Shown here: positions 1 to 64,000 of the stretch, in pieces
Numbering within the stretch: position 1 is the stretch's first letter
How the letters are laid out: each line of letters opens with the position of its first letter
NCBI RefSeq assembly: GCF_029952445.1
Contig: NZ_JAQPPK010000008.1
Span: 62,001-126,000 of the forward strand
DNA length: 64,000 nt
From: Paenarthrobacter nitroguajacolicus
GTDB lineage: Bacteria; Actinomycetota; Actinomycetes; Actinomycetales; Micrococcaceae
Direction of reading: 5' to 3'
The notes under the pieces: generated by a model
Databases searched by the model: none
What the model saw: the letters and a program-made list of their open reading frames with translations, nothing else
Told to the model about the DNA's origin: nothing
Translations under genes and position numbers: made by a program

Positions 1-235
1 AAGCGCCCATCAGGATGGTCAGGATGCCAGCGACGAAAGCCGTGGTGGCTGCGACCGCCGTGAAGCCCAGGGATGCTCCGCTGGAGTCGGCGCCCGACAG
101 GATCAGCGGGTTCAGCACAACGATGTAGCTCATGGCGAAGAATGTCGCGAAACCGCCACGGATTTCCCTTGAATAGGTGGAACCACGTTCGGAAATCTTG
201 AAGTAGCGGTCCACTGCAGAACCTTGTTTAAGCAT
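1..235 (-). CDS. NCS2-family (AzgA-type) purine permease, N-terminal fragment
   Basis: The reverse strand opens with ATG at 235 and runs off the left edge, giving about 78 residues. The N-terminus starts MLKQGSAVDRYFKISERGS and continues with EIRGGFATFFAMSYIVVLNP, typical of guanine/hypoxanthine permeases of the AzgA/PbuG type: a short cytoplasmic lead followed by the first membrane segment. A second hydrophobic segment begins before the edge. The family imports adenine, guanine or hypoxanthine with protons; which base this one prefers cannot be told from the fragment. It is divergent from the CopC-like gene at 351, leaving about 115 bp for both promoters. Confidence 0.85.
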   Translation of the reverse strand, partial: MLKQGSAVDRYFKISERGSTYSREIRGGFATFFAMSYIVVLNPLILSGADSSGASLGFTAVAATTAFVAGILTILMGA

Positions 236-350
236 GAAGGTCTCCGGGTTTCGGGGGGGAGTGTGCTCTCAAATCCTATGCCGTCCGGTTCAGGCGCGAC
301 GGACCATTCCCCTAGTCTGTAAGGAAGCCAACACTAGGAGAAACCGCCCC

Positions 351-986
351 ATGCGTACCATCCGCCCGCTTCTGGCCGCCGTCGTCGCAGCCCTTGCCTT
401 TGCGTCTGCCCTGCTGTTTTCCGCGGCACCGGCCTCCGCGCACGACGTCGCGGAGTCCACAGCGCCGGCGGACGGTGCCACCGTGGCTGAAGTACCGGCG
501 TCGGTCTCCATTACGTTCAACAACCGGCCCTTGGCCATCGGTTCGGGCGTCACTGTGACCTCCGGCGGCGAGAACTGGGCCGACGGGCCCGTCGAGATCA
601 TCGACAGCCAAGCCGTGCAGAAGCTGCGCACGGGCGCCCCGGCAGGGGAATACACGGTCACCTGGCGGGTAGTCAGCTCCGATTCGCACCCCATCGAGGG
701 CACCTTCAAGTTCACGGCCACAGCAGGAAGCACGACGGCGGGAAGCGGCCCGGCGGCTCCCTCACCTTCGGCGACATCGTCGACGTCGGCCACGGTGCCG
801 TCAGCGGGGACAGCACCTCCGGGAACGGGAACCAGCGCCCCTGCCGCGGACGCCTCCCAGCCATTCCCGTGGAGCATTGTCGTGATAGCGGTTGTGGCTG
901 TTGCCCTCGTGATCTTCCTGGCTGTGACAGCCCGCAGGAAACTCGCCGCATCTGATGAGGAAAATACCCGGGATTCCGCAGAATAG
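351..986 (+). CDS. CopC-domain copper-binding protein, secreted and membrane anchored
   Basis: The ATG at 351 is chosen over an in-frame ATG at 234 because it follows an AGGAG at 336-340 and begins directly with a signal peptide. Cleavage after ASA at residue 30 would leave His31 as the mature N-terminus, the first Cu(II) ligand in CopC proteins; Asp111 and His113 in SSDSHPIEG match the other conserved ligands. The Ig-like CopC domain is followed by a Ser/Thr/Pro linker (about 140-170), one membrane helix (about 174-194) and a short charged tail. It probably binds copper at the outer face of the membrane. No CopD partner is adjacent, so import versus sequestration is open. Confidence 0.85.
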   Translation: MRTIRPLLAAVVAALAFASALLFSAAPASAHDVAESTAPADGATVAEVPASVSITFNNRPLAIGSGVTVTSGGENWADGPVEIIDSQAVQKLRTGAPAGEYTVTWRVVSSDSHPIEGTFKFTATAGSTTAGSGPAAPSPSATSSTSATVPSAGTAPPGTGTSAPAADASQPFPWSIVVIAVVAVALVIFLAVTARRKLAASDEENTRDSAE

Positions 987-1141
987 CGCGCTTTTCTACG
1001 TAGCTGCGAATATCTCGTTTGGGTTACTGCGACACGCCAAAGCTGCAGTTCTCGTTACTTAAATGTGACTTCGGCGGGATCATCGCGTACGGTAGTACCT
1101 GTGCCTGTTCCACGTAGCGGGCACTTCCGGCCTGATTGCCT

Positions 1142-1324
1142 AGCTCTGCCGCAGTCCGGAATCCGTTCGCAGACAAACCTACGGCAGAGACGGGGAACCC
1201 ATTTTGGGCCGCTTTCGAGCGTGCCTTGGGGTGAAGTCACGAAGCTTCCGCTGAACAGCGGGAGATAGTGGCCGGGTGACTCCCATCCGAATCCGACAGC
1301 TAACCTCGCAGGCATCGGGAGAGG
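1142..1324 (+). promoter_or_regulatory. ydaO/yuaA-type c-di-AMP riboswitch
   Basis: The leader of the NlpC/P60 gene carries hallmark conserved blocks of the ydaO riboswitch: CGGGGAACCCA near 1190-1201, GGGGTGAA near 1228-1235, CCATCCGAATCCGACAGC near 1283-1300, and GCTAACCTCGCAGGC followed by GGGAGAGG near 1299-1324. A 5' stem can form between TCTGCCG (about 1145) and CGGCAGA (about 1181). In actinobacteria this riboswitch class often sits before cell-wall hydrolase genes and turns them off when c-di-AMP is high. The conserved 3' end overlaps the Shine-Dalgarno sequence, suggesting control of translation or of early termination. Confidence 0.88.
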
Positions 1325-1331
1325 CTCTTTC

Positions 1332-2117
1332 ATGTCTTCACGCATTCTTCGCGGCCGTCGTAAGGCGGACAGCGTACGTCCTAATCCGTTCATCTCCATC
1401 TCCAAGGCAGTTGCCAGCAACGCTTCCGGCGCTGGCCGCCAGGCAGCCGTTATCGCAGCAGCTTCGGGCCTCGTCCTGACCGGCTCCGTCGCTGCCCACG
1501 CAGCTGAGGCTCCTGTACAGCGCGACTCCAGCCCCGCCACGGTGGCCGAGACCGCATCCGAGGCTCCCACCAAGGTTGTTACCGCCCTCGCGACGGCCAC
1601 CATCAACTTCGAGCGTCCCGCTGTTGCTTCCGTTGCAGCTCCGGTCATCGAAAAGCCGGCCCCTGTCGTTGAAGCCCCCGTGGCTGAGACTGCGGCCGTC
1701 ACCGCCGCATCGGCTCCTGTCACCGCCCAGGCTGCAGTTGCTGCTCCGGCCGCTGTTGCTCCTGCTGCCGCTCCGGTAGCTGCTGCTCCCGCTGCCGGTG
1801 GCGTCAACGCTGCCATGGTTGCATCGGCTTACGCCCAGATCGGCATTATGCAGGACTGCACCGCCATGGTCGAGCGGGCCCTCGGTTCCGCCGGCATCCC
1901 GGTAGGCGACCTCGCCCCCATGCAGTTCATGAACTACGGCAAGGTTGTCAGCGACCCCCAGCCCGGCGACATGATCGTCCAGTCCGGCCACGTTGCCATC
2001 TACATCGGCAACGGCCAGGCCATCAGCGGTGGCATCAACGGCAACCAGACGGGCATCCACCCGATCAGCTGGTTGACCGCAACGGGTCCCATCACGTACG
2101 TACGCGCTGGCGCATAA
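1332..2117 (+). CDS. NlpC/P60-family secreted peptidoglycan hydrolase
   Basis: This 261-residue protein has a basic N-terminus, a hydrophobic signal region (about 38-58, ending AAHAAEA), a long Ala/Pro/Val-rich low-complexity stretch (about 60-155) that probably spans the wall, and a C-terminal NlpC/P60 domain. The catalytic Cys is Cys176 in QDCTAMVERAL and the catalytic His is His220 in SGHVAIYIGNG; His243 in GIHPISW fits the third polar residue. Such enzymes cut D-Glu to diamino-acid bonds in stem peptides. The ATG follows GGGAGAGG, which lies in the 3' end of the c-di-AMP riboswitch, tying its expression to wall and osmotic status. No LysM or SH3 binding domain is visible. Confidence 0.88.
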   Translation: MSSRILRGRRKADSVRPNPFISISKAVASNASGAGRQAAVIAAASGLVLTGSVAAHAAEAPVQRDSSPATVAETASEAPTKVVTALATATINFERPAVASVAAPVIEKPAPVVEAPVAETAAVTAASAPVTAQAAVAAPAAVAPAAAPVAAAPAAGGVNAAMVASAYAQIGIMQDCTAMVERALGSAGIPVGDLAPMQFMNYGKVVSDPQPGDMIVQSGHVAIYIGNGQAISGGINGNQTGIHPISWLTATGPITYVRAGA

Positions 2118-2133
2118 GCCTCAAGCTTCAACG

Positions 2134-2190
2134 CAAAGGCCGGTGTCTTTCGAAGAGAAGATTCTTCGAAAGACACCGGCCTTTGGGCTT
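2134..2190. terminator. Strong bidirectional Rho-independent terminator
   Basis: A perfect 23-bp inverted repeat (arms 2134-2156 and 2163-2185) encloses a 6-nt loop. The stem ends in AAA/TTT, so it can act in both directions, and it lies between the convergent NlpC/P60 gene and the flavoprotein gene. Confidence 0.9.
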
Positions 2191-2202
2191 TAAGTTCCGA
2201 TG

Positions 2203-2880
2203 CTAGGCGATGGCGATACCTGGGCCGCCAGGCAGCGCCACCTTGGAGGAGATTGCCTGGCCCACGGCCTTGGCCTGCCGCAGGACTTCCTTGGGGCTTG
2301 GGGTGATGAGCTCGCCCACGCCCACCAGGTGCATTCCAACCGCGCGCATCGCGGAGGCCAGGTTCTGCCCCACCGCTATTCCAAGTTCGGCCAGCATTCG
2401 GCGCAACTGGCTTTGAGCGCAGCGTGTCACCACAATATGGTCAGCCAAAAGGATCCCGTTGGCGGTGTGGACTGCCCACTGGCGGGGAGTGGATTCAAGG
2501 GGGCCCGCGGCGTGCCCGTTCCGGGTCATGCTCGCAGCCAGCCCGTAGCCGATGTGCTGGGAAGCGTCCGCGCCCAGGAAGTCCAAACGCACGGCCCTGG
2601 TGGTGTTGCGGACGTCCAAGTGGTGGCTGGCCGCGTAATTGCGTAAATGGCGGAGGATCTCGTTGCGTTCCTGCATGGAGGCGGGATCGGTGACCTCACA
2701 GCGTTGAAGCATGCCTGTATGTACGGCAGGGCCGGAGGCCGACAGTGCGCCGAAGCCATCCACCACTATGGAGCCCACCCCGTAACGGCTGAGTTCACTT
2801 GCAACTGCCAAGCCGGACAGGCCGGCTCCGATGACCACGGTAGTAGTGCGTTCCGTGCCGGAATCAGGCGCGTGTGACAC
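2203..2880 (-). CDS. FAD/NAD(P)-binding Rossmann-fold protein, short
   Basis: The start is GTG at 2880, chosen because AGGAGG lies 9 nt upstream; a longer frame to 2997 has no such site. The 225-residue product opens with VVIGAGLSGLAV, a dinucleotide-binding motif (Gly18, Gly20, Gly23) as in flavin monooxygenases and FAD oxidoreductases. The family usually has 350 to 500 residues, so this copy has the N-terminal nucleotide-binding part but not a full substrate domain. The tail contains ITPSPKEVLRQAKAVGQ. It may be a reduced member or a remnant; the substrate is unknown. Confidence 0.6.
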   Translation of the reverse strand: MSHAPDSGTERTTTVVIGAGLSGLAVASELSRYGVGSIVVDGFGALSASGPAVHTGMLQRCEVTDPASMQERNEILRHLRNYAASHHLDVRNTTRAVRLDFLGADASQHIGYGLAASMTRNGHAAGPLESTPRQWAVHTANGILLADHIVVTRCAQSQLRRMLAELGIAVGQNLASAMRAVGMHLVGVGELITPSPKEVLRQAKAVGQAISSKVALPGGPGIAIA

Positions 2881-3297
2881 TGCTTGGTTCCTCCTTGACG
2901 TGTGTGCCTTGCGGCATCGCGTGGGATCGCGTCCGAGTTCCCCAAGCGGCCGCAAATAAATGGCCGGAGTGTGCTGTAGGACACGTTCACCGGCCATTCG
3001 GTGCCTCGAACACTACCGAACTTTTTCGCCCATGGATAGCCTCTCGTGGCAGCGTGTTCCGGGTGTTCATCGGAAGCACGAAATCGCGCTCCAGGAACCG
3101 AGCTCCGACTGTTATACACATAGCGCCAACCTGCCTTGATTCGGTCCTGCCGACCGAGAATAGTGGGCATTGGACGGAGAAATTCCTGATTTCTCCGGCC
3201 CTGGCCATTGACAATGGAGCCATCAGGGAATCCGATGCGGAAAACCTCTGGCAGAATGGCCGGAACATCAAGCAGTAGGTGGAGAGGCGGGCCCCAA
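2881..3297. other. Divergent intergenic region with one hairpin
   Basis: This 417-bp stretch separates the flavoprotein from the universal stress protein and should hold both promoters. The clearest structure is a hairpin at 2959-2998, with arms AATGGCCGG and CCGGCCATT and an inner GTGT/ACAC pairing, but no T-tract. I see no convincing DosR-type box or small gene. Confidence 0.5.
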
Positions 3298-4335
3298 ATG
3301 GACCAGCACGGCAGACACAGTGAAGAGCCACAGGACGGCGAAGGCGTGACGGTGGCACCGGGCGGCATCGTCGTTGGAGTGGACGGTTCGGAACACGGGC
3401 AGTGCGCCTTGGTGTGGGCCGCGCGTGAAGCAGAACGCAGGCAGCTTCCCCTGCACATCGTCACGGCGTACTCGGTTCCCATTTTCGCCGCCTCCGGACT
3501 GGACGGCGGCTACGCCACCGTTGACGATTCGGTCATTCGCGAGGGCGCGGAAGCCATTGTCAGGCAGGCTCTGGACAAGGTCTCAAGGTATTCCATCGAC
3601 GTCGATGCGTCAGTTGAAAACGGCGACGCAGCCGGTGTGCTGTTGGATCTTTCGGCAGAGGCAGCGCTCCTGGTTTTCGGCAGCCGCGGCCGTGGTGGTT
3701 TCGTCGGACGGTTGCTTGGATCGGTCAGCAGCGCCCTGCCTGCGCACGCCAAGTGCCCCACAGTTACTGTTCCGCTGTATTGCGCCGACCGTCTGGGCGA
3801 AAATACCGAGGACCGCCACATCAAGGCGGAGCACGCCAAATCCGGTCCCCGCACAGTGGAAAATGTGGTCGCAGTGGGCGTCGATGGCTCCGAGCAGGCA
3901 CGCGTCGCCGTGCTCGAGGCAGCTGAGCAGGCCCAGCGAATGGGGGCCACGCTACGGGTTATTTGCGCTGTCCCGCAGTACAGCGGCTCGTTGGCCTGGG
4001 TACCGGCTCCATTGGACCGGGACGCCCTGTTTGCCGATATCAAAGTCCAGCTCGAAGCAGGGGTCGCTTGGTTGAAGAGCCACTTCCCGCAATTGACCAT
4101 CGAGACGGACCTCCGGGACGGTTCACCTGTCGACGTACTGGTGGAAACAAGCCGCAGCGTGGAATTGGTGGTTCTGGGCACGCGTGGCCGCGGCGGATTT
4201 GCGGGCATGCTTCTGGGCTCCACCTCCGACGGTGTCCTGCACCATGCCAAGGGACCGGTATTGGTGGTTCCTGACCGTGAGGATCCCCGGCTGGCGGACC
4301 GCGATAAGTTTGGGCCGATGCTCGGCGCGGCTTAG
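3298..4335 (+). CDS. Tandem-domain universal stress protein (UspA family)
   Basis: The ATG at 3298 (MDQHGRHSEEP) follows GGTGGAGAGG and avoids an atypical 30-residue extension. The 345-residue product has two UspA domains. Each ends with the nucleotide-binding signature G-x2-G-x9-G-S/T: GSRGRGGFVGRLLGSVS in the first and GTRGRGGFAGMLLGSTS in the second, so both should bind ATP. Each starts with the usual GVDGSE strand. Two-domain USPs are common in actinobacteria under hypoxia, starvation or redox stress. The PEP-synthase-like gene starts 14 bp downstream, so the two are probably co-transcribed and share the stress response. Confidence 0.9.
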   Translation: MDQHGRHSEEPQDGEGVTVAPGGIVVGVDGSEHGQCALVWAAREAERRQLPLHIVTAYSVPIFAASGLDGGYATVDDSVIREGAEAIVRQALDKVSRYSIDVDASVENGDAAGVLLDLSAEAALLVFGSRGRGGFVGRLLGSVSSALPAHAKCPTVTVPLYCADRLGENTEDRHIKAEHAKSGPRTVENVVAVGVDGSEQARVAVLEAAEQAQRMGATLRVICAVPQYSGSLAWVPAPLDRDALFADIKVQLEAGVAWLKSHFPQLTIETDLRDGSPVDVLVETSRSVELVVLGTRGRGGFAGMLLGSTSDGVLHHAKGPVLVVPDREDPRLADRDKFGPMLGAA

Positions 4336-4349
4336 GAAACGGGCTTCCG

Positions 4350-7061
4350 GTGTTCACGCTGGACCTTACGGACATCCGTGGGACCATGCTTCCCCAGGTG
4401 GGTGGGAAAGCCGCGAACCTGGGCGAGTTGGCCAGCGCCGGCTTGCCCGTGCCAGCGGGCTTTTGCCTGACCACGGATGCCTACCGGCGCGCACTGTCCA
4501 CCAGTGGCCTGGACGAGGTCTGCTCGGCCTTGGAGTCGACCAGCACAGTGGACCTTCCGCAGCTGAACCAGCTCGCCGGGCAGGCCCGCTCCCTGGTGCT
4601 CGACGTCGGTGTCCCTGCGGAGATCGCTGAAGCGGTGCGGTCCGCCTATGCGGCGTTGGGGCATGAGGTCCCGGTTGCAGTCAGATCCTCCGCAACAGCC
4701 GAAGACCTGCCGTTCGCCAGCTTCGCCGGTCAACAGGACACTTTCCTGAACATCGTGGGCGTGGACTCGGTATTGGACGCTGTGAGCCGCTGCTGGGCTT
4801 CGCTGTGGACTGACCGTGCCGTGACCTACCGGGCCACCAACGGCATTGACCACGCTTCTGCGGCCCTGGCTGTCGTCGTCCAAGAGATGGTGGATTCCAC
4901 CGTTGCAGGTGTCATGTTCACAGCCAATCCCGTAACGGGCAAAAGATCCGAGTCGGTGATCGATGCGAGCCCCGGTCTGGGGGAGGCCGTGGTGTCGGGC
5001 GCCGTGAATCCGGACCAGTACATCGTGGACACGGTCAGTGGTTCCATTCTGAAACGTGCGGTAGGCGACCGGCAGGTGGAGATCCGGTCCATGCCGGGAG
5101 GTGGCACGCAACGGGTGGAACGAACCCGCCAGGAAGCCCGCCAGGAAGCAGCTATTCAACCCTGCCTCAGTGACCTGCAGATCAGGGATCTTGCCGGGCT
5201 GGGCCAAGTGGTGGAAAAACACTATGGGGCTCCCCAGGACACGGAATGGGCCCTGGATGCCGACGGAAAACTATGGCTGACCCAGGCCCGGCCCATCACC
5301 ACCCTTTACCCGCAAACCACGCGCAGGCCTCCGGCGCCCGAAGTCCATGCCTTCTTGAACTTCAGCCTCGCCCAAGGCCTCACCAGGCCGCTGACGCCCA
5401 TGGGCCTGGCCGGCATCCGCCTCATAGCTTCGTGTGTTGCCAAAACCGCAGGTTTCGCTGTCCCGGATCCCAGATCGGGGCCGTCGCCCTATTACGAGGC
5501 CGGCCAGCGTATTTTCTTCGATCTGACGTCTGCGCTGCGGAGTCGGGTGGGCCGGAAAATTGTGCCCCGGGTATTCGATGTCATGGAAGCCCGGTCAGCC
5601 ATGTTGATGCGGGGCTTGTTCGGTGACCCCCGTTTTTCGGTGACCAGCAGGACACCGCTGAAGCTCATCCGCCACGTTGCCCCCGTGGCCGCCAAATACC
5701 GCGTTCCGGAAACGCTGTTCCTGGGCTTGTTCCGCCCGGAAGCTGCCATGGACCGTGTGGAGCGACTCAATTCGGATCTCCGGAAAACCATCACAGTCCC
5801 AGCCCAGGCCACCGCCCATCAGCGGGTAGCCCATGTCCAAAGAATCCTTGGCGCGGAAGTCTTTGCCACAGTGCCCCAGGTGTTGCCCCTTCCGGTCCTG
5901 GGCTTTGCTCTGCTGGCGCTTGTGGGGCGGATTCTTGGTGAACAAGCCTCGTACGACGAACTTCAGGCCGTGATACGTGGACTGCCGAACAACGTCACCA
6001 CGGAGATGGATCTGGCCCTATGGCAGCTCGCTTCGGAGATCCGGGAAGATCCCGACGCCGCTGCCTCCATGGCGGGTAAAACGGCGGAAACGCTGGTGGA
6101 ACAGTATCGGGACGCCACACTGCCGGTGGTGGCCCAAGCAGGCCTGGATAGGTTCCTGCGTACCTTCGGGCTTCGCGCCGTTGCGGAGATCGATCTCGGC
6201 ATGCCCCGATGGGTAGATAATCCCACCCACATCCTGGGCGTTCTCGCCAACTATCTGAGGCTCCAGCCAGGTTCCGGGGACCCCCACCAGCAGTTCCGGA
6301 AGGCAGCCGGGGAAGCCGACAAGCAAGTGGCCAGGTTCGTGGCCCGTGCCAGATCCATCAGCCCGCTCCATGCGCTGGTGGTGCGCGCAGCGTTGGACCG
6401 GACGCGAAGATTCGCAGGCTTGCGGGAGTTGCCCAAGTACAACCTCATTCTGGGAATCGCCGCGGCCCGGGAACAGCTGCTCCTGGTGGGGCAGGAACTT
6501 GCAGCATCGCAACGGATCGAGCAGCCGGAGGACGTTTTCTTCCTGGACCTGGACGCCGTTGAAAATGCCTTGGCGGGCGAGGACCGGCGTGGTGCAGTTG
6601 CCGGGCACCGGGCGGCCTACGAACAAGAACTCCGGCGCAGGCACATTCCCCGGTTGCTGTTGTCCGACGGCACGGAGCCTGAGGCCGCAGCGGGGGCCAA
6701 CGTTCAACAGCGCCCGGGCACCCTGTCCGGCAGTCCGGCGTCGGCAGGGCTGGTAACCGCACCTGCACGGGTCATCATGGACCCGGTCGGGGCGCATTTG
6801 GAGCCAGGCGAGATTCTCGTGGCTCCGTCCACGGACCCGGGTTGGACCCCGCTGTTCCTCACCGCCGGCGGCTTGGTCATGGAGATGGGCGGCCCGAATT
6901 CGCATGGCGCTGTGGTGGCACGTGAGTACGGAATCCCGGCTGTGGTGGGAGTTCCGGACGCAACAATCCGGCTAAGCACTGGCCAGCTCATCACCGTCGA
7001 CGGCGGGGCCGGAACGGTCGGCACGGAAGACCCGGAAGGCGCAGAAAACAGCACCGTCTAA
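4350..7061 (+). CDS. PEP synthase / rifampin phosphotransferase-like dikinase
   Basis: The start is GTG at 4350, 14 bp after the stress-protein stop. The 903-residue product has an N-terminal ATP-grasp domain (GGKAANLGELASAGLPVPAG near 18-37; VAVRSSATAEDLPFASFAG near 110-128), a large middle region with little similarity to classical PEP synthase, and a C-terminal swivelling domain with the phospho-carrier His852 in GGPNSHGAVVAREYGIPAV. There is no C-terminal TIM-barrel PEP/pyruvate domain after the His domain. The order ATP-grasp, variable domain, His domain is that of rifampin phosphotransferases and related PpsA-like proteins, so the acceptor may not be pyruvate. The true substrate is unknown. 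Confidence 0.75.
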   Translation: MFTLDLTDIRGTMLPQVGGKAANLGELASAGLPVPAGFCLTTDAYRRALSTSGLDEVCSALESTSTVDLPQLNQLAGQARSLVLDVGVPAEIAEAVRSAYAALGHEVPVAVRSSATAEDLPFASFAGQQDTFLNIVGVDSVLDAVSRCWASLWTDRAVTYRATNGIDHASAALAVVVQEMVDSTVAGVMFTANPVTGKRSESVIDASPGLGEAVVSGAVNPDQYIVDTVSGSILKRAVGDRQVEIRSMPGGGTQRVERTRQEARQEAAIQPCLSDLQIRDLAGLGQVVEKHYGAPQDTEWALDADGKLWLTQARPITTLYPQTTRRPPAPEVHAFLNFSLAQGLTRPLTPMGLAGIRLIASCVAKTAGFAVPDPRSGPSPYYEAGQRIFFDLTSALRSRVGRKIVPRVFDVMEARSAMLMRGLFGDPRFSVTSRTPLKLIRHVAPVAAKYRVPETLFLGLFRPEAAMDRVERLNSDLRKTITVPAQATAHQRVAHVQRILGAEVFATVPQVLPLPVLGFALLALVGRILGEQASYDELQAVIRGLPNNVTTEMDLALWQLASEIREDPDAAASMAGKTAETLVEQYRDATLPVVAQAGLDRFLRTFGLRAVAEIDLGMPRWVDNPTHILGVLANYLRLQPGSGDPHQQFRKAAGEADKQVARFVARARSISPLHALVVRAALDRTRRFAGLRELPKYNLILGIAAAREQLLLVGQELAASQRIEQPEDVFFLDLDAVENALAGEDRRGAVAGHRAAYEQELRRRHIPRLLLSDGTEPEAAAGANVQQRPGTLSGSPASAGLVTAPARVIMDPVGAHLEPGEILVAPSTDPGWTPLFLTAGGLVMEMGGPNSHGAVVAREYGIPAVVGVPDATIRLSTGQLITVDGGAGTVGTEDPEGAENSTV

Positions 7062-7978
7062 GCGTGCTGGTGCGATTCGTGCTCGGAATGGCTGACGGGC
7101 TCCAACTGGAACGTGCAGTGTTCGGTGTCAAAATGCCGGCCGAGGCAGGATCCCAACTGGTCCAGGATGCTGTCTGCTCCAGTGGCGTTAAGGACGTCGT
7201 CTTCCACCACCACGTGCGCTGAGAACACGGGAACCCCTGAAGTGATGGTCCAGATGTGGATATCGTGCGCCTCCACCACGCCGTCAACGGCCATGATGTG
7301 TTCGCGGATCATGTTCACATCCACGCCCTTTGGCGTGGCTTCAAGGAGTACATCCACGACGTCGCGGAGCAGATGCCAGGCACGGGGAATGATCATCAGG
7401 GCTATGAGCACCGAGGCGATGGGGTCGGCCGCCGAGAATCCGGTGGTCATGATGACGATCGCTGCCACGATGACGGCGATGGAACCCAGGAGATCGCCCA
7501 GGACCTCCAGGTAGGCGCCCCGCACGTTGAGGCTTTCCTTTTGGGCTCCTTGCAGGATCAGCAGTGAGACCAGGTTGGCAACAGCGCCCAGAATGGCGGC
7601 CCACAGCATTACGTCAGTATGGATCTCGGTGGTTTCACCAAACCGCCTGATCGCTTCGATCATGATCACCACCGCGATCACGATGAGGATCAGGGCGTTG
7701 GCCAATGCCGCGAGGACCTCGGCGCGCTGGTAGCCGTAGGTCCGCTGATCACTGGCCGGTCGGGTGGCGATCCATGCGGCCATCAGCGCAATGAAGACGC
7801 CTGCGGCGTCGGAAAGCATGTGTCCGGCATCGGCCAGCAGTGCCAGCGAACCGGAGACGACGGCGCCAATCACCTGGATGCCCACCACGCCCAGCGTGAT
7901 GCACAAGACGGCGATCAGCCGTTTTCGGTGCTTGCCGGTTGCAGTGACGCCGTGCGAGTGGTTGTGATCATGCCCCAT
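7058..7978 (-). CDS. Cation diffusion facilitator (CzcD/ZitB-like) metal exporter
   Basis: I take the start at 7978 (MGHDHNHSHG), the usual His-rich N-terminus; an upstream ATG at 8008 would overlap the metallopeptidase by 20 nt. The 306-residue product has six predicted membrane helices. TM2 carries DAGHMLSDAAG with the HxxxD metal site; TM5 carries EVLGDLLGS, with Glu where most zinc exporters have His. The C-terminal cytoplasmic domain (HDIHIWTITSGVPVFSAH) is the dimerising metal-sensing domain and the tail is again His-rich. It should export Zn or a related divalent ion using protons. The 3' end overlaps the convergent PEP-synthase-like gene by 4 nt. Confidence 0.88.
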   Translation of the reverse strand: MGHDHNHSHGVTATGKHRKRLIAVLCITLGVVGIQVIGAVVSGSLALLADAGHMLSDAAGVFIALMAAWIATRPASDQRTYGYQRAEVLAALANALILIVIAVVIMIEAIRRFGETTEIHTDVMLWAAILGAVANLVSLLILQGAQKESLNVRGAYLEVLGDLLGSIAVIVAAIVIMTTGFSAADPIASVLIALMIIPRAWHLLRDVVDVLLEATPKGVDVNMIREHIMAVDGVVEAHDIHIWTITSGVPVFSAHVVVEDDVLNATGADSILDQLGSCLGRHFDTEHCTFQLEPVSHSEHESHQHA

Positions 7979-7988
7979 GGTTATAAGG

Positions 7989-8450
7989 CTAGCCCCAGCC
8001 GAGCTCATGCAGGCGGTCGTCGTCTATCCCGAAGTGGTGCGCGATCTCGTGGACCACGGTGATGGCAACCTCGTCGATGACTTCCTGCCGGCTACCGCAG
8101 ATATTCAAAATGGGCTGGCGGAAAATGGTGATCCGGTCCGGTAGGGAGCCGGCGTCCCACCACGAATCCCGTTCGGTCAGCGGCACGCCCTCGTACAGCC
8201 CCAACAACACGGTGTCCGGGTTCTCGCCCGGCTGCGGCGTGTAATCGTCCTCAATGAAGATTGCCACATTGTCCATGGCACGGGCGGCTTTGGCTGGAAT
8301 CAGTTGCAGGGCATCGCTGACGGCTTCCTCAAAATCCTCCGGCGACATCTCGAACGGAGGGAGGTGCGCGCCGCTTCGGTTCGGCAACGGCGAAAACGGC
8401 CGCTCGCCGTCGGGAACTATGGGAAGTCCGGGAGGAAGATTCGCGGGCAT
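7989..8450 (-). CDS. Small zinc metallopeptidase (minimal zincin, Zincin_1 family)
   Basis: This 153-residue protein carries HEIAHHFGIDDDRLHELGW at its C-terminus, an HExxH site followed by Asp as in the minimal gluzincin-like MpmA/DUF1025 family. The N-terminus is Pro-rich. Such proteins are widespread in actinobacteria; their substrates are unknown. The gene ends 10 bp upstream of the CDF exporter start and probably shares its transcript. The context does not otherwise indicate its role. Confidence 0.8.
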   Translation of the reverse strand: MPANLPPGLPIVPDGERPFSPLPNRSGAHLPPFEMSPEDFEEAVSDALQLIPAKAARAMDNVAIFIEDDYTPQPGENPDTVLLGLYEGVPLTERDSWWDAGSLPDRITIFRQPILNICGSRQEVIDEVAITVVHEIAHHFGIDDDRLHELGWG

Positions 8451-8540
8451 GACTCGACTTTAGTCTCCCGTGGCAGTAATGGCGCCCCGTGTGATGAGGG
8501 ATACTGAACTCAGTCCCTTTCCGATAGACACAGGAACCGC

Positions 8541-9464
8541 ATGACTTCCACCGCTTCCCCCCTGTCTGAACCCCTCGACGTCGTCGTTGTGGGTGAGGCG
8601 CTGATCGATATCGTGCAGTCGCCCGACGGACAAGCCGAGTACCCCGGCGGCTCGCCCACCAACGTCGCTTACGGGCTGGGCCGGCTGGATGTGAAAGCCG
8701 GCCTTTTGACGGCGATCGGCCGCGACCAGCGGGGTGACGCGATTGCAGCACACCTCCAGAGCGCCGGCGTGGTGCTGCTGCCCGGGTCCCAATCGATGGG
8801 CAAGACGGCGACGGCGACAGCCCGGATAGCTGCCGACGGCTCGGCCGCTTATACGTTCGACATCGAGTGGGCGCTGGCGCCGCTCGCCCTGCCGTATGCA
8901 CCGAGGATCCTTCACACCGGGTCCATCGCCACGTTCCTGGAACCAGGGGCAGGGGTGGTCCGGAGTTTGTTGGAGCAGGCGCAGGGTGGCTGCTTGGTCA
9001 CCTATGACCCCAATATCCGCACCGACCTGTTGGGCAGCCATCACGAGGCCCTGGCTTTGTTTGAGGAGATTGTGCCGTTGACGGATGTCGTCAGGATGAG
9101 CGCTTCTGACGCCCACTGGCTTTATCCGGGCAAGGCGCTCGAGGACATCGCGAGCCACCTGCTGACGTTGGGAACCACCTTGGCGGTCATGACGGAGGGG
9201 GCGAAAGGCTCCCTGATGGCCACCCGCCACATACAGCTCCGTGTCCGCGCCGTGCCGTCCACGGTGGCCGACACCATCGGCGCGGGCGATTCCTACATGT
9301 CGGCCCTCATCATGGGGCTCTTGTTGCGTGGCAGTGACGGGCTGGCGCCGACTGTGCTTGAACGGATCGGCAACATCGCGTCGATGGCAGCGGCCATTAC
9401 TGTTGGGCGGCCAGGGGCCAACCCGCCCACACACCGGGAGCTTTTGGCGGAGATGGCCCGCTAG
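8541..9464 (+). CDS. PfkB-family carbohydrate kinase (fructokinase-like)
   Basis: The 307-residue protein shows both PfkB signatures: an N-terminal GGSPTNVAYGLGRL (glycines that bind the sugar) and a C-terminal DTIGAGDSYMSALI, where the Asp of GAGD is the catalytic base and the glycines form the anion hole. YDPNIR in the middle is typical of fructokinases. It should phosphorylate a ketose or related sugar with ATP. No transporter or regulator is adjacent, so the substrate is inferred only from family. Confidence 0.85.
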   Translation: MTSTASPLSEPLDVVVVGEALIDIVQSPDGQAEYPGGSPTNVAYGLGRLDVKAGLLTAIGRDQRGDAIAAHLQSAGVVLLPGSQSMGKTATATARIAADGSAAYTFDIEWALAPLALPYAPRILHTGSIATFLEPGAGVVRSLLEQAQGGCLVTYDPNIRTDLLGSHHEALALFEEIVPLTDVVRMSASDAHWLYPGKALEDIASHLLTLGTTLAVMTEGAKGSLMATRHIQLRVRAVPSTVADTIGAGDSYMSALIMGLLLRGSDGLAPTVLERIGNIASMAAAITVGRPGANPPTHRELLAEMAR

Positions 9465-9525
9465 CTGCAGGATTGGCCCTGGCTGTGGGGTCAGCCAGGG
9501 CGGCTGGGTTATCGCTGTCTGCTGG

Positions 9526-10467
9526 TCAGCCCGAGCGGCGCCGCGTGAGTCCCACGCCAACCAGGCACACCACGCCACCGATCAGTCCCCAAATGCTGGG
9601 GACTTCCTGGAGGACGGCCCAGGAAATCAGGATTGTCGTGCCCGGGACCAGGTACGTCGTGGCAGCCAGCTTCCCAGCCGAGATCAGCGAGAGCGCATAG
9701 GCCCAGGTGGTGAAGGCGATTGCGGTGGGGAAGATGCCGAGATACACCAGGCCGAGCGTGGCTGGAAGCGGTGCCGCCTGGACCTCGGACACCAGCTGGC
9801 CCGCCCATGGCAGGCAGCAAACGGCACCGACCATGATGCCGAACCAGGTTGCCTGGCCCGCGGAGAATTTGCGGAGCACCGGTTTCTGCAGGATCGCGCT
9901 CACCGAGGCGAGCACAGCGGCAAGCAGGCACAACAACACTCCGGCGACATCCGCCGTCGAACGTTGTCCGGAACCCAAGGCGATCATCGCGACGCCGCAG
10001 AACGCTACCCCGCTGCCGATCAGCAGCCACCGCGGGAAGCCCTCCTTGAGGAAGAACCCGGCGAGGATGGCGATGAGGATGGGCGAGACATTGATCAGCA
10101 TCGCGCTGGTTCCGGCGTCGAGGAGGTGTTCGGCTGCGTTCAGGGCAACGTTGTAGCCACCGAACCACATCACCCCGTAGGCCGCGATCGGCAACCACTC
10201 CCGGCCGCGCGGCCAGACTTTCAGCGTCGGCAGCACCACGATGCCAAGCACGACGGCGGCGACCGCCAACCGTCCCAGGGTCAAGGACCCGGGGGAGAAG
10301 CTTGGGCCGACCGCGCGGATGCCCACGAAGGCCGAAGCCCAAAGGACAACTGTGACGATGACGGCCGCAATGCCGGCTTTGCTGATGGTTGCGCCCGGCG
10401 CGGGGGTGGTGCGCGGGGGCAAGCCTGGGGATGGTTGGCCGGGTTCGGCCGGGGAGGTGGTTGTCAT
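9526..10467 (-). CDS. EamA/DMT-family transporter
   Basis: The 313-residue protein has a 30-residue Pro-rich cytoplasmic lead and then ten predicted membrane helices arranged as two EamA repeats. VVLWASAFVGIRAVGPSFSPGSLTLGRLAVAAVVLG is the usual first-repeat pattern and GLVYLGIFPTAIAFTTWAYAL the second. These proteins export amino acids or metabolites. The substrate is unknown. No clear Shine-Dalgarno is seen before the ATG, but the family start fits. Confidence 0.85.
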   Translation of the reverse strand: MTTTSPAEPGQPSPGLPPRTTPAPGATISKAGIAAVIVTVVLWASAFVGIRAVGPSFSPGSLTLGRLAVAAVVLGIVVLPTLKVWPRGREWLPIAAYGVMWFGGYNVALNAAEHLLDAGTSAMLINVSPILIAILAGFFLKEGFPRWLLIGSGVAFCGVAMIALGSGQRSTADVAGVLLCLLAAVLASVSAILQKPVLRKFSAGQATWFGIMVGAVCCLPWAGQLVSEVQAAPLPATLGLVYLGIFPTAIAFTTWAYALSLISAGKLAATTYLVPGTTILISWAVLQEVPSIWGLIGGVVCLVGVGLTRRRSG

Positions 10468-10570
10468 GAGCCAAATCTATCCGGGGATCGGCCAGGGCGG
10501 CTGGCGGTTTTCGGACGCGGTAGGACAAGATCCTGCCAATGTTCGGCGTCGCCGGTCCGAGGGCGCCACG

Positions 10571-10623
10571 AGGGGTGACCTCTCAACTCTTTCAAGCCCT
10601 CAAAAGGGTGGGACCTCACCCCT
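10571..10623. repeat. Imperfect intergenic palindrome (REP-like)
   Basis: AGGGGTGA at 10571-10578 pairs with TCACCCCT at 10616-10623, and pairing continues inward with bulges to CTTT/AAAG around a short loop. There is no T-tract, and the element sits between a divergent exporter gene and the tRNA operon, so it is not an obvious terminator. It may be a repetitive extragenic palindrome. Confidence 0.5.
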
Positions 10624-10669
10624 CACCGCCCTCTGCATCGAGCGTCCGGGGAGGCGCTCAAGCCTCGAT

Positions 10670-10699
10670 TTGGGAATATCGGCATCTATGCTCTAAAGT
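10670..10699 (+). promoter_or_regulatory. Candidate promoter for tRNA-Glu
   Basis: A TTGGGA at 10670-10675 is followed 18 bp later by TAAAGT at 10694-10699. The -10 lies inside an AT-rich inverted repeat, CTCTAAA/TTTAGAG (10691-10706). Start of transcription would be about 75 nt before the tRNA. Confidence 0.4.
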
Positions 10700-10782
10700 T
10701 TTAGAGTCCAGTTCGGACGAGCGAGACACGGAAAGAACGCGTAGAGCGTCCTTTTTCTTTGCGAAATCCGAATTGAGTTCAG

Positions 10783-10855
10783 GCCCCCATCGTCTAGCGG
10801 CCTAGGACACCGCCCTTTCACGGCGGCGGCACGGGTTCGAATCCCGTTGGGGGTA
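10783..10855 (+). tRNA. tRNA-Glu (anticodon UUC)
   Basis: A full cloverleaf folds: acceptor GCCCCCA pairs with TGGGGGT, the anticodon stem CCGCC/GGCGG encloses CTTTCAC with anticodon TTC, and the T-arm is ACGGG TTCGAAT CCCGT. The discriminator base is A and CCA is not encoded. Confidence 0.96.
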
Positions 10856-10939
10856 CGCAAGGAAGTGGTAAATCGGATGAAAAAAGTCTGGTAAGCTAGA
10901 AGCCTTGAAAAAAACGCGGTAGAGATACTGCAAACGCAA

Positions 10940-11013
10940 GGCCCTGTAGCGCAGTTGGTTAGCGCGCCGCCCTGTCACGGCGGAGGTCGCGGGTTCAAGT
11001 CCCGTCAGGGTCG
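10940..11013 (+). tRNA. tRNA-Asp (anticodon GUC)
   Basis: Acceptor GGCCCTG pairs with CAGGGTC, the anticodon stem CCGCC/GGCGG encloses CTGTCAC with anticodon GTC, and the T-loop is TTCAAGT. The discriminator is G and CCA is not encoded. Confidence 0.96.
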
Positions 11014-11059
11014 CTCTGAGTGCCGAAGAAATTCGGTTCTCAAGGTGACATGTCACCTA

Positions 11060-11135
11060 GGCTCTGTAGCTCAGTTGGTAGAGCGTTCGACTGAAAATCG
11101 AAAGGTCACCGGATCGACGCCGGTCGGAGCCACCA
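11060..11135 (+). tRNA. tRNA-Phe (anticodon GAA)
   Basis: Acceptor GGCTCTG pairs with CGGAGCC, the anticodon stem TTCGA/TCGAA encloses CTGAAAA with anticodon GAA, and the D-arm is TAGCTCAGTTGGTAGAGC. Unlike the two preceding tRNAs, the 3' CCA (11133-11135) is encoded. Confidence 0.96.
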
Positions 11136-11140
11136 CTGGG

Positions 11141-11175
11141 AAGCATCAGTTCTTCGGAACTGGTGCTTTTCTTCT
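11141..11175 (+). terminator. Rho-independent terminator of the tRNA operon
   Basis: AAGCATCAGTTC and GAACTGGTGCTT form a 12-bp stem with one G-U pair around a TTCG tetraloop, followed by TTTTCTTCTTT. Confidence 0.9.
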
Positions 11176-11268
11176 TTAACACTTGGCTTGGGTTAAAAGC
11201 TGTCATGCAAAACGGCCGACGCCGGCACCCGGGTGGTGCCGGCGTCAACCGATTCTGGTGCGCCGCTG

Positions 11269-12633
11269 CTACGACTTCAGCTTCGGCTTCACATCTTTGG
11301 TGTAGATGGCTTCCAGAGTTCCTTTGAGATCTGTCAGCGTTGCTTTGACATCTGCTTTCTCGTTCATGATCCGCGTTGCCGCCTTGGCTAGTTCTTGGTC
11401 GCCACCGGGCAGGAATGTGCGGGCAAAATCCTGGGTCCTGGTGACCTTCAGTTGGTCCACCACGGTTGCGAACTCCGGTGTCTGGCTGAGGATGGCTGAA
11501 ATGTCCGCAGCTTCCGACACAGGAGCGTATCCGGTGGCCGCAGACAGCGTTGCTGTGTTCTGGGCATTTGTCATGTGCGTTATGAACATGGCGGCCGCCA
11601 GCTGCCGCTCCGGCGATGTCTTGGTGGCGATCACCAGGCCCGAACCGCCCGTGGGACACACGGGAGACTGGCTCGCTGAGCCGCCCGGCAGGAATCCGAC
11701 GCCGATCCGCATGTTGGCCTCTTTGGCCGCCTTAAGCGTCGTCGCGAGATCCGCGGAGGAACTGATGGTGGCACTGACCGCCCCTGCCTGCAGATCCGTG
11801 ATCGCATTCTTGGACGAAACACCGGCCCAAGCGTCTTTAACAATGGAGTCCTGCACCCACTGGAGTGCCCTTACCGAAGCCTCGGAGTCGGCCGTGATGT
11901 CCCATTCCTTTGACCATCCGCCGCCCTGGCCCCACAGCACGTTTTGGAGAGTCCAGCCTGCATATCCGGCGATTGCGGGGTACTGGTACGCATTTTGGTA
12001 CCCGGGGGAGGACGTGTTCGCGGCCTTGATCCTGGGGGCCCACTCGGCGAACTCCGCCCACGTCTTGGGCGCTTGCTCCGGTACTCCCGCCGCCTTGAAA
12101 TGATCCTTGTTGAAATAGAACAGTGGCGTCGACCGGGCATATGGGACGGCCCACTGCGAATCGTCGTATTTGTAGTCACTGATGAGGCCGGCGACGTAGT
12201 CGGAGGAGCTCACGTTGACGGCTTTGAGGAGATCATCGATAGGTAGGATGGTCCCCGAAACCGCGTACCTGAACCACCACACGTCCGAGGCCACAACAAC
12301 GTCAGGAACCTCGTTCCCGGCCTGGGATGTCTGGAATTTCTGAGCAACTTCCTCGTAGTTGGCACCGCCGGTGATCAAGTTCACTGTGATGTTCGGATGG
12401 GCTTTTTGGAAGGACTCAATCAGCTTCAGCTCTGTATCCCGCGATTTCCCGGGATGGCTGGACATGAAACTGATACTTGCGGCCGGTTTGATTTTGGACC
12501 AATCCACTGACGCCGACGGCTTACCCGCTGAGCTTCCGTCGGTGGACGGTCCTGCACACGCTGCGACTGCCAGGGTGCCGAGGCTTGCTCCTGCGACGGC
12601 GAGGAACTGCTTGCGCGAATACTCTTTGGACAT
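11269..12633 (-). CDS. ABC importer solute-binding lipoprotein, UgpB-like
   Basis: This 454-residue protein begins MSKEYSRKQFLAVAGASLG, an SRKQFL segment that could be a weak twin-arginine signal, with a lipobox LAVAACAG (Cys26). The body matches family 1 extracellular binding proteins of the UgpB type (SSHPGKSRDTELKLIESFQK; VPYARSTPLFYFNKDHF). UgpB proteins bind sn-glycerol-3-phosphate or glycerophosphodiesters such as glycerophosphocholine. It is the last gene of a three-gene operon with two permeases; no ATPase gene is nearby, so a shared MsiK/UgpC-type ATPase is likely. A glycerophosphodiester phosphodiesterase lies on the other side of the divergent promoter, supporting this substrate class. 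Confidence 0.82.
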   Translation of the reverse strand: MSKEYSRKQFLAVAGASLGTLAVAACAGPSTDGSSAGKPSASVDWSKIKPAASISFMSSHPGKSRDTELKLIESFQKAHPNITVNLITGGANYEEVAQKFQTSQAGNEVPDVVVASDVWWFRYAVSGTILPIDDLLKAVNVSSSDYVAGLISDYKYDDSQWAVPYARSTPLFYFNKDHFKAAGVPEQAPKTWAEFAEWAPRIKAANTSSPGYQNAYQYPAIAGYAGWTLQNVLWGQGGGWSKEWDITADSEASVRALQWVQDSIVKDAWAGVSSKNAITDLQAGAVSATISSSADLATTLKAAKEANMRIGVGFLPGGSASQSPVCPTGGSGLVIATKTSPERQLAAAMFITHMTNAQNTATLSAATGYAPVSEAADISAILSQTPEFATVVDQLKVTRTQDFARTFLPGGDQELAKAATRIMNEKADVKATLTDLKGTLEAIYTKDVKPKLKS

Positions 12634-12681
12634 GCGGAAGTTGCCTTTCTGTTGGTTGCTGAAGATAAGTGAGGGTGCCTG

Positions 12682-13563
12682 TCAGCCGGTGACTGATCCC
12701 TGGGTAAGTCCTGAGACGATGTATCGCTGCAAGGCCGCGAATATGACGAGGATCGGAAGCAACACGATGACGGCGCCGGCCATGAGCATGCCCCAGTTCT
12801 GGGTGCTTCCGTCACTGTTGACCAGCTGTGTCAACCCAACGGGCAGGGTCATCATGTCGGGATGGTCGGTCACGATGAGGGGCCAGATGTACTCATTCCA
12901 CTCGGAAACGATGGTTACCAGGCCGACTGTCGCGATGCTTGGCACGGAAACCGGAACCACGATCTTCCACAGCTTTCGCCAATGGCCGGCACCATCGATC
13001 TCGGCAGATTCGAGAATTGCGGGCGGCAGGGTAAGGAAGTGTTGGCGAAGCAAGAACGTGCCAAAGGCCGTGCCCAAACCGGGGAGGATTATTCCCCAGT
13101 ACGTGTTCAGACCGCCCATGCTCGCGATGAGCACGTAGTTCGGGAGCACGGAAACCTGTGGCGGGACCATGAGGGCCACGAGAATCAAAAGGAAAATAAC
13201 TCTCTTGAAGGGGAACCGGACGAAGACGAGCGCATAGGCTGTGAAAATTGCCAGAACACACTTGAGCGCTGAACCAACAGCAGTCACGATGACGCTGTTG
13301 AGGAAAAACCTGGGGAAGGGCACAGTCGAGGTCGCGTCCAGATAGTTCTGGGGGCCGGGATTTTTGGGCAGGAGCGCAAGGCCGGTGGTCACAATCTCAC
13401 CCGGTGCCTTTAGCGAAGACATCATCATCCAGAGGAGCGGCACAAAGACAACGAGGGTTGCGAGTGCGAGCGGGATGTAGCCGCCGGCGATTGTCATGCC
13501 CAGGTTCCGCCAGGACAGGGACCGGACGCGTGGAGGAGGGTCTTGGGCGGGTTTCGTTCTCAT
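12682..13563 (-). CDS. ABC importer permease, UgpE/MalG-like
   Basis: The 293-residue product has six predicted membrane helices and the EAA loop ESAEIDGAGHWRKLWKIVVP, the docking site for the ATPase. The N-terminus is cytoplasmic and basic. Its ATG overlaps the stop of the upstream permease by 4 nt (13560-13563), so translation is coupled. It forms the heterodimeric channel of a CUT1-type importer with the neighbouring permease. Confidence 0.88.
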   Translation of the reverse strand: MRTKPAQDPPPRVRSLSWRNLGMTIAGGYIPLALATLVVFVPLLWMMMSSLKAPGEIVTTGLALLPKNPGPQNYLDATSTVPFPRFFLNSVIVTAVGSALKCVLAIFTAYALVFVRFPFKRVIFLLILVALMVPPQVSVLPNYVLIASMGGLNTYWGIILPGLGTAFGTFLLRQHFLTLPPAILESAEIDGAGHWRKLWKIVVPVSVPSIATVGLVTIVSEWNEYIWPLIVTDHPDMMTLPVGLTQLVNSDGSTQNWGMLMAGAVIVLLPILVIFAALQRYIVSGLTQGSVTG

Positions 13564-14558
13564 GAGTAATGAACCTTTCGTTCGACGAACCTCAACTGCA
13601 CGGCCGTCATTATGAGCAAACCAGCGAACAGCACAACCGAAATGGCGGCCGAGTAGCCTGCCCTGTTGTAGGAGCCAAATGCCTGGACGTAGGAGTCGAA
13701 GATGAGTGTGCTTGTCCCGTTCCCGGAGGGTGTCATGATCCGGATGATGTCGAAGGCCTGCAGCGAACTCAGCAGTGACGTGATCAGCAGGAAGAAAGTC
13801 GTCGGCGAAAGGAGCGGAACCACAATTGTCCGGAAACGGCGGAAGCTGGTGGCCCCATCCAAAGAAGCAGCTTCCATCAACTGGGGAGGAATCGACTGGA
13901 GGCCCGCCAGATACACCACCGCGCAGTAGCCAAGGTTCTTCCAGATATAGACGACGATGATCATGACCAAGGCCAACTTTGGATCATTGACCCACTGTGG
14001 GCTGATTTGACCGAGGGAACGAAGGAACCACGACAATGCGCCGTAAGTTGGGTCGAAGATAAAGAGCCACACCAGCCCGACGCCGACGCCTGATAAGACA
14101 TACGGCGCGAAGACCACGGCTCGCGCGAAGGTGCGCCCCTTTAACTTCTGGTTCAGAGCCAACGCGACCAGCAGTCCCAGCGCTCTTGCACCGCCCACGG
14201 TTGTCACGGTGAAAATGGCGGTCACGCCCAACACGTTGGCCGCATCGGGGGAGCTGAAAAACTCAACGTAGTTACCCAGCCCCACACTCGTGGCGGAAGC
14301 CGCCCCGAGCGTCCAGTCGAGGGTGGAGAAGTAGATGTTGGTGATCAACGGACGATAGGTGAAGAGAATGATCAGGATGACGTTCGGGGCCGCGAAGGCC
14401 ACAAAAGTCCATGCATCGCGTCGGGTACGTCCGTTCCAACGGCGGTTTTTCCGAAGACTGTTCGCCGGGGTGGCACCTGACGCCGGGGAATGACTACTTG
14501 CCTTATCCGGCGGCTCAGTGCCGGTTTCGCCTAAATGATTAGCGTCAACAACGCTCAC
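13560..14558 (-). CDS. ABC importer permease, UgpA/MalF-like
   Basis: The 332-residue product has a polar, basic N-terminal tail of about 50 residues, then six predicted helices and the EAA loop MEAASLDGATSFRRFRTIVVP. It is the first gene of the operon. It resembles UgpA-type permeases of CUT1 importers. Its promoter should lie in the 395-bp divergent region shared with the MgtC gene. Confidence 0.88.
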   Translation of the reverse strand: MSVVDANHLGETGTEPPDKASSHSPASGATPANSLRKNRRWNGRTRRDAWTFVAFAAPNVILIILFTYRPLITNIYFSTLDWTLGAASATSVGLGNYVEFFSSPDAANVLGVTAIFTVTTVGGARALGLLVALALNQKLKGRTFARAVVFAPYVLSGVGVGLVWLFIFDPTYGALSWFLRSLGQISPQWVNDPKLALVMIIVVYIWKNLGYCAVVYLAGLQSIPPQLMEAASLDGATSFRRFRTIVVPLLSPTTFFLLITSLLSSLQAFDIIRIMTPSGNGTSTLIFDSYVQAFGSYNRAGYSAAISVVLFAGLLIMTAVQLRFVERKVHYS

Positions 14559-14953
14559 CGCAGACCTCTGACTTCATCGTCATCGCAGTCTGGGCAGCGT
14601 TCATTGGAAGCCAGATGAGGTCTTTGGGCGGTTGACCTGACAATCTAACTTTGTGTCGTGAGTCAAATTACCCACTGCAGCCGATAAGCGCAAGACCGAC
14701 TCAGAAATAGCCGGAGGTACGGCTCGGCGGACATGTGCTAACGTCCTTACAAAACCGCCGGGCTTGTAGCCGCCACATGGTCAAGCCAGTCGGTGAAAGT
14801 TTCCAGACCTTTCGCCGATGGTGGCTCCGGTAGTAGCCGGCGCTCAATCGCTCCGCCAGCCATCTTGGAATTCCCGTCGCCCCAAGGAATTCCCCTCGGA
14901 TGGCTGTGCCGACGGGGGTTTGCGAGCGGAGTTCATGAACAGGAGCAAATTCG
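14559..14953. other. Divergent 395-bp leader region between ugp-like operon and mgtC-like gene
   Basis: No gene is supported here. A hairpin can form at about 14790-14819 (CGGTGAAAG with CTTTCGCCG). I looked for direct GTTCACC repeats (Pho box) and for M-box magnesium riboswitch blocks and found neither clearly. The length suggests regulatory RNA or several operator sites. An AGGAG at 14941-14945 serves the MgtC GTG start. Confidence 0.45.
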
Positions 14954-15703
14954 GTGATTTTCAGTGCAGATACCCAGTGGTGGCAGATGTGTGTGGCTTT
15001 TGCCGTAGCACTCGTGTTGTCCACAGCTATTGGGTTTGAACGGCAGAGCAAGAACAAGTCCGCCGGAATGAGAACTCATGCCATGGTGGGCTTGGGGGCA
15101 GCGCTGTTCATGGTGGTGAGCAAATACGGGTTCAGCGATGTCCTGATGGTCGACCTCGTGCGACTCGATCCGTCGCGGCTTGCCGCGCAGGTAGTGTCCG
15201 GCATCGGCTTCATTGGGGCGGGCCTGGTCTTCGTTCGGCGTAACCAAGTCCGGGGCCTGACGACAGCGGCCTCCATTTGGGTGACGGCCGCCGTCGGTAC
15301 CTCTGCTGGCGCTGGGCTGGTCGTGCCCGCGGTCTTTGTAACGTCAGCCCACTTTGTGATCGTGTACTTCTACCCTTGGGTGACCGGGAGGCTGCGGTTT
15401 GGTCTGCCAAACCAATGGCTCCTGCGTGTCACCTATCTGGACGGAGTTGGAGCATTGCGCGACGTGCTTCGTACGTGCACGGAGCAAGGATTCCGTGTCC
15501 AAGGATTCACTACAACGCGAGGTTCACAAGAAACGAAACGTGCTGTGGAAAGCCGGATACAAATAAATGAGGCCCTGACAATGGCGGAGTTCATCGAGAT
15601 CGAATTGGAAATAGAAGGGGCCTTGGCGCCAGCGAATATCGTTGGCCGTTTGTCTCAACTCCCTTCAGTTACCGAAGTTTCCCTCGTAGACGAAACCGAT
15701 TAG
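14954..15703 (+). CDS. MgtC/SapB-family membrane protein
   Basis: The start is GTG at 14954, 8 nt after AGGAG. The 249-residue protein has the MgtC hydrophobic domain (about 1-145) with LSTAIGFERQSKNKSAGMRTH and VSGIGFIGAGLVF, both strongly conserved in the family, followed by a soluble ACT-like C-terminal domain (about 155-249). MgtC proteins support growth in low magnesium and act on phosphate uptake or ATP synthase in pathogens; their exact role in soil actinobacteria is not known. It lies 27 bp upstream of the phosphodiesterase, suggesting co-transcription and a phosphate or magnesium starvation theme. Confidence 0.85.
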   Translation: MIFSADTQWWQMCVAFAVALVLSTAIGFERQSKNKSAGMRTHAMVGLGAALFMVVSKYGFSDVLMVDLVRLDPSRLAAQVVSGIGFIGAGLVFVRRNQVRGLTTAASIWVTAAVGTSAGAGLVVPAVFVTSAHFVIVYFYPWVTGRLRFGLPNQWLLRVTYLDGVGALRDVLRTCTEQGFRVQGFTTTRGSQETKRAVESRIQINEALTMAEFIEIELEIEGALAPANIVGRLSQLPSVTEVSLVDETD

Positions 15704-15730
15704 GGATCGTCGCCCGTGAAAGGACCATCC

Positions 15731-16600
15731 ATGTCCGAGATGACCGTTTCCACCTCACCCCGAGGGGTCGCGTCCGCGATTGAAATCCAGGGACATCGCG
15801 GCGTACTCGCCACGCGCCATGGGAATACGATGGCCGGTTTTGTCGAAGCCTTGCGGCTTGGCGTGGGCGCGATCGAAGTCGACATTTGGCTCACTTCAGA
15901 TGCTCAACTTGCGCTGCGCCACGATGCCATTGTCGGTGGCCTGGACATCCGGCAGAGCCTTCTCCGTCACTCAGTGGTTGAAAAGCACCCGGCCACGACG
16001 ACCGACGTCGACATCGAAATTCGAACGCCGACGCTCTCCGAGCTTCTGGCCCTGCTGCGTTTTGCAGGCGCCACCGACGTGGTCCTTGACATCGAGATCA
16101 AGACTGAGGGCGTCCTCTTCGACGAATACGGCCAGAGGATCGTGACGGCATTGTCCGCTGTCTTGCAAGCCCACCGGCACGAACAGGCCATCCGCGTCCG
16201 GAGTTTCGATCCACAAATTGTCAGGGCAATGGCAGCCATGTTGCCCGATATCCCCATGGTCGCCCTAAGCCGGCGAGTGTTGGTTCCTTCTCCTGGCCTG
16301 TACCCCTTTGAGTCCGGATTGCTCATAGAGGCTGCGATCAACAGCGGCGCTTCCGCGGTGGCGCCCAACGTCGATCTTCTGAACCCTCAGCTCGTGGCCA
16401 TGGCCCACGCTGCGGGTTTGAAGGTGTATCCGTGGACGTTAACAACGTCCGCACAAATCGCTGAGGCTGTCGGACTCGGCGTAGACGGGATCTGCGTCAA
16501 CGACATCGCCTTGGCCAGGGACTCGCTGCAGGGCTTGGGGCAGGCCGTACCGGAGAGCAGGCCGATTTGCCTGCCGATGTTGGAGGGCCCGCCTTCCTGA
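15731..16600 (+). CDS. Glycerophosphodiester phosphodiesterase family protein
   Basis: The ATG at 15731 is preferred over a GTG at 15716 because AAAGGA sits 8 nt upstream. The 289-residue protein has the GDPD signatures: GHRG near the N-terminus, AIEVDIWLTSDAQLALRHD (metal-binding Glu and Asp plus catalytic His), and IEIKTEG, and it ends with the VYPWTLTT strand typical of the TIM barrel. It should split glycerophosphodiesters into glycerol-3-phosphate and an alcohol. No signal peptide is seen, so it acts in the cytoplasm on substrates that the divergent Ugp-type importer could deliver. Confidence 0.88.
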   Translation: MSEMTVSTSPRGVASAIEIQGHRGVLATRHGNTMAGFVEALRLGVGAIEVDIWLTSDAQLALRHDAIVGGLDIRQSLLRHSVVEKHPATTTDVDIEIRTPTLSELLALLRFAGATDVVLDIEIKTEGVLFDEYGQRIVTALSAVLQAHRHEQAIRVRSFDPQIVRAMAAMLPDIPMVALSRRVLVPSPGLYPFESGLLIEAAINSGASAVAPNVDLLNPQLVAMAHAAGLKVYPWTLTTSAQIAEAVGLGVDGICVNDIALARDSLQGLGQAVPESRPICLPMLEGPPS

Positions 16601-16625
16601 ACCGTTCCCGGTTATTGGGGTTCTG

Positions 16626-18244
<1,619 letters not shown>

Positions 18245-18419
18245 GGCAAGCTCCCCAGCAGCTGTTTCAGGTGACGTGTCGGCCAGTCTAGGCGTGGTCT
18301 TCAGCCGCCTCCCAGCCCAAAAATGGCGGTTGTGGATAACTCGTCTATGGCCTCGGGGCTGTCGCCGACGTATTCTTGGCTCGCCAGCTTGTCACCGCAT
18401 GCATCCTTTTGGGGGAATT

Positions 18420-18932
18420 ATGATCACCATGGAACGGTCCCGCCTGTCCAAATCCAGTCGCGTTGTAGCCGCTGCGGGACTTGCCGCAATGTTGACGCTC
18501 AGCGCTTGTTCCGCGCCGTCACCGGCCGCCCAAAACACGACGACGCCGTCGTCCGAAGCTCCCGCCGCGGAAGTGGGTTCAAGCTCTGCCTCCGCCAGCG
18601 CCCCCAGCTCGAACCCGTCGGGAGGAACGGACGGTATCTATGGCCAATTCACGTCCATGTCGGAAGCGTGCCTGTCCGTCAGCGCCACCATGCTGAGCGT
18701 CACCATCCTCCCGCTGGCTGCCATGACCGGCGGAAATCCGGACGACATCCAGAAGGCCAAGGACGAGTTGTCGAAAATGCAGGGCAAGGTCCCTGAGGAA
18801 CTGAAGCCGTCGTTCGAGAAACTGAGGACGTTCACGGAGTCCGCGGGATCGGACTTCAGCAAGTACGGTGACGGCCAGTTCGAGGAACTCATGAAGCCCA
18901 TCCAGGACTGGACAGAAAAGAACTGCTCCTAG
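18420..18932 (+). CDS. Small lipoprotein of unknown function
   Basis: The ATG at 18420 follows GGGGG by 4 nt; a second in-frame ATG at 18429 is 13 nt from it. The 170-residue protein has a signal peptide and a lipobox TLSACSAP (Cys30), a Ser/Ala/Pro linker (to about 75), and an Ala/Met-rich helical domain with paired Cys (SEACLSV and the C-terminal ENCS) that may form a disulfide. I do not recognise a family. It stands alone, divergent from the DUF6318-like operon. Confidence 0.7.
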   Translation: MITMERSRLSKSSRVVAAAGLAAMLTLSACSAPSPAAQNTTTPSSEAPAAEVGSSSASASAPSSNPSGGTDGIYGQFTSMSEACLSVSATMLSVTILPLAAMTGGNPDDIQKAKDELSKMQGKVPEELKPSFEKLRTFTESAGSDFSKYGDGQFEELMKPIQDWTEKNCS

Positions 18933-19068
18933 GTCTGAGCACCTGCAGGCCTGCGCGTCTGCGCGGGAGCGCCGCGCAAGCCGCAGCCGCCAGCGCCGCG
19001 CGCGCCCCTTGTCTCCAAAGCGTCGTAACTAGACGCTAGGGTGGTACTCAAGAGAAGGGGAGTGCTCC

Positions 19069-19515
19069 ATGGAAGTCCAGAACGTGCAGCCGGATCCTGT
19101 GCCTGGGGGCGAGATCTCCGGTACCGGACGCACTATCATCTCCGAGGCGGCGGTGGCGAAAGTGGCGGGCATTGCGGCCCGCTCAGTGCCCGGGGTCTAC
19201 TCTTTGGGTTCAGGGCCATCGCGGGCTCTAGGCGCAATCCGTGATGCCGTGGGCAGTTCGGACCACGCAGCGGGCGTACGCGCCGAGGTGGGCGAAACGC
19301 AAGTGGCCGTGGACATCACCCTGGTGGCCCTCTACGGCCATCCGTTGCATGGCGTCGCCAACCAGGTCCGCGCTGCGGTGTTCCGCGCCGTCGAAGAACT
19401 CGTAGGCCTTCAGGTGATCGAAGTGAACATCGAAATCACCGATGTCTTCATTGCGCCGCCGGCCAAGCAGGCCGGAGCCAAGACAGTCGTGGTGGAAAGG
19501 GAGGCACTCCAGTGA
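19069..19515 (+). CDS. Asp23/Gls24-family envelope stress protein
   Basis: The 148-residue protein shows the Asp23 pattern: TIISEAAVAKVAGIAARSVPGVYSL at the start of the domain, then VDITLVALYGHPLHGVANQVRAAV and VIEVNIEITDVF. Asp23 proteins associate with membrane anchors of the AmaP type and respond to alkaline and cell-wall stress. It is the first gene of a five-gene run whose members overlap by exactly 4 nt each. An inverted AGCGTC/GACGCT (19019-19037) lies in the promoter region. Confidence 0.88.
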   Translation: MEVQNVQPDPVPGGEISGTGRTIISEAAVAKVAGIAARSVPGVYSLGSGPSRALGAIRDAVGSSDHAAGVRAEVGETQVAVDITLVALYGHPLHGVANQVRAAVFRAVEELVGLQVIEVNIEITDVFIAPPAKQAGAKTVVVEREALQ

Positions 19516-19703
19516 GCATGACCGTTGTGGGAATCGCGATCGGGGCCTTTGTGGCGTTCATGTCGTTCTCGTTCGGGCTATGGGGCTTCGTAATCTCCCT
19601 TCTCTTCATGGGGATCGGAGCACTGCTGGGCCGCGCCGCCGACGGAAAACTGGATCTCCGAAGCGTCCTTGACGCCATTACGGGCCGGCGCTCTTCGTCA
19701 TGA
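19512..19703 (+). CDS. Small two-helix membrane protein of the Asp23 operon
   Basis: The GTG start at 19512 overlaps the Asp23 stop in a GTGA, so translation is coupled. The 63-residue product is almost entirely two hydrophobic helices (MTVVGIAIGAFVAFMSFSFG and GFVISLLFMGIGALLG) followed by a short basic tail. It resembles the DUF2273-type small proteins found next to asp23 and amaP genes. It probably helps anchor the complex in the membrane. Confidence 0.75.
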   Translation: MSMTVVGIAIGAFVAFMSFSFGLWGFVISLLFMGIGALLGRAADGKLDLRSVLDAITGRRSSS

Positions 19704-20080
19704 GCGTGGCTGAGGCTGTGGAATACACCACCAGCCTGGCCGGCCATAACCGGATCAGTACCCAGGCTTTGACTTCCCTGGCCCGCGCCGCTGCCGCCGA
19801 GGCACTCGGCGTTGAGGCCAGTGACATCCGCGCCGACTGGACGGACGACGACGGCTTGCTGGCTTTGTCGATTGTCGCGCCCATCAGCGTCCCGGCTTTG
19901 ACGGAAGTACTCCGGGACCCAAGGCGCGTCCAAGGTTTTGGCGGCTCCATCTGGGACCGTGCCGTGGCTGCCAAGGCCCGAGTCCTGGAGACGGTAACCC
20001 GGCTCAGCGGCTCCCAGCTAAGCAGGGTGGACATCAGGATCAGCGGGGCGCACGTCAGGGAGGGAGGCCGCGTTCAATGA
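19700..20080 (+). CDS. Asp23-operon cytoplasmic protein, unknown function
   Basis: This 126-residue protein starts in an ATGA overlap with the previous gene. It has no membrane helix; the pattern ISTQALTSLARAAAAEALGV, then a charged strand pair, then LETVTRLSGSQLSRVDIRI resembles a shortened Asp23 domain. It may be a second Asp23-like subunit that assembles on the AmaP-type anchor. No specific family is recognised with certainty. Confidence 0.65.
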   Translation: MSVAEAVEYTTSLAGHNRISTQALTSLARAAAAEALGVEASDIRADWTDDDGLLALSIVAPISVPALTEVLRDPRRVQGFGGSIWDRAVAAKARVLETVTRLSGSQLSRVDIRISGAHVREGGRVQ

Positions 20081-20724
20081 CCCAGGACCAGGAAACAGAG
20101 AACTTCCGGGCAGCCGGCCCGGACCACGGCGCTACGCCTGTAGCGGGAGAAGACGCGGAAATGAGCCGCATTCTGCGTCGCGAGACCCATTCATCGCGGG
20201 CCGCTGCAGCTGTCATTGCCGCGGTGCTCGTCATCATTCTTTGCGTTTACGCTTTGCTGGAAGCAGGGGTTCGTGCTGTCGGCCAGCCGCCTTGGCTCGT
20301 GGATCCCACTACTGCGGCGCAACGGATCATCGCCCTTCCTGCGGGCATTTCGCCCCTCCTGCTGGGTGCCAGCGGCGCCGTGATCGCGATGGTGGGACTC
20401 TTCTTCTTCCTCCAGGCCGTGCTGCCGGGGAGGCGCGCGCGCCATTTGCTGCGTGACCCGCGCACCGCCGTCGTGGTTGATGACGAGGTGCTGGCATCGT
20501 CGCTGGCCCGTCGGGCGCGGACGGCGGCCAATGTTACCCAGGAGCAGGTCATGGTGGTGGTTTCCCGCCAGACAGTTGTGGTCAACGTACGGCCGACGTC
20601 GGGGAGCCGGGTGAGCCAGGAGGCCGTGCTCGCGGCAGTGCAGGCTGAACTTGAAGAAATGTCGCCGGTGCCCATGCCTGCTGTGCGGGTCAACCTTTCG
20701 TCGTCGGGGGTGATCGGGGCGTGA
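20077..20724 (+). CDS. DUF6286-like membrane protein of the Asp23 operon
   Basis: This 215-residue protein begins in an ATGA overlap. It has a polar N-terminus (about 45 residues), two membrane helices (AAAAVIAAVLVIILCVYALL and LLLGASGAVIAMVGLFFFLQ) and a C-terminal soluble domain with VDDEVLASSLARRARTAANV and VVVNVRPTSG that looks like an Asp23-derived fold. Actinobacterial asp23 operons carry this DUF6286-type gene. It is likely a membrane scaffold of the stress complex. Confidence 0.72.
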   Translation: MTQDQETENFRAAGPDHGATPVAGEDAEMSRILRRETHSSRAAAAVIAAVLVIILCVYALLEAGVRAVGQPPWLVDPTTAAQRIIALPAGISPLLLGASGAVIAMVGLFFFLQAVLPGRRARHLLRDPRTAVVVDDEVLASSLARRARTAANVTQEQVMVVVSRQTVVVNVRPTSGSRVSQEAVLAAVQAELEEMSPVPMPAVRVNLSSSGVIGA

Positions 20725-21332
20725 ACGGGACACCTCGGGCGCTGAACCGCGTATTGCTCTTCATCATTGGCATAAAACTGCTGGCCGTGGGTCTTCTGCT
20801 GGTGCTGCTGGCTACTGTCCCTGCGGTGGCCACATGGTGGCACGGTTGGGCTGCCGGCGTTTGGGCCGGGGCAGAGGACGCTTTCCGGCAGACCCGCTTT
20901 CCCGGACGTGAAGAAAGCTGGCTGTGGATCGTGGCGGGCGTGGTCCTGGTGGCCATCATCGTCGCCATGATTGCGTGGCTCTCGCAGCAGGGCAAAGGGC
21001 GGGCCAACCTCCTGGTGGCCAGCGAGGATGACAGCGACGTCGACGGCGAAGTCAGGATTGGCGGTGGCGTGGCCGAACAGGCGCTCAGGGCTGCCTTATC
21101 GGAGAGAACCGACCTTGCCGGGGCGTCGGTAGCGACGTACGAATTCAGGGGTCAACCGGGCCTTCGAATACGGATTCAACCGCGGCAAGGCGTGGCACCA
21201 CACCTCCTTGCAGCTGAAGTCTCGCAACTGGTTGAAGCGCTGGATCTCGTCATCGGGCAAAAGACGCCTGTCCTCGTCCACATGGTTTCCGGAGCGAGGT
21301 CGCGGTTTACCAAGGCCGAACGGGTCCGCTGA
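20721..21332 (+). CDS. AmaP-like alkaline shock membrane anchor protein
   Basis: The GTG start overlaps the previous stop in a GTGA. The 203-residue protein has two membrane helices (VLLFIIGIKLLAVGLLLVLL and WLWIVAGVVLVAIIVAMIAW) separated by about 40 outside residues, then a cytoplasmic domain with VEALDLVIGQKTPVLVHMV, the same layout as AmaP, which tethers Asp23 to the membrane in Gram-positive bacteria. It closes the coupled five-gene operon. Confidence 0.75.
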   Translation: MNGTPRALNRVLLFIIGIKLLAVGLLLVLLATVPAVATWWHGWAAGVWAGAEDAFRQTRFPGREESWLWIVAGVVLVAIIVAMIAWLSQQGKGRANLLVASEDDSDVDGEVRIGGGVAEQALRAALSERTDLAGASVATYEFRGQPGLRIRIQPRQGVAPHLLAAEVSQLVEALDLVIGQKTPVLVHMVSGARSRFTKAERVR

Positions 21333-21420
21333 CGATGGGGAGCCTGCACAACAGTTTGAAACCAACGGGGGACAACCTCCGTTTGGAAGGCAACGCAACA
21401 CCGCGACTGGGGAGAAAACC

Positions 21421-21723
21421 ATGACTGAAGAAAACACTGGAGCCGACGCCGTGAATGACGGGGCATCGAACGCGAAGGACGCCGCAAGCGAAGCACTTGG
21501 GAACGCCAAGGAATTTGCTGGTGAGGCCGTGGAGAACGTGAAGGAATTCGCTGGCGAAGCTGCGGAGAATGTCAAGGAATTCTTCTCCGGGGATGTTGGT
21601 GAAAATGCCAAGGATTTGGCCGGCGACGTCGCGGAAAAGTCAAAGGAAATTGTCGGCGATGTGGCCGAAAACGTCAAAGATATCGGATCGAAGATTGCCG
21701 GCCTATTCAAGGGCGGTAAATAG
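21421..21723 (+). CDS. LEA-like amphipathic repeat protein
   Basis: The ATG at 21421 follows GGGGAG by 6 nt. The 100-residue, highly charged, Cys-free product consists of recurring segments of the form NAKEFAGEAVENVKEFAGEA, NVKEFFSGDVGENAKDLAGD and VAEKSKEIVGDVAENVKDIG, an about 11-residue periodicity like late-embryogenesis-abundant and related desiccation proteins. Such sequences are disordered in water and fold as amphipathic helices on membranes. It lies 88 bp after the Asp23 operon, consistent with a shared envelope or osmotic stress role. Confidence 0.75.
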   Translation: MTEENTGADAVNDGASNAKDAASEALGNAKEFAGEAVENVKEFAGEAAENVKEFFSGDVGENAKDLAGDVAEKSKEIVGDVAENVKDIGSKIAGLFKGGK

Positions 21724-21759
21724 GGCGGATTTCTGCCAACTGGTGGACTGGAGATTGTA

Positions 21760-22449
21760 ATGGCTGGATCAAACGTGCTGGACTCGTCCATGGTGGAAGA
21801 TGTCATGGCGGAGCTTGCTGCCCTGGAAGATCCCCGCGCACGCGAGGTCAACGAGAAGCACGGCGATGATCACGGGGTTAACCTCGGCAAGCTGCGGGCC
21901 ATTGCCAAACGCGTGAAGGTACAGCCGGACCTGGCCCGTGAACTGTGGGGTACAGGCGACACCGCCGCCCGGCTCCTGTCACTGCTAATCTGCCGGCCCA
22001 AGGCCTTCAAACAAGGCGAACTGGACACCATGCTACGGGAAGCCCGGATACCCAAGGTCCATGACTGGCTGGTGAATTACGTCGTCAAGAAAAGCCCGTT
22101 CGCGGAGGGCTTGAGGGTTTCATGGTTTGCCGACCCGGATCCTGTGGTGGCGAGTGCGGGCTGGGCTTTGACCGCCGAACGTGTGGTCAAAAAGCCCGAA
22201 GGCTTGGACCTGGGGAAACTGCTGGACATTATTGAGGCCGAAATGAAGGACGCCCCGGAGCGTCTTCAGTGGGCAATGAACAACTGCCTGGCACAAATAG
22301 GCATTGGATATCCGGACTATCGCTCCCGTGCGTTGGACATTGGCGAGCGTTTGGAAGTGTTGAAGGACTATCCAACACCGCCCAATTGCACGTCCCCCTT
22401 TGCGCCCATCTGGATCAACGAGATGGTCAGGCGCCAAGCGGGCACCTGA
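21760..22449 (+). CDS. AlkD-like DNA alkylation repair protein
   Basis: The 229-residue, helix-rich protein matches the HEAT-repeat-like DNA alkylation repair family (AlkC/AlkD): LARELWGTGDTAARLLSLLI, WFADPDPVVASAGWALTAERV and LQWAMNNCLAQIGIGYPDYR. AlkD glycosylases excise positively charged alkylated purines without base flipping. The residues of the catalytic site cannot be confirmed by eye. The ATG follows GGAG by about 8 nt. It is 36 bp after the LEA-like gene and may share its transcript. Confidence 0.75.
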   Translation: MAGSNVLDSSMVEDVMAELAALEDPRAREVNEKHGDDHGVNLGKLRAIAKRVKVQPDLARELWGTGDTAARLLSLLICRPKAFKQGELDTMLREARIPKVHDWLVNYVVKKSPFAEGLRVSWFADPDPVVASAGWALTAERVVKKPEGLDLGKLLDIIEAEMKDAPERLQWAMNNCLAQIGIGYPDYRSRALDIGERLEVLKDYPTPPNCTSPFAPIWINEMVRRQAGT

Positions 22450-22454
22450 AACGA

Positions 22455-22865
22455 TCAGCCCCTGTTGCGGTGCATCATCCGGTAGGTGAGCTCTGCGAGG
22501 AGCTCTTCGTCGGAGAGGTGGGAAGCCCGGGCGACGGGAGCTGCGGGAACGGCAACACGGGGTGGTCCTTGCCGGGCGTCGTCGCTGGAGCGCATGTCGT
22601 CCGGGGTGATCATGTCGGGAGCGAAATTCGATTTGCCTTTGAGGACCTCGGACACCGATCCTGCCCGCCAACCCAGGGCATGCTCAAGCTTGCGCTGGTT
22701 GATTTCCTGGGTACGCCGGGTACCCGATTCCAGCGTCCGCACGGTCTTGATGGCAGTTCCTGCCTGTTTGGCCAATTGCACCTGGCTAAGACCCTGGGCG
22801 AGGCGCTCTTCTTTGATGAGCCGTCCAATGGTCTGCAATGCTTCGAGTTCATCCACGCTTCCCAC
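22455..22865 (-). CDS. XRE-family transcriptional regulator
   Basis: I take the GTG at 22865 (MGSVDELEALQTIG) as start; a second GTG at 22856 is possible and the longer frame to 23096 runs into the promoter region of the next operon. The 136-residue protein has a Cro/C1-type HTH (IKEERLAQGLSQVQLAKQAG, then TIKTVRTLESGTRRTQEINQ), and a Pro/Ala linker ending in LSDEELLAELTYRMMHRN. Single XRE regulators of this size often accompany AlkD-like or toxin genes, but no toxin gene is seen. It converges with the AlkD-like gene 5 bp away. Confidence 0.75.
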   Translation of the reverse strand: MGSVDELEALQTIGRLIKEERLAQGLSQVQLAKQAGTAIKTVRTLESGTRRTQEINQRKLEHALGWRAGSVSEVLKGKSNFAPDMITPDDMRSSDDARQGPPRVAVPAAPVARASHLSDEELLAELTYRMMHRNRG

Positions 22866-23045
22866 TGTTCCATAGGCAATACTGGGTAAACAAATCGGGG
22901 TCGGATCTCGTTCGGCGGGAATTGGCCACCTCAGCCGTATCCCGGCAGGCTCGAGCGCTATGCAAATCGCCGCGATATGGCCACCCTCCGTGAGCCTCGC
23001 GACGGAAATTATCAGGCTACTTTGTATCGTTGTGGTCACGGCGCG

Positions 23046-23059
23046 TGTAAGCGCTTGCA
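23046..23059. promoter_or_regulatory. LacI-family operator before the sugar ABC operon
   Basis: TGTAAGCGCTTGCA is a near-palindrome centred on AAGCGCTT, the typical core bound by LacI/GalR repressors. It is about 90 bp before the binding-protein start, and a LacI gene closes the operon at 26871-27944, so autoregulated induction is the simplest reading. Confidence 0.65.
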
Positions 23060-23146
23060 TTTTCCGTCGCGTCATGACTATTGTGAGCCTCACCACATCA
23101 ACCGCACCGCGGAAAAACCTGGTCCACTCACCGAGGAGTTCCCAGC

Positions 23147-24439
23147 ATGAAATCCAAAAAGTTCCTGCTTCCGGCAGCTGTCGCCGGAGTCCTGGCTCTG
23201 TCCCTGACCGCCTGTGGTGGCGGCGGGGGTGGCGGCGGCACCAGCTCCGGAGGTGCCAGCGGCGACGCAGCCAACAACCTTGACGGCCGCGGGCCGATCA
23301 CCTACGTCCAAGGCAAGGACAACAGCAACGTTGTCCGGCCGCTCATCGAAAAGTGGAACGCTGCACACCCGGACGAGAAAGTAACGTTCAAGGAGCAGTC
23401 TGACCAGGCCGACCAGCAGCACGACGACCTGGTTCAGAACTTCCAGGCAAAGAACGCCAACTACGACGTCATGAGCGTAGACCTCATCTGGGTGGCTGAA
23501 TTCGCCGCCAAGGGCTGGCTGCAGCCGCTCAAGGACAAGACCGCAATCTCGACTGACGGCATGCTTGAGTCCACGGTCAAGAGCGCCACGTACAACAACA
23601 CCCTCTACGCAGCCCCACAGAGCTCGGACGGTGGCATCCTCTACTACCGCAGCGACTTGGTCACCACCCCGCCCAAGACCTGGGACGAGATGATGAAGAT
23701 GTGCGACATCGCCAAGCAGAACAACATCGGCTGCTATGCCGGCCAGTTCCAGAAGTACGAGGGCCTGACGGTTAACGCCGCGGAAGCCATCAACTCCGCC
23801 GGCGGCAAGATCGTTGACGATTCCGGCAAGGCAGCTGTGAACTCCGCTGAAGCCAAGGCCGGCCTCAACAACCTGGTCCAGGCATACAAGGATGGAAACA
23901 TCCCCACCGAAGCAATCACGTTCCAGGAAGAACAGGGACGCCAAGCCTTCGAAGCCGGCAAGCTCCTCTTCCTCCGCAACTGGCCGTATGTCTACAACCT
24001 GGCCAAGACCGATGGCTCGTCCACGGTGAAGGACACGTTCAAGATGGCTCCCCTCCCGGGCAAGGACGGCCCCGGTGCCTCCTCGCTTGGTGGCCACAAC
24101 ATCGCCATGAGCGTGTACTCCAAGAACAAGGCAACGGTTGCGGACTTCATCAAGTTCATCACCAGCGAGGAAACCCAGCGCTTCTACGCCACCCAGGGTT
24201 CGCTGGCCCCGGTCCTGACCAAGCTGTATGACGATCAGGAACTCGTGACCAAGCTGCCGTACCTCCCGGTGCTGAAGACGTCCATCGAGAACGCGGTTCC
24301 GCGTCCCGTGACGCCGTTCTACCCCGCCGTCACCAAGGCTGTGCAGGATAACGCCTACGCCGCCCTCAAGGGAGAGAAGACCGTGGACTCGGCCATCTCC
24401 GACATGCAAGCGGCTATTGAGTCGGCCGGAGCTAAGTAA
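23147..24439 (+). CDS. Sugar ABC transporter solute-binding lipoprotein
   Basis: The ATG follows GAGGAG by 8 nt. The 430-residue protein has a signal peptide and lipobox LSLTACGGG (Cys23) followed by a run of eight glycines. The body matches family 1 sugar-binding proteins of the trehalose/maltose (ThuE/LpqY/MalE-like) group: YDVMSVDLIWVAEFAAKGWL, YAAPQSSDGGILYYRSDL and LGGHNIAMSVYSKNK. It is the first gene of an operon with two permeases, a small membrane protein and a LacI repressor. The ATPase is absent, as is usual when a shared MsiK serves several importers. Substrate: probably an alpha-glucoside disaccharide. Confidence 0.85.
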   Translation: MKSKKFLLPAAVAGVLALSLTACGGGGGGGGTSSGGASGDAANNLDGRGPITYVQGKDNSNVVRPLIEKWNAAHPDEKVTFKEQSDQADQQHDDLVQNFQAKNANYDVMSVDLIWVAEFAAKGWLQPLKDKTAISTDGMLESTVKSATYNNTLYAAPQSSDGGILYYRSDLVTTPPKTWDEMMKMCDIAKQNNIGCYAGQFQKYEGLTVNAAEAINSAGGKIVDDSGKAAVNSAEAKAGLNNLVQAYKDGNIPTEAITFQEEQGRQAFEAGKLLFLRNWPYVYNLAKTDGSSTVKDTFKMAPLPGKDGPGASSLGGHNIAMSVYSKNKATVADFIKFITSEETQRFYATQGSLAPVLTKLYDDQELVTKLPYLPVLKTSIENAVPRPVTPFYPAVTKAVQDNAYAALKGEKTVDSAISDMQAAIESAGAK

Positions 24440-24452
24440 CCACCCGGGCTTC

Positions 24453-24491
24453 AGTCCGGCTGCCTGTCCCTGAGGGGCGGGCAGCCGGACT
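24453..24491 (+). terminator. Intercistronic hairpin between binding-protein and permease genes
   Basis: Arms of 18 nt (24453-24470 and 24474-24491) pair fully, with two G-U pairs, around a TGA loop. No T-tract follows. Such stem-loops after binding-protein genes stabilise the upstream message or attenuate read-through, keeping binding protein in excess over permeases. Confidence 0.75.
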
Positions 24492-24527
24492 GCCGGCCAC
24501 GGCCTTCTCCCTGACAGGAGTCTTGAC

Positions 24528-25547
24528 ATGTCAACAGAACTACAAAAACCAGATGCGACGGCGACCGCCGGGCATACGATGCCGAGTCGCGAAAGCGCCG
24601 ATCGGAAACAACTCACGCAGGGCCGCTGGGCGTACACCCTCCTGGCGCCGTCGCTCATCCTGTTGGCGGTTGTGATCATCTACCCGGTGCTCAACGCCAT
24701 CATCATGTCCTTCCAGAAGGACTCCGGCCTCGATCCGGCCACGGGCTTCTTCTCCGAAGGCGGTCCCGCCGGATTTGAAAACTACACGCACTGGCTGCTG
24801 CAGCAATGCACGGCCCCCGGCGGCGGCTCGGTTGCTTGCCCTCCGGGAACACTGGGAGCCCAGTTCTGGGACTCCATGGGCACCACGTTCTTCTTCACGG
24901 TGGTCACCGTTGCATTTGAAACTGTCCTTGGCTTCTGGATGGCAATCATCATGGCCCGCGCCTTCCGTGGCCGCAGCCTGATCCGTGCAGCCGTCCTGGT
25001 GCCGTGGGCCATCCCGACGGCCGTCACCGCCAAGCTCTGGTTCTTCATCTTCGCCTTCGAAGGCATTGCCAACAAGCTGTTCGGGACCCAGATCCTGTGG
25101 ACTGGTTCGGAATGGCCGGCCAAGTGGGCCATCATCATTGCCGACGTCTGGAAGACCACGCCCTTCATGGCCCTCCTGATCCTGGCAGGCCTGCAACTGA
25201 TTCCCGACGAAGTCTATGAAGCCGCCAAGGTTGACGGTGCATCCACTTGGCAGCGGTTCCGCTTGATCACCCTGCCTCTGGTGAAGCCGGCGCTGATGGT
25301 AGCCATCCTGTTCCGTGTACTTGACGCACTACGTATGTACGACCTCCCCGCCATCATGACCCAGGGCGCAAACGGCACCACCACGCTGTCCATCCTGGTG
25401 GTCCAACAAATCAGGCAAGGGTTCAATACAGCGGCGGCGCTATCGACCATTACATTCCTGGTGATCTTCCTGGTGGCGTTTATCTTCGTCCGCTTCCTTG
25501 GGGCGAACGCGGTGGATGCGGCCACATCTTCCGGAAAGGCGAAGTGA
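24528..25547 (+). CDS. Sugar ABC transporter permease, MalF-like
   Basis: The ATG follows AGGAG by 7 nt. The 339-residue protein has a 25-residue polar lead, six predicted helices and the EAA loop YEAAKVDGASTWQRFRLITLP. Between TM1 and TM2 lies an outside loop with two Cys (LLQQCTAPGGGSVACPPG) that could form a disulfide. It pairs with the next permease to form the channel. Confidence 0.9.
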   Translation: MSTELQKPDATATAGHTMPSRESADRKQLTQGRWAYTLLAPSLILLAVVIIYPVLNAIIMSFQKDSGLDPATGFFSEGGPAGFENYTHWLLQQCTAPGGGSVACPPGTLGAQFWDSMGTTFFFTVVTVAFETVLGFWMAIIMARAFRGRSLIRAAVLVPWAIPTAVTAKLWFFIFAFEGIANKLFGTQILWTGSEWPAKWAIIIADVWKTTPFMALLILAGLQLIPDEVYEAAKVDGASTWQRFRLITLPLVKPALMVAILFRVLDALRMYDLPAIMTQGANGTTTLSILVVQQIRQGFNTAAALSTITFLVIFLVAFIFVRFLGANAVDAATSSGKAK

Positions 25548-25548
25548 G

Positions 25549-26433
25549 ATGAGCACAGCCACAGCTTCGAAGACTTCCACCGCCCCGGCCGAAAAGCCGA
25601 AGCGACCCTTCAACTGGGGGTCACTGCGCACCTACATCAGTGCTGTCATCATCCTTATCTGGTGCCTGGCACCCTTCTACTGGATGCTGGTCACGGCCTT
25701 CCGCGATGTGGGATACACGTTCGACACCACGCCCTTCTTTACCCACATCACGTGGGACAACTTCGCTACGGTGTTCGACGAGAGCCTGGGCAACCACTTT
25801 GGCCGCAACCTGCTGAACAGCCTGATCGTTGGCGCTGTGACAACAGTGGTGGCCTTGCTCGTTGGTGTATTCGCCGCTTACGCCTTAGCCCGGTTGAATT
25901 TCCGGTTCAAGTTCGTGGTCCTCGGCTTCATCCTGGGCGCTTCGATGTTCCCCGGCGTTGCCCTGGTTACCCCACTTTTCCAGCTGTTCACCAACATCGG
26001 CTGGTTCGGTACCTACCAGGCGCTGATCATTCCGAACATCTCGTTCGTCCTCCCGCTGACGGTGTACACGCTGACTTCGTTCTTCCGCGAGATGCCGTGG
26101 GAGCTCGAAGAAGCGGCAAGGATTGATGGCTGCACGCAGGGACAGGCTTTCCGGAAGGTGATCCTTCCCCTGGCAGCCCCGGCCACGTTCACCACGGCAA
26201 TCCTGGCCTTCATCGCCTCCTGGAATGAATTCCTGATCGCCAGCCAGTTGTCGAACGACTCAACCAAAACCGTCACAGTTGCCATTGCGTACTTCGCAGG
26301 TGCGCAGCCACACCAGGAACCGTACACGGCAGTCATGGCCGCGGGTACCGTGGTGACGATTCCGCTTGTGATCCTGGTACTGGTCTTCCAACGCAAGATC
26401 GTGGCCGGCCTGACGGCGGGTGCAGTCAAGTGA
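25549..26433 (+). CDS. Sugar ABC transporter permease, MalG-like
   Basis: The ATG at 25549 lies 1 nt after the previous stop; an upstream in-frame start at 25498 would overlap deeply and is rejected. The 294-residue protein has six predicted helices and the EAA loop LEEAARIDGCTQGQAFRKVILP. It ends with QRKIVAGLTAGAVK, the typical C-terminus of this permease class. Confidence 0.9.
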   Translation: MSTATASKTSTAPAEKPKRPFNWGSLRTYISAVIILIWCLAPFYWMLVTAFRDVGYTFDTTPFFTHITWDNFATVFDESLGNHFGRNLLNSLIVGAVTTVVALLVGVFAAYALARLNFRFKFVVLGFILGASMFPGVALVTPLFQLFTNIGWFGTYQALIIPNISFVLPLTVYTLTSFFREMPWELEEAARIDGCTQGQAFRKVILPLAAPATFTTAILAFIASWNEFLIASQLSNDSTKTVTVAIAYFAGAQPHQEPYTAVMAAGTVVTIPLVILVLVFQRKIVAGLTAGAVK

Positions 26434-26726
26434 CGAGTTACAACGATCGACGGCGGGCGTCCCCCACAGCAAGACCCACAGCAAGACCCACAGCAAAACC
26501 CGATCCGGGTACTAAACGGGTGCGTTCTGCGGAGGACTTCGACATCATCATCGGTTTCCTGGCTTTCTGGGGCCTGGTGCTCCTGATAGCCACCGTCTGG
26601 ATGGAAGTCACGGGCCAGCAGGCCCTCGGCTGGGCATTGGGTCTCCTGGCAGTGGTTCTGGCGCTCTGGGGCATGCTGCGCTTGCGCAGCAAACTGCCCA
26701 AGCGCACTACGCGACGGCTTGGCTAG
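26430..26726 (+). CDS. Small two-helix membrane protein of the sugar ABC operon
   Basis: The GTG start overlaps the permease stop in a GTGA. The 98-residue product has a basic N-terminus made of three PTAR/PTAK units, encoded by a 12-bp tandem repeat, then two helices (IIIGFLAFWGLVLLIATVWM and ALGWALGLLAVVLALWGMLR) and a basic tail. No family is recognised. Position suggests an accessory to the importer or simply a hitch-hiking orphan. Confidence 0.65.
   Translation: MTSYNDRRRASPTARPTARPTAKPDPGTKRVRSAEDFDIIIGFLAFWGLVLLIATVWMEVTGQQALGWALGLLAVVLALWGMLRLRSKLPKRTTRRLG
26466..26501 (+). repeat. Three-unit 12-bp tandem repeat inside a coding region
   Basis: CACAGCAAGACC occurs three times in tandem, the last with one G-to-A change, encoding Pro-Thr-Ala-Arg/Lys units. 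In-frame slippage would lengthen or shorten the basic tail without a frameshift. Confidence 0.85.
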
Positions 26727-26870
26727 GTGCCCCAGGGAGAAGACAAGTACCTGACCGGCGTCGAAACAACCCGCGCGAAGTCGGCGAACGGCAGGCAGGC
26801 GGAATAGGCTGTAACGTGCCGTCCGGGAACGAGCCCTCGGCTTTCGGCATGCACCAAAAAGGGGGCTTGA

Positions 26871-27944
26871 GTGGCAAAGACGAACGAACGGTCCCAACGT
26901 GGCGGCCATGCCGGCGTCAGCATTGAGGACGTTGCCGCAGCAGCTGGCGTCTCAACGGCAACCGTTTCCCGGGCAGTGCGGGGATTGCCGCGGGTCTCTC
27001 CCGCAACCCGCGAGAAGATCCTGGAAGTTGCAAGTTCTTTGGGATACGTGGCGTCGTCGTCGGCTTCAGGGCTGGCGACGGGCCGCACCCGCACCATTGG
27101 CGTCCTCGCTCCGTTCGTCAGCCGGTGGTTCTTCTCCAAAGCCATCGAAGGCGCTGACCGCGAACTGCATTCAAGGAAGTACAACCTTTCACTGTTCAAC
27201 CTCGGCGGCCACGGCAGCAACCGGGAGCGGCTCTTCAGCTCCACCATGGTCTACAAACAGATCGATGCGCTGCTGGTGCTCTGCATGTCCTTGACCGAGG
27301 ACGAACTGGAACACCTCCACAAGATCGACATTCCGCTGGTGGTGGTGGGCGGCCACGTTGAGGACTGCCCCTACATCGGCATCAACGACTACGACGCCGC
27401 GTCCACCGCGGTGAAGCACTTGCTGGACCTGGGGCACAAGGACATAGCCCTTCTCCACGGCGACGACGAAACGGACCTTAACTTCGACGTTCCCCGCGTG
27501 CGTATCCGCGCCTTCCAGGAAGTCATGTCCGACGCCGGCCTGGAAGTCCGCTCCGAATGGGACCAGTGGGGCGACTTCACCGTGGCAAGTGGGCAAGAGG
27601 CCTTCAACCGGCTATGGACCCAGCCCGGCCGCAAGCCGACAGCGATTTTCTGTTCCTCTGACGAAATGGCCATGGGAGTCATTTTTGAAGCGGGACGGCA
27701 CGGGGTCAGGGTGCCGGAGGATCTCTCTGTCATCGGCATTGATGATCACGATTTCTCGTCGTCGCTTGGCTTGACCACCGTGGGCCAACGTCCGGACAAC
27801 CAAGCCGAACTGGCTACCAGGATGCTGCTGGACGAACTGGACGGGCACAGCGGCGCGGTTCACTCCGAGGTGGCACCGCATGAGCTGATCGTCCGGGAAA
27901 CAACAGCGCCGCCCAACGGTAAGTTCACAACCAGCCCAAGCTAG
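26871..27944 (+). CDS. LacI-family repressor of the sugar ABC operon
   Basis: The start is GTG at 26871, 6 nt after GGGGG. The 357-residue protein has an N-terminal HTH (VSIEDVAAAAGVSTATVSRA) with the hinge helix VSPATREKILEVASSLGYVA, and a periplasmic-binding-protein-like effector domain (IGVLAPFVSRWFFSKAIEGA; ALLHGDDETDLNFDVPRVR; IFCSSDEMAMGVIFEAGRHG). It lies 144 bp after the permease operon on the same strand. The AAGCGCTT operator at 23046-23059 is its likely target. Confidence 0.9.
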   Translation: MAKTNERSQRGGHAGVSIEDVAAAAGVSTATVSRAVRGLPRVSPATREKILEVASSLGYVASSSASGLATGRTRTIGVLAPFVSRWFFSKAIEGADRELHSRKYNLSLFNLGGHGSNRERLFSSTMVYKQIDALLVLCMSLTEDELEHLHKIDIPLVVVGGHVEDCPYIGINDYDAASTAVKHLLDLGHKDIALLHGDDETDLNFDVPRVRIRAFQEVMSDAGLEVRSEWDQWGDFTVASGQEAFNRLWTQPGRKPTAIFCSSDEMAMGVIFEAGRHGVRVPEDLSVIGIDDHDFSSSLGLTTVGQRPDNQAELATRMLLDELDGHSGAVHSEVAPHELIVRETTAPPNGKFTTSPS

Positions 27945-27968
27945 GAAGCGGCAGCCAGGAAGCCCAAG

Positions 27969-28853
27969 CTAGGAAGCGCGCGCCAACTGCCGGATGGGAA
28001 TCCACCGGGAGGCAAGGCGCCGGTAGGCTGCTGCGGCCCCTGTCATGTCGCCCTCGGCCAAGCACTCAATCCCCAAGCGAACATCCATGGGGGAGTCGTC
28101 CGGGTACACCTTGTCAGCCACAGCGCCGTAATCGAGCTCCACCATGGACTGGACGTGGAACAGCTCCAGCCATTCAGTGAGCTGGGTCAGGTCATCCAGC
28201 ATGTCCAGGTCAGGAGCCGCCAGCGCCAGGTGGGCCACGGAAAAACGGGCCCGTTCCAAGGCTTCGGTCAGCGGCGTCCACACCCGTACCGTAAGGATCC
28301 GCCCCTCGGCTTCCACCACGTCCTTGCGGTCCGACTCGGCAAACAGCGAGAACCAGCTGAACGGGATTCCCCAGGTGGAGGCCCGGGTGTGGACGCGTTT
28401 GGCATCTTCCCGGGCATTGATCCGGTCGATCCGCATCTGGTGCTTGTCCCGTTGGGATACCGGAATGAGCAGGTCGGCCAGGGGACTGTGCACCCCGTCC
28501 ATGAGCGCGTTGGCTGCCAAACCGGCCCGAATCACCAGTTGGCTGGGGCAGTAAAGGACCCGTCCGGCGTCGTCGTCATCTTTTCCCGGCGCGGCGTGCC
28601 GCCCGGTGGGGACGCGCGTCATGCGCACCAGGTCGGTGCGGCCGGTGGGGAAAGGATCGCCGCCGGAGCGCGTGATGCGCCCCAGCGAGGCCTGGAGTTC
28701 GGCATTTTCGACGGCGGCCCGGGAACCTGCCCTGCTGCTCTCCGCCACGAGCTGGCGCTGCTGCTCGGGTGGGAAGGCTTCGAGGGGCTCGTAAACGCGC
28801 AGGGACGAAGAAAAGGGCAGGCCGGCCTGACCCCGGTACAGGTTTCCGCTCAT
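27969..28853 (-). CDS. Conserved hypothetical protein of Micrococcales type
   Basis: The 294-residue soluble protein contains VLYCPSQLVIRAGLAANALM, WGIPFSWFSLFAESDRKDVV and a C-terminal AYRRLASRWIPIRQLARAS. There is no signal, membrane helix or known catalytic motif. It is Arg- and Asp-rich and fairly typical of conserved uncharacterised actinobacterial proteins. It precedes nothing in an operon except possibly the exonuclease gene 36 bp upstream on the same strand. Function unknown. Confidence 0.65.
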   Translation of the reverse strand: MSGNLYRGQAGLPFSSSLRVYEPLEAFPPEQQRQLVAESSRAGSRAAVENAELQASLGRITRSGGDPFPTGRTDLVRMTRVPTGRHAAPGKDDDDAGRVLYCPSQLVIRAGLAANALMDGVHSPLADLLIPVSQRDKHQMRIDRINAREDAKRVHTRASTWGIPFSWFSLFAESDRKDVVEAEGRILTVRVWTPLTEALERARFSVAHLALAAPDLDMLDDLTQLTEWLELFHVQSMVELDYGAVADKVYPDDSPMDVRLGIECLAEGDMTGAAAAYRRLASRWIPIRQLARAS

Positions 28854-28889
28854 CTCCAGCCAGCCCCTTTCATCCGAGTCGTTGGGTGG

Positions 28890-29702
28890 TTAGTCGGCAA
28901 GCTCCACGATCACGGGAGCGTGGTCCGAGGCGCCCTTGCCCTTGCGTTCCTCGCGGTCAATGGAGGCGCCAGTGACGCGCGAAGCCAGCGCCGGGGAGGC
29001 CAGGCAGAAGTCGATCCGCATGCCTTCCTTCTTGGGGAAGCGTAGCTGTGTGTAGTCCCAGTAGGTGTAGACGCCGGGGCCAGGCGTATAGGGACGGACG
29101 ACGTCGGTAAAACCGGCGGTTTCGAACGCGTGGAACGCTGCCCGCTCGGGTTCACTGACGTGGGTGAAGTTGTTGTCGCGGAAGAGCTGGATGTCCCACA
29201 CGTCGTCGTCGAACGGTGCGATGTTCCAGTCACCCATGAGGGCGATCTGCGCGTTGGGTTCGGCCTGGACCCATTCGGCGGCCTGGCCACGGAGGACCTC
29301 CAGCCACTTGATCTTGTATGGCATGTGTTCGTCGTCCAGGGACCGGCCGTTGGGGACGTAGAGGCTCCAGACCCGGATTCCGCCGCACGTGGCTGCAATG
29401 GCGCGGGCTTCCTGGGCGGGATCCTTGCCGGCCTTGCCAAAAGCGGGCTGGTCCACGAAGGTGCGCTCCACGTCTTCGAGACCCACGCGGGAGGCGATGG
29501 CAACGCCGTTCCACTGGTTCACGCCGAAGTGCGCAACCTCGTAGCCCATGCGCTCAAAGAGTTCCCAGGGGAAGTTATCGTCCTTGCACTTGGTCTCCTG
29601 GATGGCCAGGACATCGCAGTCGCTGCGCTCAAGCCAGGCTTCCACGCGGTCGGCTCGGGCACGGAGGGAGTTCACATTCCAGGTAGCTATCTTCACAGCC
29701 AC
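28890..29702 (-). CDS. xthA: Exodeoxyribonuclease III / AP endonuclease
   Basis: The 270-residue protein matches XthA closely: KIATWNVNSLRARADRVEAW, metal ligand Glu36 in IQETKCKDDNFP, GDWNIAP, and the C-terminal SDHAPVIVEL with the catalytic His. It cuts at abasic sites and removes 3' blocks. The GTG at 29702 is used; a GTG at 29696 (giving MKIATWNV, the common start) is equally possible. Confidence 0.93.
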   Translation of the reverse strand: MAVKIATWNVNSLRARADRVEAWLERSDCDVLAIQETKCKDDNFPWELFERMGYEVAHFGVNQWNGVAIASRVGLEDVERTFVDQPAFGKAGKDPAQEARAIAATCGGIRVWSLYVPNGRSLDDEHMPYKIKWLEVLRGQAAEWVQAEPNAQIALMGDWNIAPFDDDVWDIQLFRDNNFTHVSEPERAAFHAFETAGFTDVVRPYTPGPGVYTYWDYTQLRFPKKEGMRIDFCLASPALASRVTGASIDREERKGKGASDHAPVIVELAD

Positions 29703-29735
29703 TAACTTACCGAACTTGGCGCTGAGCGCATCCCC

Positions 29736-29759
29736 CTGCGGCTTTTTACCGTGCCGCAG
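29736..29759 (-). terminator. Short hairpin at the 3' end of the HdeD gene
   Basis: CTGCGGC and GCCGCAG form a 7-bp stem with a 10-nt loop directly after the HdeD stop; there is no T-tract in the needed place, so termination is uncertain. Confidence 0.35.
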
Positions 29760-30326
29760 CTAGTGGCCGTACAGCGTCCGTGTGTTGGCCAGCTTGCGGA
29801 GCCCGATGCCCGAAGCGATCAGCAGCAGGCCCGTGAGGATGGCAAAGGCGGACAACATTCCCATGAGCCCAAGGAGGCCAACCCCAGGGTTCACCAAAAC
29901 GACAATCCCAAACACGGTGGTGATGAGCCCGGTGAGGAGCCATAAGCCCCAGCCGCTGATGAAGCTGCGGGCTGCCAGGGCCAGGATGATCTGCGAGATC
30001 CCCAGTACAAGGGCCCACAATCCAATAAGGACTCCGATGGCAGCCGCTGTGATTCCGGGCCACGCGATGGCCAGCACGCCGGCGGCTATGGAGATGAGGC
30101 CACCCACTACGCTCCAACGGGAACGGCCGGCGGGATCGTAGAAATAGTGGGCCACGCTGGTGATGCCGTCCACGATGGCGAAGAAGCCGAACACCACCAC
30201 CACCGCGAACACTGTGGCGCTGGGCAGAACCAGGACCAGAAGGCCAAAAACGATGGCGAGGGCTCCGCGGACCAACAAAGCCGTCCCTGGAGTGGTGAAC
30301 ATTCTGCGACCCGTTGTGTCCGACAT
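29760..30326 (-). CDS. HdeD-family (DUF308) membrane protein
   Basis: The 188-residue protein has six predicted helices in three hairpins with the typical HdeD spacing: LLVRGALAIVFGLLVLVLPS, then FGFFAIVDGITSVAHYFYDP and a final LLIASGIGLRKLAN. In Escherichia coli HdeD contributes to acid resistance; the actinobacterial role is not established. The gene stands between xthA and the response regulator on the same strand. Confidence 0.85.
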   Translation of the reverse strand: MSDTTGRRMFTTPGTALLVRGALAIVFGLLVLVLPSATVFAVVVVFGFFAIVDGITSVAHYFYDPAGRSRWSVVGGLISIAAGVLAIAWPGITAAAIGVLIGLWALVLGISQIILALAARSFISGWGLWLLTGLITTVFGIVVLVNPGVGLLGLMGMLSAFAILTGLLLIASGIGLRKLANTRTLYGH

Positions 30327-30353
30327 ACGGACAGCGTAACCAACCGCGTGCCT

Positions 30354-30980
30354 TTACCGCATCCCTTCGCGCCGGATGGCTGTTGCGATGGCTGCCGCGC
30401 GTGTCTCCACGCCCAGTTTGGCGTAGATGTGGGCCAGGTGTGTTTTCACGGTTGCCTCGGAAATGAAGAGCCGTTTCCCGAGATCCCGGTTGCTCAGTCC
30501 CTGGGTCAGCAGGCTCAACAATTCAGCTTCCCGGGGCGTGAGGATTTCGTCGGGATTCCGCAATTGCTGGAACAGCCGTGAGGCCACGGGCGCGCTCATC
30601 ACGCTCTTCCCCTGCACGGCGCCGCGGACTGCCGCGAAGATCTCTTCCGGGGCGGCATCCTTGAGCAGGTAGCCCATGGCCCCGGCGTCCACGGCGCGCA
30701 CAATATCGGCATCCGAGTCGTAGGTGGTGAATACGATCACCGCCTGCTTCGGGTTGCGTTGCCGCAGCTGCTTGATCGCCTCGATTCCATCCATCCCGTC
30801 TCCCATGGCCAGATCCATCAGGACCACGGCAGGCGAGTGCACTTGCGCAGCTTCCAGCGCTTCCTCACCCGAGGATGCCTCCCCGACGACGGCGATATCG
30901 GCCTGGGTGCCCAGCAGCGCCTTCAACCCGCTCCGGACCACGGTGTGGTCGTCCACGAGCAGCACGGAAATAGCGGTCAC
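30354..30980 (-). CDS. NarL/FixJ-family response regulator, SenR-like
   Basis: The 208-residue protein has a receiver domain with acidic pocket Asp10/Asp11 and phosphorylation site Asp56 (VVLMDLAMGDGMDG), and a LuxR-type HTH (LTPREAELLSLLTQGLSNRD; LFISEATVKTHLAHIYAKLG). It is coupled to the upstream kinase by a 4-nt overlap. Because a secreted HbpS-like protein is encoded divergently, this pair resembles the SenS/SenR system of Streptomyces, which senses redox state through extracellular HbpS. Confidence 0.9.
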   Translation of the reverse strand: MTAISVLLVDDHTVVRSGLKALLGTQADIAVVGEASSGEEALEAAQVHSPAVVLMDLAMGDGMDGIEAIKQLRQRNPKQAVIVFTTYDSDADIVRAVDAGAMGYLLKDAAPEEIFAAVRGAVQGKSVMSAPVASRLFQQLRNPDEILTPREAELLSLLTQGLSNRDLGKRLFISEATVKTHLAHIYAKLGVETRAAAIATAIRREGMR

Positions 30981-32137
30981 AGGCCCTCCTTTGACGAATC
31001 GGCAGGCTGGCTGAGCGGCAGCTGCGCCGCGATGATGGTTCCTTCACCCGGCGAGCTCTCCACCGACAATTCTCCACCCAACTGTTCCACCCGCTGCCGC
31101 ATGGCCCGCAGGCCGTACCCCCCGGTTTCCGACGGCGAAGGTACCGCTGAAGGATCAAAGCCGCGGCCGTCGTCGTACACGTCCAGGGTGACCGCCTCCG
31201 GAAGGTATCCAAGAGTCACGCTGGCGTGGTCCGCGTGCGCGTGGAGCTTAATGTTGGCTGCCGCGCTCTGGGTGACGCGGAGCAGGGCATGGCGGACCTC
31301 GGCAGGCAAGGGGCGCAGGTGCCCGGTGACCTGCACCTGGATGGTGTCCACATACTGGCGCGCGGCGTGCTGGAGGGCCTCCGGGAGGGGGCCGGTTTCC
31401 AGTCCGGGCGCGGAAAGTTCGTGCACCAGGCTGCGGGTATCGGCGAGGTTGCGCCGCAGCAGCCCGGATGCTTTGGCGACGTCGTGTTGGGCCGAGCCGT
31501 CCGGCCAGGAGCGCTGCGCCGCCTCGAGGAGGAGCAGGCTGCTGGCGAGCCCTTGGGTCACGGTGTCGTGGATTTCCCGTGAAACGCGCTCGCGTTCCGT
31601 GGCGATTCCGGCTTCCCGTTCGGTGGCGGCGAGTTGTTCCTGGTCGCGCTCGATCTTGTCGTAGATCAAGGTCAGCAGGGCGCCTGCGGCGAGCGGGCCG
31701 AGCAGCATGGCGACGTCTGTCCAGCCACTCATCCGGAAGAGCCCGACGGCGGTGGCCGCTGCGGTCACGCCGCTGGCGGCGTATCCGATCAAGCCGCGGA
31801 AGGCCCGGCGCGTCAGAAAGAAGATGGCGAACGAGCACCAGGCAAAGCTCGGAGCCACGATCACCAGCGCGGCCCAAGCAGCCACGAGGGCGATCATCCA
31901 CGGGATCCACAGGCGGCGGCCCGGCAGGCGCAGCCGTGCCAACGCCGCCGTCACGGCGTACAGGGCGCACACCGCGAGCGCCAACACGACAGTCCAGAGG
32001 TTGTCCGCGGGGGAGTGCCGCATGACGTACCGGACGCCGGAAGCCACCATCAGGACGGCGAAGCCAGCATGCACCACGGCGTCGATGCGGCCATCGAAGC
32101 GGCTGCTCGGCGCGGGCCGTGAGGGGGCACTTGGCAT
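30977..32137 (-). CDS. Sensor histidine kinase, SenS-like (NarX/DesK group)
   Basis: The 386-residue protein has about five membrane helices in residues 20-160, then a dimerisation helix with His190 in ERVSREIHDTVTQGL (HisKA_3), and an HATPase domain (LRVTQSAAANIKLHAHADHA; VYDDGRGFD; GGYGLRAMRQRVEQLGGEL). SenS of Streptomyces reticuli also has five membrane helices and interacts with the secreted heme-binding HbpS; here an HbpS-like gene lies 194 bp away on the opposite strand. The ligand is therefore inferred, not proven. Confidence 0.88.
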   Translation of the reverse strand: MPSAPSRPAPSSRFDGRIDAVVHAGFAVLMVASGVRYVMRHSPADNLWTVVLALAVCALYAVTAALARLRLPGRRLWIPWMIALVAAWAALVIVAPSFAWCSFAIFFLTRRAFRGLIGYAASGVTAAATAVGLFRMSGWTDVAMLLGPLAAGALLTLIYDKIERDQEQLAATEREAGIATERERVSREIHDTVTQGLASSLLLLEAAQRSWPDGSAQHDVAKASGLLRRNLADTRSLVHELSAPGLETGPLPEALQHAARQYVDTIQVQVTGHLRPLPAEVRHALLRVTQSAAANIKLHAHADHASVTLGYLPEAVTLDVYDDGRGFDPSAVPSPSETGGYGLRAMRQRVEQLGGELSVESSPGEGTIIAAQLPLSQPADSSKEGL

Positions 32138-32331
32138 GGGGTGGTTCCCGTTTCAGTTTGCTGGGTGGGCGATCTTTCCATGCTAGATGTCCCGCCGTTA
32201 TTGGTCTCTCCACCTTTTGGCTGATATGGCCTGCGGAAAGTATGAGGCCGTGGCCTGCTTCGGGCCGATGTGGCCGCGGCCTCGCCCCGGAAGCATGGAG
32301 GTGTACCCGCTGCTTATGACCAGGAGAAACC

Positions 32332-32925
32332 GTGAAGAAGTTCAATATCGCGACGAAGTCCAACAAGACCATCGCCGCCGCCGCTGCCGGAGCATTGTTG
32401 CTCACCGGAGGGATCACTGCCGTGGCCAATGCCGTCGCTCCCGCCGCTGCACCGGAAGCCGCCACCGCGAAAGTAGCCGCCGATGTCCAGCCTGCACCGG
32501 AAAACGTCGTGGCCCAGAACCGCATCACCGTGGGAGCCTCCAGCAAGGCCGTCAACGCGGCGCTGGCAAAGTGCCAGGCGGACAAACTGCCGTTCGTGAC
32601 CGTCGCCTTGGTGGACCGTTTCGGTACCGTCCAGGCCATCCTCCGTGGTGACAATGCCGCCGAGCACACCATCGAGGCCGCCAAACAGAAGGCCTACACC
32701 GCGGCGGCCTTCGGCGCTCCCACCAGCGAGCTCGCCAAGCGCGTCAATGGCAACGGCCCGTCCATCGCGGACCTCCCCGGCACCCTCTTCCTGGCCGGCG
32801 GCGTCCCGCTGAAGGTCAACGGTGTTTCGGTGGCGGGCATCGGCGTCGGGGGTGCCCCGGACGGTGCCCTCGATGAAGCCTGCGCCACCGCTGGTGCCGA
32901 CGCCCTGGCTGTTGCGGCCAAGTAG
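32332..32925 (+). CDS. Secreted HbpS/GlcG-family heme-binding-like protein
   Basis: The GTG at 32332 follows AGGAG by 5 nt. The 197-residue protein has a signal peptide (KKFNIATKSNKTIAAAAAGA, cleavage near AVANAVA), then a GlcG/HbpS domain: NAALAKCQADKLPFVTVALV, then VDRFGTVQAILRGDNAAEHT, QKAYTAAAFGAPTSELAKRV and GVPLKVNGVSVAGIGVGGAP. HbpS of Streptomyces binds heme and iron outside the cell and modulates SenS. The divergent kinase and regulator genes strengthen this reading. Confidence 0.82.
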   Translation: MKKFNIATKSNKTIAAAAAGALLLTGGITAVANAVAPAAAPEAATAKVAADVQPAPENVVAQNRITVGASSKAVNAALAKCQADKLPFVTVALVDRFGTVQAILRGDNAAEHTIEAAKQKAYTAAAFGAPTSELAKRVNGNGPSIADLPGTLFLAGGVPLKVNGVSVAGIGVGGAPDGALDEACATAGADALAVAAK

Positions 32926-32927
32926 CC

Positions 32928-33725
32928 ATGGATCCCCGTGGAGTTTTTGTACACGTAATGGCCTTTGGGGAGCGTTTTAGGGGCGTTATCTGTACGAAAA
33001 CTCCGGCAGTGGGCGCAGGTCTGGTTGTGCTTGGGCTGCTGTCCGGATGTACGACGGCGGCGCCCGCGCCTTCCAGCGCTGCGCAGGCTTCCAGGGCTGC
33101 GCAGGCCTCCAGCGCTGCCTCGCCTTCCAGCCCGGCCACGACTCAAGCAGCCCCTGCCCCAACCGCGGCGTCGAACGCGGGTCCCGGCCCGGCGTCGTCG
33201 GCTGTTGTGCCACCCAAACTGTCACCGGAGACTCAAATGGAAACCGACCGACTCCTGATCCTGGCCGCCAAAGCCAACGATCCCGCCCGCGTGCGTGAGC
33301 TGATCGCGGCGGGCGGCAATGTCAACGCGAAGGACGATATCCAGGACTCGGCGTTCCTGTACGCCGGGGCGGAGGGCTTCAACGAGGTCCTGCAGCTGAC
33401 CTTGGCTGCCGGCGCGGATATGCGCAGCATCAACCGGTACGGCGGGACTGCCCTGATCCCGGCCAGCGAACATGGGCACACGGAGACAGTGCGTATCCTC
33501 ATCGCCGCGGGGGTGCCCGTGGACCACGTCAACAACCTGGGCTGGACGGCCATGCAGGAGGCGATCCTGCTCAACAACGGGGGTCCCAACCAGCAGGACG
33601 TCGTCCGGCAGCTCCTTGCAGCAGGGGCGAATCCGGATATCCGGGATCCCGAAGGCCGAACCGCCCTGCAGAATGCAGAGCGGCTCGGATTTACGGAGAT
33701 CGCGGCGCTGATCCGGACCCGCTGA
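32928..33725 (+). CDS. Ankyrin-repeat lipoprotein
   Basis: The ATG at 32928 lies 2 nt after the HbpS-like stop; an ATG at 32958 (MAFGERF) is an alternative with a slightly better upstream region. The 265-residue protein has a lipobox VVLGLLSGCTT, an Ala/Ser/Pro linker, and four to five ankyrin repeats (DRLLILAAKANDPARVRELI; GGTALIPASEHGHTETVRIL; EGRTALQNAERLGFTEIAAL). Exported ankyrin proteins near heme or catalase genes assist oxidative-stress defence in Pseudomonas; a similar link to HbpS is an inference. Confidence 0.8.
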   Translation: MDPRGVFVHVMAFGERFRGVICTKTPAVGAGLVVLGLLSGCTTAAPAPSSAAQASRAAQASSAASPSSPATTQAAPAPTAASNAGPGPASSAVVPPKLSPETQMETDRLLILAAKANDPARVRELIAAGGNVNAKDDIQDSAFLYAGAEGFNEVLQLTLAAGADMRSINRYGGTALIPASEHGHTETVRILIAAGVPVDHVNNLGWTAMQEAILLNNGGPNQQDVVRQLLAAGANPDIRDPEGRTALQNAERLGFTEIAALIRTR

Positions 33726-33734
33726 ACTCGCCTG

Positions 33735-33800
33735 CCCAACTAGGTGACAGCACTTGTTCCATTGAACGCCCAGTGGAACGTTTGCTGTCACCTGGTTGGG
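33735..33800. repeat. Long intergenic palindrome between convergent genes
   Basis: Outer arms CCCAACTAGGTGACAGCA (33735-33752) and TGCTGTCACCTGGTTGGG (33783-33800) pair over 18 bp with one G-U; inner arms GTTCCATTG and CAGTGGAAC pair across a 6-nt loop. There is no T-tract. It lies between the ankyrin gene and the thiolase gene and could act as a bidirectional terminator or be a REP-like element. Confidence 0.7.
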
Positions 33801-33803
33801 TTG

Positions 33804-35021
33804 CTACAGGGCTTCGAGGATGCTCACGTAGTTCGCGATGCCCACCCCGCCCATGTTCTGGACCGCTCCGCGGCGGGCATTGGCCAATTGCATGCCGCCA
33901 GCGGTCCCCGTGAGTTGCATGGCCGCGATGACGTGCTGCGACACTCCCGTGGCGCCCACCGGATGGCCCTTGGCTTTCAGTCCGCCGGACACATTGACCG
34001 GCAGCTTCCCGTCCTTGTATACCCAGCCTTCCTTGATGGCCCGGGAACCCTCGCCGCGCGGAGTCAGGCCCATGGCCTCGTACATCACGAGCTCGGCGAT
34101 GGTGAAGCAGTCATGGACTTCGGCGAAGTCAAGGTGATCCACGCCCACTCCGGCCATTCCCAGCGCGCGCTCCCACGAGGCACGGGTGGCCGCGAATTCG
34201 GTGGGGTCGCGCTTCTCCGCAGGGAAGAAGTCGTTCGCATGGCCGAACCCCGCAAGGCGCACAGGCGCGGTTGCACTGTCGCTTGTTGCCGAGGTTGAAA
34301 GCACGACGGCGGCAGCTCCGTCCGAAACCGGCGAACAGTCGGTGCGGCGCAAGGGTTCGGCCACCATGGGGTTCTTGTCCGAAATGGTCCGGCAGAACTC
34401 TTCACCGAAATCCCGGTGCATCTGGGCGTAGGGGTTGTCCATGCCGTTGCGGTGGTTCTTGGCAGCAATGGAGCCCAGGACATCGCCAAGCCCGGCCTCG
34501 TAACCCGGGCCGTTAATGGATGATCCGTAGCGCTTGTCGTAGTGCTTGGCCACCTCCGCGAACAATCCCGTGAACCCCGTGGTGGAGGCTTTACCGGCCA
34601 TTTCGTAGGAGGCGCCCAACAGCGCAGCTCCCACAACGTCCGCGCCGGCGTCGGTCATCTTTTCCGCACCAATCACCAGGACGTTGCGTGCCGTTCCTGC
34701 GAGCACCGCCTTCACGCCCTGCTGGAACGCCGCCGAACCCGAAGCACAGGCATTCTCCGTGCGGGTCGCGGGGACGTTGGCCAGGTCCGCGGAGAGCTGG
34801 AGCGCCAGGGAGGACGTGAAGCCCAAGGGCTGCATGCCCGAGTTGAACTGGCCCAGGTAGATCTCGTCGATGTCCTTGGGGTCCAAGCCGGAGTTCCGGA
34901 TTGCTTCACCGGCGACCTGGACGATCAATGATTCCAGGGTCTGGTCCGTCAGCTTGCCGAACTTGCTGTGGCCCCAGCCGGTCAGCAGGATGTCTTTGCC
35001 GAACTGTTCTTTGAGGCTCAT
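33804..35021 (-). CDS. Thiolase-family acetyl-CoA acyltransferase (SCP2-thiolase-like)
   Basis: The 405-residue protein has the nucleophile Cys92 in [18 protein letters not shown] and the C-terminal [14 protein letters not shown]. The usual C-terminal CxG acid/base motif is replaced by [10 protein letters not shown], as in SCP2-type thiolases, where HDCF may supply the second Cys. It should cleave acetoacetyl-CoA or a longer 3-oxoacyl-CoA. Its start overlaps the stop of the CoA-transferase beta gene by 4 nt, so the three genes form a coupled operon for acetoacetate or a 3-oxo acid. Confidence 0.85.
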
Positions 35022-35716
35022 GCGTTGGCTCCTTCCAATGCTTCTTCAGCGGCGTCTTCCAGCGCCAGCGTAAATTCTGCTTCCGTCTTTCCGCGAAGCT
35101 CTTCGGCGGTGACGCCTGGGGCGAGGCGGGTCAGCAGCAGGCGGGTGCCGCCGTCGTGCGCTTCTTCGTTAGGCACGATGTCGAAAACGGCGAGGTCCGT
35201 GATGATCCGGTCCACGCACTTCAGCCCGGTCAACGGGAGCGTGCATTCGCTGACGATCTTCGCCGAGCCGTCCTTGGCATTGTGCTCGGTCAGGACCACC
35301 ACACGGGGCGTGCCGGCCACCAGGTCCATGGCGCCCCCCATGCCCTTGACCATCTTGCCGGGGATGGTCCAGTTGGCGAGGTCGCCACCGCCGGAGACCT
35401 GCATGGCGCCGAGGATGGCCACCTTAACGTGGCCGCCGCGGATCATGCCGAACGAGGTGGCGGAGTCGAAGATGCTGCCACCCGGAGTGATAGTGACTGT
35501 CTGCTTGCCTGCATTGATGAGGTCCGCGTCTTCCTCGCCCTCGAACGGGAAGGGACCCATGCCCAGCAGGCCGTTCTCGCTCTGCAGGATTACCCGCACG
35601 CCGTCGGGCAGGTTGTTGGCCACCAGGGTGGGGATGCCGATGCCGAGGTTGACGTAGTCGCCGTCGTTCAGTTCTTCGGCCGCGATGGCGGCCATTTGGT
35701 CTCGTGTCCAAGCCAT
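35018..35716 (-). CDS. 3-oxoacid CoA-transferase subunit B
   Basis: The 232-residue protein has the family catalytic Glu47 in [12 protein letters not shown], preceded by [20 protein letters not shown]. It forms a thioester intermediate with CoA during transfer from succinyl-CoA. It pairs with subunit A encoded 21 bp upstream. The combination with a thiolase fits acetoacetate use (Ato/Sco) better than the beta-ketoadipate pathway, for which ring-cleavage genes would be expected nearby. Confidence 0.9.
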
Positions 35717-35737
35717 GGTTGTGCTCCTCAGTGCTCT

Positions 35738-36454
35738 TTAGACGGAAGCGGTTTCACGCCGCTGGCGGACTGTCCGCTGCTCGATGTCCTTCACCCTGTC
35801 GCTTGTCTGGACAAGCCCCTGGACGAAGACGCCCGGGGTGACGATGTGGTTCGGATCCAGTTGCCCCGGCTCCACGATGACCTCGGCCTCGGCGATGGTC
35901 ACTGCGCCGGCCGTAGCCACCACGGGGTTGAAGTTTCGCGCGGTGTAGCGGTAGATCAGGTTGCCGTCGGTGTCCGCTGTGTGGGCGTGGACAAGTGCGA
36001 CGTCGGCGGTGATGGCGCGCTCGCGGACGTACGTGACGCCGTCGAACTCCTCATGCGCCTTGCCTTCGGCGACCAAAGTTCCCACGCCCGTCCGTGTGTA
36101 GAACGCCGGGATGCCGGCGCCGCCGGCGCGAAGGCGCTCAGCGAGCGTCCCCTGCGGCGTGAACTCAACCTCGAGTTTTCCGGCAAGGAATTGCTCGGCG
36201 AAGAGCTTGTTCTCGCCCACGTAGGAGGCTATGACCTTGCGGACTTGGCCTGCTTCGATGAGCACGCCCAGACCCTTGCCGTCCACGCCCATATTGTTCG
36301 AGACGATGGTCAGGTCCTTGGCGCCCGACTCACGGACGGCGTCGATCAGGTCGGCCGGGATGCCGCTGAGGCCAAAGCCCCCGACGGCGATGGTCAGGCC
36401 GTCCACCATCAGGTCACCCAGCGCTTGGGCGGCGCTTACGTGCAGTTTGGTCAT
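35738..36454 (-). CDS. 3-oxoacid CoA-transferase subunit A
   Basis: The ATG at 36454 follows GAGGAG by 8 nt; the longer frame to 36604 crosses the operator region and is rejected. The 238-residue protein shows the subunit A pattern: VGGFGLSGIPADLIDAVRES, NNMGVDGKGLGVLIEAGQVR, ELEVEF-type QGTLAERLRAGGAGIPAFYT and the Gly-rich CoA contacts. It is the first gene of the operon. Confidence 0.9.
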   Translation of the reverse strand: MTKLHVSAAQALGDLMVDGLTIAVGGFGLSGIPADLIDAVRESGAKDLTIVSNNMGVDGKGLGVLIEAGQVRKVIASYVGENKLFAEQFLAGKLEVEFTPQGTLAERLRAGGAGIPAFYTRTGVGTLVAEGKAHEEFDGVTYVRERAITADVALVHAHTADTDGNLIYRYTARNFNPVVATAGAVTIAEAEVIVEPGQLDPNHIVTPGVFVQGLVQTSDRVKDIEQRTVRQRRETASV

Positions 36455-36486
36455 TGCTGACTCCTCTTTGAGTGTGCTTGCTGGAC

Positions 36487-36502
36487 TATCCACTTTGTGG
36501 AC
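36487..36502. promoter_or_regulatory. IclR-type operator candidate, copy 1
   Basis: TATCCACTTTGTGGAC contains the palindrome TCCAC/GTGGA. It lies 33 bp upstream of the CoA-transferase start, where a bound regulator would block that promoter. Confidence 0.6.
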
Positions 36503-36597
36503 TATCTGGGCCGTACTCTGGAGCCTAGATTTGGAGTGCGTGGCGGTCAATGCGCCAGACCCTTGGCTACTCATGGTGTGGACGTTAGGCTGAACAG

Positions 36598-36613
36598 TAT
36601 CCATATTGTGGAC
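36598..36613. promoter_or_regulatory. IclR-type operator candidate, copy 2
   Basis: TATCCATATTGTGGAC matches copy 1 at 13 of 16 positions and is 20 bp upstream of the IclR start. A further half-site TGTGGAC lies at 36577-36583. The pair suggests control of both divergent transcripts by the IclR protein. Confidence 0.6.
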
Positions 36614-36632
36614 GAAACTTCAGGAGGCGGTC

Positions 36633-37394
36633 GTGGCAGTGCAGGGTGCCCAGGTGGTGGGCCGCGCGGCGTTGCTCCTGCGGCTGGTGGGCCGCAAGCC
36701 CGGAGGGATGTCCCTTGCAGGACTGGTCCGCGAATCCGGCCTGACCCGTCCAACCGTGCATCGGCTCCTGACATCCCTGGCCGCGGAGGGATTGCTGGAA
36801 CACGACTCAAGAACCGGAAAGTGGGTGCTGGGCCCGGAGATCTTCCTGCTGGGGTCGGTGGCCGCGGCGCGTTTTCCCATGGAAGACCTTGCCCGGCCGT
36901 CGCTGCGCAGGCTCGCGGCCGAGACCGGGGAGAGCGCGTTTTTCTCCATCCGCCGTGGCAATGAGACCGTCTGCGTCCTGCGTGAAGAAGGTGCGTTCCC
37001 GGTGCGCTCCTTCGTCCTGCATGAAGGAGTCCGGTTCCCGCTGGGCATTGCGTCTGCCGGAACGGCGATCATGGCGTTCCTCCCACACGAAGAACAAGAG
37101 TCCTTGCTGGCGGACTGGACCATCCACGCCGGTGACTTTGCTGCCGGCCATCCCGAAGACGTGGTGCGGGGCAATCTGGAACGGACCCGACTGGCAGGCT
37201 ACTCAGTGAATCCCGGGCTCATCCTTGAAGGCAGCTGGGGCATGGGTGCCGCAGTCTTTGACACGCAGGGGCGGCCGGCGTGGGCTCTCTCCCTGACAGG
37301 CATCGAGCCGCGGTTCCGCCCGGACCGGCAGGAGTTCCTGGGAAAGCTGCTGCTGGAGGAGGCGCACAGGATGACCGCGCGGTTGCAGGGTTAG
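36633..37394 (+). CDS. IclR-family regulator of the CoA-transferase operon
   Basis: The GTG at 36633 is chosen because AGGAGG sits 5 nt upstream; the ATG at 36606 lies inside the operator. The 253-residue protein has a winged HTH (MSLAGLVRESGLTRPTVHRL) and an IclR effector domain (GESAFFSIRRGNETVCVLRE; IASAGTAIMAFLPHEEQESL). It is divergent from the CoA-transferase/thiolase operon and likely senses the acid or its CoA ester. Its stop overlaps the convergent GNAT gene by 4 nt. Confidence 0.88.
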   Translation: MAVQGAQVVGRAALLLRLVGRKPGGMSLAGLVRESGLTRPTVHRLLTSLAAEGLLEHDSRTGKWVLGPEIFLLGSVAAARFPMEDLARPSLRRLAAETGESAFFSIRRGNETVCVLREEGAFPVRSFVLHEGVRFPLGIASAGTAIMAFLPHEEQESLLADWTIHAGDFAAGHPEDVVRGNLERTRLAGYSVNPGLILEGSWGMGAAVFDTQGRPAWALSLTGIEPRFRPDRQEFLGKLLLEEAHRMTARLQG

Positions 37395-37963
37395 CCCAGC
37401 TCCAGGCGCATCAAGACCCGGGGGAAGCCGTTAAGGACGGACGTGGTTTCAGCCACTTTCTTGAAACCGGCTTTCTCGAACAGCCTCCGCGTGCCCACAT
37501 ACGCCATGGTCAGGTCCACCTTGCCGCCTTTGTTGTCCACCGGGTAGCCCTCGATGGCTGGCGCACCATGGCTCCTTGCGAAGTCGACCGCTCCCCGAAG
37601 CAACTCGTGGGAGATCCCCTTCCCGCGGTGTCCGGGCCGGACGCGGATGCACCAGACTGACCAGACATTTGATTCGTCCGCACTGGGAATCCTGCGGTTC
37701 TTCGCGAAACTGGTGTCTGCGCGCGGGTGGACAGCTGCCCACCCAACCACTTCGTCGCCGTCGTAAGCCAAAACGCCGGGAGGCGGGTCCTCCGCCACAA
37801 GCTTCTGAACATACTTTCCCCGCTCCTGTTTCTGGAGGCTCAGGTTCAGTTTGGAGGGAATCCTGTAACTCAGGCACCAGCACACGTTGGAGTCGGGGCG
37901 TTTGGGCCCCACCATGGTCTTCACGTCGTCGAACACCGTTGCCGGCCGGACCTCGATAGCCAT
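37391..37963 (-). CDS. GNAT-family N-acetyltransferase
   Basis: The ATG at 37963 (MAIEVRPATVFDDVKTM) follows AGGA by about 9 nt; the frame extends to 37990 but with poor start context. The 190-residue protein has the GNAT acetyl-CoA loop VRPGHRGKGISHELLRGAVD and the late strand AYVGTRRLFEKAGFKKVAET. NVCWCLSYRIPSK near the N-terminus is seen in a subgroup of actinobacterial GNATs. Acceptor unknown. Confidence 0.8.
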   Translation of the reverse strand: MAIEVRPATVFDDVKTMVGPKRPDSNVCWCLSYRIPSKLNLSLQKQERGKYVQKLVAEDPPPGVLAYDGDEVVGWAAVHPRADTSFAKNRRIPSADESNVWSVWCIRVRPGHRGKGISHELLRGAVDFARSHGAPAIEGYPVDNKGGKVDLTMAYVGTRRLFEKAGFKKVAETTSVLNGFPRVLMRLELG

Positions 37964-38148
37964 GCCGACCATCCTGCCACCGGTGCACACGCTCCGCTAG
38001 ACTGTCCAGCGTGATGACCGGATCGGGCCGCGGCCCTGCACGGATCGGCTACCCGGCCGACCACTGACGCGCTTCGCGGGTGCTGCGCGTGCACCTCCTT
38101 GTGGATCGATGAACCCATCAGACATTCCACTGAACACAGGAGACCTGC

Positions 38149-38523
38149 ATGCCCGCACTTTTCAACCACACCATCATCGCCTCGCGTGACCGCACCGTGT
38201 CCGCAGAGTTTTACCGTTCGATCCTCGAAGCCGACGAAGCCCCCGCCTGGGGTCCGTTCAGCAACCTCTCACTGGCCGGTGGCGTGATGCTTCAGTTTGC
38301 CGAACCACCGGTGGAGATCCAGATGCAGCACTACGCCTTCCTGGTGGACGAGGCCCACTTTGACCGCGCCTACCAGCAGCTGGTGAGTACCGGCGTCGAA
38401 CATTGGGCGGATCCGCAGATGACCCGGCCAGGTGAGACCAATACGGAACATGGCGGCCGCGGGGTCTACTTCAAGGATCCTTCCGGCCATGCGCTCGAGC
38501 TGATCACCAAGCCGTACTTCTAG
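38149..38523 (+). CDS. VOC-superfamily (glyoxalase/bleomycin resistance) protein
   Basis: The 124-residue protein begins FNHTIIASRDRTVSAEFYRS and ends RGVYFKDPSGHALELITKPY, the two beta-alpha-beta-beta-beta modules of a VOC protein. The metal ligands His (FNHT, QMQHYAF) and Glu (ALELIT) are present. It may detoxify an electrophile or bind a small molecule; the substrate is unknown. It is isolated, with a perfect palindrome directly downstream. Confidence 0.82.
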   Translation: MPALFNHTIIASRDRTVSAEFYRSILEADEAPAWGPFSNLSLAGGVMLQFAEPPVEIQMQHYAFLVDEAHFDRAYQQLVSTGVEHWADPQMTRPGETNTEHGGRGVYFKDPSGHALELITKPYF

Positions 38524-38525
38524 AA

Positions 38526-38588
38526 CAACGCGGGGTCACTTATGGCCCGAAAATACGCCCTCAATGGGCCATAAGTGACCCCGCGTTG
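38526..38588. repeat. Perfect 23-bp intergenic palindrome
   Basis: Arms at 38526-38548 and 38566-38588 are exact inverted copies (core GGGGTCACTTATGGCCC) around a 17-nt loop. No T-tract follows, and it begins 2 bp after the VOC stop. It may end transcription but its shape and sequence suggest a REP-like dispersed element. Confidence 0.75.
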
Positions 38589-38751
38589 CACGGAGTTCAA
38601 AACTTTCTTCAATCCGCACCCATCCACCCCGTCCCACTCTCCGAATAGCTGGTGAGACACAAACCGGAGATGCAGCAACAGCGGCATCTGCAGCCCGTGT
38701 CCCACCACCCAATGGACCCAACGCCCTGGTTCCAAAAACAAGGAGAATGAC

Positions 38752-39444
38752 ATGTTGTCCACAAAGCGCCCCGCCCTCGCCTTCGTTGGCCTCACTGCAG
38801 CCACCCTTCTCGGGCTCACTGCCTGTGGTGGATCCAGCACCTCCAGCACGCCTTCCTCTTCCTCGCCCGCTCCGATGAGTTCCTCCGCGGCTCCGTCGTC
38901 GATGGCGCCGTCGCCGTCGTCGTCCGCCATGGCAAGCACCGCCATGGACCCGGCCCGTGACCTCGTTGGCCCCGGCTGCGCCGGCTACGCCGCCCAGGTT
39001 CCCGACGGCGCAGGTTCGGTTACGGGCATGGCCCAGGACCCGGTAGCAGTAGCTGCGTCCAACAACCCGCTCCTGAAGACCCTGACCGCCGCGGTTTCTG
39101 GAAAGCTCAACCCCAAGGTGGACCTGGTTTCCACTTTGAACGGCAGCGAGTTCACGGTGTTCGCACCTGTTGACGACGCTTTCGCCAAGATCGACCCCGC
39201 AACCATTGAGACGCTCAAGACGGACGATGCCCTGCTGAGCAAGATCCTCACCTACCACGTAGTCCCCGGCCAGCTGAGCCCGGACCAGATCGTCGGCACC
39301 CACAAGACTGTCCAGGGTGGCGAAGTGACCGTTGCCGGCACGAAGGACGCCCTCACGGTTGACGGCGCCAACGTGATCTGCGGCGGCGTCCACACCGCCA
39401 ACGCCACGGTTTACCTGGTGGACTCGGTACTGATGCCCAAGTAG
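38752..39444 (+). CDS. Fasciclin-domain lipoprotein (MPB70-like)
   Basis: The ATG follows AGGAG by 8 nt. The 230-residue protein has a lipobox LGLTACGG (Cys25), a Ser/Pro/Met-rich linker (to about 65), and one FAS1 domain: [34 protein letters not shown], then [16 protein letters not shown] and [13 protein letters not shown], which are H1 and H2 fasciclin boxes. In mycobacteria MPB70/MPB83 bind host matrix; here it is likely a cell-surface adhesion protein. A strong terminator follows. Confidence 0.9.
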
Positions 39445-39485
39445 GCCTTGGCCTAAAGCGGCACAAACAAAAGCAGCACAAACAA

Positions 39486-39525
39486 AAAGCAGGCGCCGGA
39501 AGTGAATCCGGCGCCTGCTTTGTTG
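39486..39525 (+). terminator. Rho-independent terminator after the fasciclin gene
   Basis: A perfect 15-bp stem (39486-39500 with 39507-39521), loop AGTGAA, followed by TGTTGTTGTGTT. The stem ends AAA/TTT and so may also work on the opposite strand. Confidence 0.85.
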
Positions 39526-39538
39526 TTGTGTTGCGGTA

Positions 39539-39715
39539 CTAGCTGTTCAGATCGCTGTCGACGTAGGATCCGGGACGATTGTGTTCCGAGCCGCAGGGGC
39601 AATGGTCAACCTCGATGCGGATTGTCATTGGCTTGGAAGCGTCCAGCGTAAGGGTCACATCATTTGACTGCTTGCTGAGCCGGAGGGTTCCTTCGGTGGT
39701 GGATACGTAGGACAT
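39539..39715 (-). CDS. Small protein with a Cys-x-Cys segment, unknown function
   Basis: A 58-residue frame starts at ATG 39715 (MSYVSTTEGTLRLSK) and ends 15 nt from the fasciclin terminator. The product has EVDHCPCGSEHNRPG near its end, which could bind a metal. It lies 53 bp after the BCCT gene on the same strand and may be its last cistron. Coding potential is plausible from codon use, but no Shine-Dalgarno is convincing. Confidence 0.5.
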   Translation of the reverse strand: MSYVSTTEGTLRLSKQSNDVTLTLDASKPMTIRIEVDHCPCGSEHNRPGSYVDSDLNS

Positions 39716-39768
39716 GGGGGACCTGACTGTGTGGGGACGGCTGGATGTGGTGCGCGGCGCTGGGCCGG

Positions 39769-41787
39769 TTACTTGTCGCTGGAGTGCAGCGGAGGTTTGC
39801 CGACCAGCGGGATGGTCCCGGTGGCTGTGCCTCCGGGGCAATCCGAGTCGGTGCATTTTTCGGCGCATTCGTGCTTGGTGACGAGGTCGAACTGGACGCC
39901 GCCGTGTTGCTCAACGCCGGTGCGGATGGCACGTTCCACCACTGATGTGGCCAGGCGTTTGTGCAGTGACAAGGGATCGCGCCTTAGGTCCTTGACCAGG
40001 GCGAAACAGAGCAGCAGCATGACGATCACGAAGGGGAGTGCCGCCACGATGGTGACTCTTTGCAACCCCGCCAAGGCCTCCGAGGGTTCGTCACCACCGG
40101 CCAAAAGCATGACGGCGGCGACGGCGCCGGTGAGGCTTCCCCAGAAGATCACGACGGCGCGCCGCGGGTGCTCTGCCCCGTTGGAGCTGAGCGAGCCCAT
40201 GACGATGGAGGCCGCGTCTGCGCCGGTGATGAAGAAGATTGCCACGAGCACCATGGCCAGGACAATGACCGCGGCTGTGGCCCATCCGGGCATTCCCAGG
40301 TTCTTGACCAGATCGAAGAGTGCGCCATCGAAGTTGACGGAGGGCACGCCGTTGGTGGTGGTCACCAGGCCCGGTGTGCCTGCCTTGTCGGCTTCCTGCT
40401 GGATGTGGAAAGCGGCGCCGCCGAAGATGCCGAACCAGATCACGCTGACAACGCTGGGCACCAGGAGGACGCCGGTGACGAACTGGCGGATGGTGCGGCC
40501 ACGGCTGATGCGGGCAATGAACAGGCCAACGAAGGGCGTCCAGGAGATCCACCAGGCCCAGTAGAAGATGGTCCAGCTGGTCAACCAGCTACGCAGTGCC
40601 TCGTCGCCCACGGCTTCGGTCCGGGAGGACATTTCGGCGAGGTCGCGGGCGTAGTCTCCGATCGCCGAGGGGATCAGGTTGAGGATGAACAGGGTGGGGC
40701 CGGCAACGAAAACGATGAGTGCCAGCACCACGGCCAGCACCATGTTGATGTTGGACAACCACTGGATTCCGCGGCTGATGCCGGAGACGGCCGATGCCAC
40801 GAAGCAGAAGGTCAGGATGGCTACGATCACCACCAGTACAGGGGTGCCGATTTCGCCCATCCAGCCGTTGGATGTCATGCCGCTGCCGATCTGCAGGGCA
40901 CCAAGGCCCAGGGAAGCAGCGGTTCCGAACAGCGTGGCAAAGATGGCCAGGATGTTGATGAACTTGCCAATGGGGCCTTCAACCATCCTGATGCCGAACA
41001 GCGAAGTGAACGCCGCGGAGACCAGTTGCTTGCGGCCCAGGCGGTAGGTGCCGTAGGCCATGGCGATGCCAACCACCGCGTACATGGCCCACGGGTGGAG
41101 GGTCCAGTGGAAGATCGAGGTAGCCATTGCGGTTTGGATGGCAGCCGGTGTGCGGCCGTCTACGGTTCCCGGCGGGGGCGAGATGTAGTGGTAGAGCGGC
41201 TCGGCCACGCCATAGAACATGAGGCCGATGCCCATGCCTGCGGCGAACATCATGGCCACCCAGGAGACGGTGCGGAATTCGGGCTTTTCGCCGTCCTTGC
41301 CCAGCGGGATGTTGCCGAATTTGCCCAAGGCAAGCCAGAGGACGAAGACGACGAACAAGGAGGCGAGGACCATGAACAGCCAGCCGGTGTATTCCATGAC
41401 CCAGTTCAGGGCGCCTTTGGACGTTTCCGAGAGGCTGTCGCGTCCGACGAAGCCCCAGACCACGAAGGCGACGGCGATGGCGCCCGTGATCCCGAAGGTG
41501 ACTTTGTCGAGGGTAAGTTTGCGGTTCCGGCGGGCTGATACGGCCTGCTCGGTCTTGGCGTTGCGGAGTTCCACCAGGATCTGTTCGTACTCTTCAGAAT
41601 CGGGGAGAGTCTCTGCGCCCCCGTCCTCGTCGTTGAGGGCTTCGGGATTCATTGCATCGGGGGAGGCGCTGATGACTTCTTCAGGTATCTCCACGTGGAC
41701 GGTGTGGGCTGTGGACTTGGCTGCCAGGAGTTCGTCGGCAGGTAAGTCCTCGGGTGTTAGCGGTTTTGTGTCACTGTTTGTAGCCAT
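39769..41787 (-). CDS. BCCT-family betaine/choline transporter
   Basis: The ATG at 41787 follows AAAGGA by 8 nt; the frame extends to 41922 without a ribosome site. The 672-residue protein has a long acidic N-terminal tail (about 95 residues), twelve predicted helices with the BCCT signatures WTLHPWAMYAVVGIAMAY and YWAWWISWTPFVGLFIARIS, and a C-terminal tail with four Cys (HECAEKCTDSDCPGG). BCCT proteins import glycine betaine or choline with sodium. Its position in a betaine-degradation island indicates uptake for catabolism. The unusual Cys-rich tail may bind metal or sense redox state. Confidence 0.9.
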   Translation of the reverse strand: MATNSDTKPLTPEDLPADELLAAKSTAHTVHVEIPEEVISASPDAMNPEALNDEDGGAETLPDSEEYEQILVELRNAKTEQAVSARRNRKLTLDKVTFGITGAIAVAFVVWGFVGRDSLSETSKGALNWVMEYTGWLFMVLASLFVVFVLWLALGKFGNIPLGKDGEKPEFRTVSWVAMMFAAGMGIGLMFYGVAEPLYHYISPPPGTVDGRTPAAIQTAMATSIFHWTLHPWAMYAVVGIAMAYGTYRLGRKQLVSAAFTSLFGIRMVEGPIGKFINILAIFATLFGTAASLGLGALQIGSGMTSNGWMGEIGTPVLVVIVAILTFCFVASAVSGISRGIQWLSNINMVLAVVLALIVFVAGPTLFILNLIPSAIGDYARDLAEMSSRTEAVGDEALRSWLTSWTIFYWAWWISWTPFVGLFIARISRGRTIRQFVTGVLLVPSVVSVIWFGIFGGAAFHIQQEADKAGTPGLVTTTNGVPSVNFDGALFDLVKNLGMPGWATAAVIVLAMVLVAIFFITGADAASIVMGSLSSNGAEHPRRAVVIFWGSLTGAVAAVMLLAGGDEPSEALAGLQRVTIVAALPFVIVMLLLCFALVKDLRRDPLSLHKRLATSVVERAIRTGVEQHGGVQFDLVTKHECAEKCTDSDCPGGTATGTIPLVGKPPLHSSDK

Positions 41788-41959
41788 GAGCGGGTCCTTT
41801 GCTCGGCGAGTCATGGGTTTGCGGTGATGCACGGCCTCAGGGAGTGCGTTGGGAGGAAGGTGTGGGAACGTTCCGCATGGATCAACAACATTCGCGGTAA
41901 GCAACAGAGTGCGCCCCGTCACACAGCAAAGTCAAGGGTTTTCCGTCTTTGACGGCAGC

Positions 41960-41971
41960 TTGATATATCAA
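41960..41971. promoter_or_regulatory. GntR operator candidate upstream of the BCCT gene
   Basis: TTGATATATCAA is a perfect palindrome sharing the core TRATATATYA with sites at 53976 and 54805 beside the GntR and pdxS-like genes. It is about 170 bp upstream of the BCCT start. Such AT-rich 12-mers are very rare in this GC-rich window. Confidence 0.55.
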
Positions 41972-42024
41972 TTGGCCTTGACGTGCGCTGTTGCCTATCA
42001 TGAAGGCTGTTGCGTAGGAGGCGT

Positions 42025-42831
42025 CTAGCGGGCCCTGTAGCCCATCCGGGCGCTGATGGTGAGCCCGGCCTCGCGCAGGCCGTCGATGAGCCCGGGCTGG
42101 TCCTCGGGCGAGAAGCGGAACGCTGGACCGGAAATACTCACAGCGGCAATGACACTGCCGGCGTGGTTGAAGATGGGCACGGCGACCGCCGTCAGGCCGA
42201 TTTCAAACTCTTCGTGGACGGTGGCGTACCCCTTGCGGGCAACGTCCAGCAGCTGCTTTTCCAGTTCCCCGCGGTTCGTCACCGTACGCGGGGTCCGTGC
42301 GGGAAGGCCCACAGCCTTGAAGACCTGGGTTCTCTCGTCAGCAGTCAAGGCGGCGAGAAGCACCTTGCCGCTGGATGTGGCGTGCAAGGGCGTCAGGCTG
42401 CCCACCCAGTCGTAGGTGGCCAGCGTTGACGGTCCCATCGCCTGGTCCACGTTCACGGCATAGTTGGAGCGCAAAACGGCCAGATTAACCGTTTCCTTGT
42501 ATTCGTTCGCGAGGGCTTCCAGCACCTCCCGGGCCTCGTGCACCACACTGAGCCGGCCCGGGATGGAGGAGGCCAAACGGAGGATGCCAAAGCCCAACTG
42601 GTACTTGCCGCGCTCGCTGTTCTGCCGGACCAGCTCGCGGCCGACCAGGGAGCCGACCAACCGGGACACGGTTGATTTATGGATACCCATCTCTTCCGCG
42701 ATCTCGCTCACGCCGGCATCGCCTTCGCGGGCCAGGATTTCCAGGATTTGGAGGGCGCGGTCAACTGACTGGACGCCTCCGCCCTGGGCGTCCGCGTCCT
42801 TGTCGAAGTCCGGGTTATTGCGTGCGGCCAT
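42025..42831 (-). CDS. IclR-family regulator near the BCCT gene
   Basis: The 268-residue protein has a short polar lead, a winged HTH (GVSEIAEEMGIHKSTVSRLV) and an IclR ligand domain (PLHATSSGKVLLAALTADER; VAVPIFNHAGSVIAAVSISG). It is co-directional with the BCCT gene, 237 bp upstream. It probably regulates betaine uptake or the downstream and upstream demethylation genes; the effector is unknown. Confidence 0.87.
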   Translation of the reverse strand: MAARNNPDFDKDADAQGGGVQSVDRALQILEILAREGDAGVSEIAEEMGIHKSTVSRLVGSLVGRELVRQNSERGKYQLGFGILRLASSIPGRLSVVHEAREVLEALANEYKETVNLAVLRSNYAVNVDQAMGPSTLATYDWVGSLTPLHATSSGKVLLAALTADERTQVFKAVGLPARTPRTVTNRGELEKQLLDVARKGYATVHEEFEIGLTAVAVPIFNHAGSVIAAVSISGPAFRFSPEDQPGLIDGLREAGLTISARMGYRAR

Positions 42832-42960
42832 GGTGCCTCGTGTCGTTGTCCAGGCAGGCGGCCCTCGGCTTTCTTAGCCCTGAACGGCCTGCACCCTCGT
42901 CGTTCCTCATCCTAGACGGAGTTTTCCACGGACCCTTTCACATCATGGGGCACACGTCAT

Positions 42961-43838
42961 TTATGCGCTGGCGGCCACCTCCGGCAAGCAGGAACGCTGG
43001 GCCACCACCCGCTCCCTTCCGGCATAGACATTCAAGCTGGATCCGCGGCTGAAGCCCACCAGGGTCAGGCCCGTTCCGGCGGCGAGGTCTACAGCCAGGC
43101 TCGAGGGAGCGCTGACCGCTGACAATACGGGGATCCCGGCCAAGGCGGCCTTCTGGATAAGTTCGAACGATGCCCTGCCCGAGACCTGCAGGACCAGGCC
43201 CGTCAATGGCATCAGGTCCTGTCGGAGCGCCCAACCCACCACCTTGTCCACGGCGTTGTGGCGGCCGACGTCCTCACGCAGGCACAGGAGTTCCGGTTCG
43301 GAACCATCCACCCTGAAGAGCCCGGCAGCGTGCACGCCGCCTGTCCTGTCGAGACGGCCTGGGCTTCGCGAAGGCGTTCCGGCAGCCCGGCCAGGAGATC
43401 GACGGGCACCTGCAAACGATCCAGGGACACGTCGTAGTGGATCGTCTTGCGCACGGCGTCTATGGAATCCGTGCCGCAGATCCCGCATGAGCTGGATGTG
43501 TAGACGTGGCGCTTGGTGTCCGGCAGGGGGACATCCGGACGCAGTTGGGCATCTACCACGTTGAAGGTATTCGTCCCGTCCTTTTCCCCGGCGCAGAACC
43601 GCAGGGAGATCAGCTCCGACTGGTTGCGGATGATGCCTTCGGACACCAGGAATCCCGCAACGAGGTCGAAGTCATCTCCAGGTGTCCGCATGGTCACCGC
43701 AAAGGATGTGCCTGCAATCCTGATTTCCAACGGTTCCTCGGCAGCCAGGACGTCTTCCTTGAACCGCACGCTATGTTCGGAGCCCGTCCCGTCCAAGGCG
43801 AAGCGGTGGATCTTCCGGCGCTGGGTCATCCGTGCCAT
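42961..43838 (-). pseudogene. fdhD: fdhD, formate dehydrogenase sulfurtransferase, frameshifted
   Basis: The N-terminal part reads from MARMTQRRKIHRFALDGTGS through [20 protein letters not shown] (the active Cys pair) to [11 protein letters not shown] in one frame. The remaining part, [15 protein letters not shown], then [17 protein letters not shown] and [20 protein letters not shown], is in another frame. The junction reads GTCTCGACAGG on the coding strand where the family sequence (AVFDRTGG) would need GTCTTCGACAGG, so one T is missing near 43352. FdhD transfers sulfur to the molybdenum cofactor of formate dehydrogenases. Either the gene is broken or the base is a sequencing error. Its start overlaps moeA. 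Confidence 0.85.
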
Positions 43839-45100
43839 GGGAGCCGCCTTCCGTCCGGAATCGTGGAACTGACAGGCGAAGTCCAAGGCAGGGGCAGGAC
43901 GGGCACCGGCTCGCCCGCTGCCGCGCCTTCCGGCGGGACGGCCATATAGCCATCGGCCCAGGCCAGTCCGCGCATCATTCCGGGACCCGTGTGGGAGGCA
44001 GGGAACACCAGCCCATGGACAACGCTGCAGGGTACAAGGCGCGTTTTTCCCGGGGTGGGTTCCAGGTCTGCCCCGGAGAGTACGGGTGTGGGTTCCTGCG
44101 GCGTCCGGTTTCCGAGCGCGGCCAGCAGCGGCTCGCCCAGGGTCATGAGGGCAAGCATCGCGGCGAGGGGATTTCCCGGCAACCCGATGATGAAGTGGCC
44201 GTCGGGAAGGGCGGCCAGCACGGCAGGATGACCGGGGCGCATAGCCACCCCGTCCAGCAGGAGCCGCCCGCCGAGCGCCACCACGGCGGCGCGGAAATGG
44301 TCGGTTCCGGACTTCCCGGTTCCCCCGGTGGTAATCGTCACCTCGGGTCGCCGACCCTCGCCGTCGCCGTCCAACGCCGTCAGCCACTCCTGGTACGAGT
44401 CGCCGATTCGCAGCTGCCCTGTGGGCACCCCTCCCAACTGCGGGATGACGGCGTCGAGCTGCGGACCGAAAGCGTCCCGCACCTGGCCCGGCGCGGGCTC
44501 ACCTGAGGTGACCACTTCGGAGCCGGTCATCACGACGGCGACCCTCGGCTTGCGTTGGACGTGCAGCTGATCGTGGCCGGCCACCGCGGCGAGGGCAAGG
44601 TGTGCCGGATTGATCAGTGTCCCGGCGGGAATGAGGATATCGCCGGCCGTGGCTTCTTCACCGGCCGGACGGATGTGACGGCCAGGAAGTGTCTCACCCG
44701 GTTTCGCATCGCTTCTGAGCGAGAGGCACCCAGCCCCGGACACGGATCCACTTTCCTTGCGGAGCACGCTGGTGGCTCCAGCCGGAATCAGGCCGCCTGT
44801 GGCGATGACACTGGCTTCACCGGCGTAAAGACGGCGCCCTGCCACGGTGAGGTTCCAAGGACCTTCTCCATTGATGGCCCAGCCGTCCATGGCCGATGAC
44901 GCGTAGTGGGGAAGGTCCTGCCGGGCCGCGACATCGTGGTCCAGGATGCAGCCGATTGCCTGGTCCAGGCTGGTAGCCACCGACGAAAGTGGCGCGGCGC
45001 AGCGGAAGGCCAGCTGCCGCGCTTCGGCCCACGTGGGGGCATGGTTCCGCTGGAGTGTGCCCGTTTTCTCCTCGTGCGTTATCTCATCTTGTGCAAGCAT
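43826..45100 (-). CDS. moeA: Molybdopterin molybdenumtransferase MoeA
   Basis: The 424-residue protein has the MoeA pattern: QDLPHYASSAMDGWAINGEG, GETLPGRHIRPAGEEATAGD, VVMTGSEVVTSGEPAPGQVR and a C-terminal domain IV. The central TTGGTGKSGTDHFRAAVVAL and GLPGNPLAAMLALMTLGEPL are the nucleotide/cofactor segments of domain III. It inserts molybdate into adenylylated molybdopterin in the cytoplasm. It lies between fdhD and the formaldehyde dehydrogenase, near a molybdopterin oxidoreductase, so the genes form a cofactor set for that enzyme. Confidence 0.9.
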   Translation of the reverse strand: MLAQDEITHEEKTGTLQRNHAPTWAEARQLAFRCAAPLSSVATSLDQAIGCILDHDVAARQDLPHYASSAMDGWAINGEGPWNLTVAGRRLYAGEASVIATGGLIPAGATSVLRKESGSVSGAGCLSLRSDAKPGETLPGRHIRPAGEEATAGDILIPAGTLINPAHLALAAVAGHDQLHVQRKPRVAVVMTGSEVVTSGEPAPGQVRDAFGPQLDAVIPQLGGVPTGQLRIGDSYQEWLTALDGDGEGRRPEVTITTGGTGKSGTDHFRAAVVALGGRLLLDGVAMRPGHPAVLAALPDGHFIIGLPGNPLAAMLALMTLGEPLLAALGNRTPQEPTPVLSGADLEPTPGKTRLVPCSVVHGLVFPASHTGPGMMRGLAWADGYMAVPPEGAAAGEPVPVLPLPWTSPVSSTIPDGRRLPWHG

Positions 45101-45142
45101 GGGTGTCCGCTTCCTGGGGTTCTTTCTGATGGGACACAGATG

Positions 45143-45191
45143 CCGGGGACTGCACGGCCTTCCCGTAATTCCTGCCGCGCCGTCCCCGGCC
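45143..45191. repeat. Inverted repeat between moeA and fdhA
   Basis: GCCGGGGAC (45143-45151) and GTCCCCGGC (45183-45191) are perfect 9-bp arms separated by 31 nt. It may end or slow transcription leaving fdhA; no T-tract is present. Confidence 0.5.
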
Positions 45192-45221
45192 TCTGTTGGA
45201 TGCGTACCTAACCCGTGGCTA

Positions 45222-46439
45222 CTACGACTTCACGTAGCCGTTGGGGTTGAGTACGAACTTTGTTGCCGCTCCGGCGTCGAATTCCGCGTAGCCGCGCGGC
45301 GCGTCTTCGAGCGGGATGGCCGTGGCGTTGACCGCCTTGGCGATCTGGACCTTGTCGTGGAGGATGGCCATCATCAGCTGCCGGTTGTACTTCATCACGG
45401 GGCATTGACCGGTGGTGAAGGACAGCGATTTCGCCCAACCCGTGCCCAGGGAGAGCGAGAGCGAACCGTGCTTGGCGGCGTCGTCGATTCCGCCCGGATC
45501 GCCCGTGACATACAGGCCCGGGATGCCCAGGGCACCGCCGGCGGCGGTGATGTCCATCAGGGAGTTCAGCACGGTGGCTGGGGCCTCGTGGGAGGCATCC
45601 TTGCCGTGTCCGCGTGCCTCAAAGCCCACGGCGTCCACACCGCAGTCCACTTCGGGCACGCCCAGGATCTGCCCGATCTGGTCCTTGGGGTCACCCTTGG
45701 AGACGTTGACCGTTTCGCAACCGAAGGAACGCGCCTGGGCCAGCCGGTCTTCGTTCATGTCGCCCACAATCACGACGGCGGCCCCCAACAGTTGGGCGCC
45801 GACGGCGGCAGCGATGCCCACGGGACCGGCCCCGGCAACGTACACAGTGGAACCGACGCCGACGCCGGCCGTGACGGCACCGTGGAAGCCGGTGGGGAAG
45901 ATGTCCGAGAGCATGGTCAGGTCCATGATCTTCTCCAGGGCCTGGTCACGGTCCGGGAAGCGTAGGAGGTTCCAGTCCGCGTACGGGACCAGGACGTACT
46001 CGGCCTGGCCGCCCACCCAGCCGCCCATGTCCACGTAGCCGTAGGCGCTGCCGGGACGGTCGGGGTTGACGTTGAGGCAGATGCCGGTCTTCTGTTCCTT
46101 GCAGTTCCGGCAGCGGCCACAGGAGATGTTGAACGGCACCGAGACGATGTCGCCTACCTTGATGAATTCGACGTCGGGCCCCACCTCCACCACTTCGCCG
46201 GTGATTTCGTGGCCGAGGACCAGGTTCTGCGGAGCGGTGGTGCGTCCGCGGACCATGTGCTGGTCGGAGCCGCAGATGTTGGTGGTCACCGTCCGCAGGA
46301 TGGCCCCATGCGGGACTTTCCTGCCGACATTGGCCGGGTTGACGCCCGGCCCGTCCTTGAGCTCAAACGTTGGGTAGTCGGTGTCGATGATTTCAACGAC
46401 ACCGGGTTCCTTGTAGGCGACTGCTCTGTTTCCTGACAT
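45222..46439 (-). CDS. fdhA: Glutathione-independent formaldehyde dehydrogenase (Zn)
   Basis: The 405-residue medium-chain dehydrogenase has the catalytic zinc ligands in TTNICGSDQHM and LGHEITGEV, the structural zinc cluster CGRCRNCKEQKTGIC, and the NAD-binding YVAGAGPVGIAAAVGAQLLG. The segment MLSDIFPTGFHGAVTAGVGV is diagnostic of the Pseudomonas putida-type formaldehyde dehydrogenase that keeps NAD tightly bound. It oxidises formaldehyde to formate without glutathione. In this island formaldehyde would come from betaine demethylation by GbcAB. Confidence 0.93.
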   Translation of the reverse strand: MSGNRAVAYKEPGVVEIIDTDYPTFELKDGPGVNPANVGRKVPHGAILRTVTTNICGSDQHMVRGRTTAPQNLVLGHEITGEVVEVGPDVEFIKVGDIVSVPFNISCGRCRNCKEQKTGICLNVNPDRPGSAYGYVDMGGWVGGQAEYVLVPYADWNLLRFPDRDQALEKIMDLTMLSDIFPTGFHGAVTAGVGVGSTVYVAGAGPVGIAAAVGAQLLGAAVVIVGDMNEDRLAQARSFGCETVNVSKGDPKDQIGQILGVPEVDCGVDAVGFEARGHGKDASHEAPATVLNSLMDITAAGGALGIPGLYVTGDPGGIDDAAKHGSLSLSLGTGWAKSLSFTTGQCPVMKYNRQLMMAILHDKVQIAKAVNATAIPLEDAPRGYAEFDAGAATKFVLNPNGYVKS

Positions 46440-46500
46440 GGTTACTCCCTGTTCCTTGCTGTTGTTGGACTGGGCTGCTGTTGGACTGCGCTGCCCAACG

Positions 46501-46569
46501 GTCCGAAAGTGGTGCTTCGATGGGAAATACCTCCCCAGGTTTCAGGCCACCGAAGCACCATTCACGGAC
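46501..46569. repeat. Intergenic palindrome between fdhA and the molybdopterin oxidoreductase
   Basis: Arms 46501-46523 and 46547-46569 are 23-bp inverted copies with 5 mismatches (GTGGTGCTTCGATGG core), enclosing a 23-nt loop. It lies downstream of the molybdopterin oxidoreductase and may be its terminator. A nearby TGTTGGACTG.GCTGC is repeated at 46464-46494. Confidence 0.65.
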
Positions 46570-46618
46570 CATTGGACATAGATGGATAAACCGATATTTG
46601 GACGAATTTGCTGGGGAT

Positions 46619-48937
46619 CTAGGCCTTTTCCAGCCGGACGATCACGGATTTCGACGTTGGCGTGCCGCTGGTGTCGGCCACGGAATCCAGCGGCACCAGG
46701 ACGTTGGTTTCGGGGTAGTACGCGGCAGCGCAACCCTTCGGCGTCGAGTAGGACACGATGCGGAAGTTCGGGGCGCGGCGGTCCACTCCCTGGAATTCGG
46801 AGATGAGATCCACCATCTCTCCGTCGGCGAAACCGAGTTCGCTGATGTCCTGGGCGTTGATGAGCACCACCCGCCGGCCACCGTGGATGCCGCGGTACCG
46901 GTCGTCCTTGCCGTAGATGGTGGTGTTGTACTGGTCGTGGGAACGCAGGGTTTGCAGGACCAACTTGCCCGGGGGGACCTTGATGTACTCCAGCTCATTG
47001 CCTGTGAAGTGTGCTTTCCCGGAGGTGGTGTCGAACTTCCTGGCATCGCGGGGCGGGTGTGGCAGCACGAAGCCGCCGGGGTGCTGGATCCGGGCTTCGA
47101 AGTCTTCAAAGCCATCAAAGACTCCTTCGATGTGCTTCCTGATCAGGGTGTAGTCGTCCCGCATGGCAAGCCAGGAGGCTTTCGGCGTGTTCGGCAGGCG
47201 GCTGTGGCCGTCGGTGAACAGCTTGTGGGCGAGGTTGCAGACGATCGCTACTTCGGAGTGGAGGTGCTCGCTTGCAGGTTTGAGCCGGCCCCGCGAGGCG
47301 TGGACGGCACTCATGGAATCTTCCACGGTGACCCGCTGGTCACCCGTCCGTTGGGTGTCCTTCTCGGTGCGTCCCAGGGTGGGCAGGATCAACGCCCGCC
47401 GGCCCGTGGACAGATGCGAGTGGTTCAGCTTGGTGGAGATCTGGACAGTCAGCCCAGCGTTGGCCAAGGCTTGCTCGGTCACCTCCGAATCAGGGGCGGC
47501 CCGGACAAAGTTGCCGCCCATCCCCATGAAGAAACGGACGTGTCCATCCCGCATGGCGCGGATGGCTGCCACGGTGTCAAAGCCGTGGTCACGGGGTGAG
47601 CGGAACTCGAATTCCTGGTCCAGGCGGTCGTGGAAGGTCTCCGGCATCTTCTCGAAAATGCCCATGGTGCGGTCACCCTGGACGTTCGAATGTCCGCGTA
47701 CGGGGCAGACACCTGCGCCGGGCTTGCCGATGTTGCCTTGGAGCAGCAGGACGTTCACCACGTCCCGGAGCGTGGGAACGGAGTGCTTGTGCTGCGTAAG
47801 GCCCATGGCCCAGCAGACGATCGTGGCATTGGAGGCCAGAAGGCGTTCACCGGTCGCGTGGAGCTGCTCCAAGGTGAGGCCGGTGGCTTCGACGATGTCG
47901 TCCCACTCCACCTTTTCCAGGAACCGGAGGTAGTCGTCGATGCCCACGGTGTGGTCATTGATGAAGGCGTGGTCCAGGACAGTATCCAGTCCAGGGGTCT
48001 TGCGGCCCGCTGCCTCGGCTTCCAGGAGGTACTTGCCCAGGCCTTGGAAGAGGGCTTGGTCGCCGCCGGCGCGGATCTGGAGGAAGTCGTCGGTCAGCTG
48101 GGTTCCCACTACCATGCCAGCCACGTGCTGGGGGTTTTCAAAGTGCAGGAGCCCGGCTTCAGGAAGGGGGTTCACGGAGACAATGACCGCGCCGTTCTTC
48201 TTGGCCTTCTCCAGCGCACTGAGCATGCGGGGGTGGTTGGTGCCCGGATTCTGCCCCGCGACGAAGATCAACGACGCCGTTTCCAGATCCGTCAGGCTTA
48301 CGGAGCCCTTGCCGATGCCGATGGTTTCCACCAGAGCGGAACCCGAGGACTCGTGGCACATGTTGGAGCAGTCCGGCAGGTTGTTCGTGCCGAGGCCGCG
48401 GACAAGGAGCTGGTACACGAAGGCGGCTTCGTTGGAGGTCCGGCCCGAGGTGTAGAACACGGCTTGGTCCGGGTTCTCCAGGTTCCGGAGTTCCCGGGCC
48501 ATGAGTTCGTAGGCGTCGTCCCACTCAATCGGGGTGTAGTGGCTGGCTCCTTCCTCAAGGACCATGGGATGGGTCAGCCGGCCCTGTTGGCCCAGCCAGT
48601 AATCGTCACGGGTCTTGAGCTCAGCCACGGAGTACTTGGCGAAGAATTCCGGCGTGACGCGTCGGCGGGTGGCTTCCTCGGCCACCGCTTTGGCGCCGTT
48701 CTCGCAGAACTCCGCGGCGTTGCGCTTTTCGTGCTCGGGCCAAGCGCAGCCCATGCAGTCGAAGCCGTCCAGCTGGTTCACGGCGAGCAGGGTCTGGACG
48801 CTGCGGACCGGACCCATTTGTTCCAGCGAAATCTTCAGGGCGTTGGCGACGGCCGGAATGCCCACGGCTTTGGTTTTCGGTTTGGTGACGGTCAGCTTCG
48901 ACTCGTCGATGTTTCCGTCGGGAGCTTTCGTAGCCAT
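46619..48937 (-). CDS. FdhF/YdeP-family molybdopterin oxidoreductase
   Basis: The 772-residue protein matches the YdeP family: DGFDCMGCAWPEHEKR near the N-terminus (ligands for one iron-sulfur cluster), the molybdopterin contacts VFYTSGRTSNEAAFVYQLLV, DCSNMCHESSG with the likely metal ligand Cys, and LLQGNIGKPGAGVCPVRGHS. The C-terminal molybdopterin-dinucleotide domain ends VPLDSVADTSGTPTSKSVIV. Members are often called formate dehydrogenases, though this is proven for few. Its place beside moeA, fdhD and two formate-producing steps supports formate oxidation here. Confidence 0.88.
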   Translation of the reverse strand: MATKAPDGNIDESKLTVTKPKTKAVGIPAVANALKISLEQMGPVRSVQTLLAVNQLDGFDCMGCAWPEHEKRNAAEFCENGAKAVAEEATRRRVTPEFFAKYSVAELKTRDDYWLGQQGRLTHPMVLEEGASHYTPIEWDDAYELMARELRNLENPDQAVFYTSGRTSNEAAFVYQLLVRGLGTNNLPDCSNMCHESSGSALVETIGIGKGSVSLTDLETASLIFVAGQNPGTNHPRMLSALEKAKKNGAVIVSVNPLPEAGLLHFENPQHVAGMVVGTQLTDDFLQIRAGGDQALFQGLGKYLLEAEAAGRKTPGLDTVLDHAFINDHTVGIDDYLRFLEKVEWDDIVEATGLTLEQLHATGERLLASNATIVCWAMGLTQHKHSVPTLRDVVNVLLLQGNIGKPGAGVCPVRGHSNVQGDRTMGIFEKMPETFHDRLDQEFEFRSPRDHGFDTVAAIRAMRDGHVRFFMGMGGNFVRAAPDSEVTEQALANAGLTVQISTKLNHSHLSTGRRALILPTLGRTEKDTQRTGDQRVTVEDSMSAVHASRGRLKPASEHLHSEVAIVCNLAHKLFTDGHSRLPNTPKASWLAMRDDYTLIRKHIEGVFDGFEDFEARIQHPGGFVLPHPPRDARKFDTTSGKAHFTGNELEYIKVPPGKLVLQTLRSHDQYNTTIYGKDDRYRGIHGGRRVVLINAQDISELGFADGEMVDLISEFQGVDRRAPNFRIVSYSTPKGCAAAYYPETNVLVPLDSVADTSGTPTSKSVIVRLEKA

Positions 48938-48948
48938 GCGGGTTCCCT

Positions 48949-49836
48949 TCAGATCCGGGCGGCGGACGCGGCGGCGGCCAGTTGGGCAGGTTCCTGCTGC
49001 CTCGCGGCCTCAACGGTGTGCAGAAGCAACAGTGCGGTGGTGACGGAGCCGACGCCGCCGGGAACCGGCGTCAACCCGGCTGCGACACCGGTGACGCTGG
49101 CTTCGTCAACGTCCCCCACCAGTGAGCCGTCGGGCAGGACGTTCGTTCCGACGTCGACCACTACGGTCTCCGGCGAGAGGTGGCTGCCTTTGAGCAGTCC
49201 GGTCCGGCCGGCGGCCACAACCACGACGTCGGCCGGTTGCGTATGGCGCTCCAGTGGCCCCGACTTGGAATGGCAGATGGTAACGGTGGCGTCCCGTTCC
49301 AGGAGCAGCAGCGCAAGCGGCTTGCCCACCACCGCGGAACGCCCGACGACGGTCACGTTCCTGCCCGCGACGGGCACGTCGAAGTGGTCCAGGAGTTCCA
49401 CCACGGCCTGCGCGGTTGCTGGAGCGAAGGCGTGCTGGCCGACAGCCAGGCGGCCCAAGCTGAGGGGATTGGCGCCGTCGATGTCTTTTTCCGGAGCGAT
49501 GAGGCCCACCAGGGAGTCAGCCTTCACGCCCACGGGCAGCGGTGTTTGCAGGATGATGCCGTTGACCGATGGTTCGGCGCTGAGGTCCCTCAGGACGCTT
49601 GCCAGCACCTGTTCGGTGGCCTCGGATCCAAGATCCACTATCCGACAACCGATTCCCAGGCGTTCAGCCGCACGTTCGATCGAACGGACGTACCAGAGCG
49701 TTGATTCGTCGTCCGTGGCCACAACCACTGCCAGGACAGGGTGGCGCCCGCTGTTCTCCAGGACGCGGGCCTCGTCCTGGGCCCTTTGCTGGATGAGGGC
49801 GGCCAGTGGCTTTCCGGAAAGCACTTGGGTGTTCAC
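48949..49836 (-). CDS. folD: FolD-type methylene-THF dehydrogenase lacking the cyclohydrolase lysine
   Basis: The 295-residue protein has FolD signatures: GIILQTPLPVGVKADSLVGL, PEKDIDGANPLSLGRLAVGQ and VTVVGRSAVVGKPLALLLLE. In bifunctional FolD the motif YxxxK carries the Lys needed for cyclohydrolase activity (Lys56 in human, Lys54 in Escherichia coli); here Tyr49-Val-Arg-Ser-Ile53 has Ile (codon ATC). The Gln and Asp of the active site remain. It should oxidise 5,10-methylene-THF but hydrolyse methenyl-THF poorly. Its start overlaps the stop of an FchA-type cyclohydrolase gene by 4 nt. Confidence 0.88.
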   Translation of the reverse strand: MNTQVLSGKPLAALIQQRAQDEARVLENSGRHPVLAVVVATDDESTLWYVRSIERAAERLGIGCRIVDLGSEATEQVLASVLRDLSAEPSVNGIILQTPLPVGVKADSLVGLIAPEKDIDGANPLSLGRLAVGQHAFAPATAQAVVELLDHFDVPVAGRNVTVVGRSAVVGKPLALLLLERDATVTICHSKSGPLERHTQPADVVVVAAGRTGLLKGSHLSPETVVVDVGTNVLPDGSLVGDVDEASVTGVAAGLTPVPGGVGSVTTALLLLHTVEAARQQEPAQLAAAASAARI

Positions 49837-50459
49837 GAGAAGATCCTTTCGCGGACGCGCTTCACCAGGGAATCGGCGGCGAGGACCACCTTGTCTTCAA
49901 GTCCGTCGGTCTGCCCGGCCAGTTCGGCGCGGGCGGCGGGGTCCTTGATGGCAACCACGTTGATATCGATGTTGACGCGGGCTGTGGTGGCAGCAGCACG
50001 GGCGGCATCTGCTGCTGCGGCCACATCGCTGATGACGTTCGGATTCGCCGCCTCCACGAGGTCGGTGGCGAGGTCCACCACCGCACCGGCAACCCCGATG
50101 AGTTGCGCGGGGGTTTGGGCAGCCTGCATCAAGGCATCCTGGATGGCGGCCTTGCGTGCGCTCTTCAGCTGGTCCGTGTCCGACGGGAGTTTGTAGGAGT
50201 CGATGACTGCCTGGAAGGCGTGCTCATCGGCGTCGGCAAGGCGCAGGGCCTCCACCACCAAATGGTCGGCGGCGCTGGTGATCCGGGCAACGAGTTCAGC
50301 GTGCTGTTCGAACTTTGCCCCGGTGGTGTACCTGGCCACCATGGCAATCAACGCGGCTCCTTGTGCCGCGTGGAGTGCCGCCGCCGCCCCGCCGCCCGGT
50401 GTGGGCTGGCGGGAGGCAAGCCTGGCGAGGTAGTCGTTGATGGTTTCTGAGCTGATCAT
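49833..50459 (-). CDS. fchA: FchA-type methenyl-THF cyclohydrolase / cyclodeaminase family
   Basis: The 208-residue, all-helical protein starts INDYLARLASRQPTPGGGAA and continues AALHAAQGAALIAMVARYT, the diagnostic Gly-rich folate-binding segment of the FTCD_C/FchA family. Members are formiminotransferase-cyclodeaminases or stand-alone methenyl-THF cyclohydrolases. It is coupled to folD by a 4-nt overlap and follows dmg by 10 nt, so it most likely converts methenyl-THF to 10-formyl-THF for PurU. No formiminotransferase domain is present. Confidence 0.85.
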   Translation of the reverse strand: MISSETINDYLARLASRQPTPGGGAAAALHAAQGAALIAMVARYTTGAKFEQHAELVARITSAADHLVVEALRLADADEHAFQAVIDSYKLPSDTDQLKSARKAAIQDALMQAAQTPAQLIGVAGAVVDLATDLVEAANPNVISDVAAAADAARAAATTARVNIDINVVAIKDPAARAELAGQTDGLEDKVVLAADSLVKRVRERIFS

Positions 50460-50469
50460 GGGTCTTGTA

Positions 50470-53929
<3,460 letters not shown>

Positions 53930-53975
53930 GTGTCCTCCTTAGGTTGTTTGCCTAGATATATTCCTGAAGTACGAA

Positions 53976-53987
53976 CTGATATATTAG
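53976..53987. promoter_or_regulatory. GntR operator candidate between purU and gntR
   Basis: CTGATATATTAG is a near-palindrome of the form CTRATATATYAG. A second, weaker copy, CTAGATATATTC, lies at 53952-53963. Both sit in the divergent promoter region, so the regulator could control purU and itself. Confidence 0.6.
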
Positions 53988-54061
53988 GATTGGAAATCAG
54001 CGTATACTGGTGTCCGGAGCAGGTCAATAGGTTTCCCGGTTTTGAAGAAGGAGTTGGCGCG

Positions 54062-54742
54062 GTGGCTACTGGAACTCTCTCAAGCATTGGCGATGCCACC
54101 AGGAAATCACTGGCTGATGTGGCGTATGAGCGGTTGCGCGACCGCTTGCTGATGCTCGAAATAAAACCGGGGGACATCCTCAACGATGACCAGCTCGCCA
54201 AGGAGTTGGAGATCGGACGCACCCCTGTCCGCGAAGCCTTGAAGCGCCTGGAGCTGGATCGCCTGGTCATTACTTATCCACGCCGCGGGACATTCGCCAC
54301 GCGGGTGGAAGTGACAGACCTGGCCTTTATCTCGGAAATCCGCGCCCAATTGGAGCCCCTTGCGGCCGCTCGTGCGGCGCGGGTCGCCTCGGCTGCCGCC
54401 AAGGATCACCTGCGGGACGTCATGCGGGCTGTTGAGCAATTCGATGTCAGCGCTGCGTCGGTGGTTGAGACCTTGCGCCTTGATGCCAGCGTTCACCAAG
54501 GCATCTATGCGGCGGCCGCGAATCCTCACCTTGAGGACGTGCTGATCCGCTACGACAACCTCGCAACGCGGATCTGGTGCATGGTGCTGGATCGCCTGCC
54601 GGATCTCGAGCACCACATCCGTGAGCACTTGGACCTGCTGCGGGCAGTCATAGACGGCAAGGAAGAGGAAGCTGCCGAGCTGGCACGCGTCCACGTCGAC
54701 GGGTTCGAGCGGGCTGTCCGCCAGGCACTCTTCGCAGCCTGA
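54062..54742 (+). CDS. GntR-family regulator (FCD/FadR subgroup)
   Basis: The GTG at 54062 is chosen because AAGGAG lies 8 nt upstream; the frame to 53930 runs across the operator sites. The 226-residue protein has a winged HTH ([20 protein letters not shown]) and an all-helical FCD ligand domain ([60 protein letters not shown]) with His residues suited to bind a metal and a small acid. It stands between purU and the pdxS-like gene and is the best candidate for the TRATATATYA sites. Confidence 0.9.
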
Positions 54743-54765
54743 GGCTTTCCGCCGGCTTTGGGTGG

Positions 54766-54794
54766 TTGACGCGTCGACTGGTCGCTTGCATACT
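54766..54794 (+). promoter_or_regulatory. Promoter of the pdxS-like gene
   Basis: TTGACG (54766-54771) and CATACT (54789-54794) are separated by 17 bp. The start of transcription would be near 54801, directly at the GntR operator candidate. Confidence 0.6.
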
Positions 54795-54804
54795 GGTCTT
54801 CTCA

Positions 54805-54816
54805 CTAATATATCAC
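54805..54816. promoter_or_regulatory. GntR operator candidate overlapping the pdxS-like start of transcription
   Basis: CTAATATATCAC matches CTRATATATYAG at 11 of 12 positions and lies 11 bp after the -10 box, a position where a bound protein would repress. Confidence 0.6.
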
Positions 54817-54903
54817 CCGGATATCAGGCATCAGTGGCAATTGCCGGCTTTGAGTCCGGGCGCTGGTGATGGAATCACAGCCCCCAAGTACCCGGAGTAT
54901 CCC

Positions 54904-55818
54904 GTGACCAGACCACACCCTCTTTTCGAACACATTCCGCTCACGGGCAGCAGCCGCGTCAAGCGGGGCATGGCTGAGATGCTCAAGGGCGGCGTCATCA
55001 TGGACGTCGTTAACGTCGAGCAGGCCCGCATCGCCGAGGACGCCGGTGCTGTCGCCGTCATGGCCCTCGAGCGTGTCCCGGCCGACATCCGCGCCCAGGG
55101 TGGCGTGTCCCGCATGTCCGATCCCGACATGATCGAGTCGATCATCGCCGCTGTGTCCATCCCGGTGATGGCCCAGGCCCGCATCGGCCACTTCGTCGAA
55201 GCGCAGGTCCTGCAGTCCCTCGGTGTGGACTACATCGACGAGTCCAAGGTCCTGACCCCGGCCGACTACGTCAACCACATCGACAAGTGGAACTTCACCG
55301 TTCCCTTCGTCTGTGGTGCCACCAACCTGGGTGAGGCGCTGCGCCGCATCAACGAGGGCGCGGCCATGATCCGTTCCAAGGGCGAGGCCGGCACCGGCGA
55401 TGTTTCCAACGCGACCGGCCACATGCGCAAGATCCGCGCCGAGATCGCCAAGCTCGCCGCCCTTCCCGAGGACGAGCTGTACGTAGCGGCCAAGGAACTG
55501 CAGGCCCCGTACGAACTCGTCAAGGAAATCGCTGCCACGGGCAAGCTCCCGGTGGTACTGTTCACCGCCGGTGGCATCGCAACCCCGGCTGATGCTGCGA
55601 TGATGATGCAGCTCGGCGCCGATGGCGTGTTCGTCGGTTCGGGTATCTTCAAATCCGGCAACCCCGCAGAGCGCGCCGCCGCCGTCGTGACCGCTAGTGC
55701 CTACTACGACGATCCCGACGTTATCGCCAAGGTCTCCCGCGGCCTGGGCGAAGCCATGGTCGGCATCAACGTCGACGAAATCCCGCAGCCCCACCGCCTC
55801 GCAGAACGGGGGTGGTAG
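54904..55818 (+). CDS. pdxS: PdxS-like PLP synthase paralogue lacking the catalytic Lys81
   Basis: The start is GTG at 54904, 6 nt after GGAG. The 304-residue TIM barrel is unmistakably Pdx[41 protein letters not shown], and [20 protein letters not shown]. Numbering is offset by 10 from Bacillus subtilis: Asp34 (Asp24), Asp112 (Asp102) and Lys159 (Lys149) are kept, but the Schiff-base Lys81 is Gln91 (codon CAG in VMAQARIGH). Glu105 of DESEVLTPAD is Lys115, and Arg of CGARNLGEA is Thr140. It should not bind ribose-5-phosphate in the normal way. No pdxT glutaminase gene follows. It is probably a regulatory subunit or a new enzyme. Confidence 0.85.
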
Positions 55819-55820
55819 CC

Positions 55821-56063
55821 ATGCTTGGACAGACAAAGCCAGGGCAGGCCAAGCCGGCCAGGACGCTGGAGGGGCGGGCCTTGCGCAAGGACTGGGCCCA
55901 ACTGACAGGACATGTGGTGGAAGTGTGGCTCAAGGGCGATCGGGTCGTGACCGGCATTGTGGAGCAGGCGGCCCCTGATGACTCCGTCCTCTGGATTGCA
56001 GCGGACGGGGCCGATCGGCGCAAGCTTTTTGACCAGTCCACCGGGTATGAGGTGTGGGCCTAG
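55821..56063 (+). CDS. Small protein downstream of the pdxS-like gene, unknown function
   Basis: The ATG at 55821 (MLGQTKPGQAKPART) begins 2 nt after the pdxS-like stop and follows GGGGGTGG; a GTG at 55812 overlapping that gene is the alternative. The 80-residue protein has a basic lead, then WAQLTGHVVEVWLKGDRVVT and GIVEQAAPDDSVLWIAADGA, a pattern of short beta-strands ending in YEVWA, like a small barrel. I do not recognise a family. Its position suggests a partner of the PdxS-like protein. Confidence 0.7.
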   Translation: MLGQTKPGQAKPARTLEGRALRKDWAQLTGHVVEVWLKGDRVVTGIVEQAAPDDSVLWIAADGADRRKLFDQSTGYEVWA

Positions 56064-56085
56064 CGGACCTGCAAACCTGCCGACT

Positions 56086-57018
56086 TCAGGCCTCGTCCTC
56101 GGGGCGGGTTGCAAGGATCCGCTTGGCACTGACCTGCAGGATGCCAAGCGACTCCTGGATCAGGGGCGATGCGATGCTGCCCCTGCGTACGGCTGCCACT
56201 ATGCGGCGTGCCGGCTTCCCTTTGCCGGTGATACGCAACCGCACCACGTTCTCGGTGCTGTGCAGCGGCGCCAACCGCGGCAGCAAGCCCACGCCCAACC
56301 CGGCTCCAACGAACGCGATCTGGGTCTCCCACTCCACGGCCTCGTGCGCGATCCGTGGCGTCACCCCCACTGCAGTGAAGGCCGCCGTGAACAGGGAGTG
56401 GTAGGTGGACCCCGCCGCTTCGGTGATCCAGGGTTCGGAGGCCAGTTCTTCAAGCGTCACAGTCTCCCGCGTGGCCAGTCGATGGTCGGCGGGAATGATG
56501 ACGTCCAGGGGGTCGTCGAGCAGGACGGTCTGTTCGAAGCGGGGATCGTCTTCTCCGTACGTGTCGGACTGCATGGCAACAATGACGGCAAGGTCGATGC
56601 GTTCCGCCACCAGCAGGTCGAAGCAGCGGGAGGGATTTGCTTCCAGGACCTGAACCTCCAAGAGGGGCCGGGTGGACCGCAGCGTGGCGGCGAGCGGCGC
56701 GAGCAACTGTGCGGCCGCCGTCGAAAATCCACCGAGGCCAAAATGCGATTGCACCTGGTCGCCGGCCTCCATGGCCGCAGCCCGCAGGCTTTCCCATTCG
56801 GCGATCAGCTTGTCCGAACCGGCCACGAGGAAGCGTCCCGTGGCCGTCAGCCGGACGCCCCGGCCGTCCTTTGTCAGCAGCTGCATTCCCAGTACCCGCT
56901 GGAGTTCGCGCAGCTGTGCGGAGACGGCGGAGGGGGAATAACCAGTGAGTTCGGCCGTCGCCCCCACGGTGCCGCATCTGGCGAACACCCGGAGCGTTAT
57001 GAGCCTCTGATCGATCAT
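56086..57018 (-). CDS. LysR-family regulator, divergent from the betaine monooxygenase genes
   Basis: The ATG at 57018 (MIDQRLITLRVFARCG) is the likely start; 57033 is an alternative. The 310-residue protein has the LysR HTH (GTVGATAELTGYSPSAVSAQ) and a substrate-binding domain (LLEVQVLEANPSRCFDLLVA; AFVGAGLGVGLLPRLAPLHS). It is divergent from gbcA and probably activates it in response to betaine or a demethylation product. Confidence 0.87.
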   Translation of the reverse strand: MIDQRLITLRVFARCGTVGATAELTGYSPSAVSAQLRELQRVLGMQLLTKDGRGVRLTATGRFLVAGSDKLIAEWESLRAAAMEAGDQVQSHFGLGGFSTAAAQLLAPLAATLRSTRPLLEVQVLEANPSRCFDLLVAERIDLAVIVAMQSDTYGEDDPRFEQTVLLDDPLDVIIPADHRLATRETVTLEELASEPWITEAAGSTYHSLFTAAFTAVGVTPRIAHEAVEWETQIAFVGAGLGVGLLPRLAPLHSTENVVRLRITGKGKPARRIVAAVRRGSIASPLIQESLGILQVSAKRILATRPEDEA

Positions 57019-57035
57019 GGAACCATCATGCACCT

Positions 57036-57066
57036 ATTGCGCAGGGTTATCTCCTAAATATTGCGC
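57036..57066. promoter_or_regulatory. Direct repeat ATTGCGC, possible LysR site
   Basis: ATTGCGC occurs at 57036-57042 and 57060-57066, 24 bp apart centre to centre, between the LysR gene and gbcA. The spacing of just over two helical turns suits a LysR tetramer. Confidence 0.45.
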
Positions 57067-57188
57067 TTTTGTTGCAGTTCAATCGTCCCTAATCTCTAAC
57101 TACGAAGACTTCGATAACCCCGCCTGCGATGATGCATCCGCGGACCCCAATGAATCGCATACTTACCCAGCCTCCCGGGAGGAAACCC

Positions 57189-58493
57189 ATGACTGCTCAA
57201 GTGAACGTGCCCCTCAATTCACGCGGAAAACTCGCCTCGACTCTGCCTGCTGAGCAGCTGGCGGAAATCAGCGGGCTGTTTGAGTTCCGGCGCACCGGAT
57301 ACTCCCTCGACGCTCCCTTCTACACCGACCCCACGATCTTCAAGCTGGACATGGAAGCCATTTTCGGCCAGCACTGGATCTATGCCGGTAGCGTCGCCGA
57401 GCTGCCCGAGCCGGGCGACTACATCACGGTGGACTACGGCCCCTACTCCCTGATCGTGTTGCGCAACGACGACGGCGGCGTCAACGTGCTGCACAACGTG
57501 TGCCGCCACCGCGGTGCCCGGGTCCTCACTGAGTCCACCGGTTCCACCGGCAACCTCGTGTGCGGCTACCACTCCTGGACCTACTCGCCCGAGGGCAACC
57601 TGATCCACGCTTCGGCACCGGGTGAGGCCAAGTTCGACAAGAACTGCTTCGCCCTCAAGCGTGCCCACAGCCGCGAGGTTGCCGGACTCATTTTCGTCTG
57701 CATCGCCGAGGAACCGCCCACCGATTTTGATGAGACTTCCAAGATCTTCGAGCCCTACCTGGCACCCCACGATCTGTCCAAGACGAAGATTGCCTACCAG
57801 CAGAACATCATCGAAGAGGGCAACTGGAAGCTCGTCATGGAGAACAACCGTGAGTGCTACCACTGCGATGGCCACCCGGAGCTCGCATGCTCGCTGTTCC
57901 CCACGTGGGGCCTGACCGAGGGACTGATCCCGGCCCACCTCGAAGAGGTGTGGGACCGTAACAAGGAAGCACAGTCCTCCCTCGAGGAGCGTTGCCGCCG
58001 CTACGGACTGCCCTATGAGGTAGTTGAGGAACTCGATACCCGGATTGCCGGTATCCGTATCTCCCGCGAATCCCTGGACGGGGAGGGCGAATCCTTCTCA
58101 GCCGACGGACGCAGGCTCTCCAAGAAGCTCCTGGGCGACCTCCGGGACTTCCGCCTCGGCCGTTGCTCCATGCACTTGCAGCCGAACAGCTGGTTCCACT
58201 TCCTTGGAGACCACGTCATCACTTTCGGCGTCTTCCCCATCAACGAACACCAGTCACTGGTCCGCACCACCTGGCTGGTGGCCGACGACGCCGTGGAAGG
58301 TGTCGATTACGATCTCGACAAACTCACATACACCTGGAAGCAGACAAACCTGCAGGACAAGGCGTTCGTTGAGCTGTGCCAGACCGGTGCTGGCAGCCCT
58401 GCCTACGAACCCGGCCCGTACATGAAGAGCGAGTACCAGGTGGAGGCCTTCATCAACTGGTACGTACAGCGCGTCCAGGAGCACTTGGCATGA
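57189..58493 (+). CDS. gbcA: Glycine betaine monooxygenase, Rieske oxygenase subunit
   Basis: The ATG follows GGGAGGAAACCC. The 434-residue protein has a Rieske cluster: Cys105-x-His107 (NVCRHRGARV) and Cys125-x2-His128 (LVCGYHSWTY), 17 residues apart. The catalytic-domain iron site is in NNRECYHCDGHPEL (His225, His229). The overall pattern, DAPFYTDPTIFKLDMEAIFG at the start and FINWYVQRVQEHLA at the end, is that of GbcA and related quaternary-amine demethylases. It removes one methyl group as formaldehyde, making dimethylglycine. It overlaps the reductase gene by 4 nt. Confidence 0.9.
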   Translation: MTAQVNVPLNSRGKLASTLPAEQLAEISGLFEFRRTGYSLDAPFYTDPTIFKLDMEAIFGQHWIYAGSVAELPEPGDYITVDYGPYSLIVLRNDDGGVNVLHNVCRHRGARVLTESTGSTGNLVCGYHSWTYSPEGNLIHASAPGEAKFDKNCFALKRAHSREVAGLIFVCIAEEPPTDFDETSKIFEPYLAPHDLSKTKIAYQQNIIEEGNWKLVMENNRECYHCDGHPELACSLFPTWGLTEGLIPAHLEEVWDRNKEAQSSLEERCRRYGLPYEVVEELDTRIAGIRISRESLDGEGESFSADGRRLSKKLLGDLRDFRLGRCSMHLQPNSWFHFLGDHVITFGVFPINEHQSLVRTTWLVADDAVEGVDYDLDKLTYTWKQTNLQDKAFVELCQTGAGSPAYEPGPYMKSEYQVEAFINWYVQRVQEHLA

Positions 58494-59905
58494 TTGAACT
58501 CCTCACCGAAACGGCCATCCAGGAGCCCCAGCGGATCCGGGGTCTTGAGATGCCGTGGAACCGGGTCATGGGCAGCAGCGAGGCACCCGCCCGCGCTGCC
58601 CGTGCACTGGGTCCCTGGCATCCGCAGGAGTTCATGGCCGAATGCGTGGAAACCGTTCCGGAAGCGGGCGGCCTCATGACGTTCGTCTTCCGGCGGTCCG
58701 ACGGCGCCCCCCTTGCCTTCCGCGCGGGGCAGTACGTCAACATCGCCTTCCCGGTGAACGGCGAAGACCAGGACCCGGTGGACCGCAGCTACTCACTGTC
58801 CAGCTCGCCCACCGAGCCGTGGACCTTCAGCATCAGCGTCAAACGCGATGCAGGCGGCCTCGTTTCGCCGTGGGTCCACGAGAACGTCAAGCCCGGGACT
58901 GTGCTGGAAATGCTTGGACCGGTGGGTGCGTTCCACCTGCCTGACGCCGACCGGCGCGCAAGGTATCTCCTGCTCGCGGCCGGCGCCGGCATCACTCCCA
59001 TCATGTCGATGGTGCGCACCATCCACTCCCTGCCGGGCCATGCCGATGTTGTGGTGCTGTACCACGGAGCAGAGGCGGGGGGCTTTGCCTTCCACCGGGA
59101 GCTGGCCTACATCGCCTCCGTGGACTCGCGCGTCAAGGTCTTCTATTCCTTGGGTGACCGCAGCAAACCCGAGGGCTGGGAAGGCCTCAGTGGAAGGCTG
59201 ACGGCGGCCATGCTCGAAGAGGTCGCCCCCGACGCCAACGGCAGGCAGGTCTACGCGTGCGGCCCCGAGGGTTACCTGAACACGGCCACCGAACTCCTGA
59301 AGAAGGTGGGCGTCGACGATACCTCCATCTACATGGAGTTCTTCACCGGTGACCGCCAGACGCTCCTCGAATACCAGGCGGAACTGGCACTCGCCGCGGA
59401 CATTGCGGAGGAGATCGCGGAAGAAATCGCCGATTCCGCCGAGGACTACTACGAGAGCCAGCCCGCGGCGTTCGGGCTCTACGAGCCAGGCTATGACGCT
59501 GACGGGACGTTGGAGGCCACGGGACTTCCGCTGGAAACTTCCGAACCGGACGCGTCGGGTTCGGAAGCGTCCGACGGCGGCCCAACAGCAGGCGCGGAGG
59601 CTTCAACTCCCGATGCCTCGAGCTTTGAGACCGTTGGAACGGGAAGCCTCACCCTGTCCTTCCTGCGAACCGGCGTCAACGTCCGGATCGACCCCGACGA
59701 ACACATCCTCGGTGTGGCCCAGCGCGCGGGCGTCAGGATCGGCGCCAACTGCAAGGAGGGCATGTGCGGCTCCTGCAAGGTGGTCAAGCTTTCCGGTGAA
59801 GTGGACATGAACCACCAAGGCGGAATCCGCGCACGGGAAATCGATGCCGGCAAGTTCCTGCCCTGCTGCTCGACGGCCCGAACCGACATGGTGATCGACG
59901 CTTAG
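58490..59905 (+). CDS. gbcB: Glycine betaine monooxygenase reductase subunit
   Basis: The ATG at 58490 overlaps the gbcA stop in an ATGA. The 471-residue protein has an FNR-type flavin domain (VDRSYSLSSSPTEPWTFSIS), an NAD(P)H domain (LLLAAGAGITPIMSMVRTIH; YACGPEGYLNTATELLKKVG) and a C-terminal plant-type ferredoxin with Cys421-x4-Cys426-x2-Cys429-x29-Cys459. Between the reductase and ferredoxin lies a long acidic, Ser/Ala-rich linker of about 90 residues (EEIAEEIADSAEDYYESQPA onward), longer than usual. It passes electrons to GbcA. Confidence 0.88.
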   Translation: MIELLTETAIQEPQRIRGLEMPWNRVMGSSEAPARAARALGPWHPQEFMAECVETVPEAGGLMTFVFRRSDGAPLAFRAGQYVNIAFPVNGEDQDPVDRSYSLSSSPTEPWTFSISVKRDAGGLVSPWVHENVKPGTVLEMLGPVGAFHLPDADRRARYLLLAAGAGITPIMSMVRTIHSLPGHADVVVLYHGAEAGGFAFHRELAYIASVDSRVKVFYSLGDRSKPEGWEGLSGRLTAAMLEEVAPDANGRQVYACGPEGYLNTATELLKKVGVDDTSIYMEFFTGDRQTLLEYQAELALAADIAEEIAEEIADSAEDYYESQPAAFGLYEPGYDADGTLEATGLPLETSEPDASGSEASDGGPTAGAEASTPDASSFETVGTGSLTLSFLRTGVNVRIDPDEHILGVAQRAGVRIGANCKEGMCGSCKVVKLSGEVDMNHQGGIRAREIDAGKFLPCCSTARTDMVIDA

Positions 59906-59908
59906 CAG

Positions 59909-61210
59909 CTACCGGAGTCCCGCACTGTGGGCCAGCGCAATGGCCTCAGTGCGGGATCGGACATCCAGCTTCCGGAACAGGTTGCGGAGATGGAATTTCA
60001 CGGTGTTCTCACTGATGTTCAGTTCCGCTGCGATGGCACGGTTGCGTTGCCCCGCGGCCAGGAACTGAAGGACTTCCAGTTCCCTCGCAACCAGGCCCCA
60101 GGCCGCGACATCGCCCGCAGGCGCCGACGGCGGATCCAGGGGCAGCGTCACCGAGATGTCTGCACCCCATCCCTGCATGACATCCACGCTCATTCTGCCG
60201 TCCAGGGCCTGCACTTTCTGGTGGAGCCGTTCCATGTTGGGGGCGTCGGGCGAGAGTTCGCCACGTCCGTCATCCCTGACGTTGATCAGCAGGTTCTCCC
60301 CGTCGCAGTCCCATTGGGCCCGGACGCGGTGCACCTCAGGTTGCTCGGCGATCGCCAGGACCAATCCCCGCACCACTGCCCTGGCAGCGTGGGCCACTTC
60401 TCCGGGCAGCGCGCGGCCATTGGCGGGTGGCTCGATGAACTGTATGTCGATGTTGCTGAAGTGCATCAAGGGCCGGAGGTCTTCACGGAGCCTCTCGAAG
60501 GCCGTGCTGACAGGTTCTTCCACAAGGTCGCTGGTGCGGTCGTTCAGGGTCCTGAGGCCGATCAAAGCCTTGACGGTCAGGTCCGTCACGAACGTTCGGG
60601 CTGCATGATCGTCCATGGACGTGGACCGCAGCGCTGCCAGCACGGTTTCCAAGGTGGTGGAGTGCTGGTCCACCAGCTCTGCCGTCACGCGGATCCGTTC
60701 CGCTGACGCGGCCCGGGACTCCAAAAGATACGACGGCGGCGCGTCACTGACCTTCTCCTGGATGCGGGCCGCTGTGAGCCGCCAGAGATAGGAAAGAACG
60801 CGCATTGCTTCGCTGTCCTCCGGAGCCACCGGATCAGTGAGGACCAGCAAGGCATTGCTGGGCGGGTAGCCAAGAGCCAGGATGTCCCGGTCCTCTCCTG
60901 CGATCGCGGCCCGGGTCAGCCACGGCTCGGCTTGGTCGCTGGATGCTGGCGAGTCCGTTGTTGCGCCCCCGTTCATGGCAGCGCGGATGGCATCGAGCTC
61001 GGGAATGGAGACCCGGCTGACAATGTGTTCCGCACCCGCCTTTTTCTGTGGCCGGCCGGTGCAGTCTTCGGTGAAGATCACCAGGGCGCTGGAGGCAACG
61101 AACGGCGGGAGCGCGTTCCACAAGCTCTCAGCGATTCCCGACAGTGGTGCCTGGCTGATGTCCTCGATGGCGTCGAGGAGTTGCCAAGGGAGGGTGGAAA
61201 GCTGCGACAT
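59909..61210 (-). CDS. HATPase-LuxR fusion regulator next to formaldehyde-fixation genes
   Basis: The 433-residue protein has an N-terminal GAF-like or unrecognised sensory part (about 1-150), a coiled region, a NarX-type HATPase ([40 protein letters not shown]) and a C-terminal LuxR HTH ([40 protein letters not shown]). There is no receiver domain and no conserved phospho-acceptor His is evident, so the sensor may pass its signal directly to the HTH. It is divergent from the PHI gene and converges with gbcB 3 bp away, so it could regulate either. Confidence 0.8.
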
Positions 61211-61240
61211 GTTCCAAGCCTAAACGAGGGAGGCAAGCGT

Positions 61241-61348
61241 TACCTACCCGAAAGGGTGGTAAAGACTGCCCGTTCTTGGCGTTCTGCCACTACGGACTAA
61301 CCGGAAGAATTGTCGTATTGACCCGAATGACCCAATCCCTACCCGAAA
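61241..61348. promoter_or_regulatory. Inverted and direct repeats in the PHI/LuxR promoter region
   Basis: TACC-T-ACCC and GGGT-GGTA form an inverted repeat around GAAA (61241-61261). CTACCCGAAA recurs at 61339-61348, and ACCCGAA is also at 61321-61327. These are candidate sites for the divergent LuxR-type regulator. Confidence 0.5.
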
Positions 61349-61358
61349 AGGAGCGTAC

Positions 61359-61949
61359 GTGAACGTCATCGAAGAAACAGCGACGACCACCATTGACGGC
61401 GTAGCCGGCAACGCCGCCCTGATCCTCGGCGAGCTGACCGGCGTCGTCTCCGGCTTGGACTACGGACAGCTTTCCCGCTTCGCCCACTCGGTTGGTGCAG
61501 CCGAACGCGTCTTTCTGGCTGGTGCCGGCCGGAGCGGACTGGTGCTCCGCATGGCTGCGATGCGCCTGATGCATTTGGGCTTGACGGTCCACGTGGCCGG
61601 CGACACCACCACACCGGCCATCACCGACGGCGACTTGCTGGTGGTGGCGTCCGGCTCTGGCACCACATCCGGAGTGGTCAAAGCAGCTCAAACCGCCCTC
61701 GCGGCGGGAGCCCGGGTTGCTGCCATCACCACCGACCCTTCATCGCAAGTTGCAGGGCTCGCAGACACACTTGTGGTCATTCCGGCAGCACAAAAGACCG
61801 ACCACGGCTCCGGCCTCTCCCGGCAATACTCCGGCAGCCTCTTTGAACAAGCCTTGTTCGTGGTGACCGAGTCGGTCTTCCACACCTTGTGGGAAGCCAC
61901 TGCCGAGCCCGCCGAAAAGCTCTGGCTGCGTCACGCGAACCTCGAATAG
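61359..61949 (+). CDS. hxlB: 6-phospho-3-hexuloisomerase (PHI)
   Basis: The GTG at 61359 follows AAAGGAG by 6 nt. The 196-residue SIS-domain protein has VFLAGAGRSGLVLRMAAMRL, LLVVASGSGTTSGVVKAAQT and SGSLFEQALFVVTESVFHTL, the PHI pattern with the catalytic Glu and His. It isomerises hexulose-6-phosphate to fructose-6-phosphate in the ribulose monophosphate pathway. The HPS gene lies 58 bp downstream. Confidence 0.9.
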   Translation: MNVIEETATTTIDGVAGNAALILGELTGVVSGLDYGQLSRFAHSVGAAERVFLAGAGRSGLVLRMAAMRLMHLGLTVHVAGDTTTPAITDGDLLVVASGSGTTSGVVKAAQTALAAGARVAAITTDPSSQVAGLADTLVVIPAAQKTDHGSGLSRQYSGSLFEQALFVVTESVFHTLWEATAEPAEKLWLRHANLE

Positions 61950-62007
61950 GCGCTTTTCCCAACTCCCAAGCAATCCTCAAGCAATCCCGACAAGAAAGTA
62001 GAACACC

Positions 62008-62631
62008 ATGAAACTGCAGGTTGCACTTGATCTCCTCACCATCGAAGACGCCCTGGAACTTGCCGGCAAAGTAGCCGAGCACGTGGACATCATCGAGCTG
62101 GGCACCCCCCTGATCAAGGCCGAGGGCCTCTCAGCCGTAACCGCCATCAAGGAAGCCCACCCCACCAAGATCGTGTTCGCCGACATGAAGACCATGGATG
62201 CCGGTGAACTCGAAGCTGACATCGCCTTCAAGGCAGGCGCCGATTTGGTATCCGTGCTGGGAACGGCCGACGACTCCACCATCGCCGGTGCCGTCAGGGC
62301 AGCACAGTCCCACAACAAGGGCATCGTGGTGGATCTGATCGGCGTTGCAGACAAGGTCTCCCGTGCCAAGGAAGCCAGGTCCCTGGGAGCCAAGTTCATC
62401 GAGTTCCACGCGGGCCTGGATGAGCAGGCCCAGCCGGGTTACGACCTGCGTGGCCTCCTCAACGCCGGAGAAGAAGCCCGCGTGCCGTTCTCAGTGGCCG
62501 GCGGCGTCAACGCCTCCACCATCGCGGCCGTGCAACTCGCCGGTGCCGACGTAGCCGTGGCCGGCAGCGCCATTTACGGCGCGGCTGATCCGGAAGTGGC
62601 CGCGAAGGAACTCAAGGCAGCCATCCAGTAA
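62008..62631 (+). CDS. hxlA: 3-hexulose-6-phosphate synthase (HPS)
   Basis: The 207-residue TIM barrel of the OMP-decarboxylase superfamily has MKLQVALDLLTIEDALELAG, VDIIELGTPLIKAEG, KIVFADMKTMDAGELEADIA and FHAGLDEQAQPG, all typical of HPS. It condenses formaldehyde with ribulose-5-phosphate. With PHI it fixes or detoxifies formaldehyde from betaine demethylation. Confidence 0.92.
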   Translation: MKLQVALDLLTIEDALELAGKVAEHVDIIELGTPLIKAEGLSAVTAIKEAHPTKIVFADMKTMDAGELEADIAFKAGADLVSVLGTADDSTIAGAVRAAQSHNKGIVVDLIGVADKVSRAKEARSLGAKFIEFHAGLDEQAQPGYDLRGLLNAGEEARVPFSVAGGVNASTIAAVQLAGADVAVAGSAIYGAADPEVAAKELKAAIQ

Positions 62632-62658
62632 CTCCGGTTTCCGCCAAGCGGTCTCCTG

Positions 62659-64000
62659 CTAACTGCCCTCCGGAGTCCGGTGATGGGCCCGCTCCACAAG
62701 CTCCGACATCCACGGCCGTTGTCCGTGATGGACAGTCAAGCCTTCGGGAATGCCTTTCACCGTGGCTTCCGTTCCGGACGCGTCGATCGTGATCCGGGCG
62801 CTGCCCATGGGGGCGTTGTGGAGGTGCAGGTCCCCGAAGGATGGTGGCAGCACGGGGTCCAGCCAGATGCCGCCCAGGGAAATGTGGGTGTCATAGCGCA
62901 TCAGGCTCATGACCAGGTGGATCGGCGTAGTGGCGGCCCACGCCTGGGGTGAACACGCCGTGGGATAGGGCACCGGTTCCCGGAACTGTGAGCGGTCGAA
63001 TCCGCAGAACAGCTCCGGGAGCCGGTCGCCGGAGATTTCCGCGGCTTCCAGCATCGCCATGGCAATCCGTTGGGCTTCTTCCACGAAGCCGTAGCGGAGC
63101 AGCCCGGAAACAATCAGGGCATTATCGTGGGGCCACACCGAACCGTTGTGGTAGCTGGCAGGATTGTAGGCGCCCATGTTCTTGGCAAGCGTCCGTACAC
63201 CCCACCCGCTGAACATCTCGGGGGACATCAGGCGTTCGACCACCGCAGGGGCCTTGTCCTCATCGATCAGCCCGAACCACAGGCAGTGGCCCATGTTGGA
63301 AGCACAGGCGTCCACGGGCCGTTTATCGCGGTCCAGGGCCACGGCGTAGTAGCCCTTGTCGGGCATCCAGAACTGCTCGTTGAACCGTCTTTTCAACTCT
63401 TCCGCGCGTTCCCGCAGGCTTTCGGCCAACGTGAGGTCGCCGTCGTCGTAAGCCATCCAGGCCCGCGCCACATAGGCGCCGTGCACGTAGGCCTGGACCT
63501 CGCAGAGCGCCAGGGGAGGTTCGGCGAGGGTGCCGTCCGCGAAGTTGATGCCATCCCAGGAGTCCTTCCAGCCCTGGTTGATGAGCCCGTGTTCGTTGGG
63601 CCGCCCGTACTCGACGAAGCCGTCGCCGTCGCGGTCTCCGTAGGTTTGGATCCATTCCAGGGCGCGGTCTGCGTGGGGGAGGAGGGCTGAGATGGCGTCC
63701 TTGGCGAAGCCCCAGCGGCTGACCGAGCCCAGGACCACCACGAACAGGGGTGTGGCGTCCACGCTTCCGTAGTACGCGGATTTGCCGCCCAAAGCCAGGC
63801 CCCCGGACACGCCCAGCCGGACCTCGTGCAGGATCTTCCCGGGTTCCTCCTCGGTGGCCTCGTCCACCACCGTGCCTTGGCGGTCGGCCAGCGTGCGCAA
63901 GGTGCCCAAGGCCAGGGAGGGATCCACCGGCAGGGCCATTTCGGAGGCCCACAGGGAATCCCTGCCGAACAGCGTCATGAACCACGGCGCACCGGCCGCC
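62659..64000 (-). CDS. Amylo-alpha-1,6-glucosidase / glycogen-debranching-family protein, C-terminal part
   Basis: The frame is open at the right edge, so the N-terminus is missing. The visible 446 residues have WFMTLFGRDSLWASEMALPV, an (alpha/alpha)6 barrel start as in MGH-clade debranching enzymes, YDRDGDGFVEYG-type DRDGDGFVEYGRPNEHGLIN, LINQGWKDSWDGI with acidic catalytic candidates, and YHNGSVWPHDNALIVSGL. The C-terminus is a small beta domain. Substrate is probably an alpha-glucan or oligosaccharide. It converges with hxlA 27 bp away. Confidence 0.85.
   Translation of the reverse strand, partial: AAGAPWFMTLFGRDSLWASEMALPVDPSLALGTLRTLADRQGTVVDEATEEEPGKILHEVRLGVSGGLALGGKSAYYGSVDATPLFVVVLGSVSRWGFAKDAISALLPHADRALEWIQTYGDRDGDGFVEYGRPNEHGLINQGWKDSWDGINFADGTLAEPPLALCEVQAYVHGAYVARAWMAYDDGDLTLAESLRERAEELKRRFNEQFWMPDKGYYAVALDRDKRPVDACASNMGHCLWFGLIDEDKAPAVVERLMSPEMFSGWGVRTLAKNMGAYNPASYHNGSVWPHDNALIVSGLLRYGFVEEAQRIAMAMLEAAEISGDRLPELFCGFDRSQFREPVPYPTACSPQAWAATTPIHLVMSLMRYDTHISLGGIWLDPVLPPSFGDLHLHNAPMGSARITIDASGTEATVKGIPEGLTVHHGQRPWMSELVERAHHRTPEGS

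Follow-up and report, generated by a model that had tools for sequence, protein, structure and literature searches.

The PdxS (Pdx1) proteins of the SOR/SNZ family are PLP synthase subunits whose chemistry involves two sites; in the enzyme as known, Lys81 of the P1 site binds R5P and Lys149 of the P2 site binds PLP (PMC3024981). Between K81 and K149 lies E105, for which a role as a steric gate has been proposed; E105D slows the formation of PLP, and E105A forms the chromophore without making PLP and is impaired in glutaminase activation, which was taken to reflect a change in folding (PMC3024981). The PLP product leaves K149 only in the presence of a PLP enzyme (PMC3024981), and the equivalents of the catalytic lysines in Arabidopsis are K98 and K166 (PMC8313854). 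Variations on this scheme are also described within the family. For example, Arabidopsis PDX1.2, a PdxS homologue without active-site residues that exists beside active paralogues (PMC6829848), interacts with its PDX1 relatives and has been assigned a positive regulatory role (PMC6071262, PMC6829848). Additionally, the yeast paralogues SNZ2/3 act in thiamine synthesis, and Snz3 functions with ammonia (PMC6385983).

Here we examine PdxS2, a PdxS paralogue encoded in the window, by which we mean the whole 64,000-nucleotide stretch of Paenarthrobacter nitroguajacolicus DNA that was analysed (Table 1). We consider it probable that pdxS2 encodes a spare, pathway-linked PLP synthase subunit that was recently disabled at its first catalytic site, with decay of a dispensable copy as the most likely course of events. 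The protein matches two PdxS models of NCBIfam over its full length and above cut-off (TIGR00343, E 1.9e-142, and NF003215), its reading frame contains neither a frameshift nor a premature stop, and a GGAG (54894-54897) ends 6 bases 5' of the GTG start. When PdxS2 is aligned to solved PdxS structures, Gln91 and Lys115 fall at Bacillus positions 81 and 105, and of the nine functional positions mapped (Bs D24, K81, D102, E105, H115, R137, R138, K149 and K187; numbered by offset, with K81, E105, K149, H115, R137, R138 and K187 named in PMC3024981) these two alone are altered. The other seven, namely D24, D102, Lys149 and the P2 residues H115, R137, R138 and K187, are kept. A first-pass annotation, made by a model from the sequence alone, had described the gene as a clear PdxS with Gln in place of Lys81 and Lys in place of Glu105, and with the equivalents of Asp24, Asp102 and Lys149 retained, all of which the residue mapping bears out. 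It had also listed an Arg-to-Thr change; Thr140 is indeed present, but the same Thr is found in the genome's normal PdxS and in the closest solved PdxS, and the position is not that of a P2 arginine, so this residue is rejected as a distinguishing change.

What would these two replacements do to the enzyme? PdxS2 has neither the lysine that forms the Schiff base with ribose/ribulose 5-phosphate nor the glutamate that stands between the two lysines. Gln81 should prevent the first covalent step, and Lys105 should interfere with transfer. A different possibility is that Lys105 replaces Lys81, such that PLP is still made or a new aldolase-type reaction is catalysed. One lysine has been lost and one gained on the same relay, with position 105 located between K81 and K149 (PMC3024981), and D24, D102, K149 and the P2 residues are intact. 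Against this, Glu105 itself matters, as illustrated by the failure of E105A, possibly a misfolded protein, to make PLP (PMC3024981); the arrangement is found in no relative examined; and two changes would be needed, with no intermediate state seen. We therefore regard a relocated lysine as highly improbable, and the new aldolase suggested in the first-pass annotation finds no positive evidence.

The genome encodes two PdxS proteins and one PdxT, and the second PdxS, PdxS1, is a normal one with Lys81 and Glu105 that is 97% identical to PdxS2 over 292 residues. Homology supports the earlier view that PdxS2 probably lies off the known PLP route in a genome that has a normal paralogue. As had also been stated, no pdxT follows pdxS2; the normal pdxS1, however, is likewise not adjacent to pdxT. 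PdxS2 accordingly resembles PdxS/Pdx1 as a whole-length homologue, and differs from it in the replacement of Lys81 and Glu105 and in having no adjacent pdxT. Since the P2 site and Lys149 are intact and the identity to PdxS1 is so high, folding, PdxT binding and the formation of mixed PdxS1/PdxS2 dodecamers are likely. PdxS2 is probably still expressed. If it is a decaying copy, its effects would be passive at most, through dead subunits in mixed dodecamers, PdxT binding and PLP at the P2/Lys149 site. A PdxS is found in 199 of 204 genomes of the genus (E 1e-60), with at least two PdxS matches in 70 of the 204, a hand count that may include fragments. In the sampled phylum, PdxS is present in 93 of 100 genomes, and outside the genus two matches occur only in three genomes (G325, G337 and G340), in which the second is a fragment or a weak match.

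Table 1. Features of the pdxS2 locus and of the same genome's other PLP synthase genes. Positions are those of the window, except where a contig (C1) is given.
Feature	Position	Strand	Remarks
FdhF/YdeP family oxidoreductase	46619..48937	-	NCBIfam
FolD-like methylene-THF dehydrogenase/cyclohydrolase	48949..49836	-	Under NCBIfam cut-offs
FchA-like methenyl-THF cyclohydrolase	49833..50459	-	Under NCBIfam cut-off
FAD oxidoreductase plus GcvT-type protein, read as dimethylglycine/sarcosine dehydrogenase	50470..53118	-	Below equivalog cut-offs; name suggested by domains and context
PurU, formyltetrahydrofolate deformylase	53012..53929	-	Profile match
GntR/FCD regulator	53930..54742	+	Directly upstream of pdxS2; true start uncertain
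Promoter-like TTGACG-17-CATACT	54766..54794	+	TTGAC and GCATACT invariant in 10/10 aligned loci
TAATATATCACCCGGATATCA, direct repeat of ATATCA (ATATCA-N5-ATATCA)	54806..54826	+	Candidate operator; nearly invariant in 10/10 aligned loci
pdxS2, PdxS paralogue, 304 aa, GTG start	54904..55818	+	ORF, NCBIfam; start region kept in relatives
pdxS2 codon 91, CAG (Gln), Bacillus Lys81 position	55174..55176	+	AAG in pdxS1; AAG or AAA in relatives' copies
pdxS2 codon 115, AAG (Lys), Bacillus Glu105 position	55246..55248	+	GAG in pdxS1 and relatives' copies
Small protein, 80 aa, operon partner	55821..56063	+	Predicted Sm/SH3-like barrel; no credible Pfam/NCBIfam match
LysR regulator	56086..57033	-	Profile match
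GbcA-like glycine betaine monooxygenase oxygenase subunit	57129..58493	+	Under equivalog cut-off
GbcB-like reductase subunit	58448..59905	+	Under equivalog cut-off
HxlB, 6-phospho-3-hexuloisomerase (formaldehyde assimilation)	61359..61949	+	Profile match
HxlA, 3-hexulose-6-phosphate synthase	62008..62631	+	Profile match
pdxS1 (normal)	C1:156206-157081		Same genome
pdxT match	C1:149902-150531		Same genome

The surroundings of pdxS2 are those of a glycine-betaine catabolic island (39769-62631), in which a BCCT transporter, a glutathione-independent formaldehyde dehydrogenase and the RuMP enzymes HxlA and HxlB are encoded as well; a LuxR-type HTH protein is encoded between the GbcB-like subunit and HxlB. 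Two ORFs at 43212-45100 look FdhD- and MoeA-like by eye and have no NCBIfam match at E 1e-60. We compared 20 loci of 20 kb, 14 of them (L080-L093) around pdxS2 or the small protein and 6 around the source genome's own pdxS1 or further pdxS copies; relatives were chosen by closeness and not at random. In 7 of the 14 (L080-L085 and L088), pdxS2 and the small protein are both present and the gene order is complete from FdhF through GbcB, and in L092 the order is kept with pdxS2 deleted. LysR-GbcA-GbcB is absent from L086 and L087, the former also being without the small protein; L089-L091 have a different arrangement, and in L093 the small protein is present but pdxS is not. Among the six other loci, L098 proved to be part of this island too, though nothing there matches the small protein, and of the island the remaining five show only weak GntR matches. 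Serine hydroxymethyltransferase and sarcosine oxidase subunits are encoded near pdxS2 in L089 and L091, in the latter of which L-serine ammonia-lyase adjoins pdxS2. In Arthrobacter sp. StoSoilB13, whose record StoSoilB13-2 has no annotated genes in this stretch, tblastn located a pdxS2 with K91/E115 together with the small protein and the majority of the neighbours. In other words, the glycine-betaine, glycine and one-carbon setting proposed in the first-pass annotation holds and is kept in a number of relatives.

Part of the genus, then, keeps pdxS2, usually with its small Sm/SH3-like partner, among genes of glycine-betaine, sarcosine, glycine and serine catabolism; the ancestral pdxS2 is a second PdxS with a kept place among the genes of one pathway. 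We hypothesize that this ancestral gene provided extra PLP, for example for serine hydroxymethyltransferase, while the betaine, glycine and serine pathways were running, and the missing pdxT beside pdxS2 could reflect ammonia from glycine and serine breakdown. The pathway-tied SNZ2/3 paralogues are the best model for the intact pdxS2 of relatives; the likeness does not extend to the source copy, as Snz3 is active and this copy is without Lys81.

As annotated at first pass, the 80-residue protein begins 2 nt after the pdxS2 stop. Pfam and NCBIfam searches gave no credible family for it, and a PDB sequence search gave nothing credible. An AlphaFold2 model (mean pLDDT 86) predicts a short helix and five strands, and the nearest solved folds are Hfq-like proteins, RimP and other Sm/SH3-like barrels, with modest scores: the best hit, the M. 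jannaschii Hfq-like protein 2qtx, has a VIA Z of 6.8 with an rmsd of 2.1 over 54 residues, where a Z below 8 may mean a mere common arrangement, and the best Foldseek E is 0.089. The predicted fold may be that of the Sm-like/Hfq and SH3-like small barrels, but no sequence relation to Sm-like/Hfq proteins was found. Hfq itself (PF17209) has no match in the source genome. The small protein belongs to a family of small, putatively Sm/SH3-like proteins (55821-56063; loci L004-L033 and L120-L136) that are encoded also on plasmids. Homologues were found in 179 of the 198 genomes searched in the genus, with a maximum of 11 matches per genome, in 37 of the 120 sampled from the family, and on 17 plasmid records from Arthrobacter, Paenarthrobacter and Pseudarthrobacter.

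How closely is this protein tied to pdxS2? At the 29 best small-protein loci outside the source genome, examined with about 1.5 kb on each side, pdxS lies directly upstream in 21 (whole, contig-cut or broken); the others have a short remnant (L023), an internally deleted pdxS (L008), a contig end (L015) or, in five cases, no pdxS. In genome G179, about 0.8 kb of pdxS2 is deleted and the small protein is open, which means that it must have a function at least partly independent of pdxS2. As a marker of the Gln form, the small protein was rejected, since it adjoins a Lys81 PdxS2 in relatives and occurs also without pdxS.

Upstream of pdxS2, the sequence TAATATATCAyyCGkATAT is invariant or nearly so at all ten aligned loci, and the direct repeat there is a candidate operator for the neighbouring GntR/FCD regulator. 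Both the promoter-like sequence and the repeat are also kept in G179, despite the loss of most of pdxS2 there.

Among the genomes examined, the Gln81/Lys105 state itself was found in this one only. The Gln codon motif was found in 1 of 206 genus genomes, the source genome, against 181 of 204 for the Lys codon motif. The E115K codon motif was found in 2 of 204, and the second match, in G028, is taken as a chance match because it lies at C1:1207149, far from that genome's PdxS at C1:3442788-3443663. Lys91 and Glu115 are kept in all 20 relatives' pdxS2 beside a small protein for which the match covers both codons, and likewise in 29 other best PdxS matches examined. In an alignment of 48 distinct PdxS segments, each 150 residues or longer, the nine functional positions are invariant except for the two in PdxS2 and for a stop that replaces codon 81 in two records. 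A Gln91/Lys115/Thr140 clade, looked for on the strength of the first-pass annotation, is therefore rejected, Thr140 being ordinary for the group.

A wider codon-motif scan covered 84,980 species and those codons at position 81 that have C, G or T as their first base. No intact PdxS in which Lys81 is substituted was among its matches; the scan is blind to Arg(AGR), Asn, Ser(AGY), Thr, Ile and Met at this codon and may omit the source genome and its near kin. Two of the 13 stretches matched are PdxS, and TAG stands at codon 81 in each of them. The two are metagenome-assembled genes (L040 and L047) in which the matches are otherwise open, and the TAG could be an error, decay or a reassigned codon. 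In the phylum sample, the Lys81 motif was found in 67 of 100 genomes as compared with 93 of 100 for PdxS, and motif scans thus miss a good part of PdxS. As far as the codon scan reaches, natural PdxS proteins that have no Lys81 seem to be very rare in bacteria. In the portions of the literature available on pdxS together with Arthrobacter, glycine betaine, sarcosine oxidase or pseudoenzymes, no report of pdxS2 was found.

Relationships among the copies were read from a tree of 39 sequences (of an intended 41, G121 and G004 'pdxS1' were left out), in which the label 'pdxS1' denotes a copy that does not adjoin the small protein. Of the 15 genomes with both copies in the tree, 12 have the two as sisters, 10 of these pairs being starred; the exceptions are the copies of G038, G114 and G195. 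The pdxS1/pdxS2 pair of the source genome has support of 97/89. Monophyly of all pdxS2 is rejected (p-AU 0.00014 (0.000137)), and a tree in which the source pdxS2 is grouped with the pdxS2 of two relatives is not (p-AU 0.315). An ancient separate descent of pdxS2 and pdxS1 is rejected by the sister pairs and the AU test; rather, the trees indicate that the two copies have been homogenised within genomes, as in concerted evolution. Gene conversion is the likely cause, as the place of pdxS2 is constant while its sequence tracks the other copy of its own genome.

Dispensability of pdxS2 is suggested by its fate in relatives. In addition to the deletion in G179, there is a remnant in G165, a one-base frameshift in G102 and a C-terminal truncation in G059 and G022. 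In G129, a C-terminal pdxS remnant precedes a diverged small-protein homologue. Some of these cases may be assembly errors.

The source copy, in turn, shows an excess of amino-acid change. Its unique changes comprise five nonsynonymous (A79S, K91Q, E115K, N263T and T265S) and two synonymous ones, a ratio of 5:2 as compared with 26:126 for 30 other rows, summed by hand (Fisher p 0.0033). A comparison with ten flanking genes, each against up to eight relatives, gives a weaker contrast that is only suggestive (6:7 vs 44:163; p 0.079). A sequencing or assembly error, or a variant of a single strain, would fit the restriction to one genome, a draft assembly of 83 contigs and a 5:2 ratio near the random-error expectation. 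We consider such an origin very unlikely: the ten flanking genes together have a normal purifying pattern and give no hint of poor sequence, the number of unique amino-acid changes in the genome's pdxS1 is 0, and three adjacent bases are altered at codons 78-79, unlike scattered errors. The first-pass annotation had itself named, as grounds for refutation, a Gln found only here as an error; the Gln is indeed found only here, and the error is what the flanking genes speak against. Codons 78-79 (55135-55140) read GAGTCG where pdxS1 and both of the nearest pdxS2 have GATCAG, and the three adjacent changes look as if they came from one multi-base event.

Decay of a dispensable copy, which we favour, also has evidence against it. 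Seven of the nine functional residues are intact, as are the start, the promoter-like sequence and the small protein, and the frame is unbroken. Additionally, two of the five unique changes fall on the K81-E105-K149 relay, which would be expected in about 1% of blind-decay draws (hypergeometric 0.002-0.015 for 5-12 functional sites), a figure that was calculated post hoc.

The same facts bear on the idea, already put forward in the first-pass annotation, of a pseudoenzyme like plant PDX1.2, in which dead subunits, built into PdxS1 dodecamers, adjust the stability or output of these to the betaine/glycine pathway. As with PDX1.2, catalytic residues have been lost while an intact paralogue is present, here one that is nearly identical; the promoter-like sequence, start, P2 site and Lys149 are retained in an unbroken frame; and both changes lie on one functional axis. 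PDX1.2, however, is restricted to eudicots and spread through them, whereas the PdxS2 change is found in one genome and in a copy nearly identical to its partner; an inactive form conserved across a clade is not seen in the genus. By bit score, PdxS2 is closer to PDX1.3 (401 bits) than to PDX1.2 (280 bits). Homogenisation of the copies would, again, tend to erase such differences, and pdxS2 is broken or deleted in several relatives. We thus think it possible but unlikely that PdxS2 acts in this way. The setting and the paralogue that the annotation had called upon are there; an evolved family is not, given the single genome, the pairing of the partner with Lys81 PdxS2 and the excess change. 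A related suggestion, also unlikely, is that only the P1 sugar chemistry is gone and that PdxS2, with P2 and Lys149 kept, is a PLP holder or regulatory subunit, early in its evolution, that assembles with PdxS1 and passes PLP to the glycine and serine enzymes of the betaine pathway.

The locus offers a natural test of a PdxS dodecamer with dead subunits beside a near-identical paralogue. Should PdxS2 prove to hold PLP or to act as a regulator, we would be looking at a pseudoenzyme of very recent origin, the steps to which can still be followed one base at a time. Wider and firmer is the pattern across the genus, where a second PLP synthase, seemingly homogenised with the first, is retained by many genomes among the genes of betaine, sarcosine and serine catabolism.
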